From an uncultured Allobosea sp. (GTDB lineage Bacteria; Pseudomonadota; Alphaproteobacteria; Rhizobiales; Beijerinckiaceae): a stretch of 64,000 bases of DNA. The notes under the pieces are model-generated. The model worked only from the letters and a program-made list of their open reading frames with translations, had not been told where the DNA came from and did not search any database. The position numbers and the translations under genes are program-made. Positions 1-64,000 of the stretch are shown piece after piece. The first letter of the stretch is position 1. Each line of letters begins with the position of its first letter. The DNA lies in assembly GCF_945957345.1 (NCBI RefSeq), contig NZ_CAMFKW010000006.1, positions 99,101 through 163,100 of the forward strand, written 5' to 3'.

Positions 1-594
1 AAGACCTCGTTGATCGCAATCGGCGCCTCGACCGGCGGCGTCCCGGCCGTGCAGACAGTGATGCGCGATCTCGCCCATCTCCGACTGCCGATCGTCGTCG
101 TGCAACACATGCCGCCCGGCTATACGGCGAAGTTCGCGGCGCGGCTCGCGACCGCGACCGGGCTCGACGTGCATGAGGCGAATGATGGCGACAGGCTCAA
201 GCCCGGCATGGCGGTGGTTGCGCCCGGCGGACCACGCCATCTCGAGATCGAGGAGCGCCGCGGCGAGTTCGTCTGCGTGCTGCGCGAGGGGCCGCTGGTC
301 AGTGGCCACTCACCCTCCGTCGACGTGATGTTCCATTCGGTGGCGCGCAGCGTCGGCAGCCATGCGGTGGGCATCCTGCTCACCGGGATGGGGCGCGACG
401 GTGCAGACGGTTTGTTAGCCATGCGCAAAGCCGGCGCCGAGACGTTAATCCAAAGCGGGGAGACCTGCGTGGTAAACGGGATGCCGAAAGCGGCCTTCGA
501 GATTGGAGCCGCCGACAGGGTCGTCCCGCTCAACCAGATCGGTGGAGCAGTCGGACAGCTGGTCGGCGAGCGTCCGAATCTACGCACCGCGTAA
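1..594 (+). CDS. cheB: CheB-type protein-glutamate methylesterase, 5'-truncated by window edge
   Basis: The reading frame is already open at base 1, so the listed TTG at 10 is probably not the start; this is the C-terminal catalytic part of a CheB methylesterase/deamidase, which removes methyl groups from chemoreceptors during adaptation. Visible motifs are IGASTGG with the catalytic serine (tenth codon in the window), VVQHMPPGY with the catalytic histidine, VAPGG.RHL, and LLTGMGRDGADG with the catalytic aspartate. Any receiver domain would lie outside the window. A CheY-like gene follows 11 bp downstream, consistent with a chemotaxis operon. The family call is secure; whether a receiver domain is attached cannot be seen. 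Confidence 0.93.
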   Translation, partial: KTSLIAIGASTGGVPAVQTVMRDLAHLRLPIVVVQHMPPGYTAKFAARLATATGLDVHEANDGDRLKPGMAVVAPGGPRHLEIEERRGEFVCVLREGPLVSGHSPSVDVMFHSVARSVGSHAVGILLTGMGRDGADGLLAMRKAGAETLIQSGETCVVNGMPKAAFEIGAADRVVPLNQIGGAVGQLVGERPNLRTA

Positions 595-605
595 GGAGCA
601 AAGTT

Positions 606-992
606 ATGTCAAAGGCCAGAAGCGAATACCGCATCCTGGTGGTCGACGACCAGAAGAGCATGCGCGGCCTGGCGACCTATTTCCTCAAGCAGATCGAGTT
701 CCAGGACATCGACGAGGCGGAGAACGCCCGCGAGGCCCTGATGAAGATGCAGACCAAGCGCTATGATTTGCTGCTGCTCGACTGGAACATGGACGGGATG
801 AGCGGCATCGACCTGCTGCGCGCCATCCGCTCGGTGCCCGAGCTCAACCAGATCAAGATCATCATGGCGACCTCGGAGCGCTCGGTCGACAAGATGGATG
901 AGGCGACCAGCAACGGCGCCGACCACTATGTCGTGAAGCCCTATGAATTGCGCGATCTCGAAGTGCGGGTGAAGAAGGTCCTCGCCTGCTGA
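606..992 (+). CDS. CheY-like single-domain response regulator
   Basis: A 128-residue stand-alone receiver domain. It has the acidic pair D14-D15, phospho-acceptor D59 in LLLLDWNMDG, the switch T89/S90 in IIMATSE, and K111 in VVKPYE, so all phosphorylation residues are present and there is no output domain. Start ATG is preceded by AAGGAG. It lies 11 bp after cheB and is followed by a strong hairpin terminator, so it ends the operon. It most likely carries the phosphoryl signal to the flagellar motor or acts as a phosphate sink; the sequence alone does not decide which cheY paralogue it is. Confidence 0.93.
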   Translation: MSKARSEYRILVVDDQKSMRGLATYFLKQIEFQDIDEAENAREALMKMQTKRYDLLLLDWNMDGMSGIDLLRAIRSVPELNQIKIIMATSERSVDKMDEATSNGADHYVVKPYELRDLEVRVKKVLAC

Positions 993-1034
993 GAGGTGCC
1001 TGTCGAGGCCTGCCGGTCTCGCCATCGTGAAGCG

Positions 1035-1066
1035 AAGCCCCGCGCCGGCCGGCTGCGGGGCTTTCT
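1035..1066 (+). terminator. Rho-independent terminator after the cheB-cheY operon
   Basis: Stem AAGCCCCGC pairs with GCGGGGCTT across an 11-nt GC-rich loop, followed by TTTCTGCTTT. It lies 43 bp after the receiver-gene stop codon. Confidence 0.85.
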
Positions 1067-1110
1067 GCTTTCGGGCATGATGCGCGGGTTCCACTGCCGG
1101 AGTGAAGCCC

Positions 1111-1680
1111 ATGCCGCTATCGCGTCGCCAGATCGTCGCCGGGGTTGCCGGAGCTGCCGCTACGGGCTTCGCTTTCCGTCCGGCTTGGGCACAACCCCTC
1201 ACCGGCGCCCATGCCTTCGGCTTCGACAGGCCGGGCGGCTTGCGCCTGCCGCTGGCCGATTACCGCGGCCGGCCGATCCTCGTCGTCAACACCGCGACAC
1301 GCTGCGGTTATGCCGGGCAGATGGCGACGCTGGAGCAGCTCTGGCAGCGCTATCAGATGCGGGGGCTGATGCTTGTCGCTGTGCCCAGCAACGATTTCGG
1401 CGGGCAGGAACCGCTCGACGGCGCGGCCATCGCAGAGGCTGCCCGGCAGAGTCATGGCGCGACCTATACCTTCGTGGAGAAGACCGTGGTGCGCGGGCCG
1501 GAGGCGCATCCGTTTTATCGATGGGCCGCTTCGGAGAAGCCGGCGGACACCCCGCGCTGGAACTTCCACAAATACCTGATCGGCCGTGACGGCGCGCTGC
1601 TCGGCGGCTTTCCGGCCGCGACCGACCCGCTTTCGCCGCAGCTCGTGCAGGCCATCGGGCGGGAGTTGGCGGCGGGGTAA
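1111..1680 (+). CDS. Glutathione peroxidase-family protein with Tat signal
   Basis: Thiol peroxidase of the glutathione-peroxidase fold, presumably reducing hydroperoxides in the periplasm. The N-terminus PLSRRQIVAG...AWAQ is a twin-arginine signal. Catalytic motifs are NTATRCGY (cysteine in place of selenocysteine), NDFGGQEP with the glutamine, and WNFHKYLIGRDG with the Trp/Asn. ATG 1111 is chosen over the track's GTG 1102 because GGAG sits 8 bp before it. It is convergent with mogA, 34 bp apart. Export is unusual for this family but has a clear signal here. Substrate and electron donor are unknown. Confidence 0.85.
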   Translation: MPLSRRQIVAGVAGAAATGFAFRPAWAQPLTGAHAFGFDRPGGLRLPLADYRGRPILVVNTATRCGYAGQMATLEQLWQRYQMRGLMLVAVPSNDFGGQEPLDGAAIAEAARQSHGATYTFVEKTVVRGPEAHPFYRWAASEKPADTPRWNFHKYLIGRDGALLGGFPAATDPLSPQLVQAIGRELAAG

Positions 1681-1714
1681 CTTTCCAGCCTTTCCCGAAG
1701 GGCCCGCCTCTATC

Positions 1715-2248
1715 TCACTTCTTCGGCCGGAACGCCGCGATCACCGCCGGATCGGTTTCGAGCCACGGCCCTTCGATCAGGTCGATGCAATAGGGGATCC
1801 CCGGCATCACCGCGTCGAGGCATTCGGCGATGGCCCGGGGGCGGCCGGGCAGGTTGACGATCAGCGACTTGCCGCGGATGCCGGCCGTCTGGCGCGAGAG
1901 GATCGCGGTCGGCACCTTGGCGAGGCTGACCTGCCGCATCAGCTCGCCGAAGCCGGGCATCGGCTTCTCGACGACGTCTTCGGTGGCTTCGGGCGTGACG
2001 TCGCGCGGGGCCGGGCCGGTGCCGCCGGTCGTGACGATCAGGCAGCAGCCCTCGTGATCGGCGAGGTTGCGCAGTGTTTCGGCGATCGTCGCGCGATCGT
2101 CGGGGATGATGCGCGCGACAGGCTCCCAGGGCGAGGTCAGGACCTTCCGGAAATAGGCGTCGATGGCGGGCCCGCCTTCATCGGCATAGATGCCGGCCGA
2201 GGCGCGGTCGGAGACCGTGACGATTCCAATCCGGGCGGTCTCGGTCAT
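1715..2248 (-). CDS. mogA: Molybdopterin adenylyltransferase (MogA/MoaB family)
   Basis: Activates molybdopterin by adenylylation before molybdate insertion in molybdenum-cofactor synthesis (cytoplasmic). The 177 residues cover the whole MoCF-binding domain: IGIVTVSDRAS near the start, TTGGTGPAPRDVTPEAT (substrate loop with the conserved aspartate) near residue 75, and the C-terminal IVNLPGRP loop. MogA and MoaB are hard to tell apart by eye; the length and the RDVTPEAT loop favour MogA. No other molybdenum-cofactor gene is in the window, so it appears to stand alone. Confidence 0.88.
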   Translation of the reverse strand: MTETARIGIVTVSDRASAGIYADEGGPAIDAYFRKVLTSPWEPVARIIPDDRATIAETLRNLADHEGCCLIVTTGGTGPAPRDVTPEATEDVVEKPMPGFGELMRQVSLAKVPTAILSRQTAGIRGKSLIVNLPGRPRAIAECLDAVMPGIPYCIDLIEGPWLETDPAVIAAFRPKK

Positions 2249-2343
2249 CGGCTTTCTCCTGCGGGCAGGCCTGCTCTATCGGCGGGGTGGACGGACGGTC
2301 AAGCGACCTCGCCAGCGCCGGGACGATCTGATAGCGCAGCGCC

Positions 2344-3348
2344 ATGCGCGCCGCCGCCCAGACCAGCACTGCCAAGGGCTTTGCCGCCAGTTTCGCGATG
2401 ACGGTCGTGTCGATCGTCGGGCTGCTGACCGGGCTGACCTTCTGGCGCGATCCCTATTGGGTGTTCCGCGACAACCCCCCCTGGACGCGCGACGGCGGCG
2501 GCATGAGCCGCCTGCTCGATGTCGAGATGCGCCTGATCAAGCCGCTTCAGATTGCCAGGCTGAAGCCGCAGACGCTGCTGATCGGTTCCTCGGTCGTCTA
2601 TCGCGGCCTCGATCCGCGCGATGTCTCCGCCATGGCGGGCCAAGTCTACAATGCTGGCGTCTCCGCCCTGATGGCGCGGGAGCTTCCGACGCTCGCGGCG
2701 CTCGCCGTCGATGTCGGCAGCATCAGGCGGGTCGTGATCGAGCTCGACTATTTCATGTTCACCGCTTGGCCTCCGCCTGAGCCGATCGATCGCAAGCTCG
2801 CGACAGCATCGGGGCGCGGCGAGGCGCTGGTCTCGACCGTGCTCAACCCGAAGGCGATCGACAATCTGCGCGGGCGACAGTCCCGGCGGACGGAGCCCGG
2901 CCTCTGGCACGCCGACGGCTACAAGGCGACGCCGGATTTCGACGCGGAACTGGTGGGCAGGATCAGCCGCGAGCAGAACATTGCGGCGATGGTCTACCGG
3001 CCCGGCGATCTTTCCTATCTCGAAAGGGCTCTCGATCTGCTGCAGGGGCGGGACGTCACGATCGTCCTGTCACCGATGAGCGCGGCGCAGCGGCAGCTCG
3101 TCGAAGCGGGCGGTCGCGGACCGGAACTCGCAGCCTGGCGCCGCGACGTTGCAGCTCTGGCCGTCCGACGCAGCCTGCCGTTCCACGATTTCGTCTCAGG
3201 GCATCCGTTCGAGGATTTCGACCCGGCCAAGGCGTCGTCGCGCTACTGGCTCGACACCTTGCATTTCAAGCCGGAGGTCGGGCGCTGGCTGCTCGGGCGG
3301 ATCGGGCTCGCCGTGCATCCCGCAGGCGCCGGAGCCACATCCGGCTGA
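2344..3348 (+). CDS. Putative membrane-anchored SGNH-like protein
   Basis: A 334-residue protein of unknown function. One hydrophobic segment (about residues 18-34) suggests an uncleaved N-terminal membrane anchor with the rest periplasmic. LLIGSSVVYRG resembles the nucleophile block of SGNH/AlgX-type acyl hydrolases, and a C-terminal SRYWLDTLHFKP block carries an Asp..His pair as in that fold's DxxH. Acetylation of a surface polymer is a guess. The start codon lacks a clear Shine-Dalgarno. The 3' end overlaps the convergent acetyltransferase gene by 83 bp. Could also be an inactive member of the fold. Confidence 0.6.
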   Translation: MRAAAQTSTAKGFAASFAMTVVSIVGLLTGLTFWRDPYWVFRDNPPWTRDGGGMSRLLDVEMRLIKPLQIARLKPQTLLIGSSVVYRGLDPRDVSAMAGQVYNAGVSALMARELPTLAALAVDVGSIRRVVIELDYFMFTAWPPPEPIDRKLATASGRGEALVSTVLNPKAIDNLRGRQSRRTEPGLWHADGYKATPDFDAELVGRISREQNIAAMVYRPGDLSYLERALDLLQGRDVTIVLSPMSAAQRQLVEAGGRGPELAAWRRDVAALAVRRSLPFHDFVSGHPFEDFDPAKASSRYWLDTLHFKPEVGRWLLGRIGLAVHPAGAGATSG

Positions 3349-4429
3349 AGGCCGCCGCCTGCGCCAGTCCGGCTCGACCCGGACCGACGCGGATGATGGC
3401 GTTTGCCATCTCGCGACGCTCGCCCCAGACATAGGTGCCGGCATCGACGCCTTCGCCGGCCCCACTGTCGAAGAAGGCGGGCGGCGTGCCGTTGAAATCC
3501 GCCTGCAGCATGGCGATGGCCAGGGTCCGGCCGGGCGAATACCGGCCTTGCGTTTCGTCATAGGCGATCTTGAGGAAGTGCCGGCGGTTGCCGCTCTCGA
3601 TAAGCAGACCCATGGCGATGGCGCGGCCGTCATGCAGCAGCGTGTCGATCAGCAGCGTGTCGTCGCCGGCGCAAAGTTCGGCCAGGCGGCGGAAATAGGC
3701 GGTGTCGGCTGGCAGGCAGGCGATCGCGGTGCCTTCCTCGCCTTTCCAGCCGGAGGCTTCCAGCGTGAGGAAGGCGTCGAGCGCCTCCAGCGCGCCACGG
3801 CCGCGATTGCGCCGGAAGGTGAGCGCACCCTGCTTTCCCACCTGCCGGAACTGCTGCATCCGCTTCTTGTAGGCAGAGCCGAGCGTGCGGCGCAGATAGG
3901 TTTCGAAATTGTCTTCCGGGCGCGGGATCATCACCGGGCGGACCCAGCGCTCATAGGTCGAGATCGCGCTGCCGGTCTGGCGGCAGGCTTCGGCCAGGGC
4001 CGCGTAGCAAGGGCCGTCGAGCGGGAGCAGCGGCAGCAGCAGGCTGTGCGGCAGGTCGCGCGAGGCGAGGAGATAGCGCATCAGGGCGCGTGCCGCCTCC
4101 GCCGCGTGGTCGCGACCGAGCACCGGCAGCGACGAGACCTCGTAGAGCGGCACCAGCGGCGAGGCGAGGGCGCCGGAGAAGCCGCTGCGCCAGCCGTTCA
4201 TGCGGCGGAAGGCCCAGACGCCGACAAGCTGCTCGAAATCGAGGGCTTCGCTGAGCCAGGCGCAAAGGACGACGATCTCGTCCTCCGGCACGAGCGTCGT
4301 CGCGGCCGAGACCGCGGCCGGGGCCATATGCGGATTGGGTTCGAGCGCGTGGCGGGCAAGCTCCGCGAAAACCTGCCCCAGTTCCGCGTAAGCGGTGGAG
4401 CCGAGGCGCCTGACAACGATCGTGCTCAA
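3266..4429 (-). CDS. GNAT-family acetyltransferase, CelD/BcsL type
   Basis: A 387-residue protein matching the double-GNAT layout seen in CelD/FemAB-like acetyltransferases: an N-terminal half of unclear motif content and a C-terminal GNAT domain (about 195-350) with RAIAMGLLIESGNRRHFLKIAYDE and YSPGRTLAIAMLQ as the likely acyl-CoA region. The C-terminal tail is Arg/Ala-rich and low complexity. It starts with an ATGA overlap on the FlhB-like gene and is third in that operon. The acceptor substrate is unknown; polysaccharide or flagellin-related modification would fit the neighbours but is inference. Confidence 0.7.
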   Translation of the reverse strand: MSTIVVRRLGSTAYAELGQVFAELARHALEPNPHMAPAAVSAATTLVPEDEIVVLCAWLSEALDFEQLVGVWAFRRMNGWRSGFSGALASPLVPLYEVSSLPVLGRDHAAEAARALMRYLLASRDLPHSLLLPLLPLDGPCYAALAEACRQTGSAISTYERWVRPVMIPRPEDNFETYLRRTLGSAYKKRMQQFRQVGKQGALTFRRNRGRGALEALDAFLTLEASGWKGEEGTAIACLPADTAYFRRLAELCAGDDTLLIDTLLHDGRAIAMGLLIESGNRRHFLKIAYDETQGRYSPGRTLAIAMLQADFNGTPPAFFDSGAGEGVDAGTYVWGERREMANAIIRVGPGRAGLAQAAAFSRMWLRRLRDARRARSARAASARPPA

Positions 4430-4719
4430 GACCGATGGCCGTCCCGGTTCGGCCGGCGCAATTCGCCGCGCAAGGAGAGAACGAAGGCGATCACCTGCGC
4501 CGTGGCGCGATAGAGCTCCTCCGGAATCTGGTCGTCGAGTTCGACCGCCGAGAGCGCCTGGGCGAGGATCGCGTTCTGCTCGACCGCGACGTGGTGCTCT
4601 CGTCCGGTCTCGACAATGCGCTCGGCCAGCTCGCCGCGGCCTTTGGCGGTGACGCGCGGTGCGCCTTGCCCGTCATATTCGAGCGCGACGGCGATCCGGG
4701 GCGGCTGCGGCGCGCTCAT
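4426..4719 (-). CDS. FlhB C-terminal domain-like protein (stand-alone)
   Basis: A 97-residue protein resembling only the cytoplasmic C-terminal domain of FlhB/YscU export-switch proteins: IAVALEYDG near the start, then RIVETGREHHVAVEQNAILA and ELYRATAQVIAFVL. The membrane part and the autocleavage NPTH motif are both absent. Such stand-alone homologues are known beside fliK-like genes in flagellated bacteria. ATGA overlaps join it to the FliK-like gene upstream and to the acetyltransferase downstream, so the three are probably co-translated. Likely role: export-substrate switching, inferred from FlhB-FliK partnership. Confidence 0.85.
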   Translation of the reverse strand: MSAPQPPRIAVALEYDGQGAPRVTAKGRGELAERIVETGREHHVAVEQNAILAQALSAVELDDQIPEELYRATAQVIAFVLSLRGELRRPNRDGHRS

Positions 4720-6359
4720 GACAGGCGGTCCAGGAACTGGCCGGCTGTCGGCTGCATCACGCGGGGCTGGCCGGTATGGATGTCGATGGCGCCGCTGGCG
4801 AAATCGGCATCGAGCAGCGCGCCTTCGAGGCCGGGCGCTGCGCCGCGCAGGAGTTGGCTCGTGTCTTCGCGCTCTGCCCAGATCGAGACGCCGACATCGC
4901 GGCCCTGCAAGGTGACGACGCCCTGGAGCGGCCCCATCGGCTCGACATCAAGCGCGAAACGGATGCGCCAGACCGGCGGGCTCACCCCTTGCGCATCACG
5001 GCGTGGCGGATCGCGTTCGACCTGAAGCGGCAGCATCGAGATGCCCTGCTGGAAGGCGAGCGGGATCTCGGCGAGCCAGCGCTGTGCCGGCTGACCGCCA
5101 TCCTGCCGGGCAGGCTCCAGCGGCAGCGAGGCGTATTGCGACAGCTTGACCCGGTCGAGCGCGGCTTCGGTCTGGTCGAGCAGGGTCTCGGCGATGGCGA
5201 GCGGCTTTTCACCTGGTTTCAGCGAGGGCTCGACGGCCGACTGCGATGCGAGCGGTCCGTCCCGGCGCGGCGGGGTCGGGCGCGAGGACTGATCGGGAGC
5301 GGGATCGGCTTGCTGGTCTCCCGCTGGATTGCCGCCGTGATCCTGGCGGCTCGCCTTTGGGTCGGGCGAGAGGGAATCGACGATCGGCAGCAAGGTCTCG
5401 CGCAGCGTCTGCAGGCTGGCCTTGAGATCACCCTGCCTGGGCAGCGGCAGCCCCGCGGCCTGCCGCGCTTCGAGGAATAGACCGGAAGCCTGGAGAGCTT
5501 CCTTGAGCTTAGCCGCTGTCGGCGCCTGTCGCTCTGCCGGCACGGCCTGGGCAAGCACCTGCTGGATGGCGGGTGGCAGCGTCTTGGGCAAGGCGAGCGA
5601 GATCGTCCCCTGCGCCAGCGCACGCAGATTGGCGAAGAGCGGGGCAAGACCGTCCTGCCGTTGCAGCAGGGGGCCGAGCAACGGCCCGGCGACGGCGCGC
5701 GCAGTCGCGGCCGTGATCACGGGAGCGGCGGACGTCGTCGCAGCTGCCGGCGAGGCGAAATTGGTGGTGGTGGAGGTTGCGGGCGTTGTTCCTGCCGTAG
5801 CGGGAGGCGCGGCAGCAGGCTGCGCCGCCGAAAGGCCGAGCGTTTGCAGGGCTTGCTGCAGGAAGGCCTGCTGCGCCGCCACGGGTGATGGCGGATGCGC
5901 AGCCTGGGGGGCAGCCGGCGCGAGCACGGGCGTGGTGACGGGCTGCGGCGCGGGAGCTGTGGTCAGGACCGTGCGCAGTGGCGCGGCTGCCGAAGCGGGT
6001 GGGGTGGTCGGTTGGAGAGGCGCAGGCGCCTGAGCCGGCTGCTGCGGTTGTCCGGGCGCCGGCGCGTTCGGTGGGCGCACCTCGACCAGCGTGGCGGGCA
6101 GGTCGCCGCCGGGCTGCTCGGGCGGATCGAGGCGCAGCATCAGCGTGGCGCCCGGTTGCAAGGCTGCCTGTCTGGCCTGCGGACCGGCGAGGACGAGTGC
6201 GACCTTGGTGTCGCCGATCATGGCCGTTGCGGTGCCGTCCGGGTCGAGCGAAGACAGCCTCGCTTGCACCGTCCGGCCAGCCGTCAGCTCCCCGCCTGCA
6301 TCGAGCGCTTGCAGCAGGGTGGCGAGGGTCTGGCTCTTGACGAGCTGGGCTAGATTCAT
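4716..6359 (-). CDS. FliK-like flagellar hook-length control protein
   Basis: A 547-residue protein with an ordered N-terminal region (1-100), a long low-complexity Pro/Ala/Gln/Thr-rich centre (about 100-240) typical of molecular-ruler proteins, and a conserved C-terminal domain (about 430-530) with VWRIRFALDVEPMGPLQGVVTLQG as in the Flg_hook family. FliK measures hook length and triggers the FlhB switch, and an FlhB-domain protein follows with a 4-bp overlap. It may be the main FliK or a paralogue; no structural flagellar genes are visible in the window to decide. Confidence 0.8.
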   Translation of the reverse strand: MNLAQLVKSQTLATLLQALDAGGELTAGRTVQARLSSLDPDGTATAMIGDTKVALVLAGPQARQAALQPGATLMLRLDPPEQPGGDLPATLVEVRPPNAPAPGQPQQPAQAPAPLQPTTPPASAAAPLRTVLTTAPAPQPVTTPVLAPAAPQAAHPPSPVAAQQAFLQQALQTLGLSAAQPAAAPPATAGTTPATSTTTNFASPAAATTSAAPVITAATARAVAGPLLGPLLQRQDGLAPLFANLRALAQGTISLALPKTLPPAIQQVLAQAVPAERQAPTAAKLKEALQASGLFLEARQAAGLPLPRQGDLKASLQTLRETLLPIVDSLSPDPKASRQDHGGNPAGDQQADPAPDQSSRPTPPRRDGPLASQSAVEPSLKPGEKPLAIAETLLDQTEAALDRVKLSQYASLPLEPARQDGGQPAQRWLAEIPLAFQQGISMLPLQVERDPPRRDAQGVSPPVWRIRFALDVEPMGPLQGVVTLQGRDVGVSIWAEREDTSQLLRGAAPGLEGALLDADFASGAIDIHTGQPRVMQPTAGQFLDRLS

Positions 6360-6513
6360 CGAGTGGACCTGTGGCGATGCATCACCCTGTCACGAAAGAT
6401 TAAGCATTTCCTTGCTGGCCGGCCGCGCCATGCAAGGCGTGCCTGCGTGGCGGGTGCTGGTCGGGCGCGCGGCGCTGCGGCAGGGTTGGGCAACCCATTC
6501 GAGGATCTCCGCC

Positions 6514-7521
6514 ATGGACTACCGCCGTCTCGGCCGCTCCGGCCTCAAGGTCTCGCCGCTCTGCCTGGGCACGATGATGTTCGGCGGGCCGGCCGACGAA
6601 GCGACCTCGCGCCGCATCATCGACAGCGCGCGCGAGGCCGGCGTCAATTTCATCGACACGGCCGATGTCTATAACGAGGGCCGGTCCGAGGAGGTGACCG
6701 GCCGCGCCATCGCCAACAATCGCTACGACTGGGTGCTGGCGACGAAGGTCGCGAACCCGATGGGCAAGGGGCCGATGAATGGCGGGTTGTCGCGGCGCTG
6801 GGTGCTGCGCGCCTGCGAGGACAGCCTGCGCCGGCTCGGCAGCGAGACCATCGACGTCTACTACCTCCACAAGGAGGACCACACGACGCCATTGGAGGAG
6901 ACGGTGCATGCGATCGCCGATCTCGTCCGGCAGGGCAAGATCCGGCATTTCGGCGTCTCGAACTACCGCGCCTGGCGGCTGGCCGAGATCTGCCGGCTCT
7001 GCGACGAGCTCGGCATCGACCGCCCCGTCGTCAGCCAGCCCTATTACAACGCGATGAACCGCATGCCGGAGGTCGAGCATCTGCCGGCCTGCGGTTATTT
7101 CGGGTTGGGTGTCGCGTCCTATTCGCCGCTGGCAAGGGGCGTGCTGACCGCGAAATACGCACCGGGGCAGGCGCCGGCCGAGGGTACGCGCGCCGGGCGC
7201 GGCGACCGGCGGATGATGCAGGCCGAGTGGCGCGAGGAGAGCCTCGTCATCGCCCAGACGATCAAGGAGCATGCCGCACGGAAAGGTCTGACGCCGATCC
7301 AGTTCGCGGTGCGCTGGGTGCTCAACAACGCCTTCGTCACGGCGGCGATCGCCGGCCCGCGTACGTTCGAGCAGTGGGAAGCCTATCTCGCGGCGCTCGA
7401 TGCCGGCTTCGACACGGAGGACGAGGCGCTGATCGACCGGCTGGTTCCGGCGGGCCATCCCTCGACGCCGGGCTACAGCGACCCGGCCTATCCGCTCGAG
7501 GGGCGCGTCAGCCGTGTCTGA
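6514..7521 (+). CDS. Aldo/keto reductase
   Basis: NADPH-dependent oxidoreductase with a TIM-barrel fold, 335 residues. The catalytic tetrad is visible as D48 and Y53 (IDTADVYNEG), K78 (LATKVANP) and H119 (YYLHKED). YSPLARGVLTAKY and the C-terminal AIAGPRTFEQWE belong to the cofactor site. The track ORF starts upstream at 6091, but MDYRRLGRSGLKVSPLCLG is the canonical N-terminus and GAGGA lies 8 bp before ATG 6514. Substrate unknown; related enzymes reduce aldehydes, and some are general stress proteins. It appears monocistronic. Confidence 0.92.
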   Translation: MDYRRLGRSGLKVSPLCLGTMMFGGPADEATSRRIIDSAREAGVNFIDTADVYNEGRSEEVTGRAIANNRYDWVLATKVANPMGKGPMNGGLSRRWVLRACEDSLRRLGSETIDVYYLHKEDHTTPLEETVHAIADLVRQGKIRHFGVSNYRAWRLAEICRLCDELGIDRPVVSQPYYNAMNRMPEVEHLPACGYFGLGVASYSPLARGVLTAKYAPGQAPAEGTRAGRGDRRMMQAEWREESLVIAQTIKEHAARKGLTPIQFAVRWVLNNAFVTAAIAGPRTFEQWEAYLAALDAGFDTEDEALIDRLVPAGHPSTPGYSDPAYPLEGRVSRV

Positions 7522-7531
7522 GCGCAGCCCG

Positions 7532-7840
7532 TCAGTTCATCATGCAGAAGCCGCCGACCACGACATCCGTCTGGCACCACGGCTTCTTGGCCTCGTTGTT
7601 CGACGAGAGGCGCAAGGGCAGCGGTTCTGCGCGCTGGGCAGTCGCGGGCGGGAAGGGGACGCGTTCCGGTTCGCTGGTCGCCGCCTGCGCGCTGCCGGCG
7701 CCGGCAGCGATGCCGGGCACGACGACCACACGGCTCGTCGTGGAGCTGCGCCCGCCCAGGCGGAACCTCGCCGCCTCGGCCTGAACGGGCAGCAAGGTGG
7801 CGGTCGCGAGCAGGCACAGGACGGCGGCGATGCGGCGCAT
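7532..7840 (-). CDS. Small secreted protein of unknown function
   Basis: A 102-residue protein with a clear signal peptide (MRRIAAVLCLLATATLLPVQAEA), so probably periplasmic. The mature part is disordered-looking and ends with two cysteines in KPWCQTDVVVGGFCMMN, which could form a disulfide. The inner ATG 7840 is preferred to the longer track start because the signal peptide begins there. The family is not recognised. It is convergent with the aldo/keto reductase gene, 10 bp apart. Confidence 0.6.
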   Translation of the reverse strand: MRRIAAVLCLLATATLLPVQAEAARFRLGGRSSTTSRVVVVPGIAAGAGSAQAATSEPERVPFPPATAQRAEPLPLRLSSNNEAKKPWCQTDVVVGGFCMMN

Positions 7841-7935
7841 GAAAGCGGTCTCCCGGTTGCGGAGAGGATGGCGCGATCTTCCGCAACGGCAAGGAAAGCC
7901 TGAAATCAGCCTCAGCGAGGCGTTAACACCGCTTC

Positions 7936-8550
7936 TCAAGCCGCTTTCGGGATCGTCAGTGCGTCCCAGGCCGCCATCGCACCCTGCGCGATCATCTCCA
8001 GCACCTGCCGGGAGGCGCCGTCGCGCGCCTGGATCGACATGCCCTGCTGGACGGTGACGTAGTAGCTCGCGATCGGGTGGGGATCGAGCGAGGACGGCAA
8101 CTCGCCTTCCGCGATGGCTCGCCGCAGCCGCTCCTCGATCATCGTGACGCTGCCGGCCCGCATCTCGCGCAGGATGCGTGTGGTCTCGTCGCCGACGCCG
8201 ATGGCATTGACCGCCGAGAGCACGACCATGCAGCCGGGAGGGCGGCCGGGCCGGGTGAATGTCTTGGCGCTGGCCATCAGATAGCCCTCGATCGCCGCCC
8301 GCGCCGTCGGAGCATTCTGCAGGGGCGAGAGGATGTCGTCGCTCTCGGTTGCAGCGAAATGGGCGATGGCCTCGCGATAGAGTTCCTCCTTGCTGCCGAA
8401 GGCGGCGTAGAGACTCGGGGAATTGATGCCCATAGCCTCGGTGAGATCGCTCATCGCGGCTGCCTGGTAGCCGCGTTCCCAGAACACGTCCATGGCGCGC
8501 TCCAGCGCAGCCTGCCGGTCGAAACTGCGTGGACGGCCTCGTTCGGCCAT
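7936..8550 (-). CDS. TetR/AcrR-family transcriptional regulator
   Basis: A 204-residue repressor-type protein. The N-terminal helix-turn-helix (about residues 10-55) reads RQAALERAMDVFWERGYQAAAMSDLTEAMGI, followed by SLYAAFGSKEELY, the classic TetR signature. The C-terminal ligand-binding domain resembles the TetR_C family with LQNAPTARAAIEGYL. It is divergent from the SDR gene across 112 bp that contain an inverted repeat, so it probably controls that oxidoreductase and itself. The inducer is unknown. Confidence 0.92.
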   Translation of the reverse strand: MAERGRPRSFDRQAALERAMDVFWERGYQAAAMSDLTEAMGINSPSLYAAFGSKEELYREAIAHFAATESDDILSPLQNAPTARAAIEGYLMASAKTFTRPGRPPGCMVVLSAVNAIGVGDETTRILREMRAGSVTMIEERLRRAIAEGELPSSLDPHPIASYYVTVQQGMSIQARDGASRQVLEMIAQGAMAAWDALTIPKAA

Positions 8551-8629
8551 GCGTCCGCCTCCGCGAAAACCATTCTGTGATGGTCGTTATATATTTCCCT
8601 TGACGGCGTCAGGCAAGCGCGGCATCGAT

Positions 8630-8647
8630 TGTGTATCGATCGACACA
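8630..8647. promoter_or_regulatory. Candidate TetR operator between regulator and SDR gene
   Basis: Inverted repeat TGTGT-ATCGATCG-ACACA, 15 bp before the SDR start and within the divergent intergenic region. ATCGAT also occurs as a direct repeat at 8624 and 8635. A TTGACG at 8600-8605 could be a -35, but no good -10 accompanies it. Confidence 0.45.
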
Positions 8648-8662
8648 TAAATGGAGTTTGCC

Positions 8663-9403
8663 ATGTCACGCCTTGCCGGAAAGCGCGCTCTCGTCACCGG
8701 CGGCAGCCGCGGAATCGGCGCCGCCATCGCCCGCAGGCTCGCTGCCGAGGGTGCCGATGTCGCGCTCACCTATGAACGCTCCGCCGACAAGGCAGGTGCG
8801 GTCGTCAAGGACATCGAGGCGCTCGGCCGCAAGGGCTTCGCTTTCGCTGCCGACAGCGCCGATCCCGCGGCGGTGACGCATGCCGTCGACGATGCCGCCA
8901 AGGCGCTCGGCGGGCTCGACATCCTCGTCAACAATGCCGGGATCTATCGTGGCGGCCCGGTCGCCGACTGGAGCCTCGCCGATATCGACGCGACGCTTTC
9001 GGTGAATGTCCGGGCGGTGGTGCTGGCCTCGCAGGCCGCGGCGGCGCATCTGGGCGAGGGCGGGCGGATCATCTCCACCGGCTCCTGCCTTGCCGATCGT
9101 GTCGTCGAGCCCGGCGTCACGCTCTATGCGATGAGCAAGGCGGCGCTGATCGGCTTCACCAAGGGGCTGGCGCGCGATCTCGGCCCGCGCGGCATCACCG
9201 TCAACATCGTTCATCCCGGCTCGACCGATACGGACATGAATCCGGCCGATGGCGAGCGGGCGGATGCACAGCGGGCGCGCATGGCTATCCCGCGCTATGG
9301 CCAGCCGGAGGACATCGCCGGGCTCGTCGCCTATCTCGCCAGCGAGGAGGCGCGTTTCATCACCGGTGCCGGTTTCGCTATCGATGGCGGCGTGAATACC
9401 TGA
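8663..9403 (+). CDS. SDR-family oxidoreductase (3-oxoacyl-ACP reductase-like)
   Basis: Classical short-chain dehydrogenase of 246 residues. It has TGGSRGIG (Rossmann glycine motif, residues 12-19), NNAG, the catalytic serine in STGSC and YAMSK as the catalytic Tyr/Lys. It ends in GAGFAIDGG as is usual for FabG-like SDRs. ATG 8663 is chosen because GGAG at 8653-8656 sits 6 bp ahead; the longer ORF start would bury that site. Likely NADPH-dependent reduction of a ketone or aldehyde, induced when the divergent TetR regulator is released. Confidence 0.92.
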   Translation: MSRLAGKRALVTGGSRGIGAAIARRLAAEGADVALTYERSADKAGAVVKDIEALGRKGFAFAADSADPAAVTHAVDDAAKALGGLDILVNNAGIYRGGPVADWSLADIDATLSVNVRAVVLASQAAAAHLGEGGRIISTGSCLADRVVEPGVTLYAMSKAALIGFTKGLARDLGPRGITVNIVHPGSTDTDMNPADGERADAQRARMAIPRYGQPEDIAGLVAYLASEEARFITGAGFAIDGGVNT

Positions 9404-9413
9404 CGTCGCCGGT

Positions 9414-10232
9414 CTAGTGCCCGGGCAGGACGATCATGGTGGGCTTGGCGGGCAGCGTCGCCTTGCTCAGCGTGATCGTCGGCTGCTCGCGGCGTTCGAC
9501 CGGCCACAGGTCCTGCGTGCGGGCGAGGAAGCGGGAGAGCGTGCCGCCGCCGAAGAAATGCATGGGGATCATCACCCGCGCCTGGATCGATTTCAGGACA
9601 TCCAGCATGCCGGACTGGTCGAGCGTATAGCTGCCATCGACCGGGAAGAGCACGATATCGACTCGGCCGAGCGCGCGCAGATGGCCAGGCTCCAGCGGAT
9701 GATGCAGATGGCCGAGATGGGCGATGCAGAGCTCGCCGATCTCGAAGACGAAGATCGAGTTGCCGTCATAGTCGGTGCCGCCGTCATAGGTGCGGATGTT
9801 CGTCGGCACGTTGCGGACGCGGACATCGCCGAGCGTGAGGTCATGATGGGCTGCGCCCTTGCCCTCCGGGTCCCAGCCGCGCAGCACCTGTTTGATCGCG
9901 GTATCGGGATGGTTGGAATAATGCGTTGAATGCGCCTTGTTCATCGTGACGATGTCGGGCGTCAAAGGCGGGCGGACATAGTCGTTGTAGTCGGTCGCGA
10001 TCTTCACGCCGCCCGGCGTCTCGATCAGGAAGGTGGCGTGGCCGACGAAGGTCAGGCGGACCTCGTCCTTGGCGAGCTGCACCCGATGGATCGGCAGGTC
10101 CAGGCTCGCCATCTCCGGCCGGCAGCCGGGCTCGTTCGACTGGGCGCGGGCGGGCAGGGCGAACGTGAACAGCAGTGCCGGGAAAGCCAGGAGATGCAGG
10201 GCGATCGCAAACAGGCCGATGGGCTTACGCAT
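9414..10232 (-). CDS. Exported metallo-beta-lactamase-fold hydrolase
   Basis: A 272-residue protein. MRKPIGLFAIALHLLAFPALLFTFALPARAQ is a signal peptide, placing the enzyme in the periplasm; the track's extra 60 N-terminal residues are therefore dropped. VRLTFVGHATFLIETPGGVKI with THYSNHP, HLGHLHHPL, DIVLFPVDG and IPMHFFGG resembles UlaG/L-ascorbate lactonase-like members of the fold, with several metal-ligand histidines. Substrate unknown. Convergent with the SDR gene, 10 bp apart. Confidence 0.8.
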   Translation of the reverse strand: MRKPIGLFAIALHLLAFPALLFTFALPARAQSNEPGCRPEMASLDLPIHRVQLAKDEVRLTFVGHATFLIETPGGVKIATDYNDYVRPPLTPDIVTMNKAHSTHYSNHPDTAIKQVLRGWDPEGKGAAHHDLTLGDVRVRNVPTNIRTYDGGTDYDGNSIFVFEIGELCIAHLGHLHHPLEPGHLRALGRVDIVLFPVDGSYTLDQSGMLDVLKSIQARVMIPMHFFGGGTLSRFLARTQDLWPVERREQPTITLSKATLPAKPTMIVLPGH

Positions 10233-10410
10233 GGCGCTCTCCGGCTTGATTTTCAACTCACCGAGCTTCAGGCAAAAGCCGGGCCGGGAAAAGCGCCGAT
10301 GCCACTGTTGGCGATTTCGTGAGCGGCGGCGCTGCGCCTTCGTTCCCTTCCTCGAAAAGCCACAGAGCGTGGCCAGCTTGCCGTTTCCTTTCCATCCCGC
10401 CGGCTGCGCC

Positions 10411-11391
10411 ATGACCTTCTCGACCTTCTCCCGTCGCGGCGTTCTGGCCCTGGGACCGTCGCTCGCGATCGGGAGGGCCGGCCACGCCGTTGCGCAAGCG
10501 GCGGATGGGTCCTTGCCGCTGCCGGCCTATATCGAGGCCGTCCGGCCGGTCGCGCTCCTGGCCTTGCGCGAGGGGCGGGCGATCGCCGGTCATGGCGACC
10601 CGGCGCGAAAGGTCCCCGTCGCTTCCGTCCGCAAGAGCCTGCTGGGAGCGCTCTACGGCAGCGCGGTCGGGGAAGGGCAGATCAGGCTCGATGCGACCTT
10701 GGCCGAGCTCGGCATCGACGATCTTCCGCCCGTTCTCTCGGTCGAGGAAAAGCGGGCCACGGTCGCCGATCTGCTGAAGGCCCGCTCGGGCGTCTACCAT
10801 GTCGCCGGCTACGAGACTGCCGAGCAGCGCCGGACGCGGCCGGCGCGCGGCAGCCATCCGCCCGGCAGCTTCTGGTTCTACAACAACTGGGATTTCAACG
10901 CGCTCGGCACGATCTACCGGCAACGGACCGGCGAGGACATCTTCGAGAGCTTCGCCCGCCGCATCGCGCAACCGATCGGCATGCAGGACTTCACTGTGCG
11001 CGACGGCCATTACGTCGAGGACGGTCACTCGCGCCATGCCGCCTATGTCTTCAGCCTGACGACGAGGGACATGCTGCGCTTCGGCGAAATGGTTCTGGCC
11101 GGCGGCGCATGGCAGGGGCAGCGGATCGTTCCCGAGCGGTGGCTCGCGGATTCGCTTTCCGCCCATTCGCAGACATCGCGGGGCGATCTCGGCTACGGCT
11201 ATCTCTGGTGGGTGCTCGATCCCGCGACATTCGGGCCAGGCGCCGGATTCGCCTCAGGCTATGGCGGGCAATTCATCGCCGTCGTGCCGCGGCACAAGCT
11301 CGTCCTGGCGCAGACGACGGCGCGGCGACCGGAAGGCGGCGGCGCAACGCGACGCATGGTTCAGTTGCTGAAGGGGCTGATTGCGGCCTGA
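10411..11391 (+). CDS. Exported serine hydrolase, class C beta-lactamase family
   Basis: A 326-residue beta-lactamase/esterase-fold protein. SRRGVLALGPSLAIG in the first 25 residues looks like a Tat signal. VASVRKSLLG contains the SxxK nucleophile motif and FWFYNNWDFN the YxN motif; the C-terminal GYGGQFIAVVP takes the place of the KTG strand (HTG/GGQ type). ATG 10411 is used; the earlier ORF start lies inside the upstream divergent region. Substrates of this family range from beta-lactams to D-peptides and esters, so it should not be called a resistance gene from sequence alone. Confidence 0.82.
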   Translation: MTFSTFSRRGVLALGPSLAIGRAGHAVAQAADGSLPLPAYIEAVRPVALLALREGRAIAGHGDPARKVPVASVRKSLLGALYGSAVGEGQIRLDATLAELGIDDLPPVLSVEEKRATVADLLKARSGVYHVAGYETAEQRRTRPARGSHPPGSFWFYNNWDFNALGTIYRQRTGEDIFESFARRIAQPIGMQDFTVRDGHYVEDGHSRHAAYVFSLTTRDMLRFGEMVLAGGAWQGQRIVPERWLADSLSAHSQTSRGDLGYGYLWWVLDPATFGPGAGFASGYGGQFIAVVPRHKLVLAQTTARRPEGGGATRRMVQLLKGLIAA

Positions 11392-11494
11392 CTGCACAGC
11401 GGCAAGGTTGCGGGCTCTGGCCGGGCTCGCTACATAGCGGCCAGATTTCCCGACATCCGTCGCCAAGCGTTCTAAAGCGGAGCCCGCTCGCCCC

Positions 11495-13147
<1,653 letters not shown>

Positions 13148-13166
13148 GTGCTTGATATCTGACTCG

Positions 13167-13205
13167 AAAAGCCCCGCGGTACCGCAAGGTCCGCGGGGCT
13201 TTTTT
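13167..13205 (+). terminator. Rho-independent terminator after ettA
   Basis: Stem AAAAGCCCCGCGG pairs with CCGCGGGGCTTTT around an 11-nt loop and runs into six T. Strong and complete. Confidence 0.93.
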
Positions 13206-13315
13206 AATGCAATACTTTAGGAAGGATGCCGGTGCTGCTGTGCCCGACTTGCGGGCGTAGAAGGGGCGACCTAAGGCTTCCGGTCTCCGCCGCGTCACAA
13301 AGACCGCCCGAACCC

Positions 13316-14230
13316 ATGAGTCAGCCGGCCTCGCTCCCCCGCCCTGATCCGTCGCTCGGGAGCTATGCGACGATGCTGCTCCTCGCCTTGCTCTGGGGCG
13401 TATCGATCCCGATCACCAAGCTCGGCCTCATCACGCTGCCGCCGCTGACGCTGACGGCGTTGCGCTTCATCATCGCCGTGCCCCTGATGTTTATTCTCGT
13501 CGTCGGCAAGCAGCGCCTGCCCCGGCGGGAGCTGCCGCGGCTGGCGGCGCTGGGCATTCTCGGTATCGGCATCGGGCAGGTCGCGCAGACCTTCGGCGTC
13601 GCCGGCACCTCGGCCTCGGTCGGCACGATCATTTCCGCGACGATCCCGATCTTCGTCGTGATCTTCGCGGCCTTGCGGCTCAGGCAATCCGTGTCGCGGC
13701 TTCAGGCGCTCGGGCTCGTCGCCGCCTTCGCAGGTATCGCGGTCGTGGCATCCGGGCGGGGCGATGCGGCTTCCGCGGTGACGCAGACCACGCTCGCCGG
13801 CGCGATGCTGGTGCTGCTCTCGGCCGTGACCATCGCGTTCTACTATGTCTGGAGCGTCGAACTGTCCGAGCGCTGGGGCACCGCCACTGTCGCGGCCTGG
13901 AGCACGCTGTTCGGCTTCATCGCGCTGCTGCCCTGGGCGGCTTGGGAGATGTCGCATGTGCCGTTCGCGGTGACGGCGACGGGGCTGGGCGCCGCGATCT
14001 ATCTCGGCGTTGTCGTGACCGTGGCGGGGCTGTTCATGTGGCTTGCCATCCTGCGCACGGTCCCGGCCCGGATCGCGGCTGCCATCCAGTATCTCCAGCC
14101 GGTCGTCGGCGTTGCGGCCGCGGCTGTGATGTTCGGCGACGATCTCGGATTGATGTTCGTGACCGGGGTCGGCCTCGTGCTCGGTGGGCTTGCGCTCACC
14201 GTGGCGAACCGGCGTGGCGAGAGCGCCTGA
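13316..14230 (+). CDS. EamA/DMT-family inner-membrane transporter
   Basis: A 304-residue membrane protein with about ten hydrophobic segments and the two EamA repeats (LLLALLWGVSIPITKLGL at the first, AGAMLVLLSAVTIAFYYVW at the second). The inner ATG at 13316 (MSQPASLPRPDPS) is preferred because the track ORF's first 30 residues look like non-coding read-through after the ettA terminator. Members export metabolites or amino acids; the substrate cannot be read from sequence. The VOC gene follows 44 bp downstream. Confidence 0.88.
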   Translation: MSQPASLPRPDPSLGSYATMLLLALLWGVSIPITKLGLITLPPLTLTALRFIIAVPLMFILVVGKQRLPRRELPRLAALGILGIGIGQVAQTFGVAGTSASVGTIISATIPIFVVIFAALRLRQSVSRLQALGLVAAFAGIAVVASGRGDAASAVTQTTLAGAMLVLLSAVTIAFYYVWSVELSERWGTATVAAWSTLFGFIALLPWAAWEMSHVPFAVTATGLGAAIYLGVVVTVAGLFMWLAILRTVPARIAAAIQYLQPVVGVAAAAVMFGDDLGLMFVTGVGLVLGGLALTVANRRGESA

Positions 14231-14274
14231 CGCCAGCGGTGGACAGCCGCGCCGCCGCGGCTTCAACTGGCGGC

Positions 14275-14913
14275 ATGCTGACGCTTGACCATCTCACCGT
14301 GATCGCCCCGACGCTTGCGGAAGGCGTCGCGCATGTCCGCGACTGCCTCGACCTCGACGTGCCCTTCGGCCAGCGGCACGGCTATATGGGGACCCATAAT
14401 CACCTGCTGCAACTTGGCGACGCGGTCTATCTGGAGATCATCGCGCTTGATCCTGCCGGGGCGCATCCCAGCCGGGCGCGCTGGTTCGGTCTCGACGATC
14501 GGAAGCAGGTCCGAAGGGATTGGGATGCCGGCCGTCGTTTGCGCGGCTGGGTTGCTCGCACCGACTGCATCGATGCAGTCCTCAATGGCAGGGAGGCGAT
14601 CTTCGGGCGGAAGGTCGCGCTGCCGACGGGTACACCCGCCTTCGATTTTGCCATCCCCGACGACGGTTCGCTGCCTTGGGGAGGGGCAGCTCCCTCGATC
14701 ATCGACCGGCGCGGCAAGGCGCGTTCGATGGCGGCGATCGCCGATCTCGGCGCCCGCTTGCGTGGGTTTTCGCTGGAGCATCCGGAGGGCGAGGCGATCT
14801 CCGCGCTTTTGCAAACGTTGGGCGCAGAGCGAGCACCTCTCGTCACCCAGGGGTCCGAGTTGCGCTATCGCGCGCAGATCGACACGCCAGAGGGCCTCAA
14901 AGAGCTTTTCTGA
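14275..14913 (+). CDS. VOC-superfamily protein (glyoxalase-3-like domain)
   Basis: A 212-residue protein starting LTLDHLTVIAPTLAEGVAHV, the first beta strand of a vicinal-oxygen-chelate fold with a metal-ligand histidine. GTHNHLLQLGDAVYLEIIALDP is the second block with the ligand His and Glu. It resembles the Glyoxalase_3 domain proteins, which are metal-binding but mostly uncharacterised. ATG 14275 is chosen as the point where homology begins. Function unknown. Confidence 0.8.
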   Translation: MLTLDHLTVIAPTLAEGVAHVRDCLDLDVPFGQRHGYMGTHNHLLQLGDAVYLEIIALDPAGAHPSRARWFGLDDRKQVRRDWDAGRRLRGWVARTDCIDAVLNGREAIFGRKVALPTGTPAFDFAIPDDGSLPWGGAAPSIIDRRGKARSMAAIADLGARLRGFSLEHPEGEAISALLQTLGAERAPLVTQGSELRYRAQIDTPEGLKELF

Positions 14914-15234
14914 GGTGAGAGCGGTACCATGGTAGGCGGCCATCGCGGCGTTTCGATATCGGCGCGCGGGGGCTGCGACGCTGTGACATGCCCCGCGCTT
15001 CAGCGGGCCATCAGCGTTTTTCCCTGCGGAATCAGCGTAATTTAGTCGGAGCTACGAGTGGCAAGCGGGGCCGCCATGCGGTTCTCGCCTGACGACTTAA
15101 GTTATGATTAAGGCAGCGGCTCCTAGGAGCAGAGTCGCATCCAAAGCAATTCTACGCCTTGGACCTGATAAATCCGATCTGGAACTGGTCAAGTTATTGA
15201 TCGTGTTCTTGCTACCATGACGTGAAGGTTGATT
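14914..15234. other. 321-bp intergenic region with palindromes before the peptide-binding protein
   Basis: No gene seen. It holds a TTAA-N7-TTAA box (listed separately), the 12-bp perfect palindrome GCTCCTAGGAGC at 15119-15130, and a locally AT-richer stretch (about 15090-15235) that probably contains the promoter of the substrate-binding protein. Confidence 0.6.
15097..15111. promoter_or_regulatory. Perfect CtrA-like box (TTAA-N7-TTAA)
   Basis: TTAA-GTTATGA-TTAA, extended to CTTAA...TTAAG, 124 bp before the substrate-binding protein start. It matches the full consensus for the alphaproteobacterial cell-cycle regulator CtrA. The match is seen; binding is inferred. Confidence 0.5.
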
Positions 15235-17022
15235 ATGACTAGCCAGTATATCCAGGGTATGGTGCAGGACGTGAAGAAGGGCGGCCTGTCGCGGCGCTCC
15301 TTCATCCAGAAGATGGCGGCGCTGGGGATCACCGCGCCGATCGCGACCCAGATCCTCTCCTGGAACGATGTCGCGATGGCCAATGCCACGCTCGAATACA
15401 AGCCGACCAAGGCCGGCGGCGGTGGCCCGCTGAAGATGCTGCTCTGGCAGGCTCCGACGCTGCTCAACCCGCATTTCGCCTCGGGCACCAAGGACCAGAT
15501 CGCCTCGCGCGTGTTCTACGAGCCGCTCGCCGGCTGGGACAAGGAGGGCAACCTGATCCCGCAGCTCGCGGCCGAAGTCCCCAGCAAGGCCAATGGCGGC
15601 CTGTCCGAGGACGGCACGACCGTTACCTGGAAGCTGAAGAAGGACGTGAAGTGGCATGACGGCAAGCCCTTCACGGCCGACGACGTCGTCTTCACCTGGG
15701 AATATGCCGCCGATCCGGCGACCGCCGCCTACACCACCGGCGCCTACAAGGACATCAAGGTCGAGAAGGTCGACGACCTCACCGTCAAGGTGATCTTTGC
15801 CAAGCCGACGCCGTTCTGGGCGGATCCCTTCGTCGGCGTCGCCGGCATGATCATCCCGAAGCACCATTTCGGTGACTACAAGGGCGCGAAGTCGCGCGAA
15901 GCCCCGGCCAACCTGAAGCCCGTCGGCACCGGTCCCTACAAGTTCGCCGATTTCAAGCCGGGCGACATCCTGCAGGGCACCCGCAACGAGGCCTACCACG
16001 TCGCCAACCGTCCGCATTTCGACACGTTCGAGATCAAGGGTGGCGGTGACGCGGTCTCGGCGGCGCGCGCCGTTCTCCAGACCGGCGAATATGACTATGC
16101 CTGGGATACGCTGGTCGAGGACGAAGTCCTCAAGCGCATGGAGATCGGCGGCCGCGGCAAGATCAGTGCCGCGCCGGCAGGCGATATCGAGTTCATCACC
16201 CTGAACACGACCGATCCGTGGACCGAGGTCGATGGCGAGCGTTCCAACGCCAAGACCAAGCACCCGACGCTCAGCGATCCGGCGGTGCGCCAGGCGATCA
16301 ACCTGCTGATCGACCGCGACTCGATCCAGAAGTTCATCTATGGCCGCGCCGGTGCCGCCACGGCGAGCTTCGTCAACGAGCCCAAGCAGTTCAAGTCGGA
16401 GAAGCTCAAGTACGAGTTCAGCATCGAGAAGGCGAACAAGATCCTCGACGATGCCGGCTGGAAGAAGGGTTCCGACGGCATCCGCGAGAAGGATGGCAAG
16501 AAGCTCAAATACGTCTTCCAGACCTCGATCAACGCACCGCGCCAGAAGGTGCAGGCCATCATCAAGCAGGCCTGCCAGCGTGCCGGTATCGATATCGAGT
16601 TGAAGTCGGTGACGGCTTCGGTGTTCTTCTCGTCGGACGTCGCGAACCCCGACACCTACACCAAGCTCTATACCGACATCGAGATGTACACGACGACGCA
16701 GCCGCAGCCCGATCCGGAGCGGTTCCTCAACCAGTTCACCTCCTGGGAAGTCGCCAGCAAGGAGAACAAGTGGCTGGGCCGCAACGTCTCGCGCTACACG
16801 GACCCGGCTGCCGATGAGGCCTACAAGGCCGCCCAGAAGGAGCTCGACCCGGCGAAGCGCGCCGCGCTGCTGATCAAGGTCAACGAGATCTTCTGCGAGG
16901 CCAACGTCATCCTGCCGATCCTGTCGCGCAAGAAGGTGGTCGCCGTGGCGAACAGCCTCTCGCATGACCATTCGGGCTGGGACGTCGACACCTGGAACCT
17001 CGCTTCCTGGTATCGCGCCTGA
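15235..17022 (+). CDS. Peptide-type ABC transporter substrate-binding protein (SBP family 5)
   Basis: A 595-residue periplasmic binding protein of the DppA/OppA family. Signal SRRSFIQKMAALGITAPIA is a Tat-type leader. Family blocks include VTWKLKKDVKWHDGKPFTADDVVFTWE (about residues 124-150), PVGTGPYKF and DPAVRQAINLLIDRD. ATG 15235 has GAAGG 6 bp ahead. There are no permease or ATPase genes beside it, so it is either an orphan that docks on a transporter elsewhere or the end of a split operon. The terminator 53 bp after its stop supports a single-gene transcript. Confidence 0.92.
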   Translation: MTSQYIQGMVQDVKKGGLSRRSFIQKMAALGITAPIATQILSWNDVAMANATLEYKPTKAGGGGPLKMLLWQAPTLLNPHFASGTKDQIASRVFYEPLAGWDKEGNLIPQLAAEVPSKANGGLSEDGTTVTWKLKKDVKWHDGKPFTADDVVFTWEYAADPATAAYTTGAYKDIKVEKVDDLTVKVIFAKPTPFWADPFVGVAGMIIPKHHFGDYKGAKSREAPANLKPVGTGPYKFADFKPGDILQGTRNEAYHVANRPHFDTFEIKGGGDAVSAARAVLQTGEYDYAWDTLVEDEVLKRMEIGGRGKISAAPAGDIEFITLNTTDPWTEVDGERSNAKTKHPTLSDPAVRQAINLLIDRDSIQKFIYGRAGAATASFVNEPKQFKSEKLKYEFSIEKANKILDDAGWKKGSDGIREKDGKKLKYVFQTSINAPRQKVQAIIKQACQRAGIDIELKSVTASVFFSSDVANPDTYTKLYTDIEMYTTTQPQPDPERFLNQFTSWEVASKENKWLGRNVSRYTDPAADEAYKAAQKELDPAKRAALLIKVNEIFCEANVILPILSRKKVVAVANSLSHDHSGWDVDTWNLASWYRA

Positions 17023-17075
17023 TCTGGAAATCAGTCCCCTGCGGAGAGACATCTGCGTAGGGGGCGCCCAATAAG

Positions 17076-17109
17076 AAAGGCCCGGCGGACGTGCTCCGCC
17101 GGGCCTTTT
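17076..17109 (+). terminator. Terminator after the substrate-binding protein gene
   Basis: Stem AAAGGCCCGGCGGA pairs with TCCGCCGGGCCTTT around a 5-nt loop, flanked by A and T tracts, so it can also stop the convergent lldD-like transcript. Confidence 0.92.
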
Positions 17110-17143
17110 CTATGGTCGTCGGCTGTCGGGCCGAGAAGCCGTG

Positions 17144-18313
17144 TCAGCTCGCCAGCCGCTTCATCGCGCCGGCACGGCCGCCGACGAGGATGCGCTCGTC
17201 GACTTGCATAATGTCGCGCAGGCCGCAGAGCGCCATGGTGGTGTCGAGCTCCTTGCGGATGATGTCGAGCGCGGCGGTGACGCCCTGCTCGCCCATGGCG
17301 CCGAGCCCGTAGAGGAAGGCGCGGCCGATAAAGGTGCCCTTGGCGCCGAGCGCGACCGCTTTCAGCACATCCTGGCCCGAGCGGATGCCGCCGTCGAACA
17401 GCACCTCGATGCGGTTGCCGACCTGCTCGACGATGCCGGGCAGGGCCTCGATCGAGGAGAGGGCCCCGTCAAGCTGGCGGCCGCCATGGTTCGAGACGAT
17501 CAGCGCGTCGGCGCCGCTCTTGGCCGCCATCTCGGCGTCCTCGGGGTCGAGGATGCCTTTCAGGATCAACTTGCCGCCCCATTGCTCCTTGATCCACTGC
17601 ACGTCGTCCCAGTTGAGCTGCGGGTCGAACTGGCTGGCGGTCCAGGAGGAGAGCGAGGACATGTCGGCGACGCCGGTGACATGGCCGACGATGTTGCCGA
17701 ACTGCCGGCGCGGCGTGTCCAGCATTTTCAGGCACCAGCGCGGCTTGAAGGCGAGGTTGATCAGGTTGGCGATGGTTGGCTTCGGCGGGGCGGAGAGGCC
17801 GTTGCGGATGTCCTTGTGGCGCTGGCCGAGGACCTGCAGGTCGAGCGTCAGCACCAGGGCCGAGCAGCCGGCGGCCTTGGCCCGCTGGATCAGGCGGGAG
17901 ATGAAGTCGCGATCCTTCATCACATAGAGCTGGAACCAGAAGGGTGCGCTGGTGTGGTTCGCGACATCCTCGATCGAGCAGATGCTCATGGTCGAGAGGG
18001 TGAAGGGCACGCCGGCCTTGGCGGCAGCCTTGGCGGCGAGGATCTCGCCATCGGCGTGCTGCATCCCGGTCATGCCGGTGGGCGCGATCGCGACGGGCAT
18101 CGCGACCGGCTGGCCGATCATCTCCGAGGCGAGCGAGCGGTTGGTCATGTCGACCGCGACGCGCTGGCGCAGCTTCACCTTGGCGAAGTCGGTCTCGTTG
18201 GCGCGGTAGGTGCCCTCGGTCCAGGCGCCGGAATCGGCATAGTCGTAGAACATGCGCGGCACCCGGCGCTTGGCCATGAGGCGCAGGTCTTCGATGGTCA
18301 GGGGCTGGGCCAT
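17144..18313 (-). CDS. lldD: FMN-dependent alpha-hydroxy-acid dehydrogenase (L-lactate dehydrogenase type)
   Basis: A 389-residue flavoenzyme that oxidises L-lactate or a similar 2-hydroxyacid to the 2-oxoacid, feeding electrons to the respiratory chain. FYDYADSGAWTEGTYRANE is the N-terminal FMN/substrate block, MPVAIAPTGMTGM binds FMN, FWFQLYVMKDR carries the conserved tyrosine, and SNHGGRQLDG contains the catalytic histidine with the substrate arginine. DGGIRSGQDVLKA and GRAFLYGLGA bind the FMN phosphate. Substrate could also be glycolate or mandelate; lldD is the best single guess. Confidence 0.85.
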   Translation of the reverse strand: MAQPLTIEDLRLMAKRRVPRMFYDYADSGAWTEGTYRANETDFAKVKLRQRVAVDMTNRSLASEMIGQPVAMPVAIAPTGMTGMQHADGEILAAKAAAKAGVPFTLSTMSICSIEDVANHTSAPFWFQLYVMKDRDFISRLIQRAKAAGCSALVLTLDLQVLGQRHKDIRNGLSAPPKPTIANLINLAFKPRWCLKMLDTPRRQFGNIVGHVTGVADMSSLSSWTASQFDPQLNWDDVQWIKEQWGGKLILKGILDPEDAEMAAKSGADALIVSNHGGRQLDGALSSIEALPGIVEQVGNRIEVLFDGGIRSGQDVLKAVALGAKGTFIGRAFLYGLGAMGEQGVTAALDIIRKELDTTMALCGLRDIMQVDERILVGGRAGAMKRLAS

Positions 18314-18409
18314 GTGTCGTCTCGCCGTTGGCGTCCCGTCTTGTCCTTCCGGCTGACTCGCATGGATGGCGGGCCGCGCGCAACCATCCTACCGCACGGA
18401 AGGCCTGCG

Positions 18410-19033
18410 TCAGGAGATCGCCATGTAGCGGCCGGGCTTGTGGTTCATGCCGAGGATGGCGTTGAGCACGAGCGTTCCCAGCAGCGACAGCGCGACCTTG
18501 TCGGGCGGCAGCACGAAGAGCGCGGCGGCGAAGATCGCGGCGTCGATGCCGAGCTGGACCCAGCCGGCGCGCAGGCCGTGGCGCTCCTGCAGGTAGAGCG
18601 CGAGGATGTTGACGCCGCCGATCGCGGTGCGGTGACGCGCCAGCGCCAGCAGGCCGAGCCCCATCGCGACACCGCCTGCGATAGCGGCATAGAGCGGGGC
18701 CACGGCTTCGATGCGGAACCAGCCCGGGGTCGCCCAGACGAAGACGGAGACCAGCATCACGGCGGCAAAGGTCCGCAGCGTGAAGGGCAGGCCCATGCGC
18801 TGGAAAGCCAGCCAGTAGAACGGCAGGTTGATGACGAAGAAGAGCAGGCTGAAATCAGCTCCCGTGGCGAATTGCAGCAAGAGGGCGAGCCCGGCCGCGC
18901 CGCCGGTCAGCACCGTCGCCTTGGCGAAGAGGACGATGCCGAAGCTGATCATCAGCGTGCCCAGCGGCAAGGCGATGAGGTCCTCGTAGAAGCGGTGCTG
19001 CTGCGGCAGGGTGGAGGTAGCGGTCTGGGGCAT
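18410..19033 (-). CDS. YitT-family membrane protein
   Basis: A 207-residue protein with five to six hydrophobic segments and the YitT (DUF161) pattern: GTLMISFGIVLFAKATVLTGGAAGLALLLQF, then FFVINLPFYWLAF and RHRTAIGGVNILALYLQE. The track's upstream start is a TTG at 19081; ATG 19033 is preferred. These proteins sit in the inner membrane and have no established activity. About 96 bp separate it from the lldD-like gene on the same strand, so co-transcription is possible. Confidence 0.8.
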   Translation of the reverse strand: MPQTATSTLPQQHRFYEDLIALPLGTLMISFGIVLFAKATVLTGGAAGLALLLQFATGADFSLLFFVINLPFYWLAFQRMGLPFTLRTFAAVMLVSVFVWATPGWFRIEAVAPLYAAIAGGVAMGLGLLALARHRTAIGGVNILALYLQERHGLRAGWVQLGIDAAIFAAALFVLPPDKVALSLLGTLVLNAILGMNHKPGRYMAIS

Positions 19034-19344
19034 GGCGAGGCCTGTATCGGCTGGTGGCTTCCGGCGCCAGAGGGCCAGCAAGGATCGGGCCGGGTTGAGC
19101 CAGCCTCTGGAATGGGCTCGTCCGATACTCTTGGGCCAGAGCGAGGGCTTCGAGAAAGCTGCGATGCGGGGAAGGGTTTCGCCAAGGTGAGGCGCAGCGC
19201 AGACCGGGCTGCGGTCATCCCTTACAGTTGAGAATTTCTCGGCTCGGCAATCATGGCGGGCGGGACGCTACGTCGCCGGTCATGACGATTCCGGTGCCGA
19301 TCCGGCAGGCTCCCCGTTTCGTCGGCGCCAAAGCACGGATCGTG

Positions 19345-19361
19345 TTGACAAAATCTTGACA
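19345..19361 (+). promoter_or_regulatory. Tandem TTGACA -35-like elements upstream of the cold-shock gene
   Basis: TTGACA occurs twice, at 19345 and 19356, some 140 bp before the csp start. No convincing -10 is seen at 16-18 bp from either, so only the -35 match is supported. It would leave the long leader typical of cold-shock mRNAs. Confidence 0.3.
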
Positions 19362-19489
19362 GACGGAAGGGCGCTTGCCCGTGCTTTCATCTCGACAAGG
19401 CTCGGTTTTCGGTCAATCCTTCCCTTGCCGGCATAGGAGCCATGCGCTCACTGCCGGTGAGTAACGCTTTGGCTTCGAGGAATGTGGCG

Positions 19490-19693
19490 ATGGCGACCGG
19501 AACCGTGAAGTGGTTCAACACTGAAAAGGGGTTCGGCTTCATTCAACCGGCAGAGGGCGGCAAGGATGTGTTCGTGCACATCACGGCCGTCAAGGAAGCC
19601 GGCATGATGACGCTGACGGAAGGACAGAAGGTGTCGTTCGAACTGAAGACCGAGCGCGGCAAGACGGCCGCGGGCGATCTGAAAGTGCTCTGA
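19490..19693 (+). CDS. CspA-family cold-shock protein
   Basis: A 67-residue single cold-shock domain that binds single-stranded RNA/DNA and melts mRNA structure at low temperature. RNP1 (KGFGFI) and RNP2 (VFVHI) are intact, and the length is normal. The true start is [10 protein letters not shown] at ATG 19490; the track's 16 extra residues are leader sequence, and GAGG lies 9 bp ahead. The leader region before it is long and may be the regulatory 5' UTR usual for this family, though no specific element could be identified. Confidence 0.96.
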
Positions 19694-20418
19694 GACCCTT
19701 TGTCATCGTGAGGTTCGCCTGCCACACGGGCGGGTTGCCGGCGGACGTGCGCTGAAAATGACGACCGGATCGGCGTTTCCCGCTGCCTGTCCGGCGATGC
19801 TGCCCTGTTGACCTGAATTGATGTGCCGAAAGCCCCGTCCAGGCTCGTGCCTGCGGGGTTCCGGCGTTTTGCACCCGAGGGATGCGCGGAGCCTGGCGGC
19901 GTTCGCAGTCGACGGCTGCGTGCCGATGTCGGTCGATGTCGATGGTGTCGAACAGCGACGACGTCGCGCTGCCCGGCTCCGCGCACGGGTATCTGGGGGT
20001 CTGCTTCGCTTGGACGCCCGGCGAGGGCGGAGGCCTGCCTGTTCGGCCTGTGCGAAGTCGGCACCTCCGCGCCTGACAAGCCCGCAACGGCCTGGGGCGC
20101 GAAACCCGCAATCCCCTCCGGCCCACGATGCCTCGCGAAGCCCCCCGGTCGGATGGGATGCGGGAAGAATAGGCACGGGTTGTAAGGGCGGGGATAAGTT
20201 TGGCAGGCGGCGCCGGCCGCTTTCCTCTTCGCCGCTTATTTCGAGCTCAACCGAGATGGCGGTTTGGGCGGGCGCCGATGAGAATGGTCGGGACGTCGGG
20301 TAGAAGTCCGTTATGCGTCGGAAGCAGACGCGAGCGCGGCAACCAGCGCTAGTGCTGAGACGGATTTGTATAGGTGGTGCTCAAGGGTGAGGAATTGATC
20401 CGCCTCGGACAGGAACGA
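19694..20418. other. 725-bp region without a recognisable gene
   Basis: ORFs on both strands here are Arg/Pro/Ser-rich and look like shadows of GC-rich non-coding DNA. A weak hairpin occurs at 19830-19860. No RNA gene, repeat or start signal was recognised elsewhere in the stretch. Confidence 0.5.
19830..19860 (+). terminator. Weak hairpin, possible csp terminator
   Basis: CCCCG..AGGC pairs with GCCT.CGGGG around TCGT, followed by TTCCGGCGTTTTG, 137 bp beyond the csp stop. The distance and broken T tract make it uncertain. Confidence 0.3.
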
Positions 20419-21336
20419 CTATCGTCCCTTATCGAGGAAAGCCCGGACCATCGTCACGGTGGCCGCCGGGTTCTCTTCCATGATCCAGTGGCCGGAATCG
20501 GGGATGACGCCTTCGCTCACGTCGGTCGCTGCGGCCCGCATCACCGCCGCCATCGCGGTGCCGAACGACTTCTCGCCGCCGATCGCCAGGATCGGCATCG
20601 CGAGCTTGCCGCCGGCTGCCAGAAAGGCGCGGTTGTCGATCGCGTCCTGGTCGAAGGCGGCGAACTGGGCGAAGCCCGAATGCATCGCGCCGGGCAAGGC
20701 GTAGAGCTTGGCGTAGTGCTCGCGCGAAGCTTCGGTGAAGCGGGCCGGCGTCGCCGAGAACTCGTTCCAGAAGCGGTCGAGATAGATGCGCTCGCGCCCC
20801 GCGACCAGCCGCTCCATGTCCGGCCCGCCGAAGCGGAAATGCCAGAGCAGCGGGTTCTTCAGGATTTCCTCCCAGGGTCCGACGCCAGGCACCGGCGCGT
20901 CGATCAGGACGAAGCGGCCGACGCGCTGCGGCTGCTGTGCGGCGAAGGCGAAGCCGACCATGTTGCCGATATCGTGCGTCACCAGATCGGCCTGCTCGAT
21001 CTTGAGCGCGTCGAGAACGCCGGCGACGTCCCCGGCCTGCGTCTTCTTGTCGAAGCCTGAGGCCGGCTTGGACGACAGGCCGAGTCCGCGCAGATCCGGC
21101 ACCACCACCGTGTAGTTCTTCGCCAGATCGGCCGCCATCGGCGCCCACATGTCACCGGTTTCGCCGTAGCCGTGCAGCAGCACGACTGCCGGACCCCGGC
21201 CGCCGATCCGGACATGGATGGTGGCACCATTGGTAGCGATCTCCTGCGTCTTGAAGGAGGCCGGGAAGTCGGGGACCTGTGCGACCGCCGGGGCCACGAA
21301 GGCAAGCGCGCCGAGCGCCAAGGCAATTTTCAACAT
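20419..21336 (-). CDS. Exported alpha/beta hydrolase, epoxide hydrolase/dehalogenase-like
   Basis: A 305-residue protein with signal peptide MLKIALALGALAFVAPAVAQ. The fold's oxyanion motif is VVLLHGYGETGDMW. The nucleophile elbow THDIGNMVG has aspartate at the nucleophile position, as in epoxide hydrolases and haloacetate/haloalkane dehalogenases rather than serine esterases. DSGHWIMEENP supplies the catalytic histidine. Export to the periplasm is unusual for this subgroup. It is divergent from a LysR regulator (138 bp apart) that probably controls it. Substrate unknown. Confidence 0.88.
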   Translation of the reverse strand: MLKIALALGALAFVAPAVAQVPDFPASFKTQEIATNGATIHVRIGGRGPAVVLLHGYGETGDMWAPMAADLAKNYTVVVPDLRGLGLSSKPASGFDKKTQAGDVAGVLDALKIEQADLVTHDIGNMVGFAFAAQQPQRVGRFVLIDAPVPGVGPWEEILKNPLLWHFRFGGPDMERLVAGRERIYLDRFWNEFSATPARFTEASREHYAKLYALPGAMHSGFAQFAAFDQDAIDNRAFLAAGGKLAMPILAIGGEKSFGTAMAAVMRAAATDVSEGVIPDSGHWIMEENPAATVTMVRAFLDKGR

Positions 21337-21474
21337 GATGCATCTCCCGCCTGTCGGGAGGGCGGTCGACCATGACCGTCGCTGTCAGCCCCGTTGGCAT
21401 GACGCAACGTAGCATTCGCTTCTCGTTCGGATTAGCGTCGCATCGGCGAAATTCAGCTCCGGAAAAACCGAACG

Positions 21475-22398
21475 ATGTTGAAGCTCGACGGCATCGCGAC
21501 CTTCGTCGCCATCGCGGAGGCCGGCTCGTTGAGCGAGGCCGCGCGCCGGTTGCGCCTGTCGAAATCGGTGGTCAGCGACCGCCTGGCAGAGTTGGAACAT
21601 GGTCTCGGCGCCACGTTGCTGCATCGCAGCGCCCGGCGGCTGACCCTCACCGAGGACGGCACTGCCTTTCTCGAACGCGCCACGCGCATCACCCGCGAGG
21701 TCGAGGATGCCGCGGCCGACATGGCCGAGCGGCGCGGCACGCTGGCCGGGCCGCTGTTGATCTCGGCCCCCGTCACTTTCGGGCGGCTGCATCTCGGCCC
21801 GGCGATCTATCCCTTTCTCGCGCGGCATCCCGACATCGCGCTGACGCTCGATCTCGACGACCGGCGGGTCGAGGCCGGCGCGGATAGCTATGACGCGGTG
21901 CTGCGCCATGGGCCGATCGCGGATTCGCGCCTCGTCGCCTGGACGCTGGCTCCAAGCCGCAGAGTGCTCGTCGCCGCGCCTGATTACCTGGAGCGGCGCG
22001 GTACCCCGGCTTCGGCGGCCGAACTGGATGGGCATGACGGCATCTTCTACACCAACCGGGGCAGCGGCGACTGGCGCTTCCATGGCCCGGATGGGGCGGT
22101 CAGCGTGCGCGGTCGCCCGAGCCTGCGGGTGAATAACGGCGACATGATGCGGGACGCCGCGCTGGCGGGGCTGGGCATCGCCCTGCTGCCCCTGTTCATC
22201 GCCGGAGCCGAAATCCGCAGCGGCCGCCTCGGGGTCGTCGATATCGGGGTGCAGCCGCAGGTGGAAGCCATCTATCTGGCGCATCCCGAAGGCCGCCGGC
22301 CTTCCGCCAAGCTGCGTGCCTTCGCCGATTGCCTGCGCCAGGCTTTCGGCCAACCACCCTATTGGGAGAGTTCAGAACCGCATAGATACTCGAATTGA
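21475..22398 (+). CDS. LysR-family transcriptional regulator
   Basis: A 307-residue regulator. The N-terminal winged helix-turn-helix (residues 1-60) reads MLKLDGIATFVAIAEAGSLSEAARRL...SKSVVSDRLAELE, the standard LysR pattern; the effector domain (90-295) has LGIALLPLFIAG. By position it should control the divergent hydrolase gene and itself. No clear T-N11-A box was identified between them. The effector is unknown. Confidence 0.93.
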   Translation: MLKLDGIATFVAIAEAGSLSEAARRLRLSKSVVSDRLAELEHGLGATLLHRSARRLTLTEDGTAFLERATRITREVEDAAADMAERRGTLAGPLLISAPVTFGRLHLGPAIYPFLARHPDIALTLDLDDRRVEAGADSYDAVLRHGPIADSRLVAWTLAPSRRVLVAAPDYLERRGTPASAAELDGHDGIFYTNRGSGDWRFHGPDGAVSVRGRPSLRVNNGDMMRDAALAGLGIALLPLFIAGAEIRSGRLGVVDIGVQPQVEAIYLAHPEGRRPSAKLRAFADCLRQAFGQPPYWESSEPHRYSN

Positions 22399-22563
22399 CC
22401 GACATTACCGTTCGCATCGCGTCACTTGCAGACATTGTTAGCTTGCCCAGAAGCCGACATTGCTCCTGTGCCGCAGCAGGTTCGCTTTTCGTCCTTGGCG
22501 AGCCGATCTTCTGACTTGCAACGAGGTCTCGATTGGCAGCCGTGAACCGGTCCGGCGTCCGGG

Positions 22564-23097
22564 TCATTCGCCTTTGGCCATGACCTTCTCGAACCTGAAC
22601 ATGCCACCGTCTCCCGGCAGGGAAGGCTGGTCCGGCCGATGCGGATCCGGATGGCGCGCGTGATAATAGGCGACGATCTTGAAGCCGCATTTGTTGACGT
22701 AGAAGTGAATGTTGCGCTTCTCGAAATACGGCGTGTGCGTCGTCCAGACTTTCGTCTCGGGATAGCGGGCTTCGATCGCGCTCCAGGCGCCCCTGCCGAT
22801 GCCACGACCGTCGATACCCGCCATGACGAAGAATAGATCCAGCGAATTGTGCTGCGTCGCGACGTCGATGGCGACGACGGCCCCGCCGACCCGCCGGCCA
22901 TCCAGCAGGATATGAAGAACCTCCGCGCCGGGGGCTTCGCACGATTCGATGATGATCTCGTCAGGGGGAACAGAACCGTCGGAGACCGAGCCGAACTCCT
23001 CGATCACGGCGACGGAAAAGGCCTCCCGCAAATCCATCCTGAAACGCGGCAGGTCGGCGGCCGCCACGGGTTCGAGGGTCATCCGACGGTCATTCAT
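22564..23097 (-). CDS. GNAT-family N-acetyltransferase
   Basis: A 177-residue acetyltransferase. [28 protein letters not shown] is strand 4 with the acetyl-CoA pyrophosphate loop (GRGIGRG), and [22 protein letters not shown] is the C-terminal Y/CGF block. ATG 23097 is preferred over the longer track start because CGGAG lies 8 bp before it. Acceptor unknown; many such single-domain GNATs modify small amines or peptides. It lies downstream of the cytochrome b561 gene on the same strand, 87 bp apart. Confidence 0.85.
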
Positions 23098-23184
23098 CGT
23101 TCGGCTCCGTGTCAGTCCCGAAAGCGTTTTGCGTACCCATTCGCGAGCTCTCCCACCATGACGCTTTCGCAAGCGCGGGATGCT

Positions 23185-23784
23185 CTAGCGCGCGGAAGAT
23201 CCGCTGGGCCGGTTCGGCCACATCCGCGGGAGAACGTCGGTGGTGCCTCCCTTATCCTGAAGGCGATGCTTGGCCGTGCCCGCGACATGCAGGCCGACGC
23301 ACGCCAGCAGGAGATAGGCGGAGTATTTGTGGAGGGCCTGGAAGACCGCGAATGCCGCGTCGTTCTTGGGCAGGATTTCCGGCACGTGCGACAGGAAGAA
23401 GAACGGCACGCCGTCGCTCTGCGTGAAGCTGCTCGACATCGCATAGCCGAGCACAGGCGTGAGTAGGGTCAGCGCGATCATCAGGCGGTGGGTGGCGTGC
23501 GACAGCCATTTTTCCCAGCCACGCAGAGCGCAAGGAGCGTCGGGGAGCAGGCTGCGATAGCGCGAGCGCAAAGCCAGGTGCACGAGAGCCAGAAGCCAGA
23601 CCAGGATGCCGAACTGCTTGTGGTTGGCATAGAAGAAGCCGGCGCTGGCATCGTCTTCCGCAAGTCCGGTCATATAGAAGCCGGTCGCGATCAGCGCGAG
23701 GATCAGCATCGCCCTGGCCCAGTGCAGAAGGCGCATCGGGCGCGGATAGATGATGCCCCGCTCGGTTGTCGGCGTCTCGGTCAA
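23185..23784 (-). CDS. Cytochrome b561-type membrane cytochrome
   Basis: A 199-residue protein with four membrane segments and paired haem-ligand histidines: RLLHW in segment 1, NHKQFG and HL in segment 2, ATHRLMIALTLLTPVLGY in segment 3 and LHKYSAYLLLACVGLHV in segment 4. The bacterial b561 family moves electrons between the quinone pool and periplasmic acceptors (for example superoxide). The C-terminal tail past residue 185 is low complexity. Confidence 0.88.
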   Translation of the reverse strand: MTETPTTERGIIYPRPMRLLHWARAMLILALIATGFYMTGLAEDDASAGFFYANHKQFGILVWLLALVHLALRSRYRSLLPDAPCALRGWEKWLSHATHRLMIALTLLTPVLGYAMSSSFTQSDGVPFFFLSHVPEILPKNDAAFAVFQALHKYSAYLLLACVGLHVAGTAKHRLQDKGGTTDVLPRMWPNRPSGSSAR

Positions 23785-24322
23785 GAAAGAGGTCCTTTTC
23801 TCGTCAGTTTTGCCCGGTCACGCCGGCGGGAACACCATGGAGATTGGGCGAATCTTCGGGCGCATTCGGGCGGAGTAGGGTCACAGGAGGGGACAGGCTG
23901 CCAATGCACGACGGCGTGAGGACGCTGTGTCCAGACCTCTTCGGTTCTAGTGATGCCTTGGGCGGGCGGATCTTCCGACCGGGGCATCGAGCAGAAGAAC
24001 CCGGCGATGGTGTGAGGTCATTGGCCGTGCAGGAGCGCGACGGCGAGCAGGGGCCCAATGAAGAAGCCGAATAGGATGCTCGCCGCCGCGAGAATCCGCA
24101 GCGGCAGAGGGAGCCGTTGCTCTTCCCGACATTGCAAGAGCCTGTTCCTCGACGTGTGCGACGATCTCATGCCGTTCAGAGCAAGCGCCCGACGTTGCGC
24201 GAACATTACGCGACGGGGTGACGTGGCCCTCGCCGGTCATCCGGTGGCTCTGGGGCGAGGGCGTAATCTTCGTGTAAGGATGCCCGTCAAAGAAGCGACG
24301 CGTACCCAAGGAATGTTCGCCA
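23785..24322. other. 538-bp region between cytochrome b561 and the two-component system
   Basis: Apart from a doubtful small membrane ORF on the minus strand (24018-24137) nothing is recognised. It probably carries the promoters of the divergent cytochrome gene and response-regulator gene. Confidence 0.5.
24018..24137 (-). CDS. Possible 39-residue membrane microprotein
   Basis: With a TTG start at 24137 (AGGA 8 bp ahead) the frame gives QCREEQRLPLPLRILAAASI followed by a single hydrophobic helix and LLHGQ at the end. Basic residues precede the helix, so the N-terminus would be inside. The track gives a longer ORF to 24206, whose extra part looks non-coding. No homologue is recalled with certainty, so it stays tentative. 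Confidence 0.3.
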   Translation of the reverse strand: MQCREEQRLPLPLRILAAASILFGFFIGPLLAVALLHGQ

Positions 24323-24997
24323 GTGCGCCTGCTTGTCGTCGAGGATGATGCCGATCTCGGTCCGTGGCTCCGCGATGCGCTGGAGAAGGCGCTCGGCGGG
24401 GCGGATCTCGTGGCGACGCTTGACGAGGCACGCGCTGCGCTGAAGGTGCGCCCTTTCGATCTCATCGTGATGGATCGGCGCCTGCCCGACGGGGACGCGA
24501 TCTCGCTCATTGCCACGATGCGGAGGCTCAACCCGCGCCCGAGCATTCTGGTGCTGACGGCGCTCGACGACCCGAACGACATCGCCAAGGCGCTCGATGC
24601 CGGCGCCGACGACTATCTCGCCAAGCCCTTCGAGCCGGTCGAGCTGATTGCGCGCGCCAAGGCGGTTCTCAGGCGCAACCAGCTCGACCAGAAAGGCGTC
24701 TCGAGCGTCGCCAATCTCCGTTTCGACATCTTCGCGCGAACCGCCTATGTCGACGACCAACTCCTGATCCTGCCGCGCAGGGAACTGGCCCTACTCGAAG
24801 CGTTGATGCGACGGGCGGGCCAGGTCGTCCTGCGCGAGAGCCTCGAGAATGCGGTCTATGGCTTCGACGACGAGATCCAGTCCAATGCGATCGATGCCCA
24901 TCTGTCCCGCCTGCGCAAGCGCTTGCGCGAAAACGGTTGCCAAGCCGAGATCAAGCCGTTGCGCGGGATCGGCTATCTGATGACGGATTCAGCATGA
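24323..24997 (+). CDS. OmpR/PhoB-family response regulator
   Basis: A 224-residue regulator: receiver domain (1-115) with acidic E7-D8-D9, phospho-acceptor D51 in LIVMDRRLPDGD, VLTALDDPND and LAKPFEP lysine. A winged-helix DNA-binding domain follows (130-222) with the OmpR-type block NAIDAHLSRLRKRLRENG and RGIGYLM. The start is GTG, with AAGGA 9 bp ahead. The kinase gene begins on its stop codon (ATGA overlap), so the two are co-translated. Target genes unknown; the secreted-protein genes downstream are candidates only by position. Confidence 0.94.
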   Translation: MRLLVVEDDADLGPWLRDALEKALGGADLVATLDEARAALKVRPFDLIVMDRRLPDGDAISLIATMRRLNPRPSILVLTALDDPNDIAKALDAGADDYLAKPFEPVELIARAKAVLRRNQLDQKGVSSVANLRFDIFARTAYVDDQLLILPRRELALLEALMRRAGQVVLRESLENAVYGFDDEIQSNAIDAHLSRLRKRLRENGCQAEIKPLRGIGYLMTDSA

Positions 24998-26319
24998 CGC
25001 TGAAGGGCCGGTCGATCGCCACCTCGGCGGCCATGCTGCTCGGCGGGCTGATCTCGGCGTTCCTATTCTGCCTGTTTCTGGGCTTCATCGCCTTCTATGG
25101 CGACGACGGCGATGTCGCCCAATATGACATCGCCACTGAAATCAAGCGCTCCGTCGACAAGGACGAGAGCGGCCGGCCCCGGATCGCTCCGACCGTGAAG
25201 CTGCTGGCGTTCCAGCGCCAGTTTCCGAAGCTCTGGTACATGGTGAGCACGCCGCAGGGCAGTCTCTCCTATGGCGAGGTGCCGGCCCGGGTGCTGGCGG
25301 GCAAGGATGTGTGGGACCCACCGCAGGCCCTTTCGGCCCATGACGCCGGCGGTAATTTCCTACGTATGAGCCGCTCCGCGCGCGTCGGCACCGATCCCGA
25401 TATCCTCATCGAGCTCGGCGGAGCCGCCTACAGCAGCACCGAGGTCGTCCTGTCACTCCTCAGGGAGCCCGACATAACCTCGACCATGCTGGCCGCAGCT
25501 CTCACAATCATCATTCTCACGACCGTTCTGGTCGTCCCCGCTTTGATCGTGCGGCCCGTTCGGCGCGCCGCGGCCGCAGCCGAAGAGATCGGCGCCAGGG
25601 ACGGCGTGCGGCTGCCGATCCAGAGCCAGCCCTCCGAGCTGAGGCCTCTGGCTCTCGCCTTCAACCGCGCGCTGGACCGCATCGATGCAGCGACGGCCGA
25701 GCAGCGGCGCTTCCTCTCCAATGCCGCTCATGAGCTGCGCACGCCGCTGACGCGCCTGCGCACCAGGCTCGAACGCGTCGAAGACAAGGAGATCAAGGCG
25801 GAGCTCGTCGGCGAGCTGCAATCGCTGTCCGGAACGGTGACGATGCTGTTGCAGTTGGCGCGCCTGACGTCCCAGCCGACCGAGATGACCCGGATCGATC
25901 TTGCCGCAACGGCCCGCGACGCGGCCGCACGGGAAGTGCCGACCGCGTTGGCGGGCGGCATCGATCTCGAGTTCCGTGGCGATGCGCCGGAGATGATCTC
26001 CGGCTCGGTCCAGGCGATCGGTATCGGCCTGTCAAATCTCATCCGCAACGCGATCCAGCATGGCGGGGCGGGCGGACGGGTTGTGGTTGAGGTCGGAGCG
26101 CCCGGTCGGGTCTCTGTTATCGACTTCGGCGCCGGACTCGGCTCGGCCTATGACGGGCGAGCGGTCATCGAGCCCTTCGCGCGCGGCAAGCAGGACGGCT
26201 CGGGTACCGGGCTCGGACTCTCCATCGTCGCGCAGGTGGCGGCGCTTCACGGTGCGAGCCTCTCGATCGACGAGACGTCCGGCGGCGGCACCACCGTCAC
26301 CCTGACGTTTCCGACCTGA
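24994..26319 (+). CDS. Sensor histidine kinase
   Basis: A 441-residue inner-membrane kinase partnered with the preceding regulator. Membrane segments at about 8-34 and 162-187 flank a roughly 125-residue periplasmic sensor domain. A HAMP region follows, then the phospho-accepting H246 in SNAAHELRTPLTRL. The ATPase part has N box NLIRNAIQHG, G1 DFGAGLG and G2 GTGLGLSI. Start ATG 24994 overlaps the regulator's stop by 4 bp. The signal sensed is unknown; the periplasmic domain has no motif I can name. Confidence 0.94.
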   Translation: MTLKGRSIATSAAMLLGGLISAFLFCLFLGFIAFYGDDGDVAQYDIATEIKRSVDKDESGRPRIAPTVKLLAFQRQFPKLWYMVSTPQGSLSYGEVPARVLAGKDVWDPPQALSAHDAGGNFLRMSRSARVGTDPDILIELGGAAYSSTEVVLSLLREPDITSTMLAAALTIIILTTVLVVPALIVRPVRRAAAAAEEIGARDGVRLPIQSQPSELRPLALAFNRALDRIDAATAEQRRFLSNAAHELRTPLTRLRTRLERVEDKEIKAELVGELQSLSGTVTMLLQLARLTSQPTEMTRIDLAATARDAAAREVPTALAGGIDLEFRGDAPEMISGSVQAIGIGLSNLIRNAIQHGGAGGRVVVEVGAPGRVSVIDFGAGLGSAYDGRAVIEPFARGKQDGSGTGLGLSIVAQVAALHGASLSIDETSGGGTTVTLTFPT

Positions 26320-26405
26320 CGCCTCGCGGCGCCGTAGCGTAATGCGCCGGTAATCCTGGGATCGAGAATGGCGCTCGTCATCGAGATACGAGGAACCTGC
26401 CGGCG

Positions 26406-26425
26406 CTTACTCCAATTGGAGCATG
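26406..26425. promoter_or_regulatory. Palindromic site shared with the LuxR-type gene promoter (copy 1)
   Basis: CTTACTCCAATTGGAGCATG, with the perfect 12-bp palindrome CTCCAATTGGAG in its centre, 65 bp before the small secreted-protein start. It matches the copy at 27697-27716 in 18 of 20 bases, and no third copy was noticed in the window. Probably an operator. Confidence 0.6.
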
Positions 26426-26490
26426 TCTGCGGTTTTCGGAGGTGATCTCATCGAAGCTCCAATCCGCTTTCCGGTGCTGGAGGAGTGTAT

Positions 26491-26835
26491 ATGAGAAGCC
26501 AGATCGAACCACTCGGCGATACCTGCACCCGCCGGCGCCATACTCGCCCCGGATACATCGCTGCAGCAGGCCTGTTCGCGCTCGCTCTCTTTGGGGCCGG
26601 TGAAGCATCGGCCGGATGCGTGATGCAACGCCAGTGCCGCCCAGCCTACCGCACCGAGCAATTCGTCCAGTATCAGCAGCGCTGCAACACCATGTATTTC
26701 GCTGGCCGCCGGCAGACGAGCTGCCAATCCGTTCCGGTCCAATCGGTCCGTCCCGTGGCGTATCAGGACTGCTCCCAGGTCAAGCGCGTCTGCAGCGATC
26801 TCGGCTCGCTGGTCGGCAGCGGCAGGCGCCGCTGA
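26491..26835 (+). CDS. Small secreted cysteine-rich protein
   Basis: A 114-residue protein of unknown family. A hydrophobic segment PGYIAAAGLFALALFGAGEASA at about 21-42 after a charged N-region is a signal peptide. The mature part (about 70 residues) has six cysteines (for example GCVMQRQC, QRCNTMYF, TSCQS, DCSQVKRVC), which suggests disulfides, and is rich in Gln and Arg. ATG 26491 has GGAGGAG 5-6 bp ahead. A palindrome shared with the LuxR-type gene promoter lies upstream, pointing to common control. Confidence 0.65.
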   Translation: MRSQIEPLGDTCTRRRHTRPGYIAAAGLFALALFGAGEASAGCVMQRQCRPAYRTEQFVQYQQRCNTMYFAGRRQTSCQSVPVQSVRPVAYQDCSQVKRVCSDLGSLVGSGRRR

Positions 26836-26935
26836 GTTTGCCCGCGCGAAACGCCGGTTACTGCCCTGTCATTCGTGGAAGCCGGTTACCGAGAACCGGA
26901 ATGCGACGGCCAGGAAGCCGTCACGAGGATGATCG

Positions 26936-27604
26936 ATGAAATCGCAGCTTCACCTCGCAGCGCTGACCCTGGCGGTCACGACAGGCATGGCAGTCGCCGC
27001 CGATTGTGATTTCGACACGCCGAAAGGCAGTTGCACCGGCACCGTCAAGATCGTCAGATCATCGGGTTCGGCGCCAAGCTATGCGGCCGAATTGCTTGTC
27101 ACCAGCTCTGCTCCGCGATGCTCCAGGGTCGACTATTACGTGAATTCCACTCCCTATCAGACGGTCCTGGCGAACAAGCGCTCCGATCACGAGAGCGTCT
27201 TCGGGACCAGCCCGGTATCCGCGAAGGATATCGCGATATCCAAATGCACTTCCTTTGCGTCGGCTTCTGCGCGCACGGATAGCCAGTCGGAGCCCAAGAG
27301 CGCATCCGGCGATTTCGGCGGGCGATGGACCGGAAGCGTGCAATGGCTCTTCGTCTCCGACCCGACGGAACTGACGATCAATGCCCATGGCTCATCCGCC
27401 AGCGGCGTGTGGCATAGCGGGCGGGGCAATGCCTCAGTCTCATTCAACGGGACAGCGAGCGGAAATGTCATGCGTTTCCAGTATGTCGCCCCTGGTGATG
27501 GTTCGCATGGCTCCGCCACGATGACGCTGACGGGCCCGAACTCCGCGACGATCACGTTCGCTGCGGCGCCAGCGACATTTTCCGGAACCTTGACCCGCCG
27601 GTAG
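26936..27604 (+). CDS. Secreted protein of unknown function
   Basis: A 222-residue protein with signal peptide MKSQLHLAALTLAVTTGMAVAA. The mature N-terminal half has four cysteines (DCDFDTPKGSC, PRCSR, SKCTSF). The C-terminal half (about 125-222) is a Gly/Ser/Thr-rich beta-looking domain beginning GDFGGRWTGSVQWLF, like a small beta-sandwich or lipocalin-like fold. Not recognised as a known family. It lies 100 bp after the small cysteine-rich protein on the same strand and may share its transcript. Confidence 0.65.
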   Translation: MKSQLHLAALTLAVTTGMAVAADCDFDTPKGSCTGTVKIVRSSGSAPSYAAELLVTSSAPRCSRVDYYVNSTPYQTVLANKRSDHESVFGTSPVSAKDIAISKCTSFASASARTDSQSEPKSASGDFGGRWTGSVQWLFVSDPTELTINAHGSSASGVWHSGRGNASVSFNGTASGNVMRFQYVAPGDGSHGSATMTLTGPNSATITFAAAPATFSGTLTRR

Positions 27605-27696
27605 CGGGCCTGTTTCTCGCATCGAGGCAATCAGGTCGGGGGCGCAGAAAGCCGACGGACTGCGCCCCGGGCGCCCACTCGCCGGGGCCGATTCGC

Positions 27697-27716
27697 CTTA
27701 CTCCAATTGGGGTATG
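27697..27716. promoter_or_regulatory. Palindromic site upstream of the LuxR-type regulator (copy 2)
   Basis: CTTACTCCAATTGGGGTATG, with core CCAATTGG, 113 bp before the regulator start. It differs from the copy at 26406-26425 by two bases. Location suggests autoregulation by the LuxR-family protein, which is an inference. Confidence 0.6.
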
Positions 27717-27829
27717 ATCCTGGTCGCGCAACGCGGCAAAATTCCGTTGCGGAAGCATCTTCCGCGCGGTTTGATCGGAGGAGACCGACCGGCCGCCGCC
27801 TTGACGTCATAATCGATGCTGCAGACACG

Positions 27830-28966
27830 ATGCCTTACCTCCATCATCGTACCCTTGCCGGTGAACTGGCCGAAATCATTGCTCACACCGACATGTCGGC
27901 GGATGCCTGGCCTGAGTTCGCAAAGCGGTTTTGTGAGGCGATCCCTGGAACGAAAGCCGCCTTCCTGGCCAATGACCGCGCCATCAGGCGCGATGTGTCC
28001 CTGGTTCAATTTGGCTTCGACACCCGTATTTTAGGTTCATTTGCGGAGCATTACGGCTACATCAACCCGTGGATCGCATCAAAAGCGCGATTGCCGATCC
28101 TGTCCCCGCAGCGAACCGAGCAGTTTCACCCATCGTCGTCGTTTGGGGATACGGAATTCTATCGCGACTTCCTGGTCCCGCTCGGCGAGAGCGACGCGGC
28201 CACCGTTCTCAAGATCTGGGGCGACGGGCAACGCAACGCCGAACTGGTCGTTCATTATGCCGCCCGCCACGACCAGCGCCTCAACGCCGTTATCGAGCCC
28301 GTTCTCAAAGCACTGGCGCCGGTCATGAACGATGCTCTCGCACGGCTGCGGATTCGCATGCTCACCGATCAGGAAACAAGACGCACCCATTTCGTCGATG
28401 CGATGGCCGATCCTGCTTTCATTCTCTCACGCAACGGCAAGGTTCTGGCGGCAAACGCGCCTGCGCAAGCCTTGGTTCGGCAAGGGGATCTGGTCCGGAT
28501 CGCAGCCGGGGACAGGCTGGAGATTCTCGACCAGAACGCGGCAAATATCGTCCGCGATTCCTCTGCGAAAGTAACGAGGGGTGAGCGGCTGCCCTTCGGG
28601 TCTGACACCGTCAGGCTCGGTTCGCAGGGAAGAAGCCATGCGGCGGCGATCTACCCGATGATGACGCATCTGGGCGCGGGCTTCGGCCTGCTCGCGCCAA
28701 CCGAAGCCAGCATCTTGCTCGTCATCCGTCCCCTTCTTGAGGTCACGCCGCTCTCCACCGAGCTGCTTAGGGAACGCTTCGGCCTTACAGCCGCGGAGGC
28801 CCGTCTGGCCCTGAAATTCACCTCGGGAGCCTCGCTTCCCGAGATCAGCAGGGTGCTCAACATCAGCTACCAGACCGGCAGGACCCAGCTCCGGTCCATC
28901 TTCGCCAAGCTGAACGTGCGCCGCCAGGCCGAGATGGTCGCATTGCTGCTATCGATCATCGGATGA
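27830..28966 (+). CDS. LuxR-family transcriptional regulator with PAS-like domain
   Basis: A 378-residue regulator. The N-terminal 170 residues match no domain I can name; a PAS-like segment (about 190-290) begins HFVDAMADPAFILSRNGKVL. A C-terminal LuxR-type helix-turn-helix (about 310-375) reads LTAAEARLALKFTSGASLPE and then ISRVLNISYQTGRTQLRSIF. No phospho-acceptor receiver or typical autoinducer domain is present. The inner ATG 27830 is chosen; the track ORF runs back through the operator. Base composition is a little less GC-biased than elsewhere. It likely controls the neighbouring secreted-protein genes. Confidence 0.88.
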   Translation: MPYLHHRTLAGELAEIIAHTDMSADAWPEFAKRFCEAIPGTKAAFLANDRAIRRDVSLVQFGFDTRILGSFAEHYGYINPWIASKARLPILSPQRTEQFHPSSSFGDTEFYRDFLVPLGESDAATVLKIWGDGQRNAELVVHYAARHDQRLNAVIEPVLKALAPVMNDALARLRIRMLTDQETRRTHFVDAMADPAFILSRNGKVLAANAPAQALVRQGDLVRIAAGDRLEILDQNAANIVRDSSAKVTRGERLPFGSDTVRLGSQGRSHAAAIYPMMTHLGAGFGLLAPTEASILLVIRPLLEVTPLSTELLRERFGLTAAEARLALKFTSGASLPEISRVLNISYQTGRTQLRSIFAKLNVRRQAEMVALLLSIIG

Positions 28967-28980
28967 TACGGGGATCCAGC

Positions 28981-29199
28981 ATGCGCCTCGCCCTTGCGAT
29001 CGCCACGCTTCTACTCGCTCAGATCACTCCGCCTGCTCAAGCAGAATGCTTGGCGACATGTCGGCAATGTGCCGGCGAGGTAGGGCGTGCGCGCGGAATA
29101 AGCACCCAGAAGGTCGTTGACGCCCGGAGGCGGGCTGGGCCCTTGGCTCGCGCCCATTCGGCCTGCGTCGAGCGTAAGAGCAGACTGCGGGAAGATTGA
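28981..29199 (+). CDS. Small secreted protein downstream of the LuxR-type gene
   Basis: A 72-residue protein with signal peptide MRLALAIATLLLAQITPPAQA. The mature part has CLATCRQCAGEVGRARG and a fourth cysteine further on, with a basic helical C-terminus. An alternative ATG at 28963 overlaps the regulator's stop (ATGA) and would add six residues; 28981 starts the signal peptide cleanly and has GGGGA ahead. Probably in one operon with the LuxR-type gene. Family not recognised. Confidence 0.55.
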   Translation: MRLALAIATLLLAQITPPAQAECLATCRQCAGEVGRARGISTQKVVDARRRAGPLARAHSACVERKSRLRED

Positions 29200-29614
29200 A
29201 CGCGCATCACCGTGGAGCGGTCTGGCCTGCTGCCGGTTTCGTGGACGTTCCACGGGCCTGCACGAGCCAGTTTCGACCTCGCCGCCCAGTCGCCGAGCCA
29301 GGCTACCCGAAACCGGATGTTGGCAGAGTCCGTAAGGGGCAGATTCGGCCGTTCCGGCGCCGTGAATTTCCCATAGGCAGCCGAGAAATCGACCAGATGC
29401 CGCCTGACGCGAACTCTCATCTCGGGTCTGACCCGGTGACAGTTCATTTGCGCCGCGGTGATGCTTTAAGGGGCAGGTGTCACCGGCCATGCATTCCGAG
29501 AGTAGGAATAAGCCTCCGTCCTGTCTTCCGCACGACAATCCGCTTGCACGAACGGTGTGTTCGATATAAAGATATCTTTATATCTTTTTCCTTTGTGGGC
29601 GGGAGCGCCAGCGC
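29200..29614. other. 415-bp region before the methionine regulator, mostly unassigned
   Basis: No gene seen. Around 29241-29253 is a small hairpin (GTGGACGTTCCAC). The stretch at about 29425-29495 (GTCTGACCCGGTGACAG ... GGTGTCACCGG) has the look of a degraded mobile-element end, but no match can be named. The last 50 bp hold the operator and promoter of the ArsR-type gene. Confidence 0.45.
29544..29584 (+). promoter_or_regulatory. Promoter and 22-bp palindromic operator of the ArsR-metF-metH operon
   Basis: Bases 29563-29584 form a perfect 22-bp palindrome whose half-site is GATATAAAGAT. TTGCAC at 29544 and TATAAA at 29565 could be -35 and -10 (15-bp spacer, slightly short), so the operator would cover the -10. 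It lies 30 bp before the regulator start. Palindromes of this ATATAAAGATATC-like kind are known for SahR-type ArsR regulators of methionine-cycle genes. Confidence 0.7.
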
Positions 29615-30628
29615 GTGCGGCAGCCGACGACATTGTCTTCCGATGTGCTTCTTGCGGGCTTGCGCGCCGCTGGTGAGGAGACACGGCTGCGCATTCTCGC
29701 GCTGCTCTCCGAGGGCGAGCTTTCGGTGTCCGATCTCACCGACATCCTCGGCCAGTCGCAGCCGCGCATCTCGCGCCATCTCAAGCTCCTGGCCGAAGCC
29801 GGTCTGGTCCGGCGCTCGCGGGAAGGAGCCTGGGCCTTCTTTCGCCTCGACGAGACCGGGCCGGGCGGGGCTTTCGCCGCATCGCTCGCGGCCTGGCTCG
29901 ATCTGAGCGACCCGGTGCTCGCGGCCGATCGTGAAAGGCTTGCCGCCGTCCGGGCGACGCGCGCCGAGGCGGCGCAAACCTATTTCGCCAGCGTCGCGCG
30001 CGACTGGGACCGGTTGCGCGGCCTGCATGTGCCCGACCATGCCGTCGAAGCGGCTGTCGAGGATGCCGTCGGCGAGGGCTCGCCCGGTGCCATGCTCGAT
30101 CTCGGCACCGGCACGGGCCGGATGCTGGAGCGGATCGCGCCAAAATTCGGCCGCGCCGTCGGGGTCGACGCCAATCATGCGATGCTGGCGGTGGCGCGGG
30201 CCAATCTGGAGCAGGCCGGCCTGTCGCGCGTCGAACTCAGGCAGGGCGACATTTATGCGCTGCCCTTCGCGCGCGGCTCCTTCGACCTCGTCGTGATCCA
30301 TCAGGTGCTGCATTTCCTCGACGATCCCGGCCGGGCCGTGCGCGAGGCCGCCGCGATGCTGGCGCCCGGCGGGCGCCTGATCGTCGTCGATTTCGCGCCG
30401 CACGAGATGGAGTTCCTGCGGACCGAGCATGCCCATCGCCGGCTCGGCTTCTCCCGCCAGCAGATCGCCGCCTGGTTCGCTGAAGCGGGCCTGTCCTGCG
30501 ACCTTTCCCGCGAAGTCACCCTTGCCGATGGCGGCTCCGGGCAGCTCCCGGTCATGCTCTGGCGTGGCCGCGACCGGCGCGTCCAGGTCGATCCGCCGGC
30601 CCGCACGATCAATCTCGAGGTTGCGTGA
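29615..30628 (+). CDS. ArsR-type regulator fused to SAM-dependent methyltransferase domain
   Basis: A 337-residue two-domain protein. Residues 8-90 are an ArsR winged helix: EETRLRILALLSEGELSVSDLTDILGQSQPRISRHLKLLAEAGLV. Residues 145-300 are a class I methyltransferase fold with MLDLGTGTGRMLE (SAM motif I), VGVDANHAML, RQGDIYALPF and LRPGG-like MLAPGGRLIV. The usual metal ligands of ArsR are absent, so it may sense SAM or S-adenosylhomocysteine through the C-domain. Start is GTG with GGGAG ahead. Next comes metF with a TGATG junction, and a 22-bp palindrome lies upstream; likely regulator of the methionine cycle (SahR-like). Confidence 0.88.
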   Translation: MRQPTTLSSDVLLAGLRAAGEETRLRILALLSEGELSVSDLTDILGQSQPRISRHLKLLAEAGLVRRSREGAWAFFRLDETGPGGAFAASLAAWLDLSDPVLAADRERLAAVRATRAEAAQTYFASVARDWDRLRGLHVPDHAVEAAVEDAVGEGSPGAMLDLGTGTGRMLERIAPKFGRAVGVDANHAMLAVARANLEQAGLSRVELRQGDIYALPFARGSFDLVVIHQVLHFLDDPGRAVREAAAMLAPGGRLIVVDFAPHEMEFLRTEHAHRRLGFSRQQIAAWFAEAGLSCDLSREVTLADGGSGQLPVMLWRGRDRRVQVDPPARTINLEVA

Positions 30629-31539
30629 TGAATGCTTTCCGCCCCAGCCGCCACGGCTCGCGCCGCCCGCGCGTCTCCTTCGAATTCTTCCCGCCGAAGA
30701 CGGAGGAGATGGAGGTCGCGCTGTGGGACAGCGTGCGCCGGCTCGAGCCGCTCGGCCCCAGCTTCGTCTCGGTGACCTATGGCGCCGGCGGCTCCACCCG
30801 CGAGCGCACCCACGCCACCGTCAAGCGCATGGTCGAGGAGACCGCGTTGAAGCCGGCCGCGCATCTGACCTGCGTCTCGGCTTCGAAGGCCGAGATCGAC
30901 GAGGTCATCCGCTCTTATTGGGATGCTGGCGTGCGCCACGTCGTGGCCCTGCGCGGCGATCCGGCCGGCGGTCTCGGTACGGCCTACGAGCCGCATCCTG
31001 AGGGCTATCACCAGACTTCCGATCTCGTCGCCGGCTTGAAGCGCATCGGCGATTTCGAGGTCACGGTTTCGGCCTATCCGGAGAAGCATCCGGAAGCCGC
31101 CTCGCTCGATGCCGATATCGACGCGCTCAAGAAGAAGGTCGATGCCGGCGCGACGCGGGCGATCACCCAGTTCTTCTTCGATAACGACGTCTATTTCCGC
31201 TATCTCGACAAGGTGCGCGCGCGCGGCATCGAAATCCCGATCCTGCCCGGCATCGTCCCCGTCCAGAACTTCAAGCAGACCGCCAACTTCGCCCGAAAGA
31301 CCGGCGCCAGCGTGCCGCAATGGCTGGCCGACCGCTTCGAGGGGCTGGAGGAGGACGTTGCGACGCGCCGTCTCGTCGCCGCCGCCGTCTGCGCCGAGCA
31401 GGTCCTGGACCTGATCGATCGCGGCGCGACCGACCTGCATTTCTACACGATGAACAAGGCCGACCTCGTCTATGCCATCTGCCATCTCGTCGGCCTCAAG
31501 CCCGAGAAGCCAGCGGCCCAAGCGGTGGCGGCGGAGTAA
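30628..31539 (+). CDS. metF: 5,10-methylenetetrahydrofolate reductase
   Basis: Flavoenzyme reducing methylene-THF to 5-methyl-THF, the methyl donor for MetH. The 303 residues include [14 protein letters not shown] (catalytic glutamate near the N-terminus), [25 protein letters not shown] and [14 protein letters not shown], all family hallmarks. ATG 30628 overlaps the regulator's stop by one base (TGATG); the GTG at 30625 is an alternative. metH starts 4 bp after its stop, so regulator, metF and metH form one unit. Confidence 0.96.
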
Positions 31540-31543
31540 GCCT

Positions 31544-35296
<3,753 letters not shown>

Positions 35297-35352
35297 CTAT
35301 TTTCCGGCGCCGCGGCGGGCATGACGCGCTGCCGCAGCGCCGGAGACCGTTC

Positions 35353-35787
35353 GTGACGACTGACGAGGCCAGGATCATCCGCAAGGCGGAGGTGGCGGAT
35401 TTGCCGCGCATCCATGCCATCCGCATGGCCGTGCGCGAGAACATCCTGAGCGATCCCTCGAAGGTGACGGCCGCGGATGTCGCCTGGTATCGCGAGCAGG
35501 CGATCTTTCTTGTTGCAGAGAGTGCGGGCGAGATCGCGGGCTTCGCCTGTGCCAACCATCAGACCGGGCTGATCTGGGCCTTGTTCATCGATCCGGCAGA
35601 GGAGGGGCGGGGGCACGGCAGGGCGCTGCTCGATGCGGCGCTCGCCGGTTTGAAGGCCGCTGGCCATGCCCAGGCCTGGCTCGAAACCGGCGCCGGCACG
35701 CGGGCGGAGCGGTTCTATGTCCGGCACGGTTGGCGCGATATGGGCCGCGGTCTCGACGGGCAGATCGTCTTCACCCGGTTGCTGTAG
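35353..35787 (+). CDS. GNAT-family N-acetyltransferase
   Basis: A 144-residue single-domain acetyltransferase. IIRKAEVADLPRIHAIRMAV is the first strand-helix, ALFIDPAEEGRGHGRALLDAAL the acetyl-CoA loop (EEGRGHGRAL), and RAERFYVRHGWRDMGRG the C-terminal signature. A GTG at 35353 with GGAG 7 bp ahead is the best start; the track ORF runs 84 codons further back into metH. It lies 56 bp after metH on the same strand and may be read from that transcript. Substrate unknown. Confidence 0.85.
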   Translation: MTTDEARIIRKAEVADLPRIHAIRMAVRENILSDPSKVTAADVAWYREQAIFLVAESAGEIAGFACANHQTGLIWALFIDPAEEGRGHGRALLDAALAGLKAAGHAQAWLETGAGTRAERFYVRHGWRDMGRGLDGQIVFTRLL

Positions 35788-35817
35788 GGCCCCGCAGCCT
35801 GCAGGGACCGAGCCGGT

Positions 35818-36756
35818 TCATTCGGCCGGCAGCCGGCTTGTGACGCTCGCAAGCGGCTTGTCGAACATCCGCAAGGTGGCGCCGCCGGCCATGCTGGCGA
35901 CATGCAGGGCGGCCTGAGCTTCCGCGAAGAGGGTGGCGGGGTCGCGATGGCGCTGCTCTTCGAGGCTCACGGCGCCGATCGAGATCGTGAAGTCGATCAC
36001 CAGGGTTCCGCGCGAGATCGGCCGACAGAGCAGATGGCGCGCATTCTCGAGGCTCGCGGCAAATCGCTGCTGGCCCGCCGGCATCCGCAACAGAAGGGCG
36101 AATTGACTCCTGTTGATGCGCCCGCTCGCGAGAGCGTCCGGGAAGAGCCGCGCGAGGCGCTCATCGAAACGGGTGAGCAATTCGTCGCTGGCGGAGGTGC
36201 CGAAGGTTTCGACGATGTCGTGGAAGTCGTCGATATCCACGATGACCAGCCCAAAGGCCTCCCGGTCGAAGCGCGCGCCGTGCAGCGCCTGGCCGAGGCG
36301 GGTTTCGAAGTCGCGGCGGGTGGAGGGCGCGATGATCGGCTGGTGCCGTGACAGCGCCGCCAGATCGCCCCACAGGCCCTTCTCGGCGGTGACATCCTGT
36401 TTCGAACCGAAGATGCGAAACGGGCGGCCATTCTGATGGCCGACGCCGACGATCAGCCGCATCCAGCGTCTTTCATTGCTCGCGGTGCGGATCCGGCAAT
36501 CGAGCGAAAACGCGCCGCCATTGCGGATTATGCCGCTGCGCAGGCGGTTCATTTCGCTGCGCGAGCCCGCTTCATAGAGGTCGAGGATCGACGAGCGCTG
36601 GATGGTGGAGCCGCGCTGCAAGCCGAACAGATCGTAGACGCCATCGGTCCAGCTCAGGGCTTCATTGGCGAGATTGCATTCCCAGGCGCCAATGGCGGCC
36701 GGTTGGCCGGACACACGGCAAAGCTCGGCGGCGAGATGTTGTTGCTGGCTGTTCAA
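35818..36756 (-). CDS. PAS domain protein with degenerate GGDEF domain
   Basis: A 312-residue cytoplasmic protein. The N-terminal PAS fold (about 15-125) reads GAWECNLANEALSWTDGVYD through FRIFGSKQDVTAEK. The C-terminal half (about 145-305) is a diguanylate-cyclase fold with LVIVDIDDFHDIVETFG, but at the active site GGDEF is replaced by GRINRSQF, so it should not make c-di-GMP. It could bind nucleotides or act as a sensory partner. No EAL domain follows. It is 108 bp downstream of the amidase gene on the same strand. Confidence 0.83.
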   Translation of the reverse strand: MNSQQQHLAAELCRVSGQPAAIGAWECNLANEALSWTDGVYDLFGLQRGSTIQRSSILDLYEAGSRSEMNRLRSGIIRNGGAFSLDCRIRTASNERRWMRLIVGVGHQNGRPFRIFGSKQDVTAEKGLWGDLAALSRHQPIIAPSTRRDFETRLGQALHGARFDREAFGLVIVDIDDFHDIVETFGTSASDELLTRFDERLARLFPDALASGRINRSQFALLLRMPAGQQRFAASLENARHLLCRPISRGTLVIDFTISIGAVSLEEQRHRDPATLFAEAQAALHVASMAGGATLRMFDKPLASVTSRLPAE

Positions 36757-36863
36757 GGCTGCCCCCTTCCGGTCTGCCTTACCGGGAAGGCTACACTATG
36801 GGGCGGGAGTTAAGCGAGCCTTGCCAAAGCACCCCCGGGGCGCTGCCGCTCACGGGATCGCGA

Positions 36864-37667
36864 TCAGGCTATTCGGGAGCCCTGCGTCGTCGCGAGCAGG
36901 TCGCGCAAAGTCGTGATCGTCGAGGAATCCGCGACGCCGTCGACCTTTTCCGGCCGCCAATGACGCTGAAAGGCCGCGACCACCGCTTCGAGCTTCTCGT
37001 CGTAGATGCCGTCCACCGTGACGCCATAGCCCAGCATCGCGAACATCGCCTGCAGCGCTTCGACCGGCTGGCCGCTCTCGCCGCGGGCGAAGAAGCGTCC
37101 GCCGCGGATGGGGGCCGGCTCGGTCCAGAGCCCGACGCCGGCTTCGGCGAAGCGCCGCCACGGGAATTTCTCGCCGGGGTCGATCTTGCGGCCGGGTGCG
37201 ATGTCGGAATGGGCGAGCACGCGCTCAGGCGGAATGGACCAGCGCTCGCAGATGTCGCGGCAGAGATTCAGCGTCGCGGCGAGCTGCTCCTTCGGATAAT
37301 CGGGCAGGCCGCCGGGATGGCCGGGATTGGCGATCTCGATGCCGATCGAGCAGGAATTGATGTCCGTCTCGCCAGCCCAGTGCGAGGCGCCGGCATGCCA
37401 GGCGCGCCGCCCTTCCGGCACGAGCTGGAGCGTGTGGCCGTTCTCGAAGACGAAATAATGCGACGAGACCTGCGCGACCGGGTTGCAGAGCCATTGCAGC
37501 GCTTCGCCTGCGACCGGCATGCCGGTGTAGTGCAAGATCAGCATGTCCGGCCGGCGGCCCGGCGTGCCGTCCGCGTGCTTGCGCTCGCCGTGATTGGGCG
37601 AGGGGAAAATCTTGGCGGCGAAGCGGCTGTCGGGCTTGGCCACGTCCGGTGAAGCGATATCGGTCAT
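36864..37667 (-). CDS. N-acetylmuramoyl-L-alanine amidase (AmpD/AmiD family)
   Basis: A 267-residue peptidoglycan amidase. The amidase_2 domain (about 40-180) has zinc ligands in LILHYTGM and AHSDIAPGRKIDPG, with YFVFENG and IGIEIANPG between; a peptidoglycan-binding domain follows (about 200-260) with QAMFAMLGYGVTVDGIYD. No signal peptide is evident, so it may act in the cytoplasm on recycled anhydro-muropeptides as AmpD does. It starts 9 bp after the TerB/DnaJ gene, probably in the same operon. Confidence 0.9.
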   Translation of the reverse strand: MTDIASPDVAKPDSRFAAKIFPSPNHGERKHADGTPGRRPDMLILHYTGMPVAGEALQWLCNPVAQVSSHYFVFENGHTLQLVPEGRRAWHAGASHWAGETDINSCSIGIEIANPGHPGGLPDYPKEQLAATLNLCRDICERWSIPPERVLAHSDIAPGRKIDPGEKFPWRRFAEAGVGLWTEPAPIRGGRFFARGESGQPVEALQAMFAMLGYGVTVDGIYDEKLEAVVAAFQRHWRPEKVDGVADSSTITTLRDLLATTQGSRIA

Positions 37668-37676
37668 GCGGGCTGC

Positions 37677-38426
37677 TCAGGCGGGTTGCGGCGCGAGGCT
37701 GCGGCTCATGCCGCGTTCCTTCTGGATGGCATCCCAGGCGGCGTTGATGGCGGCGATGCGGCGCGTCGCGATGGCGACCGCCTCCTCGGGGAGGCCGCGG
37801 GCGATCTCGCGGTCGGGATGGGTCTCGGCGACGAGGCGGCGGTAATGCCGCTTCAGCTCGGCGTCGTCCATCTCGCGGCTGGCGCCGATGACGAGATAAG
37901 GATCGTCCGGCCGGCGGGCATGGCGGGCCTCGATCCGCGCGAAATCGGACTCGGCGATGCCGAAGATGCCGGCGACCGAGACGAGGTAGGCGTGCTCGGC
38001 CTCGTGGATCGCACCATCGGCGGCGGCGATCAGGAAGAGGCCGTCGAGCACGTCCTCCAGCAGGGCGGGTTCGTCCTTGAAGGCGCCGGCGATCTGCGCG
38101 GCATAGGCCTCGAAGCCGGCGCTGGTCTGCTTGGCGAGGTCGAACAGGCGTTCGATGCGCTGCTGCTGGTCGGGCGGGACCTCGACGATGCGGCGGAAGG
38201 CGGTGACCTCGTCGCAGGTCACGACGCCGTCCGAGCGCGCCATCTTGGCGGCGAGCGCAACGAGGCCGGTGGTGAAGACGAGCTCACGCGGGGCCGGGCC
38301 GAAGGGCGCGCCCTCGCGATCGACCAGGACATGGCCGGCGAGCGCACCGACGAGCGCGCCGAGCGGCCCGCCGATGACGAGCCCGAGCCCGCCGCCGCCC
38401 AGAGCGCCCCAGAATGAGGAAGCCAT
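37677..38426 (-). CDS. DjlA-like co-chaperone: TerB plus C-terminal J domain
   Basis: A 249-residue protein. Residues 5-36 are Gly-rich and hydrophobic (GALGGGGLGLVIGGPLGALVGALAG) and may insert in the membrane. The TerB-like helical domain (about 50-165) has LAAKMARSDGVVTCDEV and DGLFLIAAADGAIHEAE. A C-terminal J domain (about 175-240) carries HPD in RRLVAETHPDREIA, needed to stimulate DnaK. ATG 38426 is used; the track's first residue is a GTG. It resembles DjlA and is first in an apparent operon with the amidase. Confidence 0.87.
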   Translation of the reverse strand: MASSFWGALGGGGLGLVIGGPLGALVGALAGHVLVDREGAPFGPAPRELVFTTGLVALAAKMARSDGVVTCDEVTAFRRIVEVPPDQQQRIERLFDLAKQTSAGFEAYAAQIAGAFKDEPALLEDVLDGLFLIAAADGAIHEAEHAYLVSVAGIFGIAESDFARIEARHARRPDDPYLVIGASREMDDAELKRHYRRLVAETHPDREIARGLPEEAVAIATRRIAAINAAWDAIQKERGMSRSLAPQPA

Positions 38427-38764
38427 CACAAAAGCCGATCCCGGTGAATCCGAAGCGCGGATGATGAAAGGAGGGAGCGATACAACGCAAGTGCGCCCGG
38501 TGCGGCGGCCTGCCGCGCCAAAAAAAGCAGTTCCGGTGGGGAATGGGGCCGAAATGGGGCGGCTGATTCGCTTGCTTGATTCGCGCCGGACGGCGGGCAG
38601 CCGGCGAAGTTTTTTGCGCCAGCCAATACATGGGAATACTTTATAGTTTAATATAGAATAAATTCCTGTTTGTGCCTATAGTAGTTCGTTTTTCTGTGAA
38701 GCGGGCCAGATTATCGACACATTCAGATATCAGTTGGCCGCCCCCATCTGCCAGTCATGGCGCA
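38427..38764. other. Divergent intergenic region, AT-rich near 38.64 kb
   Basis: 338 bp between the divergent TerB/DnaJ and transglycosylase genes. About 38635-38700 is markedly AT-rich (TTTATAGTTTAATATAG) for this genome and probably contains the transglycosylase promoter, although no -35/-10 pair with good spacing could be fixed. No gene seen. Confidence 0.5.
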
Positions 38765-39406
38765 ATGGGGTTCAAATTCGACATGCGATATATCTGTGGT
38801 GGTCTCGCGGCTGCGTGCCTGATTAGCCTCTCCGGGGTTGCCCTGGCCGAGGATTATGTCAACGCGGAAACGGACCCCAGAGCGCTGATCGTTCGTGACG
38901 CCGAGATCGCCCGCGCCAAGGCCGCGGCGGCGAAGGGCGAGGAGGCCCCCGCCGAGGCGTCGCCGACGAAGGCAAGCACTCGCTCGGCCAAGGCCGAGGC
39001 CCGCACCAGCCGCGCGCTCGCGGCGCCTGCCGGTTCCGAGAGCATCAAGGCGATCGTCGCCCGCCATGCCGCCGCCAACGGCGTGCCGTTCTCGCTGGCC
39101 GACGCGATCGTGCGCGTCGAGAGCCGCTACAATCCGCGCGCTTCGCATGCCGGCAATTTCGGCCTGATGCAGATCCGCCACCAGACGGCGCGCGGGATGG
39201 GCTATTCCGGCAGCGCGAGCGGGCTGCTCGATGCCGAGACCAATGCCCGCTACGGCATGAAATACCTCGCCATGGCCTACAAGATGGCCGGCGGCGACAC
39301 CTGCCGCACGATCATGAAGTACCAGAGCGGCCACATGACCACCCATATGAGCGGCGCCAACCGCACCTATTGCGCCAAGGTGCGCACGATCACGGCCCGC
39401 AACTGA
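38765..39406 (+). CDS. Lytic murein transglycosylase (SLT family)
   Basis: A 213-residue exported enzyme that cleaves glycan strands with 1,6-anhydro product. Signal RYICGGLAAACLISLSGVALA near residues 7-28, then a linker rich in Ala/Lys/Ser (30-85), then the SLT domain (about 90-205) with the catalytic glutamate in IVRVESRYNPRASH, GLMQI and YGMKYLAMAYKMAGG. ATG 38765 is chosen; ATG 38783 would also leave an intact signal peptide. It precedes rnpB. Confidence 0.9.
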   Translation: MGFKFDMRYICGGLAAACLISLSGVALAEDYVNAETDPRALIVRDAEIARAKAAAAKGEEAPAEASPTKASTRSAKAEARTSRALAAPAGSESIKAIVARHAAANGVPFSLADAIVRVESRYNPRASHAGNFGLMQIRHQTARGMGYSGSASGLLDAETNARYGMKYLAMAYKMAGGDTCRTIMKYQSGHMTTHMSGANRTYCAKVRTITARN

Positions 39407-39437
39407 TCCAACTTGGAGACACCGGACGCGGTTCCGC

Positions 39438-39466
39438 TTGACGTGGGCCGCGCCAGCGCGCATTTG
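39438..39466 (+). promoter_or_regulatory. rnpB promoter
   Basis: TTGACG (-35, 39438) and CATTTG (-10 position, 39461) are separated by 17 bp and end 5 bp before the predicted 5' end of RNase P RNA. The -10 is poor, as is common in this group. Confidence 0.5.
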
Positions 39467-39471
39467 CCCCT

Positions 39472-39880
39472 CGCCAGTCGGCCGGACGGCCGCTCTCGCT
39501 CGCGAGGGAGGAAAGTCCGGGCTCCACGGAAACACGGTGCCGGATAACGTCCGGCGGGGGCGACCCCAGGGAAAGCGCCACAGAGATCGAACCGCCCTGC
39601 GCTGGAGAGCTTCGGCTTTTCCGGCAGGGTAAGGGTGAAAAGGTGCGGTAAGAGCGCACCGCGGACCCGGCAACGGGGACGGCATGGCAAGCCCCACCGG
39701 GAGCAAAACCGAATAGGGACGATGCTGCCCGCGCAAGCGGGCAGGGGCAGGTTTCTGTGCCTTGTCGTCCGGGTTGGTTGCTCGAGGCGCGCAGCAATGC
39801 GCGTCCCAGAGGAATGGCCGTCACGTCGGGGGAGCGATCCTCCGGCCATCCAGAACCCGGCTTACAGGCCGACTGGCGCT
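39472..39880 (+). ncRNA. rnpB: RNase P RNA, class A
   Basis: The catalytic RNA of RNase P, which removes 5' leaders from pre-tRNAs. The ends pair as P1 (CGCCAGTCGGCCG with GGCCGACTGGCG). Conserved blocks are present in order: GAGGAAAGTCCGGGCTCC near 39508, the AGGGTGAAAAGGTGCGGTAAGAG-type region near 39629-39650 and, at the 3' end, AGAGGAATGGCCGTCACG and CAGAACCCGGCTTACAGGCC. Length about 409 nt is usual for alphaproteobacteria. ORFs listed here are shadows of the RNA gene. Confidence 0.96.
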
Positions 39881-40020
39881 TGATGCCCGCAAATTCTACT
39901 CCAGCGGGCATCTGAAGCGATCGCCTGCGCTTCCGGTGCTCACGGACCGATGTCCGCTCCGCTCCGGTTCTCGGCGATCGCTCCAGCTTCCGCGCTGGAG
40001 CGAATTTCCAAGCATCAAGC
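39878..40020. repeat. Imperfect inverted-repeat element abutting rnpB
   Basis: About 143 bp whose arms, each near 47 bp, begin GCTTGATGC and end GCGATCGCC and are inverted copies of each other with scattered mismatches; inner hairpins such as CTCCAGC..GCTGGAG lie within. It starts on the last bases of rnpB, so it may act as a terminator or be an inserted palindromic repeat. Confidence 0.6.
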
Positions 40021-40059
40021 CGCAAGAGCCGATTGGCTCAGGCTCCTGAATGCGCCGCC

Positions 40060-40482
40060 TCAGGCCACCGTCAGTTCGACCGGGATGTTGCCCTTCGTCG
40101 CGTGCGAATAGGGGCAGACCACATGGGCCTTCTGGACGAGGTCCTCGACCACGGCCTTGTCGAGCCCGGGCACCGAGACGGTCAGCTTGGCAGTGATGCC
40201 GAAGCCCTGGCCGTCATCGCGCGGGCCGATGCCGATATCGGCCGAAACGCGTGCGTCTTCCGGGACCCTCACCTTCTCCTTGCCGGCGACGAACTTGAGC
40301 GCGCCGAGGAAGCAGGCCGAATAGCCCATGGCGAAGAGCTGCTCGGGATTGGTGCCTTCGCCGCCACCGCCGCCGAGTTCCTTCGGCGTGTTCAGCACGA
40401 GCTTGACGTTGCCGGTATCGGTCGCGGCCTGGCCTTCGCGGCCGCCGGTGGCGGAACCGTGGGCGGTATAGAGCGTCTTCAT
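40060..40482 (-). CDS. ohr: Organic hydroperoxide resistance protein Ohr
   Basis: A 140-residue thiol peroxidase of the Ohr/OsmC fold that reduces organic hydroperoxides using lipoylated proteins. Both catalytic cysteines are present, C57 in MGYSACFLGAL and one near residue 122 in VVCPYSHATKGN, with R15 and E47 around the active site. ATG 40482 is used, with AAGGAG about 8 bp ahead; the longer track start lies inside the promoter. It is divergent from an OhrR-type repressor, and its promoter carries tandem operators. Confidence 0.95.
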   Translation of the reverse strand: MKTLYTAHGSATGGREGQAATDTGNVKLVLNTPKELGGGGGEGTNPEQLFAMGYSACFLGALKFVAGKEKVRVPEDARVSADIGIGPRDDGQGFGITAKLTVSVPGLDKAVVEDLVQKAHVVCPYSHATKGNIPVELTVA

Positions 40483-40519
40483 GAGGGTGTCTCCTTCCTT
40501 GGGTGAAGCGATACTTGTC

Positions 40520-40552
40520 ATATAGATTGTGTACAATTAGATTGTCAACAAT
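40520..40552 (-). promoter_or_regulatory. ohr promoter with two tandem OhrR operators
   Basis: On the minus strand TTGACA (40543-40548) and CTATAT (40520-40525) are spaced exactly 17 bp. Two palindromes, ATTGT-GT-ACAAT (40526-40537) and ATTGT-CA-ACAAT (40541-40552), start 15 bp apart; one fills the spacer and the other covers the -35. Confidence 0.8.
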
Positions 40553-40632
40553 TAATTTGAGCAAGGCAGAGAGCGGTTGATTGCCGGGCCGCTTTCGGCT
40601 TTTCGTGACACAGGATGATCGGCGAGGGCGCG

Positions 40633-41097
40633 ATGGCGGAGCAGGACAAGGCCGGGGAGGGCATGCCGCATCTCGAGCAGCAGCTCTGCTTCGCGATCTA
40701 TCAGGTCGGTCATGCCTTCAACCGGGCCTATCGTCCGATCCTGGCCGCGCTCGGACTGACCTATCCGCAATATCTCGTGATGCTCGTGCTCTGGGAGCAG
40801 GACGGGCTCACGGTGAAGGAGCTCGGCGAGCGATTGATGCTCGATTCCGGCACGCTGACGCCGCTGCTGAAGCGGCTAGAAGCCTCTGGCCTGATCCGCC
40901 GCGAGCGCGATGCACGCGACGAGCGGCAGGTCCGCATCCATCTCGCCGGGAAGGGCGAGGGGCTTCGCGCACAAGGGCGCTGCGTCCAGGAAGCGATCGG
41001 CCAGGCGCTCGGCGGGACGGCCGGGGAGGCCGGCCGGCTGCGCGATCAGCTCGGCCTCGTGCGCGATGCGCTGCTGGCGGCCTCGCACGAAGATTGA
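40633..41097 (+). CDS. ohrR: MarR-family peroxide-sensing repressor OhrR
   Basis: A 154-residue MarR protein. C19 in [16 protein letters not shown] is the conserved peroxide-reactive cysteine, and C117 in QGRCVQE is placed like the second cysteine of two-Cys OhrR proteins. The winged helix (about 55-100) reads [39 protein letters not shown] precedes ATG 40633; the alternative ATG 40615 lacks a good site. It should repress ohr, and probably itself, through the tandem operators in the shared intergenic region. Confidence 0.92.
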
Positions 41098-41670
41098 ACG
41101 CCTGCCTTCTGCATAGCCGTCACCTTTGTCATTTCGGGGCTTCGCGTAGCGAAGAGCCCGGAACCCACGGCTGGGCGAGAGATCTGCAGCGGAGCTGGGG
41201 ATCGAATGTCTTACCCAGTCGGGGGTTCCGGGTTCGCGCCTAGCGCGCGCCCCGGAATGACAAGGGTGTGACGCCTTCCATGTTGCTTCCGGCCTGGGCT
41301 TGTTGATGGCTCGCCGAAAATAACGACGCGCGTTCGTAAAATTTTTTCGCAGCGCTGAGGCGCTTTTCCGCCGGCTGAAGAGCTTGGGCGGCGCCGAATT
41401 GCGCGTGCTTACGGATACTTAACCTTAACGGGCTGTGATGGCGGAGAGTCCCCGCCGGTGCGTCGTTGTGCCTGCGATTCCATTGACGCCCATATAGGCC
41501 CATGCTATCCCAAATCATCCCGTCGAAGCCGGCAGGCAAACCAAGGGTCAGGCTCCGTGTGCCGCGCGGAATTTGGCTCGCTGGCCTGCCTTGCCCGCCT
41601 CGACGGGGAGTTCTTTCGCCGCTTGCGCATTTCAGCGGCGACGCCCTGAAGAGCAGGCCGGGAGGCGGCG
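41098..41670. other. 573-bp region upstream of the dcw cluster
   Basis: Holds a 136-bp palindromic repeat (listed) in its first quarter. The rest is the probable mraZ promoter area, with an AT-rich stretch near 41336-41350, TTAACCTTAACGG at 41417-41429 resembling paired CtrA half-sites at the wrong spacing, and a GANTC site (GATTC) near 41476. No gene seen. Confidence 0.5.
41127..41262. repeat. Palindromic intergenic repeat (copy A)
   Basis: About 136 bp. The left arm starts TGTCATTTCGGGGC and the right arm ends GCCCCGGAATGACA; the roughly 50-bp arms are inverted, imperfect copies. It is of the same general kind as the ftsI-murE repeat (GTCAT-CCGG- ... -CCGGGATGAC). Confidence 0.75.
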
Positions 41671-42147
41671 TTGACGGACCGCTTCGTCTCGAATTTCACG
41701 AACCGGCTCGACGCCAAGGGGCGCGTCTCCATTCCCTCAAGCTTCCGGTCGGTACTGGCCAAGGACGGCTACGAGGGTCTCTATGTTCATCAGTCGCTCG
41801 ACCTGCCGGCGCTGGATGCCGGCGGCAACGCGCTGAGGGCCACGATCGACGACATCCTCGCACGCTTCTCGCCGTTCTCGGACGAGTGGGAATTGCTCTC
41901 GACGGCGCTGAACGGCACCTCGGAGGTGCTCAAGATCGACACGGAGGGGCGCATGGTGCTGAGCGAGGCGCTGAAGGCGCATGCCGGCATCGGCGACGCC
42001 GTGACATTCGTCGGCCATGGCCACAAGTTCCAGATCTGGGAGCCGGAACGGTTCCGTGCGCATCTCGAGGCGGCGCGGACGCGCCTGCGCGACGTGAAGC
42101 GCACGCTTGGCAGCTTGACGATTCCAACGGGAGGGGCTGGCACATGA
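41671..42147 (+). CDS. mraZ: Transcriptional regulator MraZ
   Basis: A 158-residue AbrB-like DNA-binding protein that represses the dcw cluster. Two MraZ repeats are seen: [22 protein letters not shown] (5-26) and [30 protein letters not shown] (about 85-115), each with the DxKGR/DxEGR signature. The start is TTG with GGAGG 5-6 bp ahead. It is the first dcw gene, and rsmH begins on its stop (ATGA). Confidence 0.95.
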
Positions 42148-43184
42148 CGGACCATGGCGACCGTTCCGGCGGAGCCATCGGCGAACAGGTTCGTCACGTG
42201 CCCGTGTTGCTCGCCGAGGTTCTGCACGCGCTTTCGCCGCAGGCCGGCGGGCGCTATCTCGACGGCACCTTCGGAGCAGGGGGCTATTCGCGCGCAATCC
42301 TCGATGCCGCGCCGGACGTGACCCTGCTCGGGCTCGACCGCGATCCGAGCGCTATCGCCGGCGGGGCCGATCTCGTCGCGGCCATGTCAGGGCGGCTGAC
42401 GCTGTCCGAGGCCAATTTCGGTGAGCTGGCCGAAGAGGCCGAACGCTTCAGGATGGTGCCGCTCGACGGCGTCGTGCTCGATATCGGCGTCTCGTCCATG
42501 CAGATCGACCAGGCGGAGCGCGGCTTTTCGTTCCGCTTCGACGGCCCGCTCGACATGCGGATGAGCAGCACCGGGCAGAGCGCTGCCGACCTCGTCAACG
42601 AGGCCGAGGAAGGACTGCTCGCCAACATCTTCTACCACTACGGCGAGGAGCGCCGCTCGCGCGCCGTCGCTCGCGCCGTGATCGAGGCGCGCCGCAAGGC
42701 GCCGATCACGACGACCAAGCAGCTGGCTGATCTCGTCGCCGGCATCGTGCGGGGCGAGCCCGGCGGGGCGCATCCGGCGACGCGGGTGTTCCAGGCGCTG
42801 CGGATCGCGGTCAATGACGAGCTCGGCGAGCTCGTCCGGGCGCTGCATGCGGCCGAGACGGTGCTGAAGCCCGGCGGGCGGCTGGTCGTCGTGACCTTCC
42901 ATTCCCTCGAAGACCGCATCGTCAAGCAGTTCTTCGCCGAGCGTTCCGGCCGGGTGCCGGCGGGCTCGCGCCACGCGCCGGCGGTTGCCGCCGCGCAGCC
43001 GACCTTCAGGCTGGTCGAGAAGGGGGCCGTCGCCCCGTCCGAGGTCGAGATGCGGGCCAATCCGCGGGCGCGCTCGGCCAAGCTGCGTGCCGCCGAGCGC
43101 AACGAGGCGCCGGCGCGCGGGGCCGATGCCGGCCTCGTCGCGCTCTCCACCGTTCCCGACCCGCAGCCGCGCCGGAGATCCTGA
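42144..43184 (+). CDS. rsmH: 16S rRNA (cytosine-1402 N4)-methyltransferase
   Basis: SAM-dependent methyltransferase acting on C1402 in the ribosomal P site. The 346 residues show [13 protein letters not shown], the SAM motif [53 protein letters not shown] and [16 protein letters not shown], all diagnostic of RsmH/MraW. ATG 42144 is set by the 4-bp overlap with mraZ; the track frame runs much further upstream. ftsL follows after 2 bp. Confidence 0.96.
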
Positions 43185-43186
43185 GC

Positions 43187-43573
43187 GTGATCAAGCTCCT
43201 GCATGTCATCGCCATCGGCGCGCTGGTCTCATCGGCGGTCTATGCCTATTCGATCAAATACGAGACGACGCTTGCGACCGAGCAGCTCCAGAAGCTCAGA
43301 GGCAAGATTCAGCGCGAGCGTGACGCCATCCAGGTGCTCAAGGCCGAATGGCAGTTTCTCAACCGGCCCGACCGCGTCCAGATGCTGGCCGAGCGCCATC
43401 TCGATCTCCAGCCCTTCGTGGTGACGCAGGTGGTCAAGCCCTCCGACATCCCGAACCGCGGGCCGAAGGTCGATGCCATCGGCCGCAAGCTGGAGGATCT
43501 CGGCCTGGGTCTGCCGACCGAGACGCCGCGTGACCGCAAGGCGAGCGCGACCACGCCGGGAGCCATGCCGTGA
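43187..43573 (+). CDS. ftsL: Cell division protein FtsL
   Basis: A 128-residue bitopic protein: a short cytoplasmic tip, membrane segment LLHVIAIGALVSSAVYAYSI (residues 4-23) and a periplasmic coiled coil (about 30-62, TEQLQKLRGKIQRERDAIQVLKAEW) followed by LNRPDRVQMLAERHLDLQP, typical of the FtsL/DivIC family. It assembles with FtsQ and FtsB to activate FtsWI. GTG start with GGAG about 10 bp ahead; ftsI overlaps its stop by 4 bp. Confidence 0.9.
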   Translation: MIKLLHVIAIGALVSSAVYAYSIKYETTLATEQLQKLRGKIQRERDAIQVLKAEWQFLNRPDRVQMLAERHLDLQPFVVTQVVKPSDIPNRGPKVDAIGRKLEDLGLGLPTETPRDRKASATTPGAMP

Positions 43574-45348
43574 ACCAGTCGATGAACCAGGAGACGTCGA
43601 TGGAGCATCAGGCCGAGGCGACGGAGACGGTCGTGAAGCGCGGGCGCCTGGCCTGGCTGCGCGATGTCTTCCGCATGAGCGGCGAGAAGAGCGAGCCGCG
43701 CGTCGGGCTCGTGATCCTCGGCTTCTCCGCGCTGTTCCTCGCCATCACCGGCCGCCTCGTCATGCTGGCGACGCTGCCGAACGAGCAGGTCGGCCTGCGC
43801 CGCGCGACCTCCAACGCGATCTCCGCCGCCCGGCCCGACATCGTCGACCGCAACGGCGAGATTCTGGCGACCGATATCCGCACGGTCTCGGTCTTCGCCG
43901 AGCCGCGCCGCATCCTCGACAAGGACGAGGCGACCGAGCTCCTGACGGCCGTGCTGCCGGATCTCGACGCCAAGGACCTGCGCGAAAAGCTCGGCACCAA
44001 GAAGGGCTTCGTCTGGGTGAAGCGCGAGATCACGCCGCGCCAGCAGGCCGAAGTACACCGGCTCGGCATTCCCGGCATCGGCTTCGTGCCCGAGAACAAG
44101 CGCGTCTATCCCAACGGCAATGCCGCCGCCCATGTGCTCGGCTTCGCCAATATCGACAATGTCGGCATCGCCGGCATGGAGAAATACATCGACTCGCAGG
44201 GCCTGCAGGACCTGAACGGCGCCGGGCTCGCGACCGAAGCGTCCGACCTGAAGCCGATCAAGCTTTCGCTCGACCTGCGCGTCCAGCACCTGCTGCGCGA
44301 CGAATTGTCCAAGGGCATGGAGCGCTTCAAGGCCATCGCCGCCGCCGGCGCGATCATGGACGTGAATACAGGCGAGATGCTCGCGCTGGTCTCGCTGCCC
44401 GATTTCGACCCGAACAACCCGGTCGACGCGCTGGAGAAGGACCGGATCAACCGGATGAATGTCGGCGTCTACGAGATGGGCTCGACCTTCAAGGCGCTGA
44501 CCATCGCGATGGCGCTCGATTCCGGCAAGGTCAACATCAATTCGACCTTCTCGACCGCGGGCGGCATGATGCGTTTCGGCCGCCAGGTCATCAAGGAATA
44601 TCACGGCACCGGCCGCAACCTGACGGTGCCCGAGGTCTTCGTGCATTCGTCGAACATGGGCTCGATCAAGATGGCGCTCGCCGTCGGTGTCGAGGGCCAC
44701 AAGGCCTTCCTCAAGAAGATGATGCAGCTCGACCGCATGACGACCGAGCTGCCGGAAAGCGCCGCGCCGATCGTCCCGCAGCGCTGGGGCGAGATCAACA
44801 CCGCGACCATCGCCTTCGGCCACGGTCTCGCCGTCGCGCCGCTCCAGGCACTGGCGGCGGTGGGCGCGCTGGTCAATGGCGGCTACCTGATGAAGCCGAC
44901 CTTCCTGAAGCGGACCGAGGAGGAGGCGCGCCAGGTTTCGACCCGCGTCATCAAGCCCGAAACCTCGGAAGCGATGCGCTTCATCATGCGCATCAACGGC
45001 GAGAAGGGCTCGGCCCGCAAGGCGGACATCCCCGGCTATTTCGTCGGCGGCAAGACCGGCACGGCCGAAAAGGTCATCAACGGCCGCTACGCCAAGAACA
45101 AGAACTTCACGACGTTCACGGCGATCGCCCCCTCGGACAAGCCGAAATACGTCTTCCTCGCGATCTATGACGAGCCGAAGGGCTATGCCGAGAGCGGCGG
45201 CTATTCGACCGCGGCGTGGAATGCCGGCGTCACCACGGGCAAGGTGATCGAGCGCGCCGCGCCGATCCTCGGGCTCAACCCCCGCTTCGATCCGCCGCCG
45301 TCGCCGTTCCCGTTGATGGCGAAGCTCGGCGCCTGGGGGTCGCGCTGA
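43570..45348 (+). CDS. ftsI: Septal peptidoglycan transpeptidase FtsI (PBP3)
   Basis: A 592-residue class B penicillin-binding protein that cross-links septal peptidoglycan with FtsW. Membrane anchor at about 45-68 (VGLVILGFSALFLAITGRLV), pedestal domain (about 85-245), then the transpeptidase with nucleophile S305 in MGSTFK, the SxN motif S360-S361-N362 in VHSSNMGS and K495-T-G in GGKTGTAEK. GTG start overlaps ftsL (GTGA). Long N-terminal cytoplasmic tail (about 45 residues). A 172-bp gap with a palindromic repeat separates it from murE. Confidence 0.96.
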   Translation: MNQSMNQETSMEHQAEATETVVKRGRLAWLRDVFRMSGEKSEPRVGLVILGFSALFLAITGRLVMLATLPNEQVGLRRATSNAISAARPDIVDRNGEILATDIRTVSVFAEPRRILDKDEATELLTAVLPDLDAKDLREKLGTKKGFVWVKREITPRQQAEVHRLGIPGIGFVPENKRVYPNGNAAAHVLGFANIDNVGIAGMEKYIDSQGLQDLNGAGLATEASDLKPIKLSLDLRVQHLLRDELSKGMERFKAIAAAGAIMDVNTGEMLALVSLPDFDPNNPVDALEKDRINRMNVGVYEMGSTFKALTIAMALDSGKVNINSTFSTAGGMMRFGRQVIKEYHGTGRNLTVPEVFVHSSNMGSIKMALAVGVEGHKAFLKKMMQLDRMTTELPESAAPIVPQRWGEINTATIAFGHGLAVAPLQALAAVGALVNGGYLMKPTFLKRTEEEARQVSTRVIKPETSEAMRFIMRINGEKGSARKADIPGYFVGGKTGTAEKVINGRYAKNKNFTTFTAIAPSDKPKYVFLAIYDEPKGYAESGGYSTAAWNAGVTTGKVIERAAPILGLNPRFDPPPSPFPLMAKLGAWGSR

Positions 45349-45393
45349 GCGCTTGACGATGCCGGGGGCTCAAGCATCAAAGATTTGTAAGCT

Positions 45394-45507
45394 CCGGGTC
45401 ATCCCGGCCGGAGCGAAGCGGAGAGCCGGGATCCATGCCTGAGCTTCACCAAGGAAGGTTCAGGCATGGATCCCGGGTCTCCCTTCGGTCGCCCGGGATG
45501 ACACCGG
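45394..45507. repeat. Palindromic intergenic repeat (copy B) between ftsI and murE
   Basis: About 114 bp. The left arm begins CCGGGTCATCCCGG and the right arm ends CCCGGGATGACACCGG; both contain GGATCCATGCCTGA/TCAGGCATGGATCC, so the roughly 48-bp arms fold into a long hairpin. It ends 14 bp before the murE start. Confidence 0.85.
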
Positions 45508-45520
45508 AATGGTAGATTCT

Positions 45521-46972
45521 ATGACTTGGCGATTGGACGACCTCTTCCCCGAGATTTTCGATGCCGAGGCTGCGAGCCAGCAGGTGCATGGCATCGCCTT
45601 CGACAGCCGCAAGGTGACGGGCGACGACGTCTTTGTCGCGCTCGCCGGTGCCAAGGCCGATGGCGCGCGCTTCATCATGGATGCGGTCGGGCATGGCGCG
45701 GTGGCGGTGATCTCGGGCGGGCCGCGTCCTGACGATCTGCCGGCGGGGGTCGCCTTCGCGCAGGTCGCCGACCCCCGCCTTGCGCTCTCGCTGGCGGCGG
45801 CCAAGATTCACCCACGCCAGCCCAGGACCATCGTCGCGGTGACCGGCACCAGCGGCAAATCCTCGGTTTCCGATTTCACGCGTCAGATCTTCCAGGCGCT
45901 CGGCCATGAATCGGCGAGCGTCGGCACGATTGGCGTGGTGACCAGCAAGGGCGCGGATTACGGCTCGCTGACGACGCCGGACCCGTTGTCGCTGCATGCT
46001 TCGTTCGACAAGCTCGCGAGCGAGGGGATCACGCATCTGGCGATGGAGGCGTCCTCGCACGGGCTCGACCAGCGCCGCCTCGACGGCGTCCGTTTGAGCG
46101 CCGGAGCCTTCCTCAATCTCGGGCGCGACCATCTCGATTATCACCCGAGCGTCGAGGAATACCTCGCCGCGAAGCTGCGCCTCTGGGAGTTGCTGCCTGA
46201 TGGCGCTCCGGTCGTAATTAACCGCGACGAGCCCTATGCGAAGGAGGCGGCTCAGGCTGCGGCCAAGAGCGGGCATCCGATCATCGGCATCGGCCGCAAG
46301 GGCGAGACGCTGACCCTGCTGCGCAACGAGCGCGACGGCTTCTCACAACGATTGACTGTTGGTTTCGACGGACGCGAACTTTCGATTGAGCTGCCGCTGG
46401 TCGGCGACTTCATGGCAGGGAATGCACTGGTCGCCGCTGGGCTCGCCATCGCGACCGGCGAGGACAAGGCGGCGTCGCTCAAGGCGATTTCCGGCTTGAA
46501 GGGCGTCGCGGGGCGTCTCGAACTCGTCGGCGAGGCCAATGGCGGGCTCGTCGTCGTCGATTACGCCCACAAGCCCGATGCGCTCGCGGCCGTGCTGATG
46601 ACGCTGCGGCCCTATGCGACCGGGCGGCTGATCTGCGTCTTTGGCTGCGGTGGCGACCGCGACAAGGGCAAGCGCCCGCTGATGGGCGCGATCGCGGCCG
46701 AGAGGGCCGACATCGCCATCGTCACCGACGACAATCCGCGCAGCGAGGATCCGGCGACGATCCGGGCCGAGATCATGGCCGCTTCGCCGAAACTTCAGGA
46801 GATCGGCGACCGCGAGGAAGCGATCAACGCCGCAGTGAAAATGCTGAAGCCTGGGGATTTGCTGGTCGTGGCCGGAAAAGGCCATGAATCCGGCCAGACC
46901 ATAGGCGACCGGACGCTGCCCTTCTCGGACCATGACGTGGTCCGCAAGGCGCTATCGGAGATCACGAGATGA
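45521..46972 (+). CDS. murE: UDP-MurNAc-tripeptide synthetase (meso-DAP adding)
   Basis: Cytoplasmic Mur ligase adding the third peptide residue. The 483 residues show GIAFDSRKV in the UDP-binding domain, ATP loop VTGTSGKSS (about 112), MEASSHGLDQRR, LGRDHLDYH, and the DNPR motif in TDDNPRSEDP that marks meso-diaminopimelate specificity. ATG 45521 is preferred, ATG 45509 is possible; no clear Shine-Dalgarno is seen for either because the palindromic repeat occupies the upstream 120 bp. murF starts on its stop codon. Confidence 0.95.
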   Translation: MTWRLDDLFPEIFDAEAASQQVHGIAFDSRKVTGDDVFVALAGAKADGARFIMDAVGHGAVAVISGGPRPDDLPAGVAFAQVADPRLALSLAAAKIHPRQPRTIVAVTGTSGKSSVSDFTRQIFQALGHESASVGTIGVVTSKGADYGSLTTPDPLSLHASFDKLASEGITHLAMEASSHGLDQRRLDGVRLSAGAFLNLGRDHLDYHPSVEEYLAAKLRLWELLPDGAPVVINRDEPYAKEAAQAAAKSGHPIIGIGRKGETLTLLRNERDGFSQRLTVGFDGRELSIELPLVGDFMAGNALVAAGLAIATGEDKAASLKAISGLKGVAGRLELVGEANGGLVVVDYAHKPDALAAVLMTLRPYATGRLICVFGCGGDRDKGKRPLMGAIAAERADIAIVTDDNPRSEDPATIRAEIMAASPKLQEIGDREEAINAAVKMLKPGDLLVVAGKGHESGQTIGDRTLPFSDHDVVRKALSEITR

Positions 46973-48393
46973 GCGCCCCGCTCTGGACCGGAGACAAGCT
47001 GATCACGGCGCTGCGCGCGCGGGCCGAGGGCGCTGTGCCGCCGGTCGTGACCGGCGCCTCGATCGATACCCGCACGCTGGAGCCGGGCGACGTCTTCTTC
47101 GCCATCACCGGCGAGGCCCGCAACGGGCATGACTTCGTCAAGGGCGCGCTCGACAAGGGCGCGGCGCTGGCCGTGATCGACGAGGCGCATGCCGCGCAGT
47201 TCGAGGGCGCGGGTGCGCTCGCCGTCGTGCCGGATGTGCTGAAGGCGATGGAGCATGCGGGCACCGCGCGGCGCAGCGAACTGAAGGCTGGCGTCGTCGC
47301 GGTCACCGGCTCGGTCGGCAAGACTGGTACGAAGGAGGCCTTGCGCCTCGTGCTCTCGCGCCAGGGCAAGACGCATGCGCCGGTCGCCTCCTACAACAAC
47401 CATTGGGGCGTGCCGCTCACTTTGTGTCGGACGCCCAGCGACGTTGCATACGGGGTCTACGAGATCGGCATGAACAGCCCCGGCGAGATCGTGCCGCTGG
47501 CGCGGATGGTGCGCCCGCAGGTCGCCATCGTCACCACGATCCAGCCCGTGCATCTCGCGGCCTTCGCCTCGCTCGAAGGGATCGCCGAGGAAAAGGCCGG
47601 GGTCTACTGGGAACTCGAAAAAGGCGGCACGGCGATCGTCAATGCCGATATCCCGCAATCCGAGCTGCTGCGCGACATCGCCAAGTCCGGCCCGGCCGGG
47701 CGGATCATCACCTTCGGCGAGAGCCCCGATGCCGACGTCAAGCTGATCTCCTGCGCGCTGAAGCCCGACATGTCGACGGTCGAGGCCCGCGTCTGCGGCG
47801 AGCCGGTGACCTATCGCCTGGGCAGCCCCGGCAAGCATATCGTGCTGAACTCGCTCGCCGTGCTCGCCGCCGTCCATGCGCTCGGCGCCGATCTCGCGCT
47901 GGCGGCGCTGGCGCTGGGCGATCTCACGCCGCCGGCCGGGCGCGGTGCGCGGCAGGTGCTGCAGGCGCCGGGCGGCAGGCTTACGCTGCTCGACGAGAGC
48001 TATAATGGTAACCCCGCCTCGATGCGGGCCGCGATCGAGAATCTCGGCCGCCTGCCGGTCGAGGGACGTGGCCGGCGCATCGCCGTGCTCGGCGACATGC
48101 TGGAACTCGGCCCGACCGGCCCGGAGCTGCATCGCGGGTTGGCCGAACCGCTGGTTTCGAACGGGATCGACAAGGTCTTCGCCTGCGGCCCACTGATGAA
48201 AGGGCTCCATGAGAGCTTGCCTTCCGCCATGCGGGGGGCTTATGCCGCAACCGCGAGCGAGCTGGAGCCGCTCGTGCTCGATGCGATCCGCGGCGGCGAC
48301 ACCGTCACGGTCAAGGGATCGCTGGGCACGCGCATGGGTCCGATCGTCAAGGCGATCCTCGCGCGCTTTCCTGCCGTGCCTGCCGAAGACTGA
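46969..48393 (+). CDS. murF: UDP-MurNAc-pentapeptide synthetase (D-Ala-D-Ala adding)
   Basis: Adds D-alanyl-D-alanine to the tripeptide precursor. The 474 residues show SIDTRTLEPGDVFFAI in the N-domain, ATP loop VTGSVGKTGTKE, NNHWGVPLTL, EIGMNSPGEI and LLDESYNGNPASMRAAIENL, as expected for MurF. Its ATG overlaps the murE stop by 4 bp. mraY begins 21 bp downstream. Partner DdlB, which makes the dipeptide substrate, is encoded further down the same cluster. Confidence 0.96.
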   Translation: MSAPLWTGDKLITALRARAEGAVPPVVTGASIDTRTLEPGDVFFAITGEARNGHDFVKGALDKGAALAVIDEAHAAQFEGAGALAVVPDVLKAMEHAGTARRSELKAGVVAVTGSVGKTGTKEALRLVLSRQGKTHAPVASYNNHWGVPLTLCRTPSDVAYGVYEIGMNSPGEIVPLARMVRPQVAIVTTIQPVHLAAFASLEGIAEEKAGVYWELEKGGTAIVNADIPQSELLRDIAKSGPAGRIITFGESPDADVKLISCALKPDMSTVEARVCGEPVTYRLGSPGKHIVLNSLAVLAAVHALGADLALAALALGDLTPPAGRGARQVLQAPGGRLTLLDESYNGNPASMRAAIENLGRLPVEGRGRRIAVLGDMLELGPTGPELHRGLAEPLVSNGIDKVFACGPLMKGLHESLPSAMRGAYAATASELEPLVLDAIRGGDTVTVKGSLGTRMGPIVKAILARFPAVPAED

Positions 48394-48414
48394 TAGACAA
48401 GAGAACCTTGAAGC

Positions 48415-49497
48415 ATGCTCGTCTGGCTCGCTGAACTGTCCGGCACCTTCCCGGTGCTGAACGTCTTCCGCTACATCACCTTCCGCGCAGGCGGGGCGAC
48501 GGCGACGGCGCTGCTCTTCGTCTTTTTCTTCGGTCCCTCGGCCATCTCCTGGCTCCGGATCAAGCAGGGCAAGGGCCAGCCGATCCGCACGGACGGGCCT
48601 GAATCGCATCTCGCCAAGCGCGGCACGCCGACCATGGGCGGGCTGATGATCCTGACCGGGCTGTTCGTCGCCGTGCTGCTCTGGGGCAACCTGCGCAACC
48701 CCTATGTCTGGATCGTGCTCGGCGTGACCGCCGCCTATGGCGCGATCGGCTTCTATGACGACTTTCTCAAGGTCACCAAGCAGTCGCACAAGGGCTTCTC
48801 CGGCAAGGCGCGCATCGCGATCGAGGTCGTGGTCGCGCTGATCGCCTGCTATTTCATCATGCAGACGCAGCCGCCCTCGATCGGCTCGGGCTTCGCGATG
48901 CCCTTCCTGAAGGAAGCGATCATCCCGCTCGGCATTCTGTTCCCGCTGGTCACGGCCTTCGTCGTGGTCGGTGCGGGCAATTCGGTGAACCTGACCGACG
49001 GGCTCGACGGGCTCGCCATCGTGCCGGTGATGATCGCGGCCGGCACCTTCGGCTTCATCTCCTATCTCGTCGGCAACGCGATCTTCGCGAACTATCTGCA
49101 GATCCACCACATCCCCGGCGCGGGCGAACTCGCCGTGATCTGCGGCGCGGTGATCGGCGCCGGCCTCGGCTTCCTCTGGTTCAACGCGCCGCCGGCCCAG
49201 ATCTTCATGGGCGATACCGGCTCGCTCGGCCTCGGCGGCCTGCTCGGCACCATCGCGGTCGCGACCAAGCACGAGATCGTGCTGGCGATCGTCGGCGGCC
49301 TCTTCGTCGTCGAGGCGCTCTCGGTGATCATCCAGGTCTTCGTGTTCAAGCGCACGGGCAAGCGCGTCTTCCTGATGGCACCAATCCACCACCATTTCGA
49401 GAAACTGGGCTGGACCGAGCCGCAGGTCGTGATCCGCTTCTGGATCATCTCGGTCGTGCTGGCACTGGTCGGTCTCGCCACGCTGAAGCTGCGCTGA
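48415..49497 (+). CDS. mraY: Phospho-MurNAc-pentapeptide transferase
   Basis: Integral membrane enzyme that joins the soluble precursor to undecaprenyl phosphate, making lipid I. 360 residues with about ten membrane segments. Catalytic blocks are [35 protein letters not shown] and the histidine-rich loop [13 protein letters not shown]. The sequence is canonical and the length normal. murD starts 1 bp after the stop (TGAG-ATG). Confidence 0.97.
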
Positions 49498-49498
49498 G

Positions 49499-50932
49499 AT
49501 GACCCCGGTAACGGTTTTCGCCGGGCGCAAGGTCGCCCTGTTCGGCCTCGGCGGCTCGGGGCTCGCGACGGCACGCGCGCTCAAGGCGGGTGGTGCCGAG
49601 GTCGCGGCCTGGGACGATAACGAGAAGAGCCGGGAGAAGGCGGCGGCTGAGGGCATCGCCGTCGTCGACCTCGCGAATGCCGACTGGTTGGATTTCGGGG
49701 CTTTCGTGCTCTCACCCGGCGTGCCGCTGACCCATCCCGAGCCGCACTGGACCGTGGGAAAGGCCAAGCAAGCCGGCGTCGCGATCATCGGCGATGTCGA
49801 ACTGTTCTTCCTTGAGCGGGCCAAGGTCGCGCCGGGTTCGCCGGTCGTCTGCATCACCGGCACCAATGGCAAGTCGACCACGACGGCACTGATCGCCCAT
49901 GTGCTCGGGGAAGCCGGCCGCGACGTACAGATGGGCGGCAATATCGGCACTGCCGTGCTGGCGCTGGAGCCGCCCGCCGCGAGCCGCATCCATGTCATCG
50001 AGTGCTCAAGCTACCAGATCGACCTTGCGCCTTCGCTCGCGCCGACCGTCGGCATCCAGATGAACCTGACGCCGGATCATCTCGACCGGCATGGCTCGCT
50101 GGAGAACTACGCCGCGATCAAGGAGAGGCTGGTCACGGCGGCCGATATCGCGGTGGTCGGCGTCGATGACGACGCCTCCAAGCAGATGGCGCGTCGTCGC
50201 GCTGCCGACGGACGTCCGCTGGTCAAGATCAGCGGCGAGCAGCCGCTCGACGAAGGCGTCTTCGCCGGCGTCACCGCCAATCAGGGCCGGCTCGACACGC
50301 GCATCGTCGAAGTGAAGGACGGCAAGCCGCGCGTCGTCGCCAATCTCGCCGGGATCGGCTCGTTGCGCGGCTCGCACAATGCGCAGAATGCGGCGGCTGC
50401 CTTTGCCGCTTGCTCGGCTTTGGGCCTCACCGCGGAAGAGATCGCGGCCGGCTTCAAGACCTATCCGGGTCTCGCGCATCGCATGGAGGAGCTCGGCCGG
50501 ATCGGCCGCGTCGTCTTCATCAACGATTCCAAGGCGACGAACGCGGATTCCACGGAAAAGGCGCTGACATCCTTCCACGGTATTTTCTGGATCCTCGGCG
50601 GCAAGGCCAAGGATGGCGGCATCGACAGCTTGCGCCGCTACTTCCCGAATATCGCCAAGGCCTATTTGATCGGTGCGGCGAGCGATCTCTTCGCCGCGAC
50701 CTTCGACGATGACGGGCGCGTCACTTACGAGCGCAGCATGACGCTCGACAAGGCCGTGGCGGATGCCACGCGCGATGCGCTGGCGGCGACAGGCGAGGGC
50801 GAGATCGCGGTGCTGCTCTCGCCGGCCTGCGCTTCCTTCGACCAGTTCCCGAATTTCGAGGTGCGCGGCGATACGTTCCGCAAGCTCGTCGCAGACCTCC
50901 CGGGCTTCGAGCCCTTCGGCAGCAAGCGGTAG
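49499..50932 (+). CDS. murD: UDP-MurNAc-L-alanine:D-glutamate ligase
   Basis: Cytoplasmic Mur ligase adding D-glutamate. The 477 residues start with a Rossmann-like [18 protein letters not shown], continue with [14 protein letters not shown] loop [34 protein letters not shown] and [10 protein letters not shown], and [13 protein letters not shown] in the C-domain, all MurD hallmarks. It is the last gene before the foreign-looking VOC-MFS-LysR block, which begins 2 bp after its stop on the opposite strand. Confidence 0.96.
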
Positions 50933-50934
50933 GC

Positions 50935-51414
50935 TCAGCCGCGCCGCGCGGCCTCGATCTTAGCGACGTCGATTTTCTGCATCGTCATCATCGCGGCGAA
51001 GGCGCGCTTCGCCTCTTCACCTCCGGCAGAGAGCGCCTCGCTCAACACGCGCGGCGTGATCTGCCAGGACAGGCCCCATTTGTCCTTGCACCAGCCGCAC
51101 TCGCTCTCCTTGCCGCCATTGCCGACGATCGCGTTCCAGTAGCGATCCGTCTCCTCCTGGTCCTCGGTCGAGATCTGGAAGGAGAAGGCCTCGCTGTGCT
51201 TGAACATGGGCCCGCCATTGATGCCGAGGCAGGGGATGCCGAGGACCGTGAAGGTGACCGTCAGAGCGTCGCCGGCCTTGCCCGAAGGAAAGTCGGTCGG
51301 AGCGCGGAAAACCTCTTTCACCGCGCTGTCCGGGAAGGTCTCGGCATAGAAGCGGGCGGCGGCCTCGGCATCCTTGTCGTACCACAGGCAGATCGTGTTC
51401 TTGGCGATGGCCAT
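50935..51414 (-). CDS. VOC-family protein (PhnB/3-demethylubiquinone methyltransferase-like)
   Basis: A 159-residue protein of the PhnB-like VOC group: NTICLWYDKDAEAAARFYAETFPDS, FTVLGIPCLGINGGPMFKHSEAFSFQI and the WCKDKWGLSWQITP block. These are often annotated as 3-demethylubiquinone-9 3-methyltransferases although no methyltransferase fold is present, and the true function is unknown. It is convergent with murD (2 bp apart) and sits inside the dcw cluster, which is not its usual place. Confidence 0.88.
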   Translation of the reverse strand: MAIAKNTICLWYDKDAEAAARFYAETFPDSAVKEVFRAPTDFPSGKAGDALTVTFTVLGIPCLGINGGPMFKHSEAFSFQISTEDQEETDRYWNAIVGNGGKESECGWCKDKWGLSWQITPRVLSEALSAGGEEAKRAFAAMMTMQKIDVAKIEAARRG

Positions 51415-51597
51415 AGTCAGTCCTTTCGCTGTCGAGACGGTTGCGGCGCGGAGTTCCCCGCATCAGCACGACAATGCGTGTCAGGAGCGGCCGCGGCAGC
51501 TCGATCAAGCTGCAAGGCAGTCGAGGCGAGGAGATGGCGAGCACGTGGTTCTGCCTGCCATCTTCAACATTGCACATCGCAGCTTCAAGCGGTCGGA

Positions 51598-52836
51598 CTA
51601 TGCTCTTCGAATGGCCAGCGGCAGCGCCGTAGCGAGCACCGGGGCGATCAGCAGCGTCCAGGCGGCGGAATAGCCGAACTGGTCGGTGACAAGGCCGAAG
51701 AGCCAGGGGCCCAGCGCCATCGCGATCAGGCAGAGTGTCGAGGCGAAGCTGACCGTCGAAGCAATGGAGCTCGGCGGCGCCATTTCCGCGATCTCCAGCA
51801 GATAGAGCGGGAACCAGCCGATCCCGAACAGGCCGAAGGCGACGAGGACCGATGCCGTGAGCCAAGCCGGGGCACCAAGCGGCAGCGCTGCGAAGATCGT
51901 GACGACCACGGCCCCGATCAGCGCGATGCCGGCGAAGGCGCGCGGGCGATGTCCCGGCCAGAGCCGGTCGCAGAGCCAGGGCAGGCCGACCCGGCCGGGG
52001 ATGCCGGCGAGCTGCGCCAGCGCGAACAGGCTGGCTGCGCCGACAAGGCCAAGGCCAAGCGCACCGCCCATGTAGCCGATGGCATGAGCGGTGAAAGTGA
52101 ACTGGAAAGCCGACATCGCGATGCCCAATCTGAGCACGGGCCAGAATTGCGGGTTCTGTCCAACTGTTCGGACCAGGGCGCCGAGCTTCAAGGGCTCCTC
52201 GCGCCTGGCTTCGGGAGCCACCTGCCCGCCCTCGCGATAGAACAGCAGAAACAGCAGGCTGCCGAGCACGGATACACCAGCGCTGAACCAGGCGGCGGCA
52301 GACAGACCCGCTTGCGCGGCGATAAGCGGCAGGAGTGCCGCCGCGATCATCGTGCCCAGTGGCACGGCCGCCTGCCGGAAGCCTGTCGCCAGCGCGCGAT
52401 GGCGCGGCGGGAACCAGCGCATGATCGCGCGCGTGCCGCCCGGTTGCACGGCGGCATAGGTGCCGCCCAAAAAGGCCATGCAGAGCAGGAGGCCGGTCAG
52501 CTCCGTCGCGAAGGAAGCGGCCACCATCGCGGCCGCCATCGCGAGCATGGCCAGCCCGACGACGACACGCTCGCCATAGCGGTCGATCGCCCGGCCGATG
52601 CCATAGATCGTTGCGATCTGGGCGCCGTTCATCAGCGTCACCGCCAGCGAGGCCGAAGCGAGCGAGACGCCGAAGGCATCGCGCCAGAAGGGCACGAGGA
52701 TGTAGACGCCCTGCGAGACCACCGAGCCGGCGGTCTGCGTCGCCACGGCGACCGTCAGGACGGTCCAGATGGAGATGCCGGCCTGTGCCGGCTCCGCGCT
52801 GGGTGCAGATGGGTTGGCGAGAGTGGTTCTGGTCAT
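51598..52836 (-). CDS. MFS-family transporter
   Basis: A 412-residue membrane protein with about twelve hydrophobic segments. The cytoplasmic loop IGRAIDRYGERVVVG between segments 2 and 3 fits the major-facilitator motif (G..DR.GRR), and PGGTRAIMRWFPPRHRALATG is the region of segments 4-5 seen in metabolite:H+ symporters. The inner ATG 52836 is preferred. It is divergent from a LysR regulator and so probably controlled by it. Substrate unknown; an organic acid is a guess. Confidence 0.87.
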   Translation of the reverse strand: MTRTTLANPSAPSAEPAQAGISIWTVLTVAVATQTAGSVVSQGVYILVPFWRDAFGVSLASASLAVTLMNGAQIATIYGIGRAIDRYGERVVVGLAMLAMAAAMVAASFATELTGLLLCMAFLGGTYAAVQPGGTRAIMRWFPPRHRALATGFRQAAVPLGTMIAAALLPLIAAQAGLSAAAWFSAGVSVLGSLLFLLFYREGGQVAPEARREEPLKLGALVRTVGQNPQFWPVLRLGIAMSAFQFTFTAHAIGYMGGALGLGLVGAASLFALAQLAGIPGRVGLPWLCDRLWPGHRPRAFAGIALIGAVVVTIFAALPLGAPAWLTASVLVAFGLFGIGWFPLYLLEIAEMAPPSSIASTVSFASTLCLIAMALGPWLFGLVTDQFGYSAAWTLLIAPVLATALPLAIRRA

Positions 52837-52907
52837 GAGCTTTCGGGTCCGGGAGTGATGCCGCGACCAGACGCCGATTTTCATCTCATCGGAATTGTCG
52901 TGTTTCG

Positions 52908-52922
52908 GATATCAGTGATATC
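52908..52922. promoter_or_regulatory. Candidate LysR-type operator
   Basis: GATATC-AGT-GATATC, two identical palindromic 6-mers forming a 15-bp dyad, 8 bp before the LysR start and within the 94-bp divergent region shared with the MFS gene. It fits a T-N11-A LysR box. Confidence 0.5.
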
Positions 52923-52930
52923 GATCTCTT

Positions 52931-53794
52931 ATGGATATCCGCCGCCCGCTCGATCCCGAGGCCGTCGAGACCTTCGTGCTCGCCGCCGATCTGCGCTCCT
53001 TCACCAAGGCGGCTGCCGCGCTGAACACGACGCAGGCGGCGGTCTCGCTGCGGCTCAAGCGATTGGAGGCTCAGATCGGCCAGCGCCTGCTCGAAAGAAC
53101 GCCGCGCCGCATCAGCCTGACACCGGCCGGCGAGCGCTTCCTCGGGCCGGCGCGGAATGTGCTCGCCGCTCATCGCCGTGCCGCCGAGGCGCTGATGCAG
53201 GAGAACGTGTCGCTCAATCTCGGCGTCACGCATCATCTCGTCGGTCCCGAGCTGACGCGGGCGATCCAGGTCGCAGGGCAGGCGGGCGGGGGCGTGACGC
53301 TGTCGCTGCGCACGGGGCTCTCGCGCGGGCTGCTCGAGATGTTCGATGCCGGCGAGCTCGATGCGGTCATCGTCCTGCGCCACGATGCCAGCCGGCGTGA
53401 CGGGGAAATCCTCGCCGAGTCGCGCTTCGGTTGGTTCGCCGCGCCGACATTCTTATCGTTCCAGGGCGAACCGTTGCCGCTCGCGGTGCAGCGGCAACCG
53501 TGCAATCTGCGGGCGATGGCCGTCGACGCATTGGCAGCTGCCGGCTTGCCGTGGCGGGAAGCTTTCGTCGGCGAGGGCGCGGCCTCGGTGGCAGCGGCAG
53601 CGAGCGCCGGGCTTGGCCTCGCGCCGCTCGCGCATTGCGCCGTTCCCGCTGGATTGGTCGATGTCGGCGCCCGCTTCAAGCTGCCGTCGCTGCCGACGCG
53701 GCCGATCATTCTGCATTCGGCTGTGAGCCGGCCGCGCGCCGCTGTATTGCTCAACGGCATGGCGTCGGCGTTCCGTTCCGTGGCTGTGCGATGA
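52931..53794 (+). CDS. LysR-family transcriptional regulator
   Basis: A 287-residue regulator. The N-terminal winged helix (residues 5-65) reads LDPEAVETFVLAADLRSFTKAAAALNTTQAAVSLRLKRLE; the effector domain follows, with VTHHLVGPELTRA and a C-terminal GLGLAPLAHC block. It is divergent from the MFS transporter gene and likely senses that transporter's substrate. It stands just upstream of ftsW, with 129 bp between. Confidence 0.92.
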   Translation: MDIRRPLDPEAVETFVLAADLRSFTKAAAALNTTQAAVSLRLKRLEAQIGQRLLERTPRRISLTPAGERFLGPARNVLAAHRRAAEALMQENVSLNLGVTHHLVGPELTRAIQVAGQAGGGVTLSLRTGLSRGLLEMFDAGELDAVIVLRHDASRRDGEILAESRFGWFAAPTFLSFQGEPLPLAVQRQPCNLRAMAVDALAAAGLPWREAFVGEGAASVAAAASAGLGLAPLAHCAVPAGLVDVGARFKLPSLPTRPIILHSAVSRPRAAVLLNGMASAFRSVAVR

Positions 53795-53845
53795 TGTGGA
53801 TGGCGCTTCCCGGAACCGCTGATCCGGCGCATCGGAATCAATCGG

Positions 53846-53860
53846 TTAACCATTCATTGA
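53846..53860. promoter_or_regulatory. CtrA-like box upstream of ftsW
   Basis: TTAA-CCATTCA-TTGA matches the CtrA full site at 7 of 8 fixed positions and contains the extended half-site TTAACCAT. It is 64 bp before ftsW. GANTC methylation sites (GAATC near 53835, GATTC near 53868) flank it. Confidence 0.55.
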
Positions 53861-53923
53861 CAGAGTGATTCGTCACGCAAGCGCGGCCTCGGCTGCGCAG
53901 AATTTGTCGATGGGATGCCCGTC

Positions 53924-55048
53924 ATGGTCTCGCGCGCGGAACCTTCTCTCAGCGGCCGCTGGTGGTGGTCGATCGACCGCTTCATCCTGACCGCGCTCGT
54001 CGCGCTCATGGTTTCCGGCGTCGTGCTGCTGATGGCGGGCGGCCCGCCGGTGGCCGAGCGGCTCGGCCTCTCGACCTTCCATTTCGTCAACCGGCAGGCG
54101 GCCTATCTCGCCGGTGCGATGGTGATCTTCCTCGGCGTCTCGCTGATGACGCCGCGCCAGGTGCGCCGCACGGCGCTGCTGCTCTATGTCGCCTCGCTCG
54201 CCATGGTGGTGGCGACGCTCTATTTCGGCGTCGAGGTGAAGGGGGCGAAACGCTGGCTGACGCTTGGGCCGCTGGGTTCCGTCCAGCCGTCCGAGTTCCT
54301 GAAGCCCGCTTTCGTCGTCATGGCCGCCTGGGCCTTCGCCGAGGGAACGCGCCGGCCGGACCTGCCGGGTACGATCCTGGCGCTGCTGCTGCTGCCCTTC
54401 ACTATCGTGCCGCTCGTCCTCCAGCCGGATTTCGGCCAGACCATGCTGGTCAGTCTCGTCTGGGCCGGGCTGTTCTTCGTCGCCGGGCTGCACTGGTTCT
54501 GGGTGATCGGGCTCGGCGGCGTCGGTGCGGTCGGCATCGTCGTGGCCTATGAATTCGTGCCGCATGTCCGCGCCCGTATCGAGCGCTTCATGGACAAAGG
54601 CTCGGGCGACTCGTTCCAGGTCGACACCGCGCTGGAAAGCTTCGCGCAAGGCGGCTGGCTCGGCAAAGGTCCGGGCGAGGGCACGGTGAAGCGCATCCTC
54701 CCCGACGCCCATACCGACTTCATCTTCGCGGTCACGGCCGAGGAGTTCGGCATCGTCGTCTGCATGCTGCTGGTGGCGCTTTTCGCGATCATCGTGATCC
54801 GGGCGCTGTTCGTGGCGCAGAAGGCGGAGGATCCGTTCATTCGCCTTGCGGTCACCGGCCTGGCCCTGCTCTTCGGCATCCAGGCGGCGATCAACATGAT
54901 GGTCAACCTGCACATGATGCCCGCCAAGGGCATGACGCTGCCCTTCATCTCCTATGGCGGCTCCTCGCTGCTCTCGCTCGCGGTCGGCACGGGCTTCCTG
55001 CTGGCGCTGACGCGGCGACGGCCGCGCTCCGCCGATTTCGGGGGGTGA
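53924..55048 (+). CDS. ftsW: Septal peptidoglycan glycosyltransferase FtsW
   Basis: SEDS-family polymerase that works with FtsI. 374 residues with about ten membrane segments and the SEDS blocks KGAKRWLTLGPLGSVQPSEFLKPAFVV, LQPDFGQTMLV (catalytic aspartate in PDFG) and PAKGMTLPFISYGGSSLLS. ATG 53924 (MVSRAEPSLSGRWWWSIDRF) matches the Rhizobiales FtsW N-terminus and is preferred over ATG 53915. A CtrA-like box lies 64 bp upstream. murG follows after 4 bp. Confidence 0.96.
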   Translation: MVSRAEPSLSGRWWWSIDRFILTALVALMVSGVVLLMAGGPPVAERLGLSTFHFVNRQAAYLAGAMVIFLGVSLMTPRQVRRTALLLYVASLAMVVATLYFGVEVKGAKRWLTLGPLGSVQPSEFLKPAFVVMAAWAFAEGTRRPDLPGTILALLLLPFTIVPLVLQPDFGQTMLVSLVWAGLFFVAGLHWFWVIGLGGVGAVGIVVAYEFVPHVRARIERFMDKGSGDSFQVDTALESFAQGGWLGKGPGEGTVKRILPDAHTDFIFAVTAEEFGIVVCMLLVALFAIIVIRALFVAQKAEDPFIRLAVTGLALLFGIQAAINMMVNLHMMPAKGMTLPFISYGGSSLLSLAVGTGFLLALTRRRPRSADFGG

Positions 55049-55052
55049 TCCG

Positions 55053-56156
55053 ATGGCCGCGAGCAAGCTCATCATGCTGGCAGCCGGGGGAACCGGCGGC
55101 CATCTTTTTCCGGCTGAGGCTCTGAGCCACGCGCTGCATGCCAAAGGCATGCGTGTCGTGCTGATGACCGATACGCGCGCCGCCGAATTCGCCGGCAGTT
55201 TCCCGGCCGAGGCGGTGCATGCCGTGCCGGCGGCGACGCCGTCCGGCCGCTCTCCATTGCAGAAAGCCAAGGCGCTCTTCCATATCGCCAAGGGCACGTT
55301 CTCCGCGCGGCGGATCATCCGGCAGGTGAAGCCGGATGTCGTCGTCGGCTTCGGCGGCTATCCGACTGTGCCGCCGGTGCTCGGGGCTTCGCTCGCAGGC
55401 GTTCGCACGCTGATCCATGAGCAGAACGCCGTGATCGGCCGGGCCAATCGCTTCCTCGCCGGCCGCGCCGACGTGATCGCGACCGGCTTTGCCAAGGTCG
55501 GCGGTCTTACGGAAGCGCAGCAGGCCAAGTGCCGCCATGTCGGCAACCCCGTGCGTCCCGCCGTGATCGCGGCTGCGGCCCATGAGTATGACCCGCCGGG
55601 CGAGGGCAAGATCAGGCTGCTCGTCTTCGGTGGCAGCCAGGGCGCGCGCATCATGGCCGATATCGTGCCGCCAGCGGTCCAGCTCTTGACCGATGCCGAG
55701 CGGGCCCGCCTGACCATCGTCCAGCAGGCGCGCGCCGAGGACGACGAGCGCGTGCGCGGCGTCTACGAGACGCTCGGCATTCCGGCGACAGTCGCGCCCT
55801 TCTTCAAGGATCTGCCGGCGCAGATGGCGGGCGCACAACTCGTGATCGCGCGTTCGGGCGCCTCGACGGTGGCGGAACTCACCGTGATCGGCCGGCCGGC
55901 GTTATTGGTGCCGCTACCGGGCTCGCTCGACCAGGATCAAGCCGCCAACGCGGCCTTCCTCGAAGGGGTGGGCGGCGCGACCCGCATCCTCCAGCCGGAC
56001 TTCACGCCGCGCCATCTTGCTGCCGAATTGTCCAAGCTCATCGCGCAGCCCACACACTTGACGACGATGGCGGCAAACGCGAAGAGCGCCGGCATCCCCG
56101 ACGCCGCCGACCGCCTCGCCGATCTCGTGATCGCCATGGCCAATCATTCGAACTGA
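55053..56156 (+). CDS. murG: UDP-GlcNAc:lipid I GlcNAc-transferase
   Basis: GT28-family glycosyltransferase on the inner face of the cytoplasmic membrane that adds GlcNAc to lipid I, giving lipid II. The 367 residues show AAGGTGGHLFPAEAL (acceptor loop), VVGFGGYPTVPPVL, HEQNAVIGRANRFLA, VFGGSQGARIM and the donor-binding RSGASTVAELTVIGRPALLVPLPGS...DQAANAAFL. Normal length and spacing between ftsW and murC. Confidence 0.96.
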   Translation: MAASKLIMLAAGGTGGHLFPAEALSHALHAKGMRVVLMTDTRAAEFAGSFPAEAVHAVPAATPSGRSPLQKAKALFHIAKGTFSARRIIRQVKPDVVVGFGGYPTVPPVLGASLAGVRTLIHEQNAVIGRANRFLAGRADVIATGFAKVGGLTEAQQAKCRHVGNPVRPAVIAAAAHEYDPPGEGKIRLLVFGGSQGARIMADIVPPAVQLLTDAERARLTIVQQARAEDDERVRGVYETLGIPATVAPFFKDLPAQMAGAQLVIARSGASTVAELTVIGRPALLVPLPGSLDQDQAANAAFLEGVGGATRILQPDFTPRHLAAELSKLIAQPTHLTTMAANAKSAGIPDAADRLADLVIAMANHSN

Positions 56157-56171
56157 CAGGATTCCAGGACC

Positions 56172-57578
56172 ATGAAGCTGCCGCCGAAGCTCGGCTCCAT
56201 CCATTTCGTCGGCATCGGCGGCATCGGCATGTCCGGCATCGCCGAGGTCCTGCACAATCTCGGCTACAAAGTGCAGGGCTCGGACGCCTCCGACGGCGCC
56301 AACGTCAAGCGCCTCGCCGACAAGGGCATCACCACCTTCGTCGGCCACAAGGCCGAGAATATCGGCGAGGCCGAGGTCGTCGTGGTCTCGACGGCGATCA
56401 AGCGCGACAATCCCGAGCTGCTCGCCGCGCGCGAGAAGCGCCTGCCGGTGGTGCGCCGCGCCGAGATGCTGGCCGAGCTGATGCGCCTGAAGAGCTGCGT
56501 CGCCATCGCCGGCACCCATGGCAAGACGACCACGACCTCCCTGGTCGCGACGCTGCTGGAGAAGGGCGGGCTCGACCCGACCGTGATCAATGGCGGCATC
56601 ATCAACGCCTACGGCACCAATGCCCGCATGGGCGAGAGCGACTGGATGGTGGTCGAGGCCGACGAGTCGGACGGCACCTTCCTGAAGCTGCCGGCCGACG
56701 TCGCGATCGTCACCAATATCGACCCCGAGCATCTCGACCATTTCGGCACCTTCGACGCGATCAAGGCGGCATTCCGCTCCTTCGTCGAGAACCTGCCCTT
56801 CTACGGTTTCGCGGTGATGTGCATCGACCATCCGACGGTGCAGGGTCTCGTCGGCCAGATCACCGACCGCCGCGTCGTCACCTATGGCGAGAACCCGCAG
56901 GCCGATTTCCGTCTCATCGACATCGATCTTTCGGGCGGGCAGGCCCAATTCACGCTGCTGATCCGCGACCGCAAGACCGGCCGCGACGAGGTCATCCGCG
57001 ACCTCGTCATGCCGATGCCCGGCCATCACAACGCGCTCAATGCCACGGCTGCGATCGCGGTCGCCTATGACCTCGGCATCCCCGTGCCGCGCATTCGCGA
57101 GGCGCTGGCCGGCTTCGGCGGCGTGAAGCGCCGCTTCACCAAGACCGGCGAGTGGAACGGCGCGCTGATCTTCGACGATTACGGCCATCATCCGGTCGAG
57201 ATCGCTGCCGTGCTGAAGGCGGCCCGCGCCTCGACCAAGAACAAGGTGATCGCGATCGTCCAGCCGCATCGCTATACGCGCCTGTCGAGCCTGTTCGACG
57301 ATTTCGCCGCCTGCTTCAACGATGCCGATACGGTGATCGTGGCCGACACTTATGCGGCCGGCGAAGCGCCGATCGCCGGCGCCGATCGCGATTCGCTGGT
57401 CGCCGGGATCAAGGCGCGCGGCCATCGCCATGCGCTGCCGCTGGAAAGCTCCGACAAGCTCGCCGGGATGGTGGCGGAGCTGGCAGGACCCGGCGACTAT
57501 GTCGTCTGCCTCGGCGCCGGCAACATTACGCAGTGGGCCTACGCGTTGCCGGGGGAACTCGCGGCGCTCAAGGGGTAA
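56172..57578 (+). CDS. murC: UDP-MurNAc:L-alanine ligase
   Basis: First Mur ligase of the pathway, joining L-alanine to UDP-MurNAc. 468 residues: [21 protein letters not shown] at the N-terminus, ATP loop [15 protein letters not shown] (about 115), [26 protein letters not shown] and [18 protein letters not shown]. The catalytic lysine/histidine set looks complete. Downstream, 9 bp after the stop, begins the palindromic repeat that brackets the DUF559 gene. Confidence 0.97.
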
Positions 57579-57587
57579 GCCTTGAAT

Positions 57588-57714
57588 CCTTCTCCCCTTG
57601 GGGGAGAAGGTGGCCCGGCGTAGCCGGGTCGGATGAGGGAAGACCGGGTGAGGCGCTGCAAGGCTGCCCTCATCCGTCTGCTTCGCAGCCACCTTCTCCC
57701 CCGAGGGGAGAAGG
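57588..57714. repeat. Composite inverted repeat (C1) between murC and DUF559
   Basis: A 52-bp left unit (57588-57639) starting CCTTCTCCCCTTGGGGGAGA, a short spacer, and an inverted, diverged right unit ending GAGGGGAGAAGG at 57714. The left unit is an inverted copy of repeat C2 at 58105-58156, 49 of 52 bases identical. Its last bases (AGAAGGAAG) supply the apparent Shine-Dalgarno of the DUF559 gene. Confidence 0.9.
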
Positions 57715-57726
57715 AAGAGCCGCTTG

Positions 57727-58161
57727 ATGAAAGGCACAGCCCTGCATCGCAAGAACTCATCCCGCACACGCGACTTCGCCCGCGGTCAGCGGGAGGAGCC
57801 GACACGGGCTGAAGCTCTGTTCTGGCAAGCGGTTCGCAACCGCCGTTTCGCTGGCTTGAAATTCAAGCGCCAGATGGCGATTGGGCCTTTCATCGCCGAT
57901 TTCTGCTGCTTCGAGCATAAGCTCATCGTCGAACTCGACGGCGAACCGCATGCAACTCTGGAGGCACGCACCAGGGACGCCGTCCGCACGGCTTTCCTGA
58001 AACGGGAAGGCTATCGGGTCTTGCGCTTTCCCAATGAACGCGTGCTAGGAAACCTCGAATTCGTCCTGCGCGAGATCGCAAGTGTTCTCGGTCTCGTGGG
58101 GCTTCCCTCATCCGACCCGGCTTTGCCGGGCCACCTTCTCCCCCGAGGGGAGAAGGAGTAA
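57727..58161 (+). CDS. DUF559 protein, Vsr/restriction-endonuclease-like fold
   Basis: A 144-residue protein of the DUF559 family, which is related to very-short-patch-repair endonucleases. The likely active-site residues are all there: E29 (TRAEALFW), D58 (IADFCC), E69 and D71 (IVELDGEPH) and H75, with [20 protein letters not shown] at the end of the fold. The last 18 residues (from [18 protein letters not shown]) are encoded by repeat C2. ATG 57727 is preferred to the TTG three bases earlier. Function in the cell is not established. Confidence 0.85.
58105..58156. repeat. 52-bp repeat (C2) at the DUF559 3' end
   Basis: Begins CCCTCATCCG and ends GAGGGGAGAAGG; inverted relative to the left unit of C1 with three mismatches. 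It encodes the DUF559 C-terminal tail in frame and ends two codons before the stop. Its terminal AGAAGGAG lies about 13 bp before murB's ATG and may serve as that gene's ribosome-binding site. Confidence 0.9.
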
Positions 58162-58171
58162 GCGCCGAGCC

Positions 58172-59098
58172 ATGCCCTTCGCAGACCTCACTTCCGACAT
58201 CCGTGCCTCGGCTCCCGATCTGCGGGGCCGGCTCCTTGCCAATCAGGAGCTCGCGGGCCTGACCTGGTTCCGCGTCGGTGGCCCGGCGCAGATCCTGTTC
58301 ACACCGGCCGATGACGAGGACCTCGCCTATCTGCTCTCGAAGCTGCCGGAGGATGTCCCGGTCACGGTGATCGGGCTTGGCTCCAACCTGATCGTGCGCG
58401 ATGGCGGCATTCCCGGCGTCGTCATCAGGCTCGGCGGCAGGGCCTTCGGCGAGATCGCGCTGGAGAGCGGCGACCGGCTGCGCGCCGGCACGGCCGTGCC
58501 GGACGTCAAGGTCGCGCGAGCCGCGGCCGATGCCTCGCTCGACGGATTGGCCTTCTATCGCGGCATTCCCGGCTCGATCGGCGGCGCGTTGCGCATGAAT
58601 GCCGGCGCCCATGGCGGCGAGACCACGGATGTGCTGGTTTCCGCGCGCGGCGTCACTCGCAAGGGCGAGATCGTGACGCTCTCCCATGCCGAGATGGGTT
58701 TCACCTATCGCAACAGCGCGGCCTCGACCCGCGACATCATCTTCACCTCGGCGCTGTTCCAGGGCCGGCCGGGCGACCAGTCGGAAATCCAGGCCGAGAT
58801 GGACCGGGTGACGCAGGCGCGCGAGGCTGCCCAGCCAATCAAGGAACGCACCGGCGGCTCGACCTTCAAGAACCCCGAAGGCGGCAAGGCCTGGAAGCTG
58901 ATCGAAGCTGCCGGCTGCCGCGGCCTGCGCGTCGGCGGGGCGCAGGTCTCCGAGATGCACTGCAACTTCCTGATCAACACCGGCGGTGCGACGGCGGCCG
59001 ATGTCGAAGGGCTTGGCGAGGAAGTTCGCCGCCGGGTCAAGGAGAATTCCGGCTTCGAGCTCCAGTGGGAGATCAAGCGGCTCGGGGTTGCGGCGTAG
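58172..59098 (+). CDS. murB: UDP-N-acetylenolpyruvoylglucosamine reductase
   Basis: FAD enzyme that completes UDP-MurNAc synthesis by NADPH reduction. 308 residues with [54 protein letters not shown] and [28 protein letters not shown] (catalytic serine in GSTFKNP). ATG 58172 starts the protein; the track ORF extends back through the repeat. The 3' end overlaps the convergent transporter gene by 26 bp. Confidence 0.96.
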
Positions 59099-59960
59099 CC
59101 GGCACCGCGGAGGCGCGGCGGCGGGAGAGGATCATTCCCACGATCGTCGAGCCGAGCACGATCGCGATGCCCAGGAACTGAAGCGGGCTCAGCCATTCGC
59201 CCAGCAGCACCGCGCCCAGAATCGTCGCCATGGTCGGGCTGAGCAGCCCGAGAAAGGCGACGCCGGCCCCCAGTGTCGTGATTCCCCTGATCCACAGCCA
59301 GTAGGTCAGGGCGGTTCCGATGAGCACGAGATAGGTCAGGCCGATGCCGTTCAAGGCGCTCGGCAGTGGCGGCGCGCCTTCGACGAGCAGGGCTACCGGC
59401 AGCAGGATCAGGCCGCCGAGCGTGAGCTGCCAGGCCGCGATCGCGAGCGGCGAACCCATCTTGCCCCAGCGTTCGATCAGCACGGTTCCGGTCGCCATCG
59501 AGGCGGCGCTCAGGAGGCCGGCGACGATGCCGAGCGCATCGGGTTTCGCGTGCGGATCGAGCACAAGGAGGGCGACGCCGACGAGGCCGGCGAGCGCGGC
59601 GATGATCTGGCCGCGCACCGGACGCCGGCCGAGCAGGGGCCAGGCGAGCAGGCCGACAATCAGCGGTTGGGTCGAGCCGACCGTCGCGGCAAGGCCGCCG
59701 GGCAGGCGTGCCGCGCTGACGAAGAGCAGGGCGAAGAAGATGCCGATATTGGCAAGGCCGAGCGCCGCCAGCGGCAGGAGCTTGTCGCGCGGCGGCAGGC
59801 CGGGGCCGAGCGCCATCAATAGCAATCCAGCGGGCAGGGCCCGCAGCGCGCCGACGAGCAGCGGGTGATCCACTGGCAGCGTCTGGGTGAAGATGATGTA
59901 GGTCGTGCCCCAGATGCAGGGCACGAGGATCGTGGTCAGCAAGGTCCGGTTCAGTGGCAT
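59073..59960 (-). CDS. EamA/DMT-family transporter
   Basis: A 295-residue inner-membrane protein with about ten hydrophobic segments and the two EamA halves ([19 protein letters not shown] at the first, [27 protein letters not shown] at the second). Members export small metabolites or drugs; substrate unknown. It is convergent with murB (26-bp overlap) and divergent from a MarR regulator that probably controls it, and the pair interrupts the usual murB-ddlB order. Confidence 0.88.
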
Positions 59961-60020
59961 TTCGGCCTCCGATGGCGCGTCGCGCTTGGCTCATGGTAGC
60001 GCGGCTGCTATGTTTGATTT

Positions 60021-60049
60021 GATATAAGATAATTCGATATAAAATTATC
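60021..60049. promoter_or_regulatory. Candidate MarR operator/promoter region
   Basis: AT-rich stretch with GATAATT-N8-AATTATC (60028-60049) and a GATATAA direct repeat 15 bp apart (60021, 60036). It is the only AT-rich part of the 119-bp divergent region. Confidence 0.5.
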
Positions 60050-60079
60050 TGACGTGAAGTTACTTGGCAAGGAGTCGGA

Positions 60080-60589
60080 ATGGGTCAGGAGCGAGCCTCC
60101 GTTCAGAGCGGGCCGATGGATTCGATCCTGGCGCAGTGGCGACGGGAACGGCCCGATCTCGACACCGGCGTCATGGCGGTCTGCGGCGACCTCTGGCGCG
60201 CGGCAGACCGGGTGCGTGACGGGGTTGCTGCGAATCTCGTAGCCGATGAGCTGGATCTGGCCGGCTTCGACGTGCTGCTGACGCTCAGGCGCCAGGGCAG
60301 GGGGCAGGCGCTGTCGCCCTCCGAACTGGCGCAGGACATGATGATCTCGACCTCGGCGATGACCAACCGGCTCGACCGGTTGCAGAGGCGCGGCTTGATC
60401 GAGCGCCAGGCCGATCCTTCCGATCGGCGAGCCTTGCGGATCGTGCTGACCGAGGCCGGCTTCGTGCTGGCCGACCGAATCGTCGTCAGCCATGTCGCGA
60501 CGGAGGAGCGGCTGGTGAGTGCGCTCTCGGGAGAGGAGCGGGTAGAGCTGAGGCGGCTGCTTGCGAAGATCGGCGAGGCCCGACCCTAG
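60080..60589 (+). CDS. MarR-family transcriptional regulator
   Basis: A 169-residue regulator with a winged helix in the middle (about 75-125): LSPSELAQDMMISTSAMTNRLDRLQRRGLIERQADPSDRRALRIVLT, the DRR signature of MarR proteins. AAGGAG precedes ATG 60080 by about 7 bp. It is divergent from the DMT transporter with AT-rich dyads between them. No cysteine pattern pointing to redox sensing, and the ligand is unknown. Confidence 0.92.
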   Translation: MGQERASVQSGPMDSILAQWRRERPDLDTGVMAVCGDLWRAADRVRDGVAANLVADELDLAGFDVLLTLRRQGRGQALSPSELAQDMMISTSAMTNRLDRLQRRGLIERQADPSDRRALRIVLTEAGFVLADRIVVSHVATEERLVSALSGEERVELRRLLAKIGEARP

Positions 60590-60629
60590 CGCAGTTCCCG
60601 CGGCTTCCAGCCGTTGCGCGACGGCTCCG

Positions 60630-60675
60630 TTAACGCCGGCCGCGTCATGGTTAACGCGCTGTTAACCAAGTTTAA
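60630..60675 (+). promoter_or_regulatory. CtrA-like box cluster upstream of ddlB-ftsQ-ftsA
   Basis: TTAA-CGCGCTG-TTAA (60651-60665) is a perfect full site; further TTAA half-sites lie at 60630 and 60672. All are within 80 bp of the ddlB start. In Caulobacter CtrA controls ftsQ and ftsA, so the position makes sense. Confidence 0.65.
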
Positions 60676-60708
60676 CGAGGTTGGACGCATCGCAGGAGCG
60701 AAGCGTCG

Positions 60709-61623
60709 ATGACCAAACATGTTGCAGTGCTGATGGGCGGCTGGTCCGTCGAGCGGGAGGTCAGTCTCAACAGCGGCGCGGCCTGCGCGCGGGCGCTGGA
60801 GAGCGTCGGCTATCGCGTCACCCGCGTCGACGTGCAGCGCGACATCGCCGAGGTGCTGGCGAAGTTGAAGCCCGATGTCGCCTTCAACGCCCTGCATGGC
60901 CGGTTCGGCGAGGACGGCACGATCCAGGGCGTGCTGGAGATTCTGCGCATTCCCTACAGCCATTCCGGCGTGCTCGCCTCGGCGCTGGCGATCCGCAAGG
61001 ACCGGGCGAAGACCGTGGTGAAGGCGGCCGGCGTGCCGGTCGCGCATGGCGTCAACGTCTCGCGATTCGCCGCCGCCAAGCAGCATGTCCTGCCGCCACC
61101 CTACGTGCTCAAGCCGATCGACGAGGGCTCTTCCGTCGGCGTCGTGATCGTGAAGAAGGGCAGGGAACACCCGCCGCAGGAAATCGCCCGGCCGGACTGG
61201 CCTTGCGGCGAAATGCTGCTGGCCGAAACCTTCATTGCCGGGCGCGAATTGACCTGCGCCGTGATGGGCGACCGCAGCCTCGGTGTGACCGAAATACAAG
61301 CCGCAACCGGTGAGTTTTACGACTACGACGCGAAGTACGCGAAAGGCGGCTCGATCCACATCTGTCCGGCTCAAATTTTACCGAAAATTTACCAGCAGAT
61401 CGAAGAGTGTGCGTTAACGGCGCATCAAGCAATCGGATGCCGGGGCGTCAGCCGATCTGACTTCCGTTACCACGACGAGAGCGACACGCTCGTCTGGCTG
61501 GAGGTCAATACGCAGCCCGGGATGACCGAAACCAGCCTGGTGCCCGAGTTGGCTGCCCATGCGGGCCTGGATTTCGGTGAGCTCGTCAAATGGATGGTGG
61601 AGGACGCCTCCCTCGATCGGTGA
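60709..61623 (+). CDS. ddlB: D-alanine:D-alanine ligase
   Basis: ATP-grasp enzyme that makes D-Ala-D-Ala for MurF. 304 residues: VAVLMGGWSVEREVSLNSG, FNALHGRFGEDGTIQGVLE, PYSHSGVLASALAIRKD, YVLKPIDEGSSVGV (ATP loop), ETFIAGRELTCAVMG and LEVNTQPGMTETSLVPE for metal and ATP binding. ATG 60709 has AGGAG 10 bp ahead. Synonymous codon use changes sharply over about 61290-61470, where AT-rich codons (ATT, TTA, AAA, CAA) cluster; see findings. Confidence 0.95.
   Translation: MTKHVAVLMGGWSVEREVSLNSGAACARALESVGYRVTRVDVQRDIAEVLAKLKPDVAFNALHGRFGEDGTIQGVLEILRIPYSHSGVLASALAIRKDRAKTVVKAAGVPVAHGVNVSRFAAAKQHVLPPPYVLKPIDEGSSVGVVIVKKGREHPPQEIARPDWPCGEMLLAETFIAGRELTCAVMGDRSLGVTEIQAATGEFYDYDAKYAKGGSIHICPAQILPKIYQQIEECALTAHQAIGCRGVSRSDFRYHDESDTLVWLEVNTQPGMTETSLVPELAAHAGLDFGELVKWMVEDASLDR
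61414..61428 (+). promoter_or_regulatory. CtrA-like box inside ddlB
   Basis: TTAA-CGGCGCA-TCAA matches the CtrA site at 7 of 8 fixed positions, within the AT-rich codon stretch of ddlB and about 200 bp before ftsQ. In Caulobacter the ftsQA promoter lies in this same neighbourhood. Confidence 0.4.
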
Positions 61624-61628
61624 AAGCG

Positions 61629-62591
61629 ATGACGACGAAGACCGTTGCCATGCCCCGATATGCGCCTGCCCGGCCGCTCTCCCGGCTCCCGGTCGCGCCT
61701 GCCGCCCCCCAGCTTCTGGTGGGTGAGCAGCGCCAGGGTCGCTGGATGCGCCGCTCGCGCCGCAGCGCCGTCGCGGTGCCGCTGGCGCAGCGCCTGCCGC
61801 AGAGCCTCGGCACCTGGCTGGCGCTGGGCTTCCTCACGCTCAGCCTTGGCAGCGGCTTCGTGCTCGGCGGCCACTGGCAGACCATGCAGGACAATTACGG
61901 CGAGCCGCGCCACATGTTCGCGCGGGCGCTCGGCTTTGGCATCGACCGCGTCACCATTTCCGGCCTCTCGGGACTGTCCGAGCAGGAGGTCCTGGTCGCG
62001 GCCGGCATCGATTCGAAGACCTCGCTGGTGTTCTTCGACGCCGACGAGGCCCGCAAGCAGCTCGAGGCGACGCCGCTGATTCGCGAGGCCGCCGTCCGCA
62101 AGCTCTATCCGGGCGAGGTCTCGATCGCGCTGACCGAGCGCGAGCCCTATGCGCTCTGGCAGGTGAAGGGCGAGCTCTTCGTGATCGCGGCCGACGGCAC
62201 GGTGATCGACAAGATGGATGACGGCCGCTTCGCCTATCTGCCGCTCGTCGTCGGCGCCGACGCCAATAACCGCGCCGCCGAATATCTGGCGATCCGCAAC
62301 AAGGCCGGCGCCTTCGCCCAGCATATCCGCGCAGCGACCCTGGTTTCCGGGCGTCGCTGGAACCTGAAACTCGACAACGGCATGGATGTGCGCTTGCCCG
62401 AGACCAAGCCGGAAGCCGCGGTGCAGCGCCTCGTGTCGCTGGAGAGCGATTATCGCATCCTCGAGAAGGATGTGCTGGCCATCGACCTGCGCCAGCACGA
62501 TCGCGTTGTGATGCGGCTCTCGGAGGAGGCGGCCGCAGCCCGCGCCGACCAGCTCAAGAGCAAGGCCAAGAAGAAGGGAGGCGAGGCGTGA
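61629..62591 (+). CDS. ftsQ: Cell division protein FtsQ
   Basis: A 320-residue bitopic divisome protein. A basic cytoplasmic region (1-60), a membrane segment near 60-82 (LGTWLALGFLTLSLGSGFVL), a POTRA domain (about 98-170) with FGIDRVTISGLSGLSEQEVLVAAGI and the FtsQ domain (about 175-290) with REAAVRKLYPGEVSIALTEREPYALWQ. ATG 61629 is chosen, 5 bp after the ddlB stop; ATG 61650 is also possible. ftsA starts on its stop codon (GTGA). Confidence 0.93.
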   Translation: MTTKTVAMPRYAPARPLSRLPVAPAAPQLLVGEQRQGRWMRRSRRSAVAVPLAQRLPQSLGTWLALGFLTLSLGSGFVLGGHWQTMQDNYGEPRHMFARALGFGIDRVTISGLSGLSEQEVLVAAGIDSKTSLVFFDADEARKQLEATPLIREAAVRKLYPGEVSIALTEREPYALWQVKGELFVIAADGTVIDKMDDGRFAYLPLVVGADANNRAAEYLAIRNKAGAFAQHIRAATLVSGRRWNLKLDNGMDVRLPETKPEAAVQRLVSLESDYRILEKDVLAIDLRQHDRVVMRLSEEAAAARADQLKSKAKKKGGEA

Positions 62592-63919
62592 ACCACGTTA
62601 CCTCCCAGGGTTTGACCCCACGCATGCGTCCGCTGTCGTCGCGCAAGAGCGCGACCTTGTCGATTCTCGACATCGGCACCAGCAAGGTCGTCTGCCTGAT
62701 CGCCGAGTTGAGCCCGGCCGAGAGCAACGAGCGGCTGCGTGGGCGCACCCATGTCGCCCGCATCATCGGCATCGGCCACCAGCGCTCGCTCGGCCTGAAG
62801 GGCGGCGCGATCGTCGATCTCGAAAGCGCCGAGCGCGCCATTCGCGCTGCAGTCGATGCGGCCGAGCGCATGGCCAAGGTCGAGGTGCAGTCGGTCATCG
62901 TCAACCTGACCGGTGGGCGCATCGGCTCGCAGCATTACGCCGCCAGCGTCGACCTGCGCTCCGGTTCGGTCGGTGATGCCGATGTGAAGCGCGTGCTCGC
63001 GACCGCCGCGACCCATGCCCTGCGCCCCGGCAAGGCCGTGCTCCATGCCCTGCCGACCGGCTATGCGCTGGACGGCGTGCCGGGCGTGCTCGATCCGCGC
63101 GGGCTGATCGGCGGCAAGCTCTCGGTCGACATGCATGTCGTCGCCAGCGAGGCGGCGGCGGCGCGCAACGTCATGCTCGCGGTCGAGCGCTGCCATCTCG
63201 AAGTCGAGGCGGTGGTCGCGACCCCCTATGCCTCCGGCCTCTCGGTCCTCGTCGACGACGAATCGGAGATGGGCGTCGTGCTCGTCGATCTCGGCGGCGG
63301 CTCGACCTCGCTCGGCGTGTTCTCGGGCGGGCATCTCGTCCATGCCGACGCGATCGCCGTCGGTGGCAACCACATCACCATGGACGTGGCGCGCGGTCTC
63401 TCGACCCGCGTCTCGGCGGCCGAGCGGCTGAAGACGCTGCACGGTTCCTGCATCTCCAGCGCCTCCGACGAGCGCGACATGATCGCAGTGCCGCAGGTTG
63501 ACGACGACGAGCGCGACATGCCGAACCATCTCGCCAAGTCGCATCTGGTGCGGATCATCAAGCCGCGCGTCGAGGAGATCCTCGAACTCGTGCGCGACCG
63601 GCTGAACAATGCCGGCTTCTCGGCCCAGGCCGGGCGGCGCGTCGTTCTCACCGGCGGCGCCTGCCAGCTCACCGGCCTGCCGGAAGTGGCGCGGCGCATT
63701 CTCGGCGGCCAGGTCCGCACCGGCCGGCCTCTCGGGATCAAGGGCCTGCCGGAAGCGGGCAAGGGCCCGGCCTTTGCGGCGGCGGTCGGCCTGCTGGTCT
63801 ATCCGCAGGTCGCCCATGTCGAGCATTTCGAGCCGCGCGCCGCCGGTGCGCGCCATTTCGCAACCGGGACGGACGGCTATTTCTCGCGTGTCGGGCGGTG
63901 GCTGAAAGACAGTTTCTAG
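62588..63919 (+). CDS. ftsA: Cell division protein FtsA
   Basis: Actin-like ATPase that tethers FtsZ to the membrane. 443 residues: phosphate-1 loop LSILDIGTSKVVCLIAEL near the start, SHS2/1C domain in the middle, VVLVDLGGGSTSLGVFSGG (phosphate-2) and VVLTGGACQLTGLPEVARRILG (adenosine loop). The last residues GYFSRVGRWLKDSF form the amphipathic membrane-targeting helix. GTG start overlaps ftsQ. Only 81 bp remain to the window edge, and ftsZ is expected next. Confidence 0.95.
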   Translation: MNHVTSQGLTPRMRPLSSRKSATLSILDIGTSKVVCLIAELSPAESNERLRGRTHVARIIGIGHQRSLGLKGGAIVDLESAERAIRAAVDAAERMAKVEVQSVIVNLTGGRIGSQHYAASVDLRSGSVGDADVKRVLATAATHALRPGKAVLHALPTGYALDGVPGVLDPRGLIGGKLSVDMHVVASEAAAARNVMLAVERCHLEVEAVVATPYASGLSVLVDDESEMGVVLVDLGGGSTSLGVFSGGHLVHADAIAVGGNHITMDVARGLSTRVSAAERLKTLHGSCISSASDERDMIAVPQVDDDERDMPNHLAKSHLVRIIKPRVEEILELVRDRLNNAGFSAQAGRRVVLTGGACQLTGLPEVARRILGGQVRTGRPLGIKGLPEAGKGPAFAAAVGLLVYPQVAHVEHFEPRAAGARHFATGTDGYFSRVGRWLKDSF

Positions 63920-64000
63920 TGAGTACGGTCCGTTCGAAAGGGCGGGCCACGGCGTCAAACGTAGCAATCGGGACGGCTCCCGCCAGGCGCCGGACAAGGG
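63920..64000. other. Start of ftsA-ftsZ intergenic region (window edge)
   Basis: No gene starts here. In the usual gene order ftsZ should follow beyond the window; its promoter may begin in this piece, but no motif was recognised. Confidence 0.4.

Follow-up and report, generated by a model that had tools for sequence, protein, structure and literature searches.

Between murC and murB in an uncultured Allobosea sp. (below, the Bosea assembly), a DUF559 nuclease gene is enclosed by inverted repeats. The window, the whole 64,000-nucleotide stretch of DNA analysed, is part of contig NZ_CAMFKW010000006.1 (assembly GCF_945957345.1). REP-associated transposases (RAYT) lie between inverted palindromic repeats, and a preliminary description of the window proposed that DUF559 proteins could likewise move or maintain the repeat family found here. 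Do this nuclease and its repeats belong together, and if so, what kind of unit do they form?

Features of the locus are listed in Table 1. The 52-bp arms are near-identical, as described: the left outer unit and the reverse complement of the right outer unit agree in 49/52 bases, and the best agreement in 40 shuffles of the flanks was 32/52. One intact DUF559 open reading frame lies between them, with murC and murB as neighbours. Two copies of the repeat had been described at the locus; both outer arms are real, but the count is three, with an extra inverted unit next to the left arm. The left side (57588-57714) is therefore a complete two-unit element of the same form as gene-less copies elsewhere in the genome. 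The repeat had also been read as the source of ribosome-binding sites for the nuclease gene and murB, which is plausible for both because GGAGAAGG from the repeat stems lies 10-20 nt upstream of each ATG. The C-terminal residues of the nuclease are encoded in frame by the right unit. The same C-terminal tail is found on unrelated open reading frames at other loci (L309-L319), through in-frame translation of the repeat, and annotation pipelines may count such tails as protein similarity.

Table 1. Coordinates of genes and repeat units at the murC-murB junction, numbered from the first nucleotide of the window.
Feature	Position	Strand	Basis or remark
murC, left neighbour (insertion context)	56172-57578	+	
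Left outer repeat unit	57588-57639	+	49/52 match to inverted right unit
Hairpin CCTTCTCCCCTTGGGGGAGAAGG of left outer unit	57588-57610	+	Stem/tag covariation
Small second hairpin of left outer unit	57611-57630	+	
Third-strand tag GGATGAGGG of left outer unit	57631-57639	+	
Inverted second unit of left pair	57667-57714	-	Hairpin 57692-57714, tag 57667-57675
Probable ribosome-binding site of nuclease gene, GGGGAGAAGGA, from repeat 3' stem	57706-57716	+	Sequence reading
DUF559 nuclease gene, 144 aa, PD-(D/E)XK/Vsr-like	57727-58161	+	Pfam, conserved residues, model fold
Right outer repeat unit, inverted	58105-58156	-	Hairpin 58134-58156, tag 58105-58113; also codes nuclease C-terminal tail
Probable ribosome-binding site of murB, GAGAAGGAG, from right unit	58148-58158	+	Sequence reading
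murB, right neighbour (insertion context)	58172-59098	+	

The window protein matches Pfam DUF559 (PF04480) at 118.6 bits (1.4e-34; gathering cut-off 20.6), and the Pfam scan returned only this family and its weak relative MTES_1575. Residues E29, D58, E69, D71 and D84 of the Vsr-like PD-(D/E)XK core are invariant in alignments and H75 nearly so; all are present in the window protein. A genome-wide scan with this protein alone as query (the distant DUF559 alignment is too divergent) gave named relatives that identify the organism as a Bosea: an uncultured Bosea MAG (95%) and B. thiooxidans (89%). An AlphaFold model has a mean pLDDT of 79, with residues 127-144 below 50 and predicted to be disordered. 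Its best fold match is 3hrl, a DUF559 'Vsr-like endonuclease' (TM-score 0.90 on target), and with the Pfam match this makes the protein a member of the DUF559/YcjD family. The second-best solved structure is the Vsr-like homing endonuclease I-Bth0305I, and Vsr itself matches more weakly (1vsr, E=0.012), a resemblance of structure only. Homing endonucleases are nucleases that drive the spread of their own gene. The likeness to I-Bth0305I is one of fold, whereas homing endonucleases cut inside a host gene, at its empty allele, and lack bracketing dispersed repeats. No match to a defence system was found for the locus with PADLOC, and that reading was rejected. To our knowledge, no substrate or context was known for the DUF559 family before. 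DUF559 (YcjD) was earlier placed in the PD-(D/E)XK superfamily (PMC1189080). The Caulobacter member VsrA is needed for the DNA-damage response in cells without a cytosine methylase (PMC12907096), a phenotype consistent with nuclease activity in vivo; unlike the window nuclease, VsrA is linked to cytosine methylation and not to repeats.

Exact matches to the hairpin CCTTCTCCCC-N-GGGGAGAAGG number 17 in the Bosea assembly, which encodes exactly one DUF559 gene; the reversed control pattern had no match there. Apart from murC-murB, some ten sites have the repeat. Most dispersed copies are gene-less inverted pairs of units, 115-146 bp in length, laid out as hairpin, small second hairpin, tag GGATGAGGG and spacer, then the same inverted.

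The window unit has a polypyrimidine/polypurine hairpin and a third strand matching the reversed purine stem: the purine stem is GGGAGAAGG, and the tag GGATGAGGG is that stem reversed, with T for A at one position. In 55% of 545 palindromes near DUF559 genes, the tag is exactly what the palindrome's own stem would predict, compared with 13% (maximum 17%) for permuted stems. The best match within 45 nt was taken as the tag, and the permuted-stem control followed the identical procedure. Stem and tag classes shift together, as GGGAGAAGG/GGATGAGGG, GGGAGAGGG/GGGTGAGGG, GGGGGAAGG/GGATGGGGG and GGGGGAGAT/CAGAGGGGG. Judged from its sequence, the repeat unit combines a hairpin with a third strand whose bases covary with those of the stem, which is the plan of the intrastrand-triplex motifs BoxC, PIT and TM_ECO. 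The E. coli motif has the consensus CCCTCTCCC-loop-GGGAGAGGG-loop-GGGTGAGGG (BoxC, PIT, TM_ECO; Holder et al. 2015, PMC4666352). Actual triplex formation was demonstrated for it, TM_ECO has 23 copies in E. coli K-12, and paired motifs leave hairpin-like remnants (PMC4666352). DUF559 repeats share with BoxC/PIT/TM_ECO the polypyrimidine stem, purine stem and third purine strand, as well as inverted pairs, unstable loci and hairpin-like remnants. Alphaproteobacterial units differ in that a second hairpin often lies between stem and tag.

DUF559 genes were compared with other genes of the same loci for flanking repeats, as the preliminary description had suggested, and are strongly enriched beside them. 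In the same family, matching repeats flank 47/60 DUF559 genes and 5/224 other genes (odds ratio 158, Fisher p=7e-36). A gene was scored as flanked when a blastn match of at least 40 bits lay within 400 bp on both sides, and the 60 loci were taken with 6-kb flanks. In a phylum sample, flanked DUF559 genes numbered 15/21 in the same order (controls 2/68), 17/23 in other orders of the same class (0/68) and 12/24 in other classes (1/36). Among named genomes, 30/39 DUF559 genes were flanked, against 3/140 controls. Triplex-type hairpins lie near 207/246 DUF559 loci and 27/424 control genes, and on both sides of 96/246 and 2/424, respectively. Counting either matching pairs or triplex-type hairpins, 212/224 unique DUF559 genes are flanked; the other 12 (~5%) have no detectable repeat. 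ParE toxin genes, a small mobile comparison family, had matching flanking repeats in 0/29 cases. DUF559 genes and repeats could each simply favour the same intergenic niches, since the repeats are intergenic and often sit in junctions also used by unrelated CGTC-type repeats. The control-gene counts and the both-side hairpin counts above, together with the ParE result, leave chance or a shared niche with practically no probability, and it was rejected.

The association of DUF559 with the repeats spans at least three bacterial phyla. Flanked copies occur in N. gonorrhoeae (L324), the source species of the solved structure 3hrl, in Cyanobacteriota (L327, L331, L333 and L335, with triplex hairpins on both sides at L334) and in Deinococcota (L337, L338). 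A Streptomyces copy (L339) is without flanking repeats. On the cyanobacterial plasmids L327, L331 and L333, DUF559 is flanked by CCCCTAAATCCCC..GGGGACTT, an apparent hairpin with a purine tag that fell outside the triplex definition used. On plasmids of Synechocystis, Picosynechococcus and Pseudanabaena (L332-L335), DUF559 lies inside BREX/DUF499/DUF1156-type clusters, and at L335 the domain belongs to a very long open reading frame.

Repeat number also follows the nuclease across genomes, in raw genome counts that ignore phylogeny. A DUF559 match was found in 99/149 genomes of the same family. These have a median of 25 palindromes (pattern CCYTCTCCC-N2-10-GGGAGARGG), compared with 0 in the others (p=1e-14). 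In the phylum sample, at least 10 palindromes were counted in 51/71 DUF559 genomes and 8/178 genomes without DUF559 (odds ratio 54); outside the window's own order the counts were 29/45 and 5/166. Bosea genomes with more DUF559 genes also tend to have more complete units (Spearman 0.72). Some genomes have many repeats without DUF559, for example G120 and G132 in the genus and G312 and G199 from elsewhere. The simplest reading of these genomes is that their repeats are relics; another mover is possible. Repeat-rich genomes of this kind are what would be expected if DUF559 were cargo and the repeats were moved by another enzyme, such as a RAYT or other transposase in trans, or by host recombination; recombination or gene conversion between dispersed repeats could spread REP-bounded genes. 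Random cargo would not be one protein family in three phyla with odds ratios >70, other small mobile genes are unflanked (0/29), and repeat-rich genomes are nearly always DUF559 genomes. We regard DUF559 as mere cargo as unlikely.

The gene and its ends are co-mobile. Where similar DUF559 genes occur at different sites in one genome, alignment of the paralogues shows homology over the gene and both flanking units. In the pairs L122/L143 and L108/L114, homology ends at the base of the outer hairpins and the sequence beyond is unrelated; L064/L072 is alike, with similarity running slightly further on one side. The two units L122 and L143 lie ~6 kb apart and have inverted ends of ~100 bp starting TATCTCCCCCC, unusually long compared with the usual short units. 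Arms of paralogous units are 95-100% identical and the genes ~83-87%, which suggests that homogenisation or constraint of the repeats is continuing. This difference would also suit repeats that move independently of their cargo. Against that, nuclease/repeat pairs are matched beyond the genomic background. At 55-70% protein identity, the stem class was common to a DUF559 gene and its nearest protein relative in 110/175 cases, with 46 expected and a maximum of 74 in 1000 shuffles. Same-genome paralogues were available for 43 loci; in 33 of these the repeat was closer to that of the nearest foreign nuclease than to the repeats of the paralogues, and in 9 it was less close (Wilcoxon p=6e-5), so the repeat type goes with the nuclease and not with the genome. 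A role of DUF559 as mover or maintainer of the repeat family, as first proposed, is supported as the best inference: the repeat tracks the nuclease, and paralogous units end at the repeats.

Junctions between murC and murB were compared in relatives for the empty sites that the preliminary description had called for, and both empty and single-hairpin states were found. Neither outcome named there as refuting, a lack of enrichment beside the repeat or a gene present in all relatives with unrelated flanks, was observed. Among 30 Bosea genomes, 15 have DUF559 with repeats. In 5 the junction measures 40-52 bp and holds one hairpin, partly degenerate; 5 more are repeat-free, and the remaining 5 have a different palindrome that looks like the CGTC-tagged REPs of Alphaproteobacteria (PMC3733652). 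At C46, a dispersed gene-less site, a two-unit element is present in 4 genomes, exactly one 23-bp palindrome in 2, and the site is empty in 5. Purifying selection acts on the nuclease at murC-murB (66 pairs across Bosea, median dN/dS 0.14), although two relatives (G386, G402) have broken copies. Site states and purifying selection together argue that the murC-murB unit is functional, has long been resident and passed on vertically, and has repeatedly been lost. No recent jump at murC-murB was seen among the Bosea relatives, where the gene is vertically stable. Target-site duplications of 3-9 bp were no commoner than after shuffling in 128 inverted pairs. Insertion is thus not classical DDE cut-and-paste, and a DDE-type insertion sequence or MITE was rejected.

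Purifying selection and vertical inheritance at murC-murB would also suit a Vsr-like repair nuclease that resolves or polices triplex or hairpin DNA, with adjacent repeats that are autoregulatory and no transposition. The Vsr-like fold and the DNA-damage context in which Caulobacter VsrA works (PMC12907096) point the same way. Such a function leaves unexplained the duplicated units with homology ending at both outer repeats, the scattered positions, the frequent loss and the different repeat class of each same-genome paralogue, and we find it decidedly improbable.

The CGTC-tagged REPs share with the DUF559 repeat a palindromic, intergenic character and the bacterial class, and similar repeats occur at the same Bosea junctions. 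They were reported without a dedicated transposase (PMC3733652). They differ in sequence and are not the repeat that flanks DUF559, so identity of the two was rejected. At murC-murB in Bosea relatives (L185-L188, L191), unrelated CGTC-tagged palindromes (CGTCATGCTCGGGC...GCCCGAGAATGACG) are present. Other Bosea genomes have DUF559 units or gene-less pairs in the junctions that such palindromes occupy, as though the two kinds of repeat had a common preference for certain intergenic places.

In architecture and population behaviour, the DUF559 system is like RAYT/REPIN, with an unrelated enzyme. Both have an enzyme gene flanked by inverted palindromic repeats, here the DUF559 gene, and dispersed gene-less inverted pairs, here the 115-146 bp copies that are polymorphic among relatives. 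Both have a low-copy, vertically stable enzyme gene, repeats that outlast loss of the enzyme and a short tag beside the hairpin, and no target-site duplication was found for DUF559 units. The enzymes differ, as DUF559 has a PD-(D/E)XK Vsr fold and RAYTs are HUH/Y1 tyrosine transposases; no HUH (Y1) domain was found in the window protein by Pfam scan, and its fold matches are Vsr-type nucleases. The tags differ as well. REPs have a GTAG motif at the foot, which is absent here; the tag of DUF559 units, GGATGAGGG or a variant, instead matches the purine stem read in reverse and would pair with the stem as a third strand. DUF559 units, unlike RAYT/REPIN, include gene-carrying mobile copies. Membership in RAYT/TnpA_REP was rejected, as both the HUH domain and the GTAG tag are absent.

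Taken with the matched pairs and shared unit boundaries, we consider it probable that a DUF559 gene with inverted triplex-repeat ends is a minimal mobile unit, with the Vsr-fold nuclease as its cognate enzyme. Such a unit would span ~500-600 bp, the DUF559 gene plus inverted repeat units on either side. In the mechanism that we infer, which covers binding and cutting of the repeat by DUF559, the strand and site cut, the role of the third strand, the copying route and the driving of spread, the purine tag after the hairpin could return to the stem and act as its third strand, giving a BoxC-type end. The nuclease would most likely recognise its cognate folded end, probably while single-stranded at replication. 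Nicking at or near the hairpin would then allow the unit to be copied or excised. Replication or repair could in this way place a copy of the unit, or of a gene-less pair of ends acted on in trans, in another intergenic region. The dispersed two-unit copies without a gene (~115-146 bp) would be non-autonomous offspring, and solitary 23-bp hairpins the residue after loss.

Nothing found in the open-access literature connects either DUF559 or ycjD with triplex, REP or BoxC repeats. Both the repeats and the protein family had been described before. What seems new is their pairing, along with the mobile unit and the covariation of the third strand at DUF559 loci. BoxC/PIT/TM repeats are present in hundreds of genomes and are linked to instability, with an origin so far unexplained. 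If the pairing is true, two orphans explain each other: triplex repeats gain a candidate enzyme and DUF559 a candidate substrate. It would also mean that the RAYT/REPIN arrangement has been reached a second time, by an unrelated route. We know of no earlier nuclease partnered with a triplex-forming repeat; DUF559 would be the first. A wider claim is advanced with hesitation, and we lean marginally against it as a whole: that DUF559 elements, present in Pseudomonadota, Cyanobacteriota and Deinococcota, form a class of minimal mobile DNA that is both distinct and very widespread; that each has one Vsr-fold nuclease able to recognise DNA ends folded as triplexes and to copy both itself and gene-less pairs of such ends; and that they are the source of BoxC/PIT/TM_ECO repeats and of the reported instability.

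No mobile-element or enzyme link was found for the E. coli motif (PMC4666352), whereas here DUF559 is the likely partner enzyme of BoxC/intrastrand-triplex repeats, so far without an assigned enzyme. In E. coli K-12, the DUF559 gene ycjD (1351407-1351760) adjoins TM_ECO no. 9 (1351204-1351239) in the fabI-ycjD gap, and ycjD lies beside a TM_ECO repeat in another E. coli strain too. With one gene and 23 repeats, K-12 makes a direct test feasible. In several phylogroups, ycjD takes the place of eefRABCD at its site (PMC12817139). In the K-12 gap (L340, 2540-2960), a stretch like the ycjD 3' end, AATATTCTCCAGCACCGTCTCC, recurs ~105 bp from it (near positions 2838 and 2945). The 3' end of ycjD is itself overlapped by a degenerate hairpin, CCCTCGCTCTTTCAGGGAGAGGG. 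This arrangement looks like what is left of a second DUF559 unit.
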